From Saprospiraceae bacterium (GTDB lineage Bacteria; Bacteroidota; Bacteroidia; Chitinophagales; Saprospiraceae): a stretch of DNA of 42,136 nucleotides. The stretch's first letter is position 1, and each line of letters starts with the position of its first letter. Location of the stretch: contig JAJTEZ010000013.1 of assembly GCA_021298335.1 (NCBI GenBank), positions 13,634 to 55,769 on the forward strand. Direction: 5' to 3'. The position numbers and the translations under genes were made by a program. Shown here piece after piece: positions 1 through 42,136 of this stretch. The notes under the pieces are model-generated. The model worked only from the letters and a program-made list of their open reading frames with translations. It did no database searches and was not told the DNA's origin.

Positions 1-605
1 TGTCGTTGAATGATGCAGTAGTGCATGGTATTCCTTCCGGCACTGCATTTGCGCCTACTGATATTGTTTCAATAGATTGCGGTGTAGTGATGAATGGGTT
101 TTACGGTGATGCTGCCTTTACTTTCGCATTTAGTCAAACAGGTGATGAAGTAAAGCAGTTGCTACGTACCACACGATTGGCTTTGCAGGAGGGTATAAAT
201 GTAGCGATTCCTGGTAACAGAATTGGGGATATCAGTCATGCTATTCAACATTTTTGTGAAAAAGTTCATGGATATGGTATAGTGAGAGAGCTGGTTGGGC
301 ATGGAGTTGGACGCAATTTGCATGAAGATCCGGAGGTACCCAATTTCGGAATGAAAGGAAAAGGTCCTGTGTTGAAAGAAGGTATGGTGATTGCGATTGA
401 ACCAATGGTCAATATGGGACATAAAGCTGTAAAACAACTAAGCGATGGTTGGACAATTTTAAGTAGAGATGGAATGCCATCTGCCCACTTTGAACACAGT
501 GTTGCCATCACTAAGAATGGTCCTGATATATTGTCTGATCACTCGTGTATCGACGATGCTATCAAAAAAAACGAAGAATTAGTAGAAATTTCAATAAATT
601 TTTAG
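1..605 (+). CDS. map: type I methionine aminopeptidase, 3' part (5' end outside window)
   Basis: Frame is open to the window edge (codon TCG at 3-5, then TTG AAT GAT). Motifs NDAVVHGIPS, DCGVVMNGFYGDAAFTF, GHGVGRNLHEDPEVPNFG and EPM are typical of MetAP; followed by infA as in other Bacteroidota. Confidence 0.97.
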   Translation, partial: SLNDAVVHGIPSGTAFAPTDIVSIDCGVVMNGFYGDAAFTFAFSQTGDEVKQLLRTTRLALQEGINVAIPGNRIGDISHAIQHFCEKVHGYGIVRELVGHGVGRNLHEDPEVPNFGMKGKGPVLKEGMVIAIEPMVNMGHKAVKQLSDGWTILSRDGMPSAHFEHSVAITKNGPDILSDHSCIDDAIKKNEELVEISINF

Positions 606-628
606 ATATTTGCGCTCCAAATTAAAAA

Positions 629-847
629 ATGGCTAAACAAGACCTCATAAAACTTGATGGCATCATCGAAGAAGCCCTTTCCAACGCGATGTTTCGCGTC
701 AGATTGGAAAGTGGTCATTTGATCACTGCCACAATATCAGGGAAGATGAGGATGCATTATATAAGAATATTACCAGGGGATAAGGTGGCGGTAGAGATGT
801 CGCCATATGATTTGTCTCGTGGAAGAATCAATTATCGTTACAAATAA
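629..847 (+). CDS. infA: translation initiation factor IF-1
   Basis: 72 aa, [30 protein letters not shown]...[17 protein letters not shown]1-like fold sequence and operon context. Confidence 0.98.
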
Positions 848-861
848 AGAACTGGATTAGT

Positions 862-978
862 ATGAAAGTGCAGGCATCCATTAAAAAACGGTCCGTAGAT
901 TGCAAGATCGTTAGAAGGAAAGGGAAACTTTACATTATCAATAAGAAGAATCCCAAGTTTAAACAAAGACAAGGTTAA
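862..978 (+). CDS. rpmJ: 50S ribosomal protein L36 (38 aa, absent from the ORF track because of its length)
   Basis: Manual translation: [38 protein letters not shown], between infA and rpsM. Confidence 0.97.
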
Positions 979-988
979 TTAGAATAAT

Positions 989-1366
989 ATGGCACGTATT
1001 GCTGGTGTAGATTTACCAAGAAACAAAAGAGGTATTATAGGTCTTACATATATATATGGGATTGGACCTACTCTTGCAAAAAATATTCTTTCAGCCGCAG
1101 GTGTTTCGGAAAACACCAAGGTGCAGGACTGGACTGATGAAAATATTAAGTTCATTTCTAAATTTGTCCAGGACGAATACCGTGTTGAGGGTGAATTACG
1201 AAGTGAAATCCAGTTGAGTATAAAACGGCTGATGGATATTGCGTGTTACCGCGGCTTGCGTCATCGTAAAGGTCTTCCTGTGAGAGGCCAGAGTACTAAG
1301 ACGAATGCACGGACTAGAAAAGGTAGAAAGAAAACTGTTGCAAACAAGAAGAAGGCAACGAAATAA
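989..1366 (+). CDS. rpsM: 30S ribosomal protein S13
   Basis: [34 protein letters not shown]...[22 protein letters not shown]. Confidence 0.99.
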
Positions 1367-1384
1367 TCTTAAATAGACATTCCA

Positions 1385-1774
1385 ATGGCTAAAGGTAAAA
1401 AAGTAGGTAAAAAGCGCGTAGTTAAAGTTGAATCTGAGGGATTGGCTTTTATTCATGCATCTTTCAATAACATTATCATCTCAATGACCAATCGTTCAGG
1501 TCAGGTGATAAGCTGGGGTTCTGCAGGTAAGTCTGGTTTTAGAGGAAGTAAAAAGAATACTCCTTATGCTGCTCAAATGGCTGCATCCAGCGCATGCGGT
1601 ACAGCATATGAAGCCGGGCTGCGTTCGGTAGAGGTATTTGTGAAGGGCCCCGGTGCTGGTAGAGAATCAGCGATTCGCGCAATTGATACGTCAGGTATCA
1701 AAGTGTTAAGAATTAAGGATATGACTCCGGTACCTCACAATGGTTGTCGTCCTCCAAAAAAGAGAAGAGTTTAA
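1385..1774 (+). CDS. rpsK: 30S ribosomal protein S11
   Basis: [41 protein letters not shown]...[10 protein letters not shown]. Confidence 0.99.
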
Positions 1775-1795
1775 TCGTATAAATTAGTAAGTATA

Positions 1796-2410
1796 ATGGC
1801 AAGATATACAGGTCCTACAACGAAAAAAGCCAGAGCGTTTGGCGAACCTATCTTTGGTCCTGACAGGGCTTTTGAGAAGAGGAAGTATCCTCCAGGTCAG
1901 CACGGGGCCATGAAAAAGCGCAAGCAGCGTACAGATTATGCTCTTGAATTGATGGAAAAGCAGAAAGCAAAATACACCTATGGTGTATTGGAAAGACAGT
2001 TCAGAAACCTGTTTGAGAAAGCTGCTGCTAAGTCCGGAGTTACAGGCGAAATTCTTCTGCAGATGCTTGAGTCTCGACTTGATAATGTGGTGTACAGGAT
2101 GGGTATTGCAAAAACCAGGCGTTCAGCAAGACAGCTGGTTTCTCATGGGCACATACTCGTAGATGGAACATTGTGTAACATTCCTTCAATGTTGTTGAAA
2201 CCAGGAGCCGTAGTTTCTGTACGTGGAAAATCGAAGGGCGTAGACCTGATCATGACAAATGTTACAGCAAAGCGCGATGGTAGCAGGTCTTATGGCTGGA
2301 TAGAGTGGAATGGTGACAAAATGGAGGGAAGATATCTAGCTTATCCTGAAAGAGAGAAGATTCCAGAAAACATCAATGAGCAGTTGATCGTGGAATTGTA
2401 CTCCAAGTAA
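1796..2410 (+). CDS. rpsD: 30S ribosomal protein S4
   Basis: [21 protein letters not shown]...[42 protein letters not shown]. Confidence 0.99.
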
Positions 2411-2416
2411 TTGATT

Positions 2417-2436
2417 GGCTATCCTTTGTGATAGCC
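2417..2436 (+). other. small intergenic hairpin between rpsD and rpoA
   Basis: GGCTATC-CTTTGT-GATAGCC, perfect 7-bp stem, no U tract. Confidence 0.4.
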
Positions 2437-2471
2437 TGTCGCATTTATAAAAAATAAGAAAATATATCATA

Positions 2472-3470
2472 ATGAGTATTCTTAATTTTCAAAAGCCAGA
2501 CAAGATATTACTCCAAAAAGCCGATGATTTCGAAGGCATTTTTGAGTTTAAGCCTCTTGAACCTGGTTTTGGACAAACAATTGGAAATTCATTACGGAGA
2601 ATCCTTCTGTCTTCATTGGAAGGCTATGCAATCTCAGCAGTGAGAATTGCAGGTGTTGATCATGAATTTTCTACGATAAAAGGTGTCGTTGAAGATGTTG
2701 TTGACATTATCCTGAACTTCAAGCAAATCAGATTAAAGCCTGTAGTTCCAAGTGACAGCAATGAAGAAGAGAAATTATATGTAACTATTTCCGGAAAAGA
2801 TAAATTTACGGCAGGAGATATCGAACGAAGTACCAATACGTTCAAGGTGATGAATCCTGATTTGTATATTTGTACGCTTGAACCTAATGTGACTTTGGAG
2901 ATTGAGTTCACCATCACCAAGGGTAGAGGTTATGTGCCGGCTGATGAGAATTTACCCAAAGATGCTGCAATTGGTGTCATTCCGGTAGATGCAATTTACA
3001 CACCAATCAAGAAAGTTGCTTATAAAGTTGAGAATACTCGTGTAGGTCAGCGAACGGATTATGAAAAGCTCACCATCGAAGTAAAAACTGATGGAACTAT
3101 TCACCCGGAGGAAGCGGTGAAGGAAGCATCAAGAATTATGATTCAACATCTGATGTTGATTACTGATGAAAATATCACATTCAATGATTCATCTTCAAGG
3201 GAAGATAACATTGTAGATGAGCATATTCTGCACATGCGCAAGTTATTGAAAACTTCACTCGAGGATCTGGATTTATCTGTAAGAGCATATAACTGCTTGA
3301 AGGCAGCCAAAATAAATACATTAGGTGAAATGGTGAAGTTTGACATGCATGAACTTCTGAAGTTTCGTAATTTTGGAAAAAAATCACTTGTCGAAATCGA
3401 GGAGTTACTTCAACAAAAGGGCCTGACATTCGGGATGGACTTGTCGAAGTATAAACTGGATGAAGAATAG
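2472..3470 (+). CDS. rpoA: DNA-directed RNA polymerase subunit alpha
   Basis: 332 aa; [18 protein letters not shown]...; C-terminal domain [21 protein letters not shown]...[19 protein letters not shown]. Confidence 0.99.
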
Positions 3471-3580
3471 TCGTTTCGGCCCATTTTTTGGATATATTGT
3501 AGAATAGTAAGAAACGCTGTCGGCAAACGTGCAAGGCCGAATAGTCACACCGGCAGTAGTGGTACACAAATTAGTCTAAT

Positions 3581-4114
3581 ATGAGACACGGTAAGAAATT
3601 TAATCACCTGGGAAGAAAAAAAGGTCATCGTGATGCCTTATTGCTCAACCTTTCCAATTCATTAATTACCTACAAAAGAATCAATACAACCCTTGCAAAA
3701 GCAAAGGCATTGAGAATTTTTGTAGAACCTATCATCACTCGATCAAAGGATAATACTACTCACTCAAGAAGAATGGTATTTGCTGACTTGCAAAATAAGG
3801 CTGTCATCAATGAGTTGTTTGATGTAGTAGCGCCAAAAGTCGCAGATCGTCCTGGTGGGTACTGTCGCATTATCAAAACGGGATTCCGAAAAGGTGATGG
3901 TGCAGAGACTGCAATGATTGAGTTGGTGGATTTCAATGATGTATTGAAGCCAAAAACAGCAGCCAAAGGGGGTACGCGTAGAAGCCGCAGAAAATCAGGG
4001 ACAAATGAAGTTGCTTCAGCACCAGTTGCTACACCTGTAACAGAATCAGCAATAACTGAAGATACAGCCTCTGAAGCAACTGAGCAAGAGGATGCAACGA
4101 AAGAAGAGGAATAA
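3581..4114 (+). CDS. rplQ: 50S ribosomal protein L17 with acidic C-terminal extension
   Basis: [45 protein letters not shown]...; low-complexity A/T/E-rich tail after the conserved domain. Confidence 0.98.
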
Positions 4115-4142
4115 CTAATTGACTTTAGATATTCATAGAAAT

Positions 4143-4178
4143 ACAGAAAAGGATACGACTTGTCGTATCCTTTTCTGT
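4143..4178 (+). terminator. intrinsic terminator-like hairpin after rplQ
   Basis: ACAGAAAAGGATACGAC-TT-GTCGTATCCTTTTCTGT, perfect 17-bp stem just after the rplQ stop. Confidence 0.85.
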
Positions 4179-4346
4179 TTATAGCCGGATAGTTTTGCTT
4201 GATTTTCCAGACAGAGCTGTTTTGGTTTTATGAACATCTTATACACATCACATATAGTTCTCACTAATTCATATCCTGCGGATAGAAATCATCCTATTTG
4301 TCAAGACTTATATTAAGTAATTTTATAATAAAAACTCTGAATGGTG

Positions 4347-4355
4347 TATCTTTGT
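4347..4355 (+). promoter_or_regulatory. Bacteroidota-type -7 element upstream of carA
   Basis: TATCTTTGT matches TAnnTTTG; it overlaps the first codon of the ORF-track frame, favouring the downstream ATG at 4384 as start. Confidence 0.6.
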
Positions 4356-4383
4356 GATGAATTTGTATTTAAACCGCACATTC

Positions 4384-6785
<2,402 letters not shown>

Positions 6786-6841
6786 AAACAGGGCAGGGAA
6801 TCCTGTTTTCGACAGTGTAATCAGTTTTAAAGGTCTGAAAT

Positions 6842-7159
6842 ATGGTGAAAAGTACAAAATTAAAAGAAGATCTGGCCGACATGCTTGGTGTACCCTCGCA
6901 GTGGCTCAATAAGTACACTCTAGCCACAGGAATATTTATGGTTTGGGTAATTTTTTTTGATAAGCATAATATCTTTGCCTATCAAAAACTGAAAGGAAGC
7001 ATAACACGAATGGAAATGCAAAAGGAAGAGTTGGGTGAGGCAATTACAAAAGCTCAGAAGGACAAGGAAAACCTTTTGCACAATCAGGAAGGCTTTGCAA
7101 GAAGTGTTCATCTTATGGCAAGGCCAGACGAAGAAATCATCATCATAGAACGAAAGTAA
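6842..7159 (+). CDS. septum formation initiator family protein (FtsB/DivIC-like)
   Basis: 105 aa; one TM segment followed by a coiled coil and an [15 protein letters not shown]-type end, downstream of eno. Confidence 0.8.
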
Positions 7160-7167
7160 ACAAAAGT

Positions 7168-8043
7168 ATGAGCGTATTAGTCAACAAACATTCCAGAATT
7201 ATAGTGCAGGGTTTTACCGGCAAGGAAGGTACATTCCATGCAGAGCAGATGATAGATTACGGAACCAATGTAATTGGAGGGGTCACTCCAGGAAAAGGAG
7301 GAACTGAGCATCTGGGTAGGCCTGTGTTTAATTCTGTCAAAGAGGCAGTACAAAAGGCACAGGCAGATACGTCCATCATTTTTGTGCCACCCGGATTTGC
7401 AGCAGATGCAATCATGGAGGCTGCTGAGGCTGGTATAAAGGTCATCATTTGCATCACCGAAGGTATACCTGTACAGGATATGGTCGTTGCAAAAGCCTAT
7501 ATTGAAAAATACGATTGCGTTCTAGTGGGCCCTAATTGCCCGGGTGTAATTACTCCGGAGGAAGCAAAAGTTGGCATTATGCCAGGTTTTGTATTCAGGA
7601 AGGGAAGAATTGGCGTAGTGTCAAAATCCGGTACTCTGACTTATGAAGCCGCTGACCAGATCGTGAAAGCGGGCATGGGCATCTCTACTGCGATTGGAAT
7701 TGGAGGAGATCCGATCATAGGAACGCCAACCAAAGATGCAGTGCGCATGCTTATGGAAGACCCTGACACGGATGGTATTGTGATGATTGGTGAAATTGGG
7801 GGTAATTATGAAGCAGAGGCAGCGAGATACATCAGAAGTACTGGGAATATAAAACCGGTAGTAGGCTTTATTGCTGGCCAAACAGCTCCCAAAGGAAGGA
7901 CAATGGGTCACGCCGGAGCCATCGTAGGTGGTCATGATGACACTGCAGAAGCAAAGATGAAAATCATGGCTGAGTGTGGTATTCATGTTGTTAACTCTCC
8001 TGCGGATATTGGAACGACTATGGCGTCAGTATTAGACAAATAA
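7168..8043 (+). CDS. sucD: succinate-CoA ligase subunit alpha
   Basis: [45 protein letters not shown]...; phospho-His motif GHAGAIVGG. Confidence 0.98.
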
Positions 8044-8124
8044 GGCATTTCTGTAAATCGTTTTCGAAGGTAACGAACAGTCTCCTTGATGTATTGAGGA
8101 GTGTTACTTCTTCTCAAAAACAGG

Positions 8125-8133
8125 TATATTTGT
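8125..8133 (+). promoter_or_regulatory. Bacteroidota-type -7 element upstream of nadC
   Basis: TATATTTGT matches TAnnTTTG, 17 nt before the nadC ATG. Confidence 0.6.
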
Positions 8134-8150
8134 ATTAAACTCCAACGCTT

Positions 8151-9011
8151 ATGACAGGTATCGACAGAGAATTGCTGCTTCATTTTATACAGAATGGTCT
8201 ATTTGAAGATATCCACGAGGGTGATCATACCTCTTTGGCATGTATTCCTTCTGCTAACAGGTCGAAGGCACGGCTCCTGGTCAAGGGAGATGGTGTCATT
8301 GCGGGAGTTGAAGTAGCTCAGGCGATCCTGTTATATGTCGACCCACAGGCAACATTTGATTGCCGCATTCCGGATGGCTCTGATGTCAAATACGGTGATG
8401 TGGTTTTTTATACAGAATGCAATTCGCAGGCGCTCCTGAAGGCAGAAAGGCTATTGTTGAATACGATGCAACGCCTGAGTGGTATCGCAACGTTAAGCAG
8501 CAGATTTGCATTTGAAGTGGAAGACCTACCGGTAAAAATACTTGACACCCGAAAAACAACTCCCTTATTGAGATTTTTGGAAAAATGGGCTGTCAGACTG
8601 GGTGGCTGTCATAATTACCGTACGGGTTTGTATGACTGGATCATGATCAAAGACAATCACGTGGATGCCTGCGGCTCACATACCAAAGCCATTGAAAAGG
8701 TCCACGAATATCTTCAAAAAAACCATCTCGATCTGGACATTACGGTGGAAGTTCGTAACCTTGTCGAATTGGCAGAAGTACTTGAAAAAGGCGGAGTGAA
8801 AAGAATCATGTTTGATAACTTTGAAATCCCAATACTGGCTGAAGCCGTAGCACATGTTAATGGTAGGTTTGAAACAGAAGCATCTGGAGGCGTCACAATC
8901 CAGACTGTGCGTAAAATTGCTCTGACAGGTGTCGATTTCGTTTCAGTTGGCGCCCTGACTCATTCTGCCGGCTGCCTGGATTTAAGTCTGAAAGTCATCA
9001 GGCAGGAATGA
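8151..9011 (+). CDS. nadC: nicotinate-nucleotide pyrophosphorylase (carboxylating)
   Basis: EGDHTSLACIP, LNTMQRLSGIAT, ILDTRKTTPLLRFLEKWAVRLGGCHNYRTGLYDWIMIKDNH. Confidence 0.98.
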   Translation: MTGIDRELLLHFIQNGLFEDIHEGDHTSLACIPSANRSKARLLVKGDGVIAGVEVAQAILLYVDPQATFDCRIPDGSDVKYGDVVFYTECNSQALLKAERLLLNTMQRLSGIATLSSRFAFEVEDLPVKILDTRKTTPLLRFLEKWAVRLGGCHNYRTGLYDWIMIKDNHVDACGSHTKAIEKVHEYLQKNHLDLDITVEVRNLVELAEVLEKGGVKRIMFDNFEIPILAEAVAHVNGRFETEASGGVTIQTVRKIALTGVDFVSVGALTHSAGCLDLSLKVIRQE

Positions 9012-9508
9012 GCAAGCTCGAGCGCATTTTGCATTATTTTCCTGAAACGGCCTTGCCTGTGCTGCTTTCCGAAGAACAATTGGAGTTGTTTGAAGCAGCA
9101 AACCAGCCTTTTCCACAGGTGTTTGTCGAAGAAATCATCCCTGAATGGGAGAGTGAAATTGATGATTTTACTGAGTTTAGCCCCTGTTTCCGCCTGCCTG
9201 CTCAAGAAAAGTTTCACGCTGTAATTTATTGGAAAGCAGGATTGCTACGCTATGACTTTATTCTTGCCACCCTGGATAAGAATGGTACACTCATCGGAAA
9301 GAAATCTATCGCAAGTACTGTAGTGCAGGATGAAGTCATTCGGAAATCTGTGGCATCCATCGAACCTGATCTGGTCATCCATATTATCGCAGGACAATCA
9401 GTGGATGGAGAAGAATATGACGCGTCACTCTCTAAAGCATTTTCCATGGAAATTCTTCCGGATGGACAGATTATTTTTCATTTTGAAGGAGAAGACATAC
9501 TGCAGTAA
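9008..9508 (+). CDS. uncharacterised protein, translationally coupled to nadC
   Basis: 166 aa ORF overlapping the nadC stop by 4 nt (ATGA). Acidic, no motif recognised. Confidence 0.75.
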   Translation: MSKLERILHYFPETALPVLLSEEQLELFEAANQPFPQVFVEEIIPEWESEIDDFTEFSPCFRLPAQEKFHAVIYWKAGLLRYDFILATLDKNGTLIGKKSIASTVVQDEVIRKSVASIEPDLVIHIIAGQSVDGEEYDASLSKAFSMEILPDGQIIFHFEGEDILQ

Positions 9509-9707
9509 ATTTGTAGACGTCCCATTCAAAAGATTTCCCTTTTGACTGAAAACGCTCCTGATTCCAACAAGGAAAACACATGTTTCGATAGCTGAAGGAA
9601 CTTTCCCTCTTCTCCGTGCGTTTACAATACTAATATAGTGTTCTGAGGGGCAGTTTTTTTATAATGATTACCACTAATTTCTCAGAATTTCCCTTTGATC
9701 TTCCGAT

Positions 9708-11864
9708 ATGAGAAAACCAAGACAATTAAAAGAAGCAGACCTCCGTATTCAGATTGAGAAACTGCTCTTCCGGCAACAAAAGACGCAATTTAATGCCTTA
9801 CAGATTGCCCGGAAAATCAATGTCGCCAATCCCCCCGCAGCCATTAGGCAGGTGTTGATGAAACTGGCAAAAGAAGACAAAGTCGTTCAACTAGCTGAGG
9901 ATCGTTTCAAATGGAAAACAGTAGAGACGGCCAGGCGTGCCAAGTCAAATCAGAAGGAAGATGAAATTCTGTATACCGGAGTTGTAGACATGACGCGTTC
10001 CGGAGCAGCGTATATCATCCATTCAGAATCTGTCGAAGATATTTATGTTCACGCCCGCAATCTGAAGGGTGCGATGCATAAGGACGAAGTGACAGTAGCC
10101 GTCATGGCGAGCAGGTCACGAAAGCGGCCGGAGGGAAGGGTAATCTCTATAGAGAAGCGCGCCTTATCAAGACTGATAGGGCATGTCAGGATTTTCCGAA
10201 ATTACGCTATATTGACGCCGGACAATGCACGTATTTACCCGGAAGTACTGATTCACCATGACGATGCCCTCGATAGCAAAGATAATGACCGGGTTGTCGT
10301 AGAAATTACTTCCTGGGGAAGAGGGCAGAATAAGGCCATCTGGGGTAAGGTTTTAAAAGTACTGGAAGACATTTCTGACATTGAGATGCACATGCAGTCA
10401 ATTCTTTATTCCAATGGTTTTGACCCTGTATTTACAGACGAAATACTGCAGGAAGCCGGCCAGCTTCACCTTCGAATTACTGAGGAGGAAATCAGCCGGC
10501 GACGCGATTTCAGAGAAATCCTCACAATGACAATCGACCCGGCGACTGCAAGAGATTTTGATGATGCCTTGTCTTTCCGACGACTTGAACACGGCCAAGT
10601 AGAAGTGGGTATACATATTGCAGATGTCACACACTTCTTGTCAGAAGGCAGTTTACTAGATCAAGAAGCATTTCGCAGGTCTACTTCAGTCTACCTTGTG
10701 GATAGAGTTTGTCCCATGCTCCCGGAAAACCTGAGCAATGACCTTTGCTCTCTGAATCCGAAAGAAGATAAACTCACCTTTTCTGCAGTGTTCATTTTTA
10801 ACCAGGATAAGGAAATTGTGCACGAGTGGTTTGGAAAAACCATCATTCATTCTGACAGGCGCTTTGCCTATGAGGAAGCACAGGAGAGAATTGTAAGTGG
10901 AGAAGGTGATTACGCAGCAGAGCTTCGGGACCTGAATGAACTTGCCGTCCACCTACGGACAAGACGATTTGCCGAAGGTTCGATCAGCTTTGAGTCTGAT
11001 GAAGTACAGTTTACACTCGCAGATGATGGCACGCCCGTTCGCCTGGCAATCAGGGAAAGGGTAGATTCCCACATGCTCATTGAAGATTTTATGCTTCTGG
11101 CCAACCGTCGAGTAGCCACGTTTATTGCTTCCAAGGAAAAACCGGAGGTACCTTTTGTATATCGGATTCACGACTTGCCTGATCCGGATAAACTACGTGA
11201 TTTTTCTCTTTTTGCGGCTGAACTGGGCTTTCAGTTCCGAATGGCTACTGCTGAACAGATTGCAGATTCATTCAACAGACTTACAGCAGCAATTCAGGAG
11301 AATCCAGTCCTAAAATTACTGGAACCTCTGGCTATTCGTACCATGGCAAAAGCTGTGTATTCCACAGACAATATTGGCCATTACGGTCTGGGATTTGAAT
11401 ATTACACACATTTTACTTCTCCAATACGCAGGTATTCTGACGTACTTGTGCACCGTATATTGTTTGAAAACCTCAAGTCAACTTTCCGAACACAAAAAGT
11501 CGTTCTCGAACAGAAGGCCAGGCATATTTCAGACCAGGAAAAGAAAGCGTCAGATTCAGAACGAGAGTCCATCAAGTTTTTTCAAACGCTATACATTTCA
11601 AAATGCATCGGAAGCACTTTCGATGGCGTTGTCTCAGGAATTATTGATAAAGGAATCTTTGTAGAATTGCCTGAGACAAAAGTGGAAGGTCTGGTTACCT
11701 TCGACAGCATGGGTGAAATGTTTCTTGTAGGTCCCGGAAGGATGAAAGCCGTTTCCAGATTATCAGGTGATGTGTTTTCCATAGGACAGAAAGTCAGGAT
11801 CCGCATCATAGGGGCTGATCCGGAAACACGACGCACTGATATGGAATTAGTATACGAGCAATGA
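9708..11864 (+). CDS. rnr: ribonuclease R
   Basis: 718 aa; RNB domain MTIDPATARDFDDALSFRR, HIADVTHFL, YLVDRVCPMLPENLSNDLCSLNP, FTSPIRRYSDVLVHR; C-terminal S1 domain. Confidence 0.98.
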   Translation: MRKPRQLKEADLRIQIEKLLFRQQKTQFNALQIARKINVANPPAAIRQVLMKLAKEDKVVQLAEDRFKWKTVETARRAKSNQKEDEILYTGVVDMTRSGAAYIIHSESVEDIYVHARNLKGAMHKDEVTVAVMASRSRKRPEGRVISIEKRALSRLIGHVRIFRNYAILTPDNARIYPEVLIHHDDALDSKDNDRVVVEITSWGRGQNKAIWGKVLKVLEDISDIEMHMQSILYSNGFDPVFTDEILQEAGQLHLRITEEEISRRRDFREILTMTIDPATARDFDDALSFRRLEHGQVEVGIHIADVTHFLSEGSLLDQEAFRRSTSVYLVDRVCPMLPENLSNDLCSLNPKEDKLTFSAVFIFNQDKEIVHEWFGKTIIHSDRRFAYEEAQERIVSGEGDYAAELRDLNELAVHLRTRRFAEGSISFESDEVQFTLADDGTPVRLAIRERVDSHMLIEDFMLLANRRVATFIASKEKPEVPFVYRIHDLPDPDKLRDFSLFAAELGFQFRMATAEQIADSFNRLTAAIQENPVLKLLEPLAIRTMAKAVYSTDNIGHYGLGFEYYTHFTSPIRRYSDVLVHRILFENLKSTFRTQKVVLEQKARHISDQEKKASDSERESIKFFQTLYISKCIGSTFDGVVSGIIDKGIFVELPETKVEGLVTFDSMGEMFLVGPGRMKAVSRLSGDVFSIGQKVRIRIIGADPETRRTDMELVYEQ

Positions 11865-11874
11865 CCAGGCTGAG

Positions 11875-13050
11875 TTACTCCTGAAAAGGGTTGCTCCATC
11901 TTGGATTTCTGGTCATCTCAGTATCCGTAAGGGTATGCAGGAAAACAACAATTGCTTTCTTTTCAAGCGAAGTCAATTTGAGCGGCCGAAGATTTCCATT
12001 GGCATCTTTAAACTTTACATCCAGGTGTTTGTGGGCCTTCAAACCATCAGTATAATGATCGAGTACGTCCTCCAATGTCTTAAATCGTCCATCGTGCATG
12101 TACGGGGCGGTCAGACCGATGTTGCGAAGTGTAGGTATTTTAAACTTACCGTCACCGAGGCCGTTGTCTTTGTACACCAGATCAAGACCAATATTTGTCG
12201 CTCCCCGCAGATCGGAAGCTGGATTACCGGACAGATCGAAACCGCCTCCATACGCATCCAGTGGACCGTCCTGCGCCGCAAAATTAGTGCCGCCATGACA
12301 GGAGCCACATTTGGCTTTGTCGCTGTGGAACAAATTCATACCCATTCGTTCAAGTTCTGTAAAATTGGAAAATCCATTTTCTACACCCCGATCAAATTTT
12401 GATTGGTTGCTGGTGATGGAACTGACAAAATGTGACAATGCGATGGCAATTCTTTCGGGTGTAATTTGGCCATCTCCATACGCTTTGGCAAATAATGGCT
12501 TGTAATAATCAGTATTTTCCAACTTGGAAACGAGTCGGTTTAGGTTTTCCATACCCATTTCTATGTGGTTTTGAACTGGCTGAAGAGAGAGATCGTGGAT
12601 GGACTTAGAGCGTGAGTCCCAAAACAGATTATGCTGTGTGATGGGATTGATGATTGCCATACTACTTCTCGTTGTCACACGACCTTCAAATCCTGTACTC
12701 AGAGCTTTACCATCTGTAAATGCCTTGTCCTGGTGGTGGCATGAAGCGCAGGAAATTGTATTGTTCAGAGACAGCTTTTTATCGTAAAACAAGACTCTTC
12801 CCAGCGTTGCTCCCCAGGGTGTGACTTCAAACATAGAAGTTCCAGGTATAGGGTCAACCAGAACTCCCATTTCTAAATTGTTAAACAGGGTACTGGCAGG
12901 TAAAGACCCTACCGGAAGAGCCAGGTTGCCGTAATCATAAGGTTGATCTGGTAGAACGAGTTTTGCTTTTTCAATTGACGGAACCGTCTCTTTGGAACAT
13001 GACACTACTGCCATAAGCAAAAGACAACAATATGTAAAACGGTACAACAT
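11875..13050 (-). CDS. cytochrome c peroxidase / MauG family di-haem lipoprotein
   Basis: Lipobox-like LLLMAVVSC; two haem motifs CASCH and CGSCH; APYMHDGRFKTLEDVLDHY. Confidence 0.95.
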   Translation of the reverse strand: MLYRFTYCCLLLMAVVSCSKETVPSIEKAKLVLPDQPYDYGNLALPVGSLPASTLFNNLEMGVLVDPIPGTSMFEVTPWGATLGRVLFYDKKLSLNNTISCASCHHQDKAFTDGKALSTGFEGRVTTRSSMAIINPITQHNLFWDSRSKSIHDLSLQPVQNHIEMGMENLNRLVSKLENTDYYKPLFAKAYGDGQITPERIAIALSHFVSSITSNQSKFDRGVENGFSNFTELERMGMNLFHSDKAKCGSCHGGTNFAAQDGPLDAYGGGFDLSGNPASDLRGATNIGLDLVYKDNGLGDGKFKIPTLRNIGLTAPYMHDGRFKTLEDVLDHYTDGLKAHKHLDVKFKDANGNLRPLKLTSLEKKAIVVFLHTLTDTEMTRNPRWSNPFQE

Positions 13051-13140
13051 AGAAGAAAGATTTTATCAAAATTAAGACTTTTCGATGACTCGTTCTCGGA
13101 CAGAACCTGATTTTAACACTTTTTATTGTGCAAGTGCAGG

Positions 13141-13725
13141 TCAGTATATGCGTACATGGAGAAAAACATCTGCGGGCATTTGAAACATAATTCTCGGTCC
13201 ATCATTGTCGATTCCAAGTATCAGCTGTGCTTGGGTGCCAAGAAAAATACGTCTGTTCAGATGAAATTCAAGGCCATACCCTTTGCTTATACCGGCAAGA
13301 AAGGATTCTTCTACAGCTGCCTGAATCATAGCATCCCAGGAACTGCTGTATGTCCACTTCTTATCCCGCGATATAGGATACCGTTTTTCCAGGCCAACAG
13401 AAAGGAGAAAAAAATTCTGACTATCAGCTGTACTTTCCCCGATATTTGCACCAAGCCCAAGTCGAAATGCTCTTTTGGAATAATACCTTTTCCACTGAAA
13501 CCCCTGCATTCCCGGTGGCCTGTCTCCAAAATTGAAGGGAACAAAACGCGAAAGCAGCGGAGTGATATTCAGCCCGACTTCTTTAGTATTTGACCAGAAA
13601 TAGGGATCGTCTTCATACAGATCTTCTTCCGCATAGACAGAATTTAAAGTCGTATCCTGCTTTTGTCCATATACTGAAATGGCACAAAAAATCAAAAAAA
13701 GTAGCAAATTTCCCCTCTCCCTCAT
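13141..13725 (-). CDS. secreted/outer-membrane protein of unknown function (tandem paralogue 1)
   Basis: Start moved from 13767 to the internal Met giving signal peptide MRERGNLLLFLIFCAISVYGQ; then begins next to the stop of the upstream gene. Confidence 0.7.
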   Translation of the reverse strand: MRERGNLLLFLIFCAISVYGQKQDTTLNSVYAEEDLYEDDPYFWSNTKEVGLNITPLLSRFVPFNFGDRPPGMQGFQWKRYYSKRAFRLGLGANIGESTADSQNFFLLSVGLEKRYPISRDKKWTYSSSWDAMIQAAVEESFLAGISKGYGLEFHLNRRIFLGTQAQLILGIDNDGPRIMFQMPADVFLHVRIY

Positions 13726-13726
13726 G

Positions 13727-14470
13727 TTAAAAACAAATATTGAAATAGAGTGATTGAGGCAGTGCAAGCAGGATGGTCAAACCGGAAGAGGAAGGGTCTT
13801 CACTGGGAATTCCATTGATCGAAATTTTATTTTGGGAATTTCGGTAAGTGGCATACAGTGAACTTTCCGTACTCAGCAACATGCGGTCAGTCAGTTTGTA
13901 ATCCAGCCGGATTACTGGTCCAGCGCCCAAAGTGATTGATTGCTGAGAAGATGCAAAGACGTTTGTTCCAATAGTCGTATTTTCAGTAATATTGGAATTT
14001 TCGAGGTCAAGTCCCCCCAGCAAATCTGCCCCATAGGAAAATATGAATTTTCGGCCCACAGGCAGGTGTTTTTCGACTCCAAGGCGAAAAAGATTTCGGC
14101 TCGTAGTCAGGTCCCTGATGATGAATGTTGCGTTGCCGAACTCTTCCTGCTGATCTTGATCGTATGACACGTGCATGCCCAATCGAAATGAAAGAGACTT
14201 CATGTGTCGGCGATAGGTCAGGCTATAAGGGCTGGTCTCACTGTTGGCGCTGAGACTGAATATATTGGCCAGGATTTGCGTGACATGAATACCAAGCTCA
14301 TTTGGGAATGCGTAAAAGTCGGTGTTTTTATACTGAGGTAGTTGTGTTTTTATTTTGCTTTTATCAGAGGTTCTCTGGCTGAACGCAGGGATATTGATCA
14401 GACAAAGCAGGCTGAAAATGACTGACCGGGACAGGAGTCCGATAGGGCACATGTGGTACAATATTCTCAT
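13727..14470 (-). CDS. secreted/outer-membrane beta-barrel-like protein of unknown function (tandem paralogue 2)
   Basis: Signal peptide ...SVIFSLLCLINIPAFSQ; alternating hydrophobic strands. Start chosen to remove overlap with the HMGR gene. Confidence 0.7.
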   Translation of the reverse strand: MRILYHMCPIGLLSRSVIFSLLCLINIPAFSQRTSDKSKIKTQLPQYKNTDFYAFPNELGIHVTQILANIFSLSANSETSPYSLTYRRHMKSLSFRLGMHVSYDQDQQEEFGNATFIIRDLTTSRNLFRLGVEKHLPVGRKFIFSYGADLLGGLDLENSNITENTTIGTNVFASSQQSITLGAGPVIRLDYKLTDRMLLSTESSLYATYRNSQNKISINGIPSEDPSSSGLTILLALPQSLYFNICF

Positions 14471-14477
14471 TCGATTA

Positions 14478-15803
14478 TCATTCTGCATACTGGCGAAGTT
14501 GTTCCAGGTACTCTCTCACGGCGGCAAACGATACAGTTTTGTCTTCAAACCAGGCCAGTGATTGTCGGGTTTCTGCTTCAGTTGCATTGAGGTGGTTCAG
14601 GATATTCAAAAGGTGCATTTTCATATGTCCTTGCTGAATGCCCGTGGTCACTAGAGAGCGCACTGCAGCGAAATTCTGGGCAAGTCCAACTGAAGCAATG
14701 ATGCGCATTAATTCAGGTGCAGAGGGATTTCCCAGCATTTCCAGTGAAGTTTTTGCTAAAGGGTGCAGGGAAGTCAGTCCGCCTACCGTGCCTATGGCGA
14801 GAGGAATATCCAGCCAAAACCGGAAAACATTATCAGCTACTTCACAATCACTCAGGCTTTTGTATTGCCCATTGCGGCTTGCATAGGCGTGCCCTGCCGC
14901 TTCTGTAGCCCTGAAATCATTGCCTGTTGCCAAAATGACAGCATCTATACCGTTGTAAATGCCCTTGTTGTGGGTGACTGCTCGGTATGTGTCGATCTGA
15001 GCGATGCGTACAGCCATTCTAAACTTTTCGGCAAGTTGTGTCTCCGTCATTCCGTGGGATGCATGTCCCAATTGGCTGACAGGACAACGCACTTCGGACC
15101 TGACGAGACATTCAGGCGTGTGGTTGGAAAGAATGGACATGATCACGTTTATGTCCCTTAAATGATCGGGTATGCCATCATGGTTGAGGAAAAAGCTTTC
15201 AAGAGTCGATGCAAAATTTTCCAGTACAGAGTTGATAAAATTCGCCCCCATGGAGTCACATGTCTGAAAACGGACTCTCAACTGTGCCAAGCCGGGCTCA
15301 GAATGTGAAAAATCAACCAGTTCAATTTCCGAGATGCCACCGCCTCTTTTTTCCATATTTGCGGTAATCGATGCTGCATTTTGGCGCAGAATTTGTTCCA
15401 GATCTGGAAAAAGTTTTTGCAGTTGGGTAAAACCCCCTTTCCAGATAAAATGCACTTGTCCTACTTTTACTGTGCCTAAAATAGTCGTAGTAAACCCTCC
15501 GCGGTCCATCCAGTATTTGGCCGCTGATGAGGCTGCCGCTACCACTGAACTTTCCTCGATGACCATTGGCACGCAATACACTTTGCCATCAATCAGAAAA
15601 TTGGGAGCCAGGCCATAAGGCATGATAAAATTACTGACAGTATTTTCGCTAAAACCATCGATGATACGCTGTATCTGGTCATTCTGCAGCCAAAACTCCT
15701 CAAAATGTTCCTTACCGCTTTGAGGTAAAAAATGTCGGGAGAGCCAGTCAATTTTCTCTTCCTTGCTCAATTTTGAAAATCCTGCAATTGATTTTTGATC
15801 CAT
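14478..15803 (-). CDS. hydroxymethylglutaryl-CoA reductase, class II (degradative-type family)
   Basis: GFSKLSKEEKIDWL, VPMVIEESSVVAAASSAAKYW, DSMGANFINSVLE, THNKGIYNGIDAVILATGNDFRATEAAGHAYA, GTVGGLTSLHPLA. Confidence 0.96.
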   Translation of the reverse strand: MDQKSIAGFSKLSKEEKIDWLSRHFLPQSGKEHFEEFWLQNDQIQRIIDGFSENTVSNFIMPYGLAPNFLIDGKVYCVPMVIEESSVVAAASSAAKYWMDRGGFTTTILGTVKVGQVHFIWKGGFTQLQKLFPDLEQILRQNAASITANMEKRGGGISEIELVDFSHSEPGLAQLRVRFQTCDSMGANFINSVLENFASTLESFFLNHDGIPDHLRDINVIMSILSNHTPECLVRSEVRCPVSQLGHASHGMTETQLAEKFRMAVRIAQIDTYRAVTHNKGIYNGIDAVILATGNDFRATEAAGHAYASRNGQYKSLSDCEVADNVFRFWLDIPLAIGTVGGLTSLHPLAKTSLEMLGNPSAPELMRIIASVGLAQNFAAVRSLVTTGIQQGHMKMHLLNILNHLNATEAETRQSLAWFEDKTVSFAAVREYLEQLRQYAE

Positions 15804-15814
15804 AGCTACGGGAA

Positions 15815-16852
15815 TTACCTGATTTTTAAATAAGCCTTTGCTATGGCTAGTCCTTCCATCTGGCTTTGGATGAAGGCAGAGAGTTCTTCATAGGAATGTT
15901 GAGCATACTGCAACAAGGCAGATGCCTGACCATAGACAGAGGGTACCCGGAGTGAATTCATCAGGTAATATCCATCCAGGAAATTTCTGATACCTCCGGA
16001 AATGATGACTTGGCGGCAAATAGCCTTGTCACCGAGTTCTGTAAGCAATTCGTTATACATATTGACCATATCCGCAGCTGTATGACCAACATGGGCCAAA
16101 GGCTGCATGATTTTTTTATCAGCAGATGAGCGCAGGATTTCCAGCATGGCAAAATTTGTACCACCGCTGGAGGCAAAGTCAATAGCGGCCAATGGAAGCT
16201 GCATCAAGGCTCGAAGACTTTCAGGCCCCATTCCTTGTCCTACTTCCTTGACAATGACTGGGTAAGTCGCTACATCGAGCACTCTTTGAATTGTGAGCAG
16301 GGGAGGGTCGGTAAAGCGGTCGCCTTCCGGTTGCAACCATTCCTGCATCGGATTGACATGAATGATCAAGCCGTCGGCTTCCAAGGAGTGGATGAGTTCT
16401 TGGACCTCTGAAAGCTGATGGTTTTTCTGCAAGCTCTCGAGTTGTGCAATGCCGAGATTGGCGTACAATGGCTGATCGCCAATCCATTTTCTTACTTGAA
16501 AATCCGACAGATACGTGTCGTCGTGCAATAATTGCCGACATGAACCCAAGCCCATGCCCATTCCAAATTCAGCGCAAGCTATGGCTAGGTTCTTATTGAT
16601 GGTACCTGCAAGTGCAGTGCCCCCTGTCATACTGGAAACCCATAGAGGTAATTTCCATTGTTTCTGCAAAAAAGAGAATGGAGCAAAGGAATGTTGTTGA
16701 GGGTGAGGTGCAAGCAACGGTTCGTAGCTAAACCTGGTGTCTATCTGATCGGCATCCACTTTAGACTGAAATGCCAGCACAATGTGATCCTTTTTTCTTT
16801 CAGGTGCATTGGCATCAGGTATTTCAGCATTTTGTGAGAGTGGTTGCTCCAT
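15815..16852 (-). CDS. fni: type 2 isopentenyl-diphosphate delta-isomerase
   Basis: ERKKDHIVLAFQS, LWVSSMTGGT, FGMGMGLGSCRQLL, PVIVKEVGQGMG, DFASSGGTNFA. Start at Met24 of the listed ORF removes overlap with asnS. Confidence 0.95.
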   Translation of the reverse strand: MEQPLSQNAEIPDANAPERKKDHIVLAFQSKVDADQIDTRFSYEPLLAPHPQQHSFAPFSFLQKQWKLPLWVSSMTGGTALAGTINKNLAIACAEFGMGMGLGSCRQLLHDDTYLSDFQVRKWIGDQPLYANLGIAQLESLQKNHQLSEVQELIHSLEADGLIIHVNPMQEWLQPEGDRFTDPPLLTIQRVLDVATYPVIVKEVGQGMGPESLRALMQLPLAAIDFASSGGTNFAMLEILRSSADKKIMQPLAHVGHTAADMVNMYNELLTELGDKAICRQVIISGGIRNFLDGYYLMNSLRVPSVYGQASALLQYAQHSYEELSAFIQSQMEGLAIAKAYLKIR

Positions 16853-16877
16853 AGGTGTTGATTGAATCAGTCGAATA

Positions 16878-18311
16878 TTAAAATTCAGCGTTACCGGGGA
16901 ATCTTGGGAAAGGTATGACATCGCGAATATTTGTCATCCCTGTGACAAACAGGACTAGTCGTTCAAATCCGAGTCCGAAGCCTGCATGAGGTACACTTCC
17001 AAACCTGCGTGTATCCAGGAACCAAGACATTTCTTCAGCTGGAATATGCATTTCCTCCATTCTGGACAGCAGCACGTCATATCTTTCCTCTCTTTGGGAC
17101 CCGCCGATAATCTCACCAATTCCCGGAAACAGGACATCCATAGCCCTGACTGTTTTACCATCGTCATCCATACGCATGTAAAATGCTTTAATTTCTTTTG
17201 GATAATTGGTCAGAATCACAGGCTTTTTAAAATGTTTTTCCACGAGATATCGTTCATGTTCTGATTGAAGATCGGTGCCCCATTTTTCCACAGGATATTG
17301 GAATTTTCCCTTTTTATTTGGTGTGCTGTTGCGTAAGATATCAATTGCCTCTGTGTACGTCAGCCGTTCAAACGGATTTTCGATGCAAAAGTTTAATTTT
17401 TCACGCAACGTCATTTCAGACCGCTCTTGCTGGGGTTTTTGCTTTTCTTCATCCAGAAGTCTCTGTTCCAGGAATGCCAGGTCTTCGCTGCAATGTTTCA
17501 ACACATAGCTGATGAGATATTTTAGCATATCCTCTGCCAGATCCATGTTGTCGTCGAGGTCTGCAAACGCTACTTCCGGTTCAATCATCCAGAATTCTGC
17601 CAGGTGCCTGGAAGTATTTGAGTTTTCTGCACGGAAGGTTGGACCAAAAGTGTAAATATCACTCAGAGCCAGTGCCGCCAGTTCACCTTCCAGCTGTCCT
17701 GAGACTGTCAGGTTGGTGGGTTTGCCAAAGAAGTCTTTTTTATAGTTGATGGCACCCTCATCGGTTTTGGGCACATTGTGAAGGTCCAGTGTGGTCACTT
17801 GAAACATTTCCCCTGCTCCTTCGGCATCGCTTCCTGTGATGATGGGAGTATGGATGTACACAAAGTGACGGTTGTGAAAAAATTCATGGACGGCAAAAGC
17901 CAGGGCGTGACGAATTCTGAATACAGCACCAAATGTGTTGGTTCGAAACCGTAAATGGGCAATTTCCCGCAAAAACTCCAGGCTGTGTTTTTTGGGTTGC
18001 AAAGGAAATGTTTCTGCATCACAGTCGCCGAGAATGTCAATATTTCCAGCGATTAATTCTACAGTTTGTCCCTTGCCCTGAGAGGCAATTAAAGTGCCTT
18101 CAATGCGCAAAGCAGCGCCGGTGGTGATTCTTTTCAGAAGCGCCGGGTCTGTATTTTCAAAATCTACTACAACCTGCAGGTTTGCAAGGCAAGAGCCGTC
18201 ATTCAAGGCAATAAACTGGTTATTTCTGAACGTTCTGACCCAGCCCATGGCTACGTATTGTGAATCTACCTCTGCAGTAAAAAGATCCTGGATGCGAGTC
18301 CTTTTTGCCAT
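16878..18311 (-). CDS. asnS: asparaginyl-tRNA synthetase
   Basis: [98 protein letters not shown]. Confidence 0.98.
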
Positions 18312-18576
18312 ATAAACTATTTGATTGGTTGAAAATGGCCTCAAAATTAACCCAATTCATGAAAATGACTGTCAGAATCCGTCGAATTATTCATAGTCTA
18401 GTGAGTTATTTTATTGATTATGAATGAAATAATGATTTTCTGTTCGACATTTTAATGATACAGAACGATAATATTCCAAACGATTCTAATCATTTTATCT
18501 GATAAACAACCTAATATATTTCAACAAAGTGCTATATTACAGGATCAATCTTTACTTCTAATAAGAACTTATAAAT

Positions 18577-18987
18577 ATGACACAAAGTGAATCAAATTCC
18601 AAGGTCTGGCATGTTTCCTTATGGGTATTGCAGGTAGCATTGGCCGGAATGTTTGGCATGGCTGGATTTATGAAGGCTACAGCTCCGTTGGAGGAATTGG
18701 CAAAAAATATGGCCTGGGTTAATGAAACAGGCGGGGTAATGGTCCGGTTCATAGGGATTTCAGAAATTTTAGGTGCGGTGGGGTTGATTTTTCCTTCCTT
18801 ACTGCGCATACAGCCCAGGCTGACCTCTTTTGCGGCAATGGGGTTGTTTGTCATCATGCTTCTGGCAATGATGTTTCATGTGATGCGGCAAGAAATGAAT
18901 TTGGTTCCGGTGAATGTCATTCTGGCGGCTGCCTGCATATTTATTGCGTGGGGCAGGTTTGTAAAAGCTCCTATTTCAGCGAATTAA
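18577..18987 (+). CDS. DoxX-like family membrane protein
   Basis: 136 aa, four hydrophobic segments; GMAGFMKAT...ISEILGAVGLIFP. Confidence 0.8.
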   Translation: MTQSESNSKVWHVSLWVLQVALAGMFGMAGFMKATAPLEELAKNMAWVNETGGVMVRFIGISEILGAVGLIFPSLLRIQPRLTSFAAMGLFVIMLLAMMFHVMRQEMNLVPVNVILAAACIFIAWGRFVKAPISAN

Positions 18988-19058
18988 CCGACAGAAAAGA
19001 AGAGAGGCATTTCAGTGCTCTTTCTTGTAAAATAGTTGGATCTGAAATCTTAAGGCAG

Positions 19059-19970
19059 CTACGCTTCCTGGAGGCCTGATTGCATTTTGTCTGCATTCTC
19101 TTCCCGTTGTAGGGAGGTAATAATTTCTTCCAGATCGCCTTCTATAACTCTGTCCAGATTGTATAACGTCAGGTTGATTCTGTGATCTGTCACTCGGTTT
19201 TGAGGGTAGTTATACGTACGGATTTTATCTGACCTGTCACCAGTGCCCACGAGTGACCGGCGTTTATCTTTTTGCTCCAGATAGCTTTTTTCCCTGGTTG
19301 CCTCCTGAATTTTTACAAAGAGTCGCTGCAGAGCTATTTCCCTGTTTTTGTGTTGGGATCGAGAATCTGTACTTTCTGCTACAATTCCGGTCGGTATGTG
19401 GGTAAAGCGCACTCCTGATTCGGTTTTATTTACGTGCTGACCACCAGCCCCCTGAGCTCTGAATGTATCTGTTTTCAGATCATCTTTGCGTATATCGATT
19501 TCTTCCTCTTCAAATTTGGGCATCACCACTACCGTTGCAGCCGATGTATGCACTCTGCCCTGTGACTCTGTCTTTGGCACACGCTGTACCCTGTGAGCTC
19601 CGGATTCAAATTTCATTTTACCATAGACGTCTTCGCCATAGACTTCCATAACAATCTTATTATAGCCACCTACAGTCCCCGGATTTTCATCCAGAACTTC
19701 CACTTTCCATCCCTGCGATTCGAAATATTTGGAGTACATCCGGTACAAGTCGCCGGCAAAAATACTTGCTTCGTCGCCGCCAGTTCCTGAACGGATTTCA
19801 AAAATCACATCTTTACTGTCTTCAGGATCTTTTGGAATTAGCAGAGTGTTGATTTTTTCTTCCCATTCTTCAATCACAGGTTTGATTGCTGCGATTTCCA
19901 ATTCAGCCATTTCTTTCATCTCAGGGTCCGGGTCTTTGCTCATCTCCCGAGCATTTTCCAGCGAAGTCAT
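19059..19970 (-). CDS. prfA: peptide chain release factor 1, apparently lacking its N-terminal ~50 residues
   Basis: IFEIRSGTGGDEASIFAGDLYRMYSKY, RVPKTESQGRVHTSAATV, GAGGQHVNKTESGVR. Only 303 aa; in-frame TAA (the scpA stop) 21 codons upstream and no alternative start between. Confidence 0.93.
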   Translation of the reverse strand: MTSLENAREMSKDPDPEMKEMAELEIAAIKPVIEEWEEKINTLLIPKDPEDSKDVIFEIRSGTGGDEASIFAGDLYRMYSKYFESQGWKVEVLDENPGTVGGYNKIVMEVYGEDVYGKMKFESGAHRVQRVPKTESQGRVHTSAATVVVMPKFEEEEIDIRKDDLKTDTFRAQGAGGQHVNKTESGVRFTHIPTGIVAESTDSRSQHKNREIALQRLFVKIQEATREKSYLEQKDKRRSLVGTGDRSDKIRTYNYPQNRVTDHRINLTLYNLDRVIEGDLEEIITSLQREENADKMQSGLQEA

Positions 19971-20000
19971 GGCTTGTTTGTAGGCTTTGAAATATTTGCC

Positions 20001-20009
20001 GCAAAAGTA
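20001..20009 (-). promoter_or_regulatory. Bacteroidota-type -7 element for prfA
   Basis: On the minus strand TTTG-N20-TACTTTTGC, matching the -33/-7 (TTTG...TAnnTTTG) layout, about 30 nt before the only available ATG. Confidence 0.6.
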
Positions 20010-20033
20010 CGAAAAACCCCGGCAAGACTCAAA

Positions 20034-20771
20034 TTAGTTCAGTTCGAGCCAAAAATTATTGACACCTTCACCCTGGATGAGTACTACTTTTTGCATATTT
20101 AGCCATTCCAGTAGAGCGATGAAGGTGACAACGGCATGGATTCTGTTTTCGAGCTCGAAGAATATCTGCTCGAAGCGGGTTTTTTTGCCCTTTTGCAAAA
20201 CGGTGGAAAGAAAGATCTGCTGGCCCTCAATTGTATAGTCGAATTGTACAATCTGATGCCTGGGCTTTGACTGGTCTTGTTCGAATCGCTGCAATAACTG
20301 CTGGAATAGTTGAAGTAAACGAAACAGGTGTAAATTTTCCAATTCTGCATCAACCAGGGCTTTTTCAGCAATGTCACGAAGTTCGGCTGACACACTTCCT
20401 CTGGTAAATCGGTAATGTCTGTCTTCTTCGAGCTGGCTCATTTCATCGATGACAGACTTGTATTTTTTATATTCAAGTAGTTTCTGTACGAGTTCTTCTC
20501 TGGGGTCAATCTCATTGCCCTCTTCATCAAGTTCCTTTCGGGGAATGAGCATTTTTGCTTTGATGCGCATGAGTGTTGCTGCTACAAGAATAAATTCACT
20601 GGCTACATCTAGATTTAACGATTCCAGCTGCTGAATGTATTCCAGAAAATCTTTTGTGATTTTGGCTATGGGAACGTCATGAATGTCGAGTTCATCCCTT
20701 TCAATAAAGAAAAGCAATAAATCAAATGGCCCTTCAAACTGGGTAAGGCGTATGGTATATGTTTCCATCAC
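20034..20771 (-). CDS. scpA: segregation and condensation protein A
   Basis: FEGPFDLLLFFIERDELDIHDVPIAKITKDFLEYI; LVAATLMRIKAKMLIP; C-terminal NNFWLELN. Confidence 0.95.
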   Translation of the reverse strand: MMETYTIRLTQFEGPFDLLLFFIERDELDIHDVPIAKITKDFLEYIQQLESLNLDVASEFILVAATLMRIKAKMLIPRKELDEEGNEIDPREELVQKLLEYKKYKSVIDEMSQLEEDRHYRFTRGSVSAELRDIAEKALVDAELENLHLFRLLQLFQQLLQRFEQDQSKPRHQIVQFDYTIEGQQIFLSTVLQKGKKTRFEQIFFELENRIHAVVTFIALLEWLNMQKVVLIQGEGVNNFWLELN

Positions 20772-20785
20772 TGCAAAAATACCTT

Positions 20786-21490
20786 TTATGCCTTATATTT
20801 TTTATATAATGCAGCCAGAATGCAAGAAACAGGGAGGGCAAGCAGCATGTTTTCCAGCCAGATGTCACCGAGTCGTAGCATTCGGATAGAAATGCCTATA
20901 ATGAGTATACCTCCTACAGCACTCAGCGTATCAAGTACTTCCTGCCGAAATAGTCTGGATAATTTACCGGCCATCAGTGTAATACCCCCCTGGAAAATCA
21001 GCATGGGTATTATAGAAAACCCAACACCTACTCCATAAGTTGAAGCCAGTGCAATGGATGAAAATCCATCAAGAACTGACTTTACATAAATCAGTTCGCG
21101 TTTCCCAGACAACCCTTCCTCTAGTGCACCGACAATGGTCATAGAGCCTACGCAAAAGAGTAAAAATGCAGTCATGAGCCCTTCCGAAAATCTGGAATCA
21201 TCATTTTGGATCAAGGATTTTAGAGAGTCAGAAAACAATTGTAGTTTGCCAGCTACATCAGACACCTGACCCCCCAGACTTCCAAGGATCAGGCTGAAAA
21301 AAAAGACGAGAAGATACCCATCCGGAAGGCGGAGAGACATTTTAATGCCTATAAGTAAGGTCCCCAGTCCGACAGCCTGAAATAGAATTTGCTGCATCGG
21401 ATCCGAGAAAAATTGCCTGAACCATAACCCTAATAAACTTCCAATTGTTACAGTAAGCATATTGACAAACGTCGCCTTTGGCCAGTACAT
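20786..21490 (-). CDS. DUF554 family membrane protein
   Basis: MLTVTIGSLLGL, FLLFCVGSMTIVGALEEGLSG, LIYVKSVLDGFSSIALASTYGVGVGFS. Start adjusted from 21544 to avoid divergent overlap with lpxK. Confidence 0.85.
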   Translation of the reverse strand: MYWPKATFVNMLTVTIGSLLGLWFRQFFSDPMQQILFQAVGLGTLLIGIKMSLRLPDGYLLVFFFSLILGSLGGQVSDVAGKLQLFSDSLKSLIQNDDSRFSEGLMTAFLLFCVGSMTIVGALEEGLSGKRELIYVKSVLDGFSSIALASTYGVGVGFSIIPMLIFQGGITLMAGKLSRLFRQEVLDTLSAVGGILIIGISIRMLRLGDIWLENMLLALPVSCILAALYKKYKA

Positions 21491-21535
21491 GTTTTTTTTC
21501 ACAAGTATAGGCAGGATGGAGGACAAATACAACCT

Positions 21536-22468
21536 ATGGTACAAAGATTCCTATTTCGCATTTTACTTTCCCCCCTTGCTCTGCTGTACGGTATCGGAGT
21601 GTCGCTGGTCAACTTGCTTTATGATACTGGCTTTCTTCGGTCGTCGAAGTTCAACATTCCGGTGATTAGTGTCGGCAATCTTAGTATTGGAGGCGCCGGA
21701 AAGACTCCGCACATCGAATATTTGCTTGATTTACTATCCGGGTATATATATGTAGCCACATTGAGCCGTGGGTACAAGAGGCTGACGCGGGGCTTTCGGT
21801 ATGCCACATACAGCGATACGGCGCTGACGGTCGGAGACGAGCCAATGCAGTATCGAATGAAATACAGAGATGTCATTGTAGCAGTTTCGGAAAGCAGGGC
21901 ATATGCCATTCCTCAAATTCTGAAAGATTCCCCACAGATTCAGCTGGTTTTACTGGATGATGCTTTTCAGCACAGAGCCGTAAAGCCGGGATTAAATCTA
22001 CTATTGACAGCCTATGATGCCATGTTTACACAAGACTTTTTATTGCCGGCGGGACGGCTCAGGGAATGGAGGTCCTCTTACAAACGAGCTGATGTGATTG
22101 TGGTAACAAAGTGTCCGGAAACACTTGGCGTTATACAAAAAAACAAGATAATCAGGGAAATTTCCCCGCTGCCATACCATAGAGTCTTTTTTACCCGTTA
22201 TGAGTACGATCTTCCGTACAGTTTTTATGACAAAAATCTGGGGCAGCCCCTAAATCAAAATATGGAAGTGATTTTGCTGAGTGCCATTGCCAATACCTCC
22301 TACCTGATGCAATATGTGGATGCACAGGTCGGATCGGTGACACAAATCGAATTTGCCGACCACCATTTGTTTGACAAGGGCGATGTAGAGAAAATTATTC
22401 AGGTCTATCGGAATAGTACGCCTGGTCAAACCATTGTACTGACCACAGAAAAGGATGCAATGCAGTGA
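21536..22468 (+). CDS. lpxK: tetraacyldisaccharide 4'-kinase, apparently truncated at the C-terminus
   Basis: PVISVGNLSIGGAGKTPHIEYL, LSRGYKR, VGDEPMQ, LLDDAFQHRAVKPGLNLLL, LLPAGRLREW; stops directly after TTEKDAMQ, a motif normally followed by about 35-40 residues. Confidence 0.92.
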   Translation: MVQRFLFRILLSPLALLYGIGVSLVNLLYDTGFLRSSKFNIPVISVGNLSIGGAGKTPHIEYLLDLLSGYIYVATLSRGYKRLTRGFRYATYSDTALTVGDEPMQYRMKYRDVIVAVSESRAYAIPQILKDSPQIQLVLLDDAFQHRAVKPGLNLLLTAYDAMFTQDFLLPAGRLREWRSSYKRADVIVVTKCPETLGVIQKNKIIREISPLPYHRVFFTRYEYDLPYSFYDKNLGQPLNQNMEVILLSAIANTSYLMQYVDAQVGSVTQIEFADHHLFDKGDVEKIIQVYRNSTPGQTIVLTTEKDAMQ

Positions 22469-22521
22469 TTCACCAGTATTTGCTCAACTTTACCATGTAA
22501 ATCATCAGAGAGAAATGATGT

Positions 22522-22530
22522 TATATTTGT
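22522..22530 (+). promoter_or_regulatory. Bacteroidota-type -7 element upstream of the Na/Pi transporter
   Basis: TATATTTGT matches TAnnTTTG, 20 nt before the ATG. Confidence 0.5.
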
Positions 22531-22549
22531 CTGTTGAAACCCGTAAACA

Positions 22550-24253
22550 ATGATAGAATTTTCCTGGGAACATCTGTGGCAAATTGTCGGGGCAACCTGC
22601 ATTTTTATTTACGGAATGAAGCGCATGAGTGAATCAGTGCAACGTGCCGCAGGAGAACAGTTCAGACAAATCCTGGGCAAACTGACACGAAATAAGTGGG
22701 CATCACTTTTTACCGGTATGCTCATCACCGGGGTCATCCAGTCTTCGTCTGCCTTTACCGTGATGCTGGTCAGTTTTGTCAATGCAGGGCTGCTGACGGC
22801 TGCAGAATCTGCCGCTTTTATCATGGGTTCGAATATTAGAACTACAGTCACTGGTTGGCTCGTATCACTGTTTGGCTTCAAAATTTCCATGAGCGAATAT
22901 GCAGTACCCTTGTTTTCCGTGGGCTTACCCCTACTTTTTGTATCTTCAGGCAAATGGAAATACTGGGGAGAAACCATTCTCGGACTGGCGCTGATTTTTC
23001 TGGGCCTGGGCTTTCTCCGGGATGCGATTCCACTTTCTTCCGAAAACACCCAATTATTTTCCTGGGTATCTATGTTGAGTCACAATGGACTGATATCCAG
23101 GATCATATTTGTGTTCATTGGCATGGTTGTCACGTTGATTCTCCAATCTTCAAGTGTTGCAATGGCCATCACACTCACTCTATGTCTGCAGGGTTGGATT
23201 CCTCTTGAGATGGCAGCCAGCCTGATATTGGGAGAAAATATTGGGACAACCTCTACCGCGCTGATTGCCTCCCTGGTTGCCAGTAAGGAGGCCAAAGTTG
23301 CTGCATTCATTCATGTCTGGTTTAATCTTCTGGGCGTAGCCTGGATGGTCATTATGTTACCATGGGTACTGCAGGGTCTGGCTGTATTGCTTCTCAATGT
23401 TTTTGGTGTGAGAGATATCCAACATCAGCCTATGGATATGACGATAGGTCTTGCTGCCTTTCACACGCTTTTCAACGTGATGCAGGCATTGTGGCTCATA
23501 CACTTTATTCCATGGCTCCACAAACTTGCGTGTGCCACAGCCGGTGTTGCTCCCGAAAATGGAACAGAAAAGAACCATGCGGGTAGTCTATTTCTTGACG
23601 CTGGAGCCATACTTCCTGAAATGGCTTCCATTCAGTTACAGCGGGAAACTCTGCGATTTGGCGAGACGATCGCATCCATGGCAAACGACTTTACCAAGAT
23701 CTTGTCGACAACGGACAGAGAAAAACAACTTCGCCTAATACGTAAAATCGAGGACAATGAAGAAGCTACGGACAGACTGGAGCGGGAAATTACAACGTAT
23801 ATTACATCACTCTCAAAAGAACAAATCACTGCCGAAACCAGCGTCATTTTGCGAAGTATCCTCAACATCTGTAATGACCTCGAACGCATCGCTGACCTAT
23901 ACTACCAGTTGACAGTCACGTACAGAAAAAAAATGGAGCAACAGGTGTATTTTCTTCCCGAACAAAGAGAGTGCTTGCATCAAATGCATCAATTAGTGAT
24001 TCAGGCGATTCAAGTAATGAATGAAAACCTGGCCACCCCTGATTTTAAAGATGTTTCCATCTACCATGCAGGAAAGATTGAAAAGAAAATCAATCAGATG
24101 CGCAATGCACTTCGGTCAGAATATGCGTTACAACTGAGTAATCCAGACTTTAATGTGCAATCAGGGGCAGTATATAGCAATATTTTTATGTCTCTTGAAC
24201 GCATTGGAGACCACATTGTGAATGTAACTGAAGCCATAGCAGGCGAAATTTAG
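22550..24253 (+). CDS. Na/Pi cotransporter family protein with C-terminal PhoU-like domain
   Basis: Repeated QSSSA/QSSSV motifs (GVIQSSSAFTVMLVSF; LILQSSSVAMAITL), GSNIRTTVT/GENIGTTSTA; helical PhoU-like tail. Confidence 0.93.
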   Translation: MIEFSWEHLWQIVGATCIFIYGMKRMSESVQRAAGEQFRQILGKLTRNKWASLFTGMLITGVIQSSSAFTVMLVSFVNAGLLTAAESAAFIMGSNIRTTVTGWLVSLFGFKISMSEYAVPLFSVGLPLLFVSSGKWKYWGETILGLALIFLGLGFLRDAIPLSSENTQLFSWVSMLSHNGLISRIIFVFIGMVVTLILQSSSVAMAITLTLCLQGWIPLEMAASLILGENIGTTSTALIASLVASKEAKVAAFIHVWFNLLGVAWMVIMLPWVLQGLAVLLLNVFGVRDIQHQPMDMTIGLAAFHTLFNVMQALWLIHFIPWLHKLACATAGVAPENGTEKNHAGSLFLDAGAILPEMASIQLQRETLRFGETIASMANDFTKILSTTDREKQLRLIRKIEDNEEATDRLEREITTYITSLSKEQITAETSVILRSILNICNDLERIADLYYQLTVTYRKKMEQQVYFLPEQRECLHQMHQLVIQAIQVMNENLATPDFKDVSIYHAGKIEKKINQMRNALRSEYALQLSNPDFNVQSGAVYSNIFMSLERIGDHIVNVTEAIAGEI

Positions 24254-25188
24254 TTATGCAGACTCAGGGAATCATATCCTAGGGTATGAAGCAAGTCAAT
24301 GACATGCTTATTGAACTTTTCCACGCCCTGCTGATTCAAATGATGACCATCATAAAAATTTACAGAATCCTGAAGCCCAGGAACTGCATTGAAATCGCAA
24401 TATCTGCCGTAATGGGCAAAAATTGAATCGTACGAAATTCGGTTGCTGATTTGATAATACGTTTTTGTAAACGGCGCAGTAAGAAGAACATATGGGATGT
24501 TGTTTTTCCGAATCAACGCCAGGCAACGTTCAAATGATGCCAAATGCTCAGGTCCTAGCTTTTGAGAACTCATTGTAGGACTCAATTTGTTTTTACGTGA
24601 AATATTCTCTACGTAGCCCCCTGGGATATATCGATCAAAAGTATCAGATTTTTTATCCAAAAAATGCAGATTTAGATCAGTGGCTTCTACGGCAATTTTC
24701 AATGCAAGGGCATGAAATTTCCGAATTTCCGGGTCCTGTGTCACCAATTGTAAAAAGTCCCAGCCGAGAGAATCACTATAAATGATATCGATGATGGGTT
24801 CGACAGAATTACCTCTCAGCATGCCTGGATCTATGGAAAAAACTACCAACTTCGGTTGTATTCGTTTTAGATAGCGACGTAGCAGAAATTCTGTGACAGG
24901 GATTTTTTGGGCACTGGTGCCCAGGTTGAATACCTGGTATCCCGCCTTTCTGAAAATACGCGGATCAAAACCCCGGTAAGCATGGGAAGAACCTAGAAAT
25001 AAGATGTCAGGATGGTTGACCTTTTTCAGTTCTTGTAAACGTTGGGATGTATATCCTGCCGGAATATTTGTAATAAGATTCCCTTTGATGGTTGACGGAG
25101 CAACAAAACTCCAGATCAGCAGAATGAAGGGGTAGCTGAGAAAAAACAGCAATGTGAACACGAAAATCCGGAGGCAAAATTTCTTCAT
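24250..25188 (-). CDS. SGNH-like / DltD-AlgX-like protein partnered with MBOAT acyltransferase
   Basis: N-terminal TM, LFLGSSHAYRGFDPRIF (GxSH block), late DGHHLNQQGVEKF (DxxH block); overlaps the MBOAT stop. Confidence 0.8.
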   Translation of the reverse strand: MKKFCLRIFVFTLLFFLSYPFILLIWSFVAPSTIKGNLITNIPAGYTSQRLQELKKVNHPDILFLGSSHAYRGFDPRIFRKAGYQVFNLGTSAQKIPVTEFLLRRYLKRIQPKLVVFSIDPGMLRGNSVEPIIDIIYSDSLGWDFLQLVTQDPEIRKFHALALKIAVEATDLNLHFLDKKSDTFDRYIPGGYVENISRKNKLSPTMSSQKLGPEHLASFERCLALIRKNNIPYVLLTAPFTKTYYQISNRISYDSIFAHYGRYCDFNAVPGLQDSVNFYDGHHLNQQGVEKFNKHVIDLLHTLGYDSLSLHN

Positions 25189-26591
25189 CTTAAAATTGAA
25201 AATATAAAAATGGCACCTCTTCGGTTTTCATAAATAATAACAGGACACTCATCAACAATCCATAGACTGTATACCTGGTGGCGTCCCAACCACTCAGTCA
25301 CAAGGAATAAAGATAGCAAACAGGCCAGAGTAAATGTCAAAGCTTCCTGCTCCAACACAGGCCTTTGAATGATTGAAATATTCAACATACCCTGAAAATA
25401 GTGCAGTGCATCTCTAATAGAATCTGCCCTAAAGAATACCCATCCAACACACACCAAAAGGAATGTGGTAATCATTTGTGTGAATTCTACCAGCGAGGGT
25501 AAAGTCCTCCCTTCGGCCACAGTTTGAATATGGTTTCTATTTTTTTTCATCCACAGAAGGGGTAAAAACAACAACGCATGCCAGGCCCCCCAGGCGATAT
25601 ATTTCCAGTGAGCTCCATGCCAGAATCCACTAATCAAAAAAACAATAAGAACATTTCTAAGCACTTTCAAAGGTCCTACTTTACTTCCCCCCAAAGGGAT
25701 ATAAACATAATCTTTAAACCAGGAAGACAGAGAAATATGCCATCTTCGCCAAAATTCACCCACGTCCCGGGAGAAATAGGGGAATGCAAAATTCTGCATT
25801 AAATCAAACCCAAAAAGTCGCGCAGTACCAATGGCGATATCTGAGTAACCCGAAAAATCGCAATAGATCTGAAACGCAAAACAAACAACTCCGATCAGCA
25901 AAGTACTGCCGGGTAACTCTGCATAATGAGAAAAAATTGGATCTGCAATGGCCGCGCATCTGTCTGCAATCACCATTTTTTTGATGAATCCCCAGAGAAT
26001 CTGCCTGCAGCCATCCGTTGCCAGATCGTACGAAAATTGGCGTTGTTTGTAAAACTGTGGCAGCAGATGTGTTGCTCGTTCAATGGGCCCGGCTACCAAC
26101 TGAGGAAAAAAGCTCACGTACGCAAGAAAGGTAACAAAACTTCTGGCCGGATGGAGCTTCTCCCGATACACGTCAATGGTATAACTCAGGGTTTGAAACG
26201 TATAAAAACTGATACCTACCGGCAGTACATATTTCAAAGGCCTGATATCTAATGTCATACCAAAAAGATGAAATGCATCAACGAAATTCTGTACAAAAAA
26301 CTGTTGATACTTGAAAAAACCTAGCAAGCCCAAATTCACAAGAATACTCAGCCATAGCCAGTTTTTTCGGTGGGATTTTTGGGACGCGCTTGCAATTTTT
26401 GATGCAGCCAGGTAATCAACAATCGTACTCAACAAAAGAAGCGAGAGAAAACGCCAGTCCCACCAACCGTAAAAAACAAGACTTGCCACTACAATCCAAA
26501 CATTCTGCCATTTCGTCCGGTCATTCAACAGCCAGTACACTCCAAATACAAGGGGTAAAAAAAAAGCAAAATCGATAGAGTGGAAATACAT
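25185..26591 (-). CDS. MBOAT family O-acyltransferase (AlgI/DltB-like), with apparent 3' frameshift/deletion
   Basis: WWDWRFLSLL, PVGISFYTFQTLSYTIDVYRE, FFPQLVAGPIERA, QIYCDFSGYSDIAIGTARLFGF, FWRRWHISLSSWFKDYVYIPLGGS, LISGFWHGAHWKYIAWGAWHALL. The expected C-terminal EEVPFLYFQF is in another frame. Confidence 0.93.
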   Translation of the reverse strand: MYFHSIDFAFFLPLVFGVYWLLNDRTKWQNVWIVVASLVFYGWWDWRFLSLLLLSTIVDYLAASKIASASQKSHRKNWLWLSILVNLGLLGFFKYQQFFVQNFVDAFHLFGMTLDIRPLKYVLPVGISFYTFQTLSYTIDVYREKLHPARSFVTFLAYVSFFPQLVAGPIERATHLLPQFYKQRQFSYDLATDGCRQILWGFIKKMVIADRCAAIADPIFSHYAELPGSTLLIGVVCFAFQIYCDFSGYSDIAIGTARLFGFDLMQNFAFPYFSRDVGEFWRRWHISLSSWFKDYVYIPLGGSKVGPLKVLRNVLIVFLISGFWHGAHWKYIAWGAWHALLFLPLLWMKKNRNHIQTVAEGRTLPSLVEFTQMITTFLLVCVGWVFFRADSIRDALHYFQGMLNISIIQRPVLEQEALTFTLACLLSLFLVTEWLGRHQVYSLWIVDECPVIIYENRRGAIFIFSILR

Positions 26592-26625
26592 AGTACGATA
26601 AATACCAAAATTACTGTACTTATAT

Positions 26626-26663
26626 AAATTTAAAAAGCCGGTAAATACCGGCTTTTTAAATTT
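26626..26663 (-). terminator. strong palindromic terminator-like hairpin downstream of the zinc-ribbon gene
   Basis: AAATTTAAAAAGCCGGTA-AA-TACCGGCTTTTTAAATTT, perfect 18-bp stem with GC core and flanking A/T tracts. Confidence 0.9.
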
Positions 26664-26673
26664 GTATATCTTG

Positions 26674-27426
26674 TTAAGCTTCTACTGGGTGCAGGATCTG
26701 CTCATCTACCAAAACGCGACCACAATGCTCACAGGCAATGATTTTTTTCATTACTCCGATTTCAATCTGCATTTGCGGGGGTATACGGTTGAAGCACCCT
26801 CCACAGGCGCCACGCTGAACGGTGACAACTGCCAAGCCATTGCGATATGTTTTCCTGATTTTATCATAAGAAACCAGCAGCCTGTCCTCAATACCTTTTC
26901 GCGCTTTCTCAGAATCCTTGGCAAGTTTGGTTTCTTCTTTCTCTGTTTTTTCAATGATTTTCTGAAGCTCCACTTTCTTGGACTCTACATCCTTCATTCT
27001 TTGCTCGAGTTTGGAAGCAATTTGATTCTGAGACTCAACTTTTACTTCCTTATTCGCGGTGGCTTCACGGATTTTTTTCTGAGACAACTGAATTTCAAGT
27101 TTCTGAAGCTCAATTTCTTTAGTCAGAGCATCAAATTCCCTGTTGTTTTTCACATTGTCCAGCTGTTTTTCGTATCTCGCGATCAATGCTTCAGCCTCCT
27201 TGATATTGTTGTTGTGGCGGGCAATCTCCAGGTCGATTTCAGCGATTGAACCTTCAAGCTTTTTCAATCGGGTATGCAGTCCCGAAATTTCATCTTCCAG
27301 ATCACTGACCTCCATCGGAAGCTCACCCTTGAGAACAGCGATTTCGTCCAATTTTGAGTCGGTCTGTTGCAATGCATATAAACCTCTTAACTTATCAGCA
27401 ATGCTTTGTTCTTTTGTTGTTGCCAT
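26674..27426 (-). CDS. coiled-coil protein with C-terminal C4-type zinc ribbon
   Basis: Long coiled coil, then RGACGGCFNRIPPQMQIEI...IIACEHCGRVLVD; located next to nif3. Confidence 0.9.
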   Translation of the reverse strand: MATTKEQSIADKLRGLYALQQTDSKLDEIAVLKGELPMEVSDLEDEISGLHTRLKKLEGSIAEIDLEIARHNNNIKEAEALIARYEKQLDNVKNNREFDALTKEIELQKLEIQLSQKKIREATANKEVKVESQNQIASKLEQRMKDVESKKVELQKIIEKTEKEETKLAKDSEKARKGIEDRLLVSYDKIRKTYRNGLAVVTVQRGACGGCFNRIPPQMQIEIGVMKKIIACEHCGRVLVDEQILHPVEA

Positions 27427-27438
27427 AGGTTGGTGGAA

Positions 27439-28072
27439 TTAAAAGTATTTAACAGGATTTGTCACTGTTTTGGTACAATGGGCTGCAAATGTACTAAAAT
27501 TATTCGTAATCAAGGTATAAAGCAGCTCAATTGTGTATTTTTCACTTTCATAATGGCCGATGTCAACCAGGATAATCTGCCCATCGGCATCAAAAAATTC
27601 ATGGTATTTCAGGTCGGCCGTAATAAAAATGTCTGCTCCTTTTCGTTTAGCTTCAGACACCAGAAAACTTCCCGCTCCACCACAAACCGCGACCACACCA
27701 ATTTGTGCATTGCATAGTTCTGTGTGGCGCAGATGGTCAATTTCCATCTTTACCTTGAGCAAATCCAGAAATTCTTCGACTGGCAACGCTTGTTGGAGCC
27801 TGCCAATCATACCTGCGCCTACTTCTTTGCTTTGGAACATTACATTTGGCTTCGGAGACAGGATTTCTGCATCCACAAGCGACAACCTTTCAGCTATTTT
27901 TGCATTTACCCCTGAATAGAATACATTGTCCAGGTTCGTGTGGACGGCAAAAATCGCAATCTCATGGCGAATAGCTTTGATAATGGTCCGCTCAATATAA
28001 TCATTGCCGTTCAGCTTGAAACTCTGAAGGTGCTACTGAATGGATAAAATCAATCAGGTTTTGTATCTTCAT
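27439..28072 (-). pseudogene. Nif3-like dinuclear metal centre protein, disrupted by internal deletion(s) and a frame change
   Basis: ATG at 28072 overlaps the rfaE2 stop (ATGA) and encodes MKIQNLIDFIHSVAPSEFQ before a stop at 28001; another frame from about 28014 encodes LNGNDYIERTIIKAIRHEIAIFAVHTNLDNVFYSGVNAKIAERL and continues to ...DIGHYESEKYTIELLYTL...NPVKYF. The IIAHHP segment is absent. Confidence 0.8.
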
Positions 28073-28566
28073 TCCTGTGTATTTCTCTGTAAAATTCGTT
28101 GTTCTATATTCGTGGTGGAATGCCCTTCAAGGTATTTCAGGGAATATACCTGGCCTCCTCGCTCCAACACCAAATCACTGCCTACGATTTCTTCCACTTT
28201 CCAATCTCCCCCTTTGACCAGAATATTGGGGGAAATCAGCTGAATCAGCTGATAGGGGGTGTCTTCTGAAAACAAAATGACCATGTCCACACTTTGCAAT
28301 GCTGCCAGCACATGACTTCTGTTATACTCATCCTGGATGGGCCGGCCCTGTCCTTTTAGGGTGCGCACCGAAGAATCGGCATTCAGGCCAACAATTAGTC
28401 TGTCCGCCAGTGTTCTAGATTCTTCAAGGTATAGTACATGGCCAACATGCATCAAATCAAAGCACCCATTGGTAAAGGCAATACGCTCTCCATTGTCCTT
28501 CCACTCCTGAACAAGGGGAAGTGCATATTCTGCTGTGACAAACACCTTATCCCTTAAAGTGGTCAT
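28069..28566 (-). CDS. rfaE2: D-glycero-beta-D-manno-heptose 1-phosphate adenylyltransferase
   Basis: IAFTNGCFDLMHVGHVLYLEESR, LIVGLNADSSVRTLKGQGRPIQDEYNR, ILVKGGDW. Confidence 0.94.
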   Translation of the reverse strand: MTTLRDKVFVTAEYALPLVQEWKDNGERIAFTNGCFDLMHVGHVLYLEESRTLADRLIVGLNADSSVRTLKGQGRPIQDEYNRSHVLAALQSVDMVILFSEDTPYQLIQLISPNILVKGGDWKVEEIVGSDLVLERGGQVYSLKYLEGHSTTNIEQRILQRNTQE

Positions 28567-28568
28567 AT

Positions 28569-29618
28569 TTATCGTTTGTTTATTGCAGGTAAAATCAGAA
28601 GTGATGCCAGTCCAAACAAGATATTGGCCAGCAGTTGAATGGAGAAGAATACAATATTTGCAAAGGAAAATCCATCAGATCCCGCGACTCCATACAAGGC
28701 CAGACCCTGCCCTACCAAATAATGGTAACTACCCATGCCACCTGGAGTCGGGATTAAAATACCCAGACTTCCGAAAACAAACACCACCAACGCCACGCCT
28801 GGTCCTAAATGTGATGTGGGTTCAAAGGAGAAGAACGCAAAATAAAACATAAAATAATAGATAATCCAGATGGCAATGGTGTAAAAAACAAACAATGAAA
28901 GGCTGGAAACACTGCCCACGCTGCGCACTCCATCTGCAAATCCCTGAATCAAACCGCTTAGTTTTCTGCCCCATCGGGATTGGCGGATTGTATTTCGTTG
29001 CCACCAGACGACAGCCGCAATCAGCGCGATGGGTAGCGCAATGCCAACAAGCCAGATGGGGTTTTCCAAAGTGTTGATTATTGATACATTATCGCCCATC
29101 TGCTGCGATATGTAGCCCATAAATTCAGACCCACCAACCAGGACGGCCAGTAGAATGAAAATTACCAGCATGATGACATCAAAAATCCTATCTGTAAAAA
29201 TCGTTCCCAGCACTTTTTCCATAGGAATGCCTTCATATTTTGTGACCAGCCCCGCACGAATTACTTCGCCTGAACGGGGAATGCCCAGATTTGTCAGGTA
29301 GTTGATCATAATAGTGCCCACCAGATTGATAAGTCGACTCTCGTATCCAATGGCCTGCAACATCATTTTCCACCGAAGGGCCCGAATGAGATTGGTCAGC
29401 ATAAACAGTGTAATGGTAAGTGCAACCCAGCCCATCTGTGCACTGCTCACATCGGTGACAATTTTGTCCAGCAGACTGCATTCTGTTGCTGGTATGCCCT
29501 TCAATGAACACTCTGCCTTATATGCTGTATTTTGTCTTTCAAAGACCAGGTACAGTATGATGAGTCCTACAGAAAAAAACAATAAAATCTGTGCGCTTTT
29601 TGCCAGATGTTTTTTCAT
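28569..29618 (-). CDS. lysylphosphatidylglycerol synthase TM region / UPF0104 family membrane protein
   Basis: 349 aa polytopic; ALRWKMML, NYLTNLGIPRSGEVIRAGLV, VFGSLGILIPTPGGMGSYHYLV. Confidence 0.9.
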   Translation of the reverse strand: MKKHLAKSAQILLFFSVGLIILYLVFERQNTAYKAECSLKGIPATECSLLDKIVTDVSSAQMGWVALTITLFMLTNLIRALRWKMMLQAIGYESRLINLVGTIMINYLTNLGIPRSGEVIRAGLVTKYEGIPMEKVLGTIFTDRIFDVIMLVIFILLAVLVGGSEFMGYISQQMGDNVSIINTLENPIWLVGIALPIALIAAVVWWQRNTIRQSRWGRKLSGLIQGFADGVRSVGSVSSLSLFVFYTIAIWIIYYFMFYFAFFSFEPTSHLGPGVALVVFVFGSLGILIPTPGGMGSYHYLVGQGLALYGVAGSDGFSFANIVFFSIQLLANILFGLASLLILPAINKR

Positions 29619-29771
29619 ACGGTTGGATTTAGCCTGCCATATAGCAGGGGACTGGTAATCAATGCCATGAGAATTTTACGATACATATAATGACTATAAT
29701 CATTATTGAGTAAATCATACTTTTTACTCACGTTTCTTTAATCATGACTGAATAGCATTAAAAATACAAAA

Positions 29772-30122
29772 TCAGTAAACTAATCGGTTGTTTTCACCAG
29801 GAAAAACAGTCACAGCCTTATAGGAACTTGCTTCTTCCGGTGACATCAATGCGTAACTGATGATGATCACAATATCTCCTACCTGAAACTTTCTTGCCGC
29901 AGCGCCATTCAGGCAAATCATGCCCGAGCCCCGGGCACCTTTTATAACATAGGTTTCAATCCGCTCTCCATTGTTGTTGTTTACAACCTGCACTCGTTCT
30001 CCTTCCAGCAAATGAGCTGCCTCGATCAAGTCTTCATCAATCGTAATGGAACCCACATAATTCAGGTTTGCCTCCGTAACAGTGGCTCTGTGTATTTTTG
30101 ATTTGTGTATATGAAGCAGCAT
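29772..30122 (-). CDS. panD: aspartate 1-decarboxylase
   Basis: 116 aa; [25 protein letters not shown] (GS processing site), [44 protein letters not shown]. Confidence 0.97.
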
Positions 30123-30236
30123 GTATAATCGTAATGAAATGCAAATATCGTATTTTCTACAGAAATCTCAATTGCAACTTCAAAAAAGGAAATGGTGGAT
30201 TTGTTGAAAATTTCAGCGAATCTCTCAAGACCGGAC

Positions 30237-31472
30237 TCACTTCATCTCCTTTCCTGCAATCCATACTCTGGCAATATGGTTTTGTCCAAAAGCGTACACC
30301 ATATAGTCCAGTGAAGGAATGTCAGTGGTCAGGATCAGGTTTGCTTTTTTGCCACGTGCAATGCTTCCTGCCTGATGGTTTGCCTGCATGGCACAAGCTC
30401 CATTGATGGTGACTGCATGGAATACCTCTGCCGGAAGCAGCCTCATTTGGTGGCTTGCTATCGCCATTAGTAGCGGTATATTGCCAGAAGGACTGGTGCC
30501 AGGATTGTAATCAGATGCTATCGCAATACCCAGTCCGGCGTCAATCATTTGTCTTGCAGGGGCAAATGGGATACGCAGGAAAAATGAACAAGAAGGCAAT
30601 ACCGTGGGAATGGTCTTTGATTGGAGCAAGGCCTTGATTTCCTCCGGCCCAGTCATCTCGAGGTGGTCTACCGAGATTGCCTGATGTGCTATGCCCACCT
30701 GGACTCCACCTGAATTTGCAAGTTCATTTGCGTGGATTTTTGGGGCTAGGCCGTATCTTGCTCCGGCTTCCAGCAGTCGCTCAGTTTCCTTAACCGTAAA
30801 AAAGCCCTGATCGCAAAACACATCCATATAATCTGCCAGACCCTCATCCGCAATCCTCGGAAGCATTTCCTCCATGATCAGGCGAAGGTAGCTCTCTCGC
30901 TTTTCCCTATACTCTGCAGGAACGGCATGGGCCCCCAAAAATGTGGCCTTGATCAGGGCCGTTCCCGTTTCCTTTAACCTGCGAATCACCCGAAGCATCT
31001 TCAATTCACTTTCTACTGACAATCCGTATCCGCTCTTGATTTCAATTGCTCCTGTGCCTAGTGCCATGACATTCTCCAGCCGGGAATATGCCGATTGAAA
31101 CAATTCATCTTCTGGGGTCTCCTGCAACACCCTGGCTGAGTGAAGTATTCCCCCGCCATTTGCTGCAATCTCTTCATAACTGAGACCACGAATTCTGTCT
31201 GCATACTCCCTTTCCCGAGGAGCTGCAAAAACCAGGTGAGTATGGCTGTCGCACCAAGCCGGCAACACCAGACCATTTTGTGCATCAATGATTTTTTCAG
31301 CTCGTTCCGGCACCGTCTCCATGGGGCCGTAATCTGCGATTTCGTCGTTTCGCATCAGCAACCAGGCATGATGCATCTCTATCGTCCGAGACATCTCCCG
31401 ACCCTTTAGAAAGCCCCGGCCCTCATCGAGGCCGTAAATTGTGCGAATATTACGAAGTAGAGTTTCTGCCAT
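30237..31472 (-). CDS. hutI: imidazolonepropionase
   Basis: CDSHTHLVFAAPREREYADRIRGLSYEEIAANGGGILHSAR, EIKSGYGLS, ATFLGAHAVP, SDYNPGTSPSGN. Confidence 0.96.
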   Translation of the reverse strand: MAETLLRNIRTIYGLDEGRGFLKGREMSRTIEMHHAWLLMRNDEIADYGPMETVPERAEKIIDAQNGLVLPAWCDSHTHLVFAAPREREYADRIRGLSYEEIAANGGGILHSARVLQETPEDELFQSAYSRLENVMALGTGAIEIKSGYGLSVESELKMLRVIRRLKETGTALIKATFLGAHAVPAEYREKRESYLRLIMEEMLPRIADEGLADYMDVFCDQGFFTVKETERLLEAGARYGLAPKIHANELANSGGVQVGIAHQAISVDHLEMTGPEEIKALLQSKTIPTVLPSCSFFLRIPFAPARQMIDAGLGIAIASDYNPGTSPSGNIPLLMAIASHQMRLLPAEVFHAVTINGACAMQANHQAGSIARGKKANLILTTDIPSLDYMVYAFGQNHIARVWIAGKEMK

Positions 31473-31482
31473 GATTGTCCAT

Positions 31483-32277
31483 TCAAAGTGTGCGAATCAT
31501 GCTGGCCATCTGATAGTCTTGTCGCAGCTGATTCCGGAAGCTTTCTGCTTCTCCACGGTCCAAAAACTGCCCTATATAGACTCTGTATAGCATTTGTTCC
31601 TCTTTCAACTCACTCATCACAATAACAGGTGCATCCATTTTTAACTGTAGCTGACTCACAAATTCCGCAGCACCATCATATTGGGAAAACACTCCAACCT
31701 GGAGTCGGAACAGCGGACTTTGCTTGTCTGTAAACAGATTAGGATCAAGCTCATTTTCCATAATATTTTGAGAAGTCAATGTGGGCGGACTGGAGTTTAT
31801 GTCCTTTTGTACAGCTTGCCATTCGGCTTCCTGATCAAACGTTGACAATAAATCCAGTAATTTTCTGGGTGAGATGGTTTCTTCTACCCGTGCCAGAACT
31901 TCTCCTTCAGTGTTTAGTACAAACATCGTAGGTAAATATTTTACCGAGTACATGTCACATAATTCCTTATTACCCGGCGAATCAATATCGATCTTGACAG
32001 AAACAAACTGACTATCCAAAACCTGGAGAACTTCCTGATTCCTGAACGTTGTTTTTTCCATCCAGTTACAGGGCGCACACCAATCGGCATAGAAACTAAC
32101 AAAAACTAGTTTGTGCTCTTCTTCCGCCGCTCTCCTGGCTTCAGCAAGCTTTTCGATCCGGAAAGGCGCCCCCCACTGCGTGGCTGAGAGATTTCCTAAA
32201 TGAATGACAAAACACAGGGTGATCATAGACAGATTCATCCACTTCATTAGATACAATTTAAAGGTTCTAGTCCGCAT
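31483..32277 (-). CDS. thioredoxin-fold protein with C-terminal SPOR-like domain
   Basis: VFVSFYADWCAPCNWMEKTTF; LPTMFVLNTEGEVL; C-terminal FRLQVGVFSQYDGAAEFVSQLQLK...YRVYIGQFLDRGEAESFRNQL. Confidence 0.88.
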   Translation of the reverse strand: MRTRTFKLYLMKWMNLSMITLCFVIHLGNLSATQWGAPFRIEKLAEARRAAEEEHKLVFVSFYADWCAPCNWMEKTTFRNQEVLQVLDSQFVSVKIDIDSPGNKELCDMYSVKYLPTMFVLNTEGEVLARVEETISPRKLLDLLSTFDQEAEWQAVQKDINSSPPTLTSQNIMENELDPNLFTDKQSPLFRLQVGVFSQYDGAAEFVSQLQLKMDAPVIVMSELKEEQMLYRVYIGQFLDRGEAESFRNQLRQDYQMASMIRTL

Positions 32278-32539
32278 TCTCGTGCAGGTTGTTATATTAG
32301 ATTATGCAATTGAAAATATTCCAATAGAAGATGATTTGTATTCCTATGAAAATCATCCCGTTACAAATCGCAATTTTAATACCAAACTATGGCCACACAC
32401 ATGAGTTTCAATATATTATGATTTATTATAAACTGTATAAATTTGATATACATGATTATAAATACAATCATTGATTTATATATTTTTTTAAAAAAATTTC
32501 TCGTGAGATTAACTACCGCTAAAAATGAGAAATACACAT

Positions 32540-32548
32540 TATCTTTGC
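32540..32548 (+). promoter_or_regulatory. Bacteroidota-type -7 element upstream of fabH
   Basis: TATCTTTGC matches TAnnTTTGC, 31 nt before the ATG. Confidence 0.65.
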
Positions 32549-32579
32549 ACTTTTTTTGCAAAACCTCAAATTTCCACCC

Positions 32580-33581
32580 ATGTCAAAGACATATGCCGCC
32601 ATCACCGGGGTTGCAGGATTTGTGCCGAAAGATGTACTGACCAATGCAGATCTGGAGAAAATGGTAGATACGACAGATGAATGGATTACGACCAGGACAG
32701 GCATCAAAGAGCGACGTATTTTGCGTGAGCCGGGTAAAGCAACCTCGGATATGGGAATGGAGGTACTGCAGCAGCTCCTTGAAAAGACAGGAACTAAGCC
32801 GGAAGAGGTAGAACTCCTGATTTGCGCCACTATTACTCCCGACACCACCTTTCCGGATACGGCCAATACCATACTTGACAAAGCAGGTGCAAAGAATGCC
32901 TTTGGCTTTGATATCAATGCAGCCTGTTCAGGTTTTTTGTATGCTTTGACAACAGCAGCAAAATTTGTCGAAACCGGCACTTATAGAAAGGTGGTAGTCA
33001 TTGGCACAGACAAAATGTCATCAATTGTAAATTACACAGACCGGACGACATGCATCATCTTTGGAGATGGAGCCGGAGGTGTCATGCTCGAACCTGCGCA
33101 GGATGGGACAGGCGTCATTGATTCTGTACTCAGAGCCGATGGAGCGGGACGCGAATTTTTACACAGGAAAGCCGGAGGTTCACTGAATCCGACAACGTCA
33201 GAAAATGTGGCCAACAGTGAGCATTTTGTATTTCAGGATGGCAAACCAGTGTTCAAGGCCGCGGTGACCGGAATGGTGACCACTGTCAGGCAGGTCTTGG
33301 AGCGAAACAACCTCTCTATTAATGAAATTGACTGGCTGGTACCACACCAGGCAAACATGCGTATTATATCTTCTGTGGGCGAAATGCTGGAAATTCCTGC
33401 AGAAAAAGTGATGGTTAATATTCAGAAATACGGCAATACGACTGCAGCCACCCTGCCACTTTGTTTGTGGGAATTCGAAAACAAGCTGAAAAAAGGAGAC
33501 ACAGTAGTACTCACTGCTTTCGGTGGCGGGTTTACCTGGGGAAGCACACTCATTCGGTGGAATTATTCGTCTCCGAATTAA
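32580..33581 (+). CDS. fabH: 3-oxoacyl-[acyl-carrier-protein] synthase III
   Basis: TTDEWITTRTGIKERR, DINAACSGFLYAL, IFGDGAGGVML, WLVPHQANMRI, YGNTTAATLPLCL. Start placed at MSKTYAAITG. Confidence 0.97.
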   Translation: MSKTYAAITGVAGFVPKDVLTNADLEKMVDTTDEWITTRTGIKERRILREPGKATSDMGMEVLQQLLEKTGTKPEEVELLICATITPDTTFPDTANTILDKAGAKNAFGFDINAACSGFLYALTTAAKFVETGTYRKVVVIGTDKMSSIVNYTDRTTCIIFGDGAGGVMLEPAQDGTGVIDSVLRADGAGREFLHRKAGGSLNPTTSENVANSEHFVFQDGKPVFKAAVTGMVTTVRQVLERNNLSINEIDWLVPHQANMRIISSVGEMLEIPAEKVMVNIQKYGNTTAATLPLCLWEFENKLKKGDTVVLTAFGGGFTWGSTLIRWNYSSPN

Positions 33582-33633
33582 GTTGCTTGACACCTTTCAG
33601 CCTTCAGAACAATACAGATTACATTTAGTGGTG

Positions 33634-33642
33634 TATATTTGC
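33634..33642 (+). promoter_or_regulatory. Bacteroidota-type -7 element upstream of efp
   Basis: TATATTTGC matches TAnnTTTGC, 37 nt before the ATG. Confidence 0.6.
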
Positions 33643-33679
33643 AAAAATTTTCAAAGTAACTCTTAATCATTCGAACTTT

Positions 33680-34726
33680 ATGGCAAGCACGTCAGATATC
33701 AGAAACGGCCTTTGCATCAATCACAATAGTGATGTGTATACCGTTGTGGAATTTCTTCACGTAAAACCCGGCAAAGGGAACGCATTTGTGCGCACTAAGC
33801 TCAAAAGTCTCACCACCGGCAAAGTGGTTGAAAATACCTTTCCGGCAGGACACAAAATTGATGATGTGCGTGTGGAGCGAAGAAAATTTCAATTTCTTTA
33901 CAAAGATGAAAACGGGTATAACTTCATGGATAATGAGACTTACGATCAGGTTTCTCTCAATGAAGCAATGCTCGACAGACCAGATCTTTTGAAGGAAGGA
34001 AGTGAAATTGAAATTCTGTTTCACGCAGAGAAAAATACGCCGCTGACGGCCGAGATGCCTCAGACTATTGTACTGGAAGTGACATATACAGAACCGGGCG
34101 TAAGGGGGGATACAGCGACAAATGTCACTAAGCCGGCAACTGTGGAAACAGGAGCGGAAATCAAGGTGCCTATTTTTATCAATCAGGGAGATAAAGAAAC
34201 CCTTAAAATTGTTCCGAATATGAATTTTAATGAGATCCAGGAGCTGATCAAGCTCATCAATAAATCAAACCTGACTGAGTTTAAGTTGAAAGACAAAGAC
34301 TTTGAAGTACTGATTCGCACGGATAAATTTCAAAAGGGAGGAGCTCCTCTCACAGTGCCAATGACAGCTCCAATGCAGGCGATGTCCGCTATGCCAGGTG
34401 CTATTCAGGCTGTGCCTCAGGCCGCGCCGGCTCCTGCAAAACCTGCAGAACCAGCAGCTACCACGACCGAAGGAGCAAAAGGAAAAAACCTCGTCGAAAT
34501 CAAATCTCCCATGGTTGGAACATTTTACCGGTCTCCGGGTCCCGACAAGCCTGTCTTCATTAAAGTCGGAGATTCAGTTAGCCAGGGCGATAAGGTTTGC
34601 ATCATTGAGGCCATGAAATTATTTAACGAAATTGAAAGCGATGTGACCGGAACTGTGGTTAAAATCATGGTGGAAGATGCCTCTCCGGTAGAATACGATC
34701 AGGTTTTGTTCCTCGTAGAATTGTAA
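33680..34726 (+). CDS. single ORF joining elongation factor P (about residues 1-172) to acetyl-CoA carboxylase biotin carboxyl carrier protein (ATG 34220 onward)
   Basis: EF-P: NGLCINHNSDVYTVVEFLHVKPGKGNAFVRTKLKSLTTGKVVENTF...EPGVRGDTATNVTKPATVETGAEIKVPIFINQGDK, then ETLKIVPN, then BCCP: MNFNEIQELIKLINKSNLTEFKLKDKDFEVLI...SPMVGTFYRSPGPDKPVF...IIEAMKLFNEIESDVTGTVVKI. Confidence 0.93.
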   Translation: MASTSDIRNGLCINHNSDVYTVVEFLHVKPGKGNAFVRTKLKSLTTGKVVENTFPAGHKIDDVRVERRKFQFLYKDENGYNFMDNETYDQVSLNEAMLDRPDLLKEGSEIEILFHAEKNTPLTAEMPQTIVLEVTYTEPGVRGDTATNVTKPATVETGAEIKVPIFINQGDKETLKIVPNMNFNEIQELIKLINKSNLTEFKLKDKDFEVLIRTDKFQKGGAPLTVPMTAPMQAMSAMPGAIQAVPQAAPAPAKPAEPAATTTEGAKGKNLVEIKSPMVGTFYRSPGPDKPVFIKVGDSVSQGDKVCIIEAMKLFNEIESDVTGTVVKIMVEDASPVEYDQVLFLVEL

Positions 34727-34780
34727 TACCCGCCAGATTTGGCTGTATTCACGATCTTCAATCAATAAACTTAGCCAGCT

Positions 34781-36130
34781 ATGTTTCATAAAATTCTCAT
34801 TGCCAATAGAGGAGAGATTGCCCTCCGCATCATACGTACCTGTAAAGAAATGGGTATCAAAACAGTGGCAATTTACTCTAAAGCCGACGCGGAGAGCCTT
34901 CATGTCCGGTTTGCAGATGAGGCTGTATGCATCGGACCAGCAGCCTCTTCAGAATCCTACCTGAATATCCCGCGAATTATGGCGGCGGTAGAAATCACCA
35001 ACGCAGATGCCATTCACCCCGGGTACGGATTTTTGGCTGAAAATGCCAAGTTTGCAGAAATATGCCAGCAGTATGGAGTCAAGTTTATCGGACCAACGCC
35101 CGAGATGATCAATAAAATGGGGGATAAAGTCACTGCTAAGGATACCATGATCAAGGCAGGAGTACCCGTTGTACCTGGTTCAGATGGACTGTTGAAAGAT
35201 GTAAAGCAAGGTATAAAAATAGCCAACCAGATCGGCTATCCCGTCATTCTGAAGGCAACGGCCGGAGGAGGGGGAAAAGGCATGCGTATAGTACAAAAAG
35301 ATGAAGATTTCGAAGACGCCTGGGATAGTGCTCGTAAAGAAGCAAAGGCGTCGTTCGCCAATGACGGCATTTACATTGAGAAATTTGTGGAAGAACCCCG
35401 CCACATCGAGTTCCAGATAGTGGGCGATCAATACGGCAATGTCATCCATCTCTCAGAACGCGATTGTTCGATTCAGAGACGCCATCAAAAGCTTGTTGAA
35501 GAGAGCCCCTCCCCATTCATGACCCCTGAATTGCGTGAAAAAATGGGAGATGCAGCCGTGAAAGCTGGTAAATCCATCAATTATGAGGGTGTGGGAACCA
35601 TAGAATTCCTGGTTGACAAATACAGGAATTTTTATTTCATGGAAATGAATACCCGAATTCAAGTAGAACACCCGGTCACGGAAGAAGTAATCGATCACGA
35701 TCTGATCAAGGAACAAATCAAAGTGGCCGCAGGAATTCCGATTTCCGGAAAAAATTATTACCCCACTATGCACGCCATGGAGTGCCGCATCAATGCAGAG
35801 GATGTGAGGAATGGCTTCAGGCCAAGTCCCGGAAAAATATTGTCATTCCACAGCCCTAAGGGTCATGGTGTCAGAGTCGATACTCATGTGTATTCCGGTT
35901 ATTCAGTACCTCCTTATTATGATTCAATGATCGCCAAGCTCATCTGTAAGGCCCAAACCAGAGAAGAATGCATCAAGAAAATGCAGCGAGCACTCGACGA
36001 ATTTATCATTGAAGGAATCAAAACCACAGTGCCTTTTCACCAGGCATTAATGAAAAATGAAGCTTTTAGAGCCGGCGATTTCAACACCGGATTTATGAAT
36101 ACATTCAATATCGAGGATTATTCAGAATAA
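34781..36130 (+). CDS. accC: acetyl-CoA carboxylase biotin carboxylase subunit
   Basis: [77 protein letters not shown]. Confidence 0.98.
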
Positions 36131-36149
36131 TACAAATAAGCCTACCGGC

Positions 36150-37973
36150 ATGAATGGGTTCTGGCAAATGATGGCCCGAATCAGGGATTACAGAAGGGAC
36201 TTTACGCTGAGTATTTTGTCCAATATACTCTTGTCCATTTTTACCATTATCAGCATCCCACTGCTCATTCCGTTTTTTCAAATTCTATTTGACAGGGTAC
36301 AGGAATCAGGACTACCTCCCTCCACCAGCGACATTAATGCCTGGATTAAATATTACATGGCACGCATGATCTCGGACTATGGCCGGGATAACGCACTCAT
36401 GATCGTATGTTGCCTGTTGATTCTTGTGTTTTTTTTGAAAAATACGTTCAGGTATTCCGCCCTCTATTTTATGGTGCCAATCCGAAACGGTATAATCTAC
36501 GACCTGCGACAAAGGTTATTTAAAAAATATCTCGAATTGCCTCTGAGTTTCTATTCCAATGAACGAAAGGGAATTCTGCTTTCATCCATGACGCTCGATG
36601 TCCAGGAAGTTGAATGGTCTATCCTGAATGTAATCGAATCCATCTTCAAGTCCCCGATCATCATGGCAGGCAGCATTTTTTTTATGCTGTATATCAGTCC
36701 GGAATTAACGCTCTTTGTTTTTTTCCTGGTCCTTTTTGCAGGTTTTATTATTGGAAAAGTTGTCACCTCACTGCGAGATAAATCCGCAAATGTTCAGGAC
36801 CTTATTGCCAACCTGACAGCACAGGTGGAAGAAACGCTCGGTGGGCTTCGCATTATTAAGGGATTCAATGCAGAGGAGTATCAGATTAAGAAATTTTCTG
36901 ATGAAAACCATTCATTCAGAAAGGTTCTCACTCGCGTGGTCAATCGTCGCGATCTGGCTGCCCCCATGTCTGAGTTTTTGGGTGTCACAGTAGTGACCAT
37001 TCTGATGTGGTATGGTTCGCAGCTTGTGTTTGACAGCCAACTGGCGCCAGAAACATTTTTTGCTTTTGTATTTGCTTTTTATCAGGTTATAGAACCAGCA
37101 AAATCATTTTCTGCCGCTTATTTCAGTATCCAGAAAGGCATGGCTGCAGTAGACAGACTGGATCGGATTCTGGAAGCACCTACAGATATTTTTGACAGGG
37201 AAGATGCTGTTGTGAAAACAGATTTTACACATTCGGTCGACTTTGAAAACGTCACCTTTGTGTACAAAGACAACCAGCTACCGGCATTGTCCGATGTGAG
37301 TACCTCCATAAAAAAGGGCCAGATTGTCGCCCTGGTGGGTTCTTCAGGAGCTGGAAAATCGACATTTGTAGACTTGCTACCCCGGTTTTATGATGTAAGC
37401 CAGGGCCGGATATTGATCGATGGGACAGACATCCGATATATATCCTTACAATCACTTCGTTCTCTCTTTGGCATTGTCTCTCAAGACCCTATACTATTTC
37501 ACGATACAATTGCCAATAATATCAGCTTTGGTGACCCAAACATTGACATAGAGAAGATCATCAGTGCTGCAAAAATTGCCAACGCACATGATTTTATTTC
37601 CGCACTTCCAGACGGCTATCACACCAATGTGGGTGACAGAGGACTCAAATTATCCGGCGGCCAGCGACAAAGACTTACGATTGCCAGAGCGGTACTCCGT
37701 AATCCTCCCATCCTGATTCTCGATGAAGCCACATCAGCACTGGATGCCGAATCAGAGCGGCTGGTGCAGGATGCCCTCCAGCGGGTGATGGCCTCCCGTA
37801 CTTCCATTGTTGTAGCCCACCGCCTGGCAACCATTCAGGAGGCAGACCTGATCCTGGTGCTGGAGAATGGCAAAATTGTGCAGTCGGGCACGCATAGTAC
37901 ACTTATGAATGAGTCGGGGCCCTATCAAAAATTTGCCTCCATGCAATCATTTGCTGAATCAATCATCCCATGA
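36150..37973 (+). CDS. ABC exporter, fused TMD-NBD (MsbA-like)
   Basis: Walker A ALVGSSGAGKST, signature LSGGQRQRLTIARA, Walker B ILILDEATSALD, N-terminal TM domain. Confidence 0.96.
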   Translation: MNGFWQMMARIRDYRRDFTLSILSNILLSIFTIISIPLLIPFFQILFDRVQESGLPPSTSDINAWIKYYMARMISDYGRDNALMIVCCLLILVFFLKNTFRYSALYFMVPIRNGIIYDLRQRLFKKYLELPLSFYSNERKGILLSSMTLDVQEVEWSILNVIESIFKSPIIMAGSIFFMLYISPELTLFVFFLVLFAGFIIGKVVTSLRDKSANVQDLIANLTAQVEETLGGLRIIKGFNAEEYQIKKFSDENHSFRKVLTRVVNRRDLAAPMSEFLGVTVVTILMWYGSQLVFDSQLAPETFFAFVFAFYQVIEPAKSFSAAYFSIQKGMAAVDRLDRILEAPTDIFDREDAVVKTDFTHSVDFENVTFVYKDNQLPALSDVSTSIKKGQIVALVGSSGAGKSTFVDLLPRFYDVSQGRILIDGTDIRYISLQSLRSLFGIVSQDPILFHDTIANNISFGDPNIDIEKIISAAKIANAHDFISALPDGYHTNVGDRGLKLSGGQRQRLTIARAVLRNPPILILDEATSALDAESERLVQDALQRVMASRTSIVVAHRLATIQEADLILVLENGKIVQSGTHSTLMNESGPYQKFASMQSFAESIIP

Positions 37974-39121
37974 CCAGAACAGATATCCTGCACATTTTTC
38001 AAAAGGAATTTGGTCCTTCTGAATTCCTCGTTTTTGCCCCGGGCAGAGCCAATATCATCGGTGAACACACAGATTATAATGACGGATACGTGCTTCCCTT
38101 TGCAATAGGCCAGGGTGTTTGGTTTGTAGCCAGAAAAACTGCTGAGCCCAGACTCGATATCATTGCTTCAAATACCGGAGAGCGGGCAGTCATGGAACTT
38201 AACGGAGAAAGCATGACTGATTTTGGTTGGCAAAAGTTTTTCAGACAGGTGCTCGTCGCCTGCCAACAACTTCCCGTACCAGGCTTGCAGCTTGTCTTTG
38301 GAGGCGACCTGCCCATTGGCGCTGGCATTTCGTCATCATCGGCGATTACCTGTGGTTTGATCGAAACGCTCAACCTGGCAGCCGGCTGGCAACTGAACTC
38401 TGGCGAAATGGTATCTACTGCCGTCATCGCCGAGACAGGCTATGGAGTGCGCGGAGGCATCATGGACCAGTATACCATCTTTAATGCAAAACAAAACCAG
38501 GCGATTCTCCTTGACTGCAGGTCAAATACACACGATTTTGTCCCTCTTGAACTGGGAGGGCACCAATTCCTGTTGATAAACACCAATGTAAAGCACAACC
38601 TGATCCATACGGATTACAACAACCGCAGAGCCGAGTGTGAGAGGGCACTTACCTCCATTAAATCTTTATACCCCAATGTGGTAAGCCTTCGGGAATTGGA
38701 TCAGAATATGCTTCCACAAATAAAGGATTTGCTTGATAAAACACTCTACAACAGGGTTGCTTTTGTGATAGAAGAAAACCAGCGCGTACTCCAGGCAGTT
38801 GAAGCACTGACATCCCAGAATTTTGACCTGCTGGGTCAACTGCTTAACCAGTCCCACAAAGGGCTTTCAGATCTTTACAATGTCAGCTGCCAGGAACTGG
38901 ACTGGCTGGCAGAACTGGCTGAAAACCACCCCGGATTTTTAGGAGGTCGCATGATGGGAGGTGGATTTGGAGGGTGTACAATTAATATACTGCACCAGCC
39001 GCTTTCTCAGGAAGAAACAGAACTGATCACCCGGGATTACATCCGCGAATTCGGTTTTGCGCCAACGTTTATTCCCATCGTTCCGGAAAATGGTATCATA
39101 GCCCGTTTGACGGAAGACTAA
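37970..39121 (+). CDS. galK: galactokinase
   Basis: FAPGRANIIGEHTDYNDGYVLPFAI, DLPIGAGISSSSAI, GVRGGIMDQYTIFNAKQNQAILLDCRS, GGRMMGGGFGGCTINIL; start overlaps the ABC stop (ATGA). Confidence 0.97.
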   Translation: MTRTDILHIFQKEFGPSEFLVFAPGRANIIGEHTDYNDGYVLPFAIGQGVWFVARKTAEPRLDIIASNTGERAVMELNGESMTDFGWQKFFRQVLVACQQLPVPGLQLVFGGDLPIGAGISSSSAITCGLIETLNLAAGWQLNSGEMVSTAVIAETGYGVRGGIMDQYTIFNAKQNQAILLDCRSNTHDFVPLELGGHQFLLINTNVKHNLIHTDYNNRRAECERALTSIKSLYPNVVSLRELDQNMLPQIKDLLDKTLYNRVAFVIEENQRVLQAVEALTSQNFDLLGQLLNQSHKGLSDLYNVSCQELDWLAELAENHPGFLGGRMMGGGFGGCTINILHQPLSQEETELITRDYIREFGFAPTFIPIVPENGIIARLTED

Positions 39122-39250
39122 TGTCTTGTCCGAAAGATATGTAAAAAGTTTGTGGATTTTTTCAGGTTTAATCGTTATAAAGCATGGAATTTTTCTCACA
39201 CGTTGGTGAACAATCTTTCAGAATCATTGTCAAATTAAAAAAAACACCTG

Positions 39251-40507
39251 ATGAAGATCCCGTACCATCAAATTTTTTACCTGGTTTTACTTGCTGCATC
39301 TACCCTTTCTTGTACACCTGAAGAAGATCCGGCAAGTGTTCCACCCACACTTACCCTGACCAGTGATTTCTTCCCGGATGTAAACGCAATGACAGTTTCA
39401 GCCGGTAGTCAGGTGATTGTGAAGGTATTTGGCAAGGCTGGCAGTGATGGATTTTCAAGTCTGAGTATTGCAGATGGTGAAACCCTGATTTCTACCAATG
39501 AACTGACCATCAATGGTCAGGTGATTACGTCAAATCCCATCAATCTGAATACATCCGAGCCATTTGAAATGACTGTTCAGTGGACCTCCATAAAAATTGC
39601 AGGGAAACGTACCTACAACATTACACTGACTGACACCAAAGGGCTGAGTGTAACCAAATCGTGCACCGTGACCACATTAATCACGGCCCCAAACATCATC
39701 GAACCTCAGTCCGATATCAGCCTGACACGCAGTCCCGGGACTGTGGTGGGTACGGTATTTAAAGTGCTGACGGGAACATCAGATCTGGCTTCAATCACTT
39801 TTTTACTGAATGGCCAGGCACCGGCGAATCTCAGTAATCTGTTTGTGGGACAGACTCAAAGTCCGGTGACGCAGAACATTATCAGCTTGACCGGAAACGA
39901 TGCGAAAGGTTTCAATAAGGAAATTTATATCAAAACACCGGTAGTCTCCGGTACATATATTTATACGGTTTTGTTTCGGGGTGTCAATGGACTGGAAGCC
40001 AGTCGAAAGATTCAAATTACCGTTGGGACGCCAGTGGTAAGTCTCACTGGCATTCTTGCCAATGCGGCCGGTGGAAGCACGGTCGGTGGACTGGACCTGG
40101 ACAGCGGAGCAAGTACCAGCATTTCAGCCACCAATCCTACATCTGCTACTGCCGAAATCAGAGACGAAGGCCAGGTGAATCCACCCTCCGACAAGACCTG
40201 GCGCCAGCAGATTTCTGGTATGAATGGAGCAGAAATAAAATACCTCATTCCCGGCAACAATGGTCTAACACCAGGATTTACGATCGAGGGCGTCCTGTAT
40301 AAGGAAGAAATTTCAGTATTGTGGGATCGGGGAATTTCTTTTACAGAAAAAAGCGGAGACGGTGTGAGACTAATATCAGCACAAGCAAAAACAGGAGACC
40401 TGTTTATTGTAAAATCCGGTTCAAAATATTATTTGGCAAAAGTTACGGAAATTAAAGCCACTGCCAGCGACGATAAAGACCAGATGATCTTTGCTGTAAA
40501 ATGGTGA
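39251..40507 (+). CDS. putative surface lipoprotein with Ig-like repeats
   Basis: Signal peptide with lipobox LLAASTLSC|TPEEDP; Thr/Ser-rich beta-type sequence. Confidence 0.8.
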   Translation: MKIPYHQIFYLVLLAASTLSCTPEEDPASVPPTLTLTSDFFPDVNAMTVSAGSQVIVKVFGKAGSDGFSSLSIADGETLISTNELTINGQVITSNPINLNTSEPFEMTVQWTSIKIAGKRTYNITLTDTKGLSVTKSCTVTTLITAPNIIEPQSDISLTRSPGTVVGTVFKVLTGTSDLASITFLLNGQAPANLSNLFVGQTQSPVTQNIISLTGNDAKGFNKEIYIKTPVVSGTYIYTVLFRGVNGLEASRKIQITVGTPVVSLTGILANAAGGSTVGGLDLDSGASTSISATNPTSATAEIRDEGQVNPPSDKTWRQQISGMNGAEIKYLIPGNNGLTPGFTIEGVLYKEEISVLWDRGISFTEKSGDGVRLISAQAKTGDLFIVKSGSKYYLAKVTEIKATASDDKDQMIFAVKW

Positions 40508-40557
40508 AAATGAAATCACTCCAGTGCTTTTCGGAGGGACTTACCTTTCAACTTACC

Positions 40558-40713
40558 TTACATCCAGCGCATTGACTTTACAAAATACGTGCAAAACGGA
40601 GGAAGCATCACCCAAAACCATTCAGGCTTATAAACCAGGAATAAACCGATGCCAATTAGAGACAACAGTGTATAAATCCAATAGATTCGAACAGATTCGG
40701 AAGCAGTTGACAT
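40558..40713 (-). CDS. 51-aa single/double-TM miniprotein (not in the ORF track)
   Basis: Manual translation of the minus strand: MSTASESVRIYWIYTLLSLIGIGLFLVYKPEWFWVMLPPFCTYFVKSMRWM*; preceded by a -33/-7 promoter match. Confidence 0.65.
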   Translation of the reverse strand: MSTASESVRIYWIYTLLSLIGIGLFLVYKPEWFWVMLPPFCTYFVKSMRWM

Positions 40714-40749
40714 AATGATGATGTATTTTTGTTGCTGTTTAAGAACGAG

Positions 40750-40758
40750 GCAAAGGTA
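40750..40758 (-). promoter_or_regulatory. Bacteroidota-type -7 element for the 51-aa ORF
   Basis: Minus strand TTG-N20-TACCTTTGC, about 36 nt before the ATG at 40713. Confidence 0.6.
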
Positions 40759-40801
40759 GAGTTTTCAAGAGAATATCACAAGATTCAAGGACAGATTATC
40801 C

Positions 40802-41686
40802 ATGGACGACAGACAATTTTATGCAAAAATCCTTTTATTCGGGGAATATACTGTCCTGCTGGGATCTGATGCACTAGCTATACCCCTACATCATTTTTCC
40901 GGCAACTTCGCCTTTGGAAATACAGAAAAAGCTTATCCTGACGGTGTGCTTAAATTGTTCAGACATGTGGCTGCAAACCCTGAGTTGAATAGCTTTTTTT
41001 TGCTGGACCAATGGCAGCAAGACCTTGATGATGGCATGTACTTTCCATCCAGTATACCCCAGGGCTATGGATTGGGGAGCAGTGGGGCTCTTGTGGCCGC
41101 TGCATACGGGAAATATGCCATCAGCCATACGGATGATGTTCTCGCGTTGAAAACAATACTGTCATCCATGGAAAACGCATTTCACGGTGCCAGTTCGGGA
41201 CTGGATCCTTTGGTGTCATACCTCGACAAGCCCCTGTTGTTTCAGCACAACGGGCCGATCTTGCCGATACTTCAACCTATGGACGAACTGGATAAGTTTT
41301 GGTTGTTGGATACCGGCATTGCCAGATCCACGTCTGAATATGTTCGCCTGTTTCAATCAAAAATTGACCGTGATTCAACATTTTCAGAGCAGGTCGATGC
41401 CTTAAAACACAAAAATCAGGAGGCCATATCCATGCTGGTGCATCAGAAAGCCGAATCTGTCGGCGACCTCTTTTTTCAGATGAGTGAGTTGCAATTCTCC
41501 GTGTTTCAAGAGTTTATACCTGCCGAACTTTTGCCAATATGGGAAAATGGACTTGAAAGCCGTGATTACTGCCTTAAATTGTGTGGCGCAGGAGGAGGCG
41601 GCATGATGTTGGTTTATGTTCCCGATGATGAAAGTCTGCGTCCCCTACAAAAAAAGTTTAGTATGCACGCAATAAAACGTCAATAA
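40802..41686 (+). CDS. GHMP kinase, mevalonate kinase-like
   Basis: YAKILLFGEYTVLLGSDALAIPL, PSSIPQGYGLGSSGALVAA, FHGASSGLDPLVSYL, LKLCGAGGGGMMLVY. Confidence 0.88.
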   Translation: MDDRQFYAKILLFGEYTVLLGSDALAIPLHHFSGNFAFGNTEKAYPDGVLKLFRHVAANPELNSFFLLDQWQQDLDDGMYFPSSIPQGYGLGSSGALVAAAYGKYAISHTDDVLALKTILSSMENAFHGASSGLDPLVSYLDKPLLFQHNGPILPILQPMDELDKFWLLDTGIARSTSEYVRLFQSKIDRDSTFSEQVDALKHKNQEAISMLVHQKAESVGDLFFQMSELQFSVFQEFIPAELLPIWENGLESRDYCLKLCGAGGGGMMLVYVPDDESLRPLQKKFSMHAIKRQ

Positions 41687-41889
41687 ACAAAAAAACGAGT
41701 GAATTGTTTAAAAATTCATGTAAAAAATATAACATGAACGTATTTTCAACACCTGTGTACGATGTTTGTTTTTACAGTTTCGAATTCTCTGCGACACATA
41801 AGGATTCAGTCGTAGCATCCAACGTGTGGGCTACTGACAGGTAGGGGAAATAGGTTCAGAATCAGTTACTTTCAAAATCAGTTAATACA

Positions 41890-42136
41890 TTGCTTCATCA
41901 ACTTCGTCATACAGAGATTCTCGCCCTCCTTCAGGAGGCGGCAGGTTCAATCATGCAATTTTACCACCGCGGACAAACAGGTATGACACTCAAGGCCGAT
42001 CGGAGTCCTGTCACTGAAGCCGACCTGGCATCTCATGAAGTCATCACCAGAGGACTGGCAAGCCTGCATCCTGAAATACCTGTGTTGTCAGAAGAGTCAA
42101 GCCATGAAGATTATGCAATTCGCAGCAAACACCCAT
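41890..42136 (+). CDS. cysQ: 3'(2'),5'-bisphosphate nucleotidase, 5' part (runs off window)
   Basis: Open frame to window edge: LLHQLRHTEILALLQEAAGSIMQFYHRGQTGMTLKADRSPVTEADLASHEVITRGLASLHPEIPVLSEESSHEDY. Start codon uncertain (TTG at 41890 or upstream). Confidence 0.85.
   Translation, partial: MLHQLRHTEILALLQEAAGSIMQFYHRGQTGMTLKADRSPVTEADLASHEVITRGLASLHPEIPVLSEESSHEDYAIRSKHP

Follow-up and report, generated by a model that had tools for sequence, protein, structure and literature searches.

A nif3 gene lacking its N-terminal metal-ligand segment in a draft Saprospiraceae genome: a probable assembly error

Members of the DUF34/NIF3 family carry dual-histidine metal ligands in the N-terminal part and the metal ligands HxxxE in the C-terminal part of the protein. 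The YqfO-type proteins also contain a central PII/CutA-like insert of ~100 aa, which is missing from the short form represented by E. coli YbgI; the large insert is present in only 28.3% of the bacterial family members, and the DUF34 genes are mostly non-essential (PMC8469502). Incomplete genes can also arise during sequence reconstruction. Local assembly errors and poorly closed gaps yielding incorrect genes have been described for metagenome genomes (PMC7111523), and local assembly errors are known from bacterial assemblies generally (PMC11017572).

The window analysed here is the whole stretch of 42,136 nt of a draft genome whose source is apparently an uncultured Saprospiraceae-type bacterium, probably obtained by metagenome assembly. 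The assembly comprises 2.97 Mb in 218 contigs with a completeness of 83.7%. The nif3 gene of the window is composed of the following parts:

28001-28072, minus strand: 5' remnant of nif3, with 19 genuine codons (28072-28016), four out-of-frame codons and TGA
28015-28021, minus strand: the join, TTTCAAG, at which 164 nt are missing in comparison with ten relatives
27439-28017, minus strand: 3' remnant of nif3, 192 open codons in the other frame, matching PF01784 positions 75-256, with HTNLD and GHYESE kept

As the first-pass annotation had described, the gene starts normally, with the ATG at 28072 forming an ATGA overlap with the stop codon of rfaE2 (TGA, 28071-28069). The 19 genuine codons read MKIQNLIDFIHSVAPSEFQ and are followed by out-of-frame AERQ and a stop codon at 28003-28001, while another frame, running from 28017 to its stop codon at 27439, encodes the remainder of the protein, KLNGNDYIERT...HTNLDN...VKYF. 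The Gln codon and the residue that precedes LNG (or its equivalent) lie exactly 55 codons apart in ten relatives, nine of them congeners and one a further member of the family. Only 1 nt of this interval is left in the window, and therefore 164 nt (54 codons and 2 nt), including those for AHHP, are missing from nif3. The earlier claim that the HH-motif segment is gone and that the gene continues in a different frame was thus borne out, and in the alignment none of the relatives showed an uninterrupted short Nif3 without the AHHP segment.

The same annotation attributed the gap to a deletion between TTTCAAG repeats, a mechanism that is not supported by the codons of the relatives at both edges of the join. 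The upstream edge corresponds to Gln-Glu codons, and at the downstream edge the relatives have Leu-Lys-(Lys/Arg) codons before Leu or its equivalent, leaving no room for TTTCAAG. The string, CTTGAAA on the plus strand (28015-28021), occurs once at the join and is readable in both frames, as any join sequence must be. Judged from these codons, the homology common to the two edges is likely to be at most ~1-3 nt.

The surviving part of nif3 clearly belongs to the family. The PF01784 profile matched with 151.6 bits (E 3.4e-44, cut-off 23.4) over positions 75-256 only, and GHYESE preserves the C-terminal HxxxE ligands, whereas the segment with the N-terminal dual-histidine ligands is absent from the assembly. 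No PII/CutA-like insert was found in nif3 of the window or in that of any of the nine congeners, all of which have the form of ~265 aa; this form is normal for the genus, which excludes the second deletion, of the insert domain, that had been suggested. In the family match of its 3' part and in the lack of a central insert, nif3 resembles the short form of E. coli YbgI, and its operon neighbours are the same as in the congeners. It differs from the short form in the loss of the 164 nt with the N-terminal AHHP and in the broken frame. The 3' frame, open and conserved over 192 codons, could in principle yield a functional shortened Nif3, either on its own or through frameshifting. Such a product would lack the dual-histidine ligands even with recoding, no ATG lies near the start of the 3' frame, where the first usual start is a TTG at 27885, and the form was found in no relative, so that we regard this reading as scarcely credible.

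Among the genomes of the order with at least 90% completeness, nif3 was present in all 34. The 164-nt gap was seen in none of the ~120 loci of relatives examined (with some genes represented twice), and the N-terminal segment was found in all of these except two cut by the ends of their stretches, a tally in which 108 were counted by pattern and the remaining listed sequences were judged by eye. The named relatives are mostly Saprospiraceae metagenome genomes, and the closest congener compared has ~73% DNA identity. Among the window genes, rfaE2, the neighbour of nif3, had a branch of 0.45 substitutions per site and the zinc-ribbon gene one of 0.12, and the 3' part of nif3 fell between them at 0.32. 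The branch of the nif3 3' part exceeded the nif3 branches of the other congeners except G002, and the branch comparison revealed no clear excess of change in the 3' part, which implies that the break is either young or not real.

A young break would fit a genuine recent deletion of 164 nt that made nif3 a pseudogene in this species or strain without any fault of the assembly. In accordance with this, most of the bacteria tested can do without their DUF34 genes (PMC8469502), so that nif3 alone could be lost. Between 26.6 and 39 kb, all other genes are intact, and a search of the whole assembly found neither a stray copy of the missing piece nor, by profile and sequence, the intact second nif3 for which the first-pass annotation had proposed to look. 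The consistent presence of the gene and the absence of the gap among the relatives argue against a real deletion, as does the occurrence of the same type of break in genes that cannot be lost. We therefore consider a genuine deletion unlikely.

These other breaks were found by comparing 460 kb of the assembly with the open reading frames of congeners, in which ~60-80 gene places could be judged; some of the breaks rest on one reference only.

21536-22500, plus strand, in the window: lpxK, frame lost after DAM (22462), 103 nt missing, with an 11-codon tail in another frame (22465-22497) and TAA
~15098-15104 of L214 (contig C69): lepB, 154 nt missing, including the catalytic-serine segment, with a frame change; the only signal peptidase I
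~7694-7698 of L159 (contig C15): ribBA, 61 nt missing near the 3' end, with a frame change
14357-14755 of L148 (contig C4): dcd (dCTP deaminase), first 45 codons lost, with 2.3 kb of contig upstream
~6720 of L157 (contig C13): gene of a large secreted protein, ~92 nt missing, with a frame change
~1149 of L151 (contig C7): putative Omp28-like gene, ~70 C-terminal residues lost

The break of lpxK (22442-22500) is of the same kind as that of nif3 and lies in the same window; after DAM/DAV, lpxK of the relatives has 46 codons versus 2 nt and 11 codons in the window, giving the 103 nt missing. The assembly contains a single copy each of lpxK and lepB, and each is broken. Besides the ribBA fusion, no GTP cyclohydrolase II was found in the assembly, whereas an additional, separate enzyme of this kind occurs in three congeners. 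Three further candidates were rejected: the protease-like gene at L216 and the pirin-like gene at L146 are intact, the difference lying in the reference, and at L148 13379-14200 the reference has Ns. Runs of 12 and 13 Ns were also present, the first immediately ahead of the window and the second within a transporter-like gene, and the assembly therefore includes scaffolding.

Signal peptidase I and the lipid A kinase, the products of lepB and lpxK, are essential to bacteria of this type. A living cell lacking both enzymes is not credible, and because the only lepB and the only lpxK of the assembly are both destroyed, an assembly error is preferred as the explanation of the breaks. Alternatively, the breaks could be signs of true genome decay, in which numerous out-of-frame deletions have arisen recently, as would happen in a symbiont newly confined to its host. 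Were the deletions real, the organism would be a dependent symbiont at an early stage, living with newly broken nif3, lpxK and ribBA and with a lepB from which the catalytic-serine segment is gone. The several broken genes in the 460-kb sample and the size of the assembly, smaller than that of most congeners, agree with genome decay. The breaks in the only lepB and the only lpxK speak against it, as do the presence of scaffold gaps and the conservation of the surviving parts, which are as conserved as elsewhere (87% identity in dcd; nif3 likewise). Both decay and the dependent lifestyle are thus very improbable.

An identical scan was also applied to this assembly and to five congeners. Frame changes with a loss of at least 30 nt were found at 2 of 78 gene places here versus 0 of 302 in the congeners (Fisher p ~0.04), an excess that rests on two events. 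The excess is probably understated, because nif3, lpxK and the gene of the secreted protein, each with one flank short or diverged, escape the uniform scan; these three were confirmed by hand. In the congener G005 (L131, L169, L179 and L183), conserved genes showed five small indels that change the frame but remove few or no nucleotides overall; they are a different kind of error with another signature.

The same fault thus recurs in unrelated genes, essential ones included, and is not seen in the relatives, the pattern expected of local assembly errors. The break noticed earlier in nif3 is real in the sequence; an assembly error is more probable than the gene loss it seemed to imply, given that breaks of the same type affect lepB, lpxK, ribBA and other genes and are not found in the scanned congeners. 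From the assembled sequence, we consider it very probable that an assembly error dropped a short segment of nif3, which would then not be a lineage-specific pseudogene. The assembly has probably lost short segments, of ~60-165 nt or at the ends of genes, where joins lacking support were closed without Ns, with nif3 as one gene among those affected. The case resembles the local errors described for metagenome-assembled genomes (PMC7111523) in its incorrect or incomplete genes at joins, its N scaffold gaps and the involvement of unrelated genes; unlike in those cases, the errors here are deduced from the assembled sequence.

The gap is likely not a real feature, and the organism most likely has an intact short-form nif3. 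The break carries little biological weight. Further broken genes from the same draft genome should be treated with caution, as probable assembly errors until the reads are checked, and estimates of gene content and completeness for this genome may be affected.
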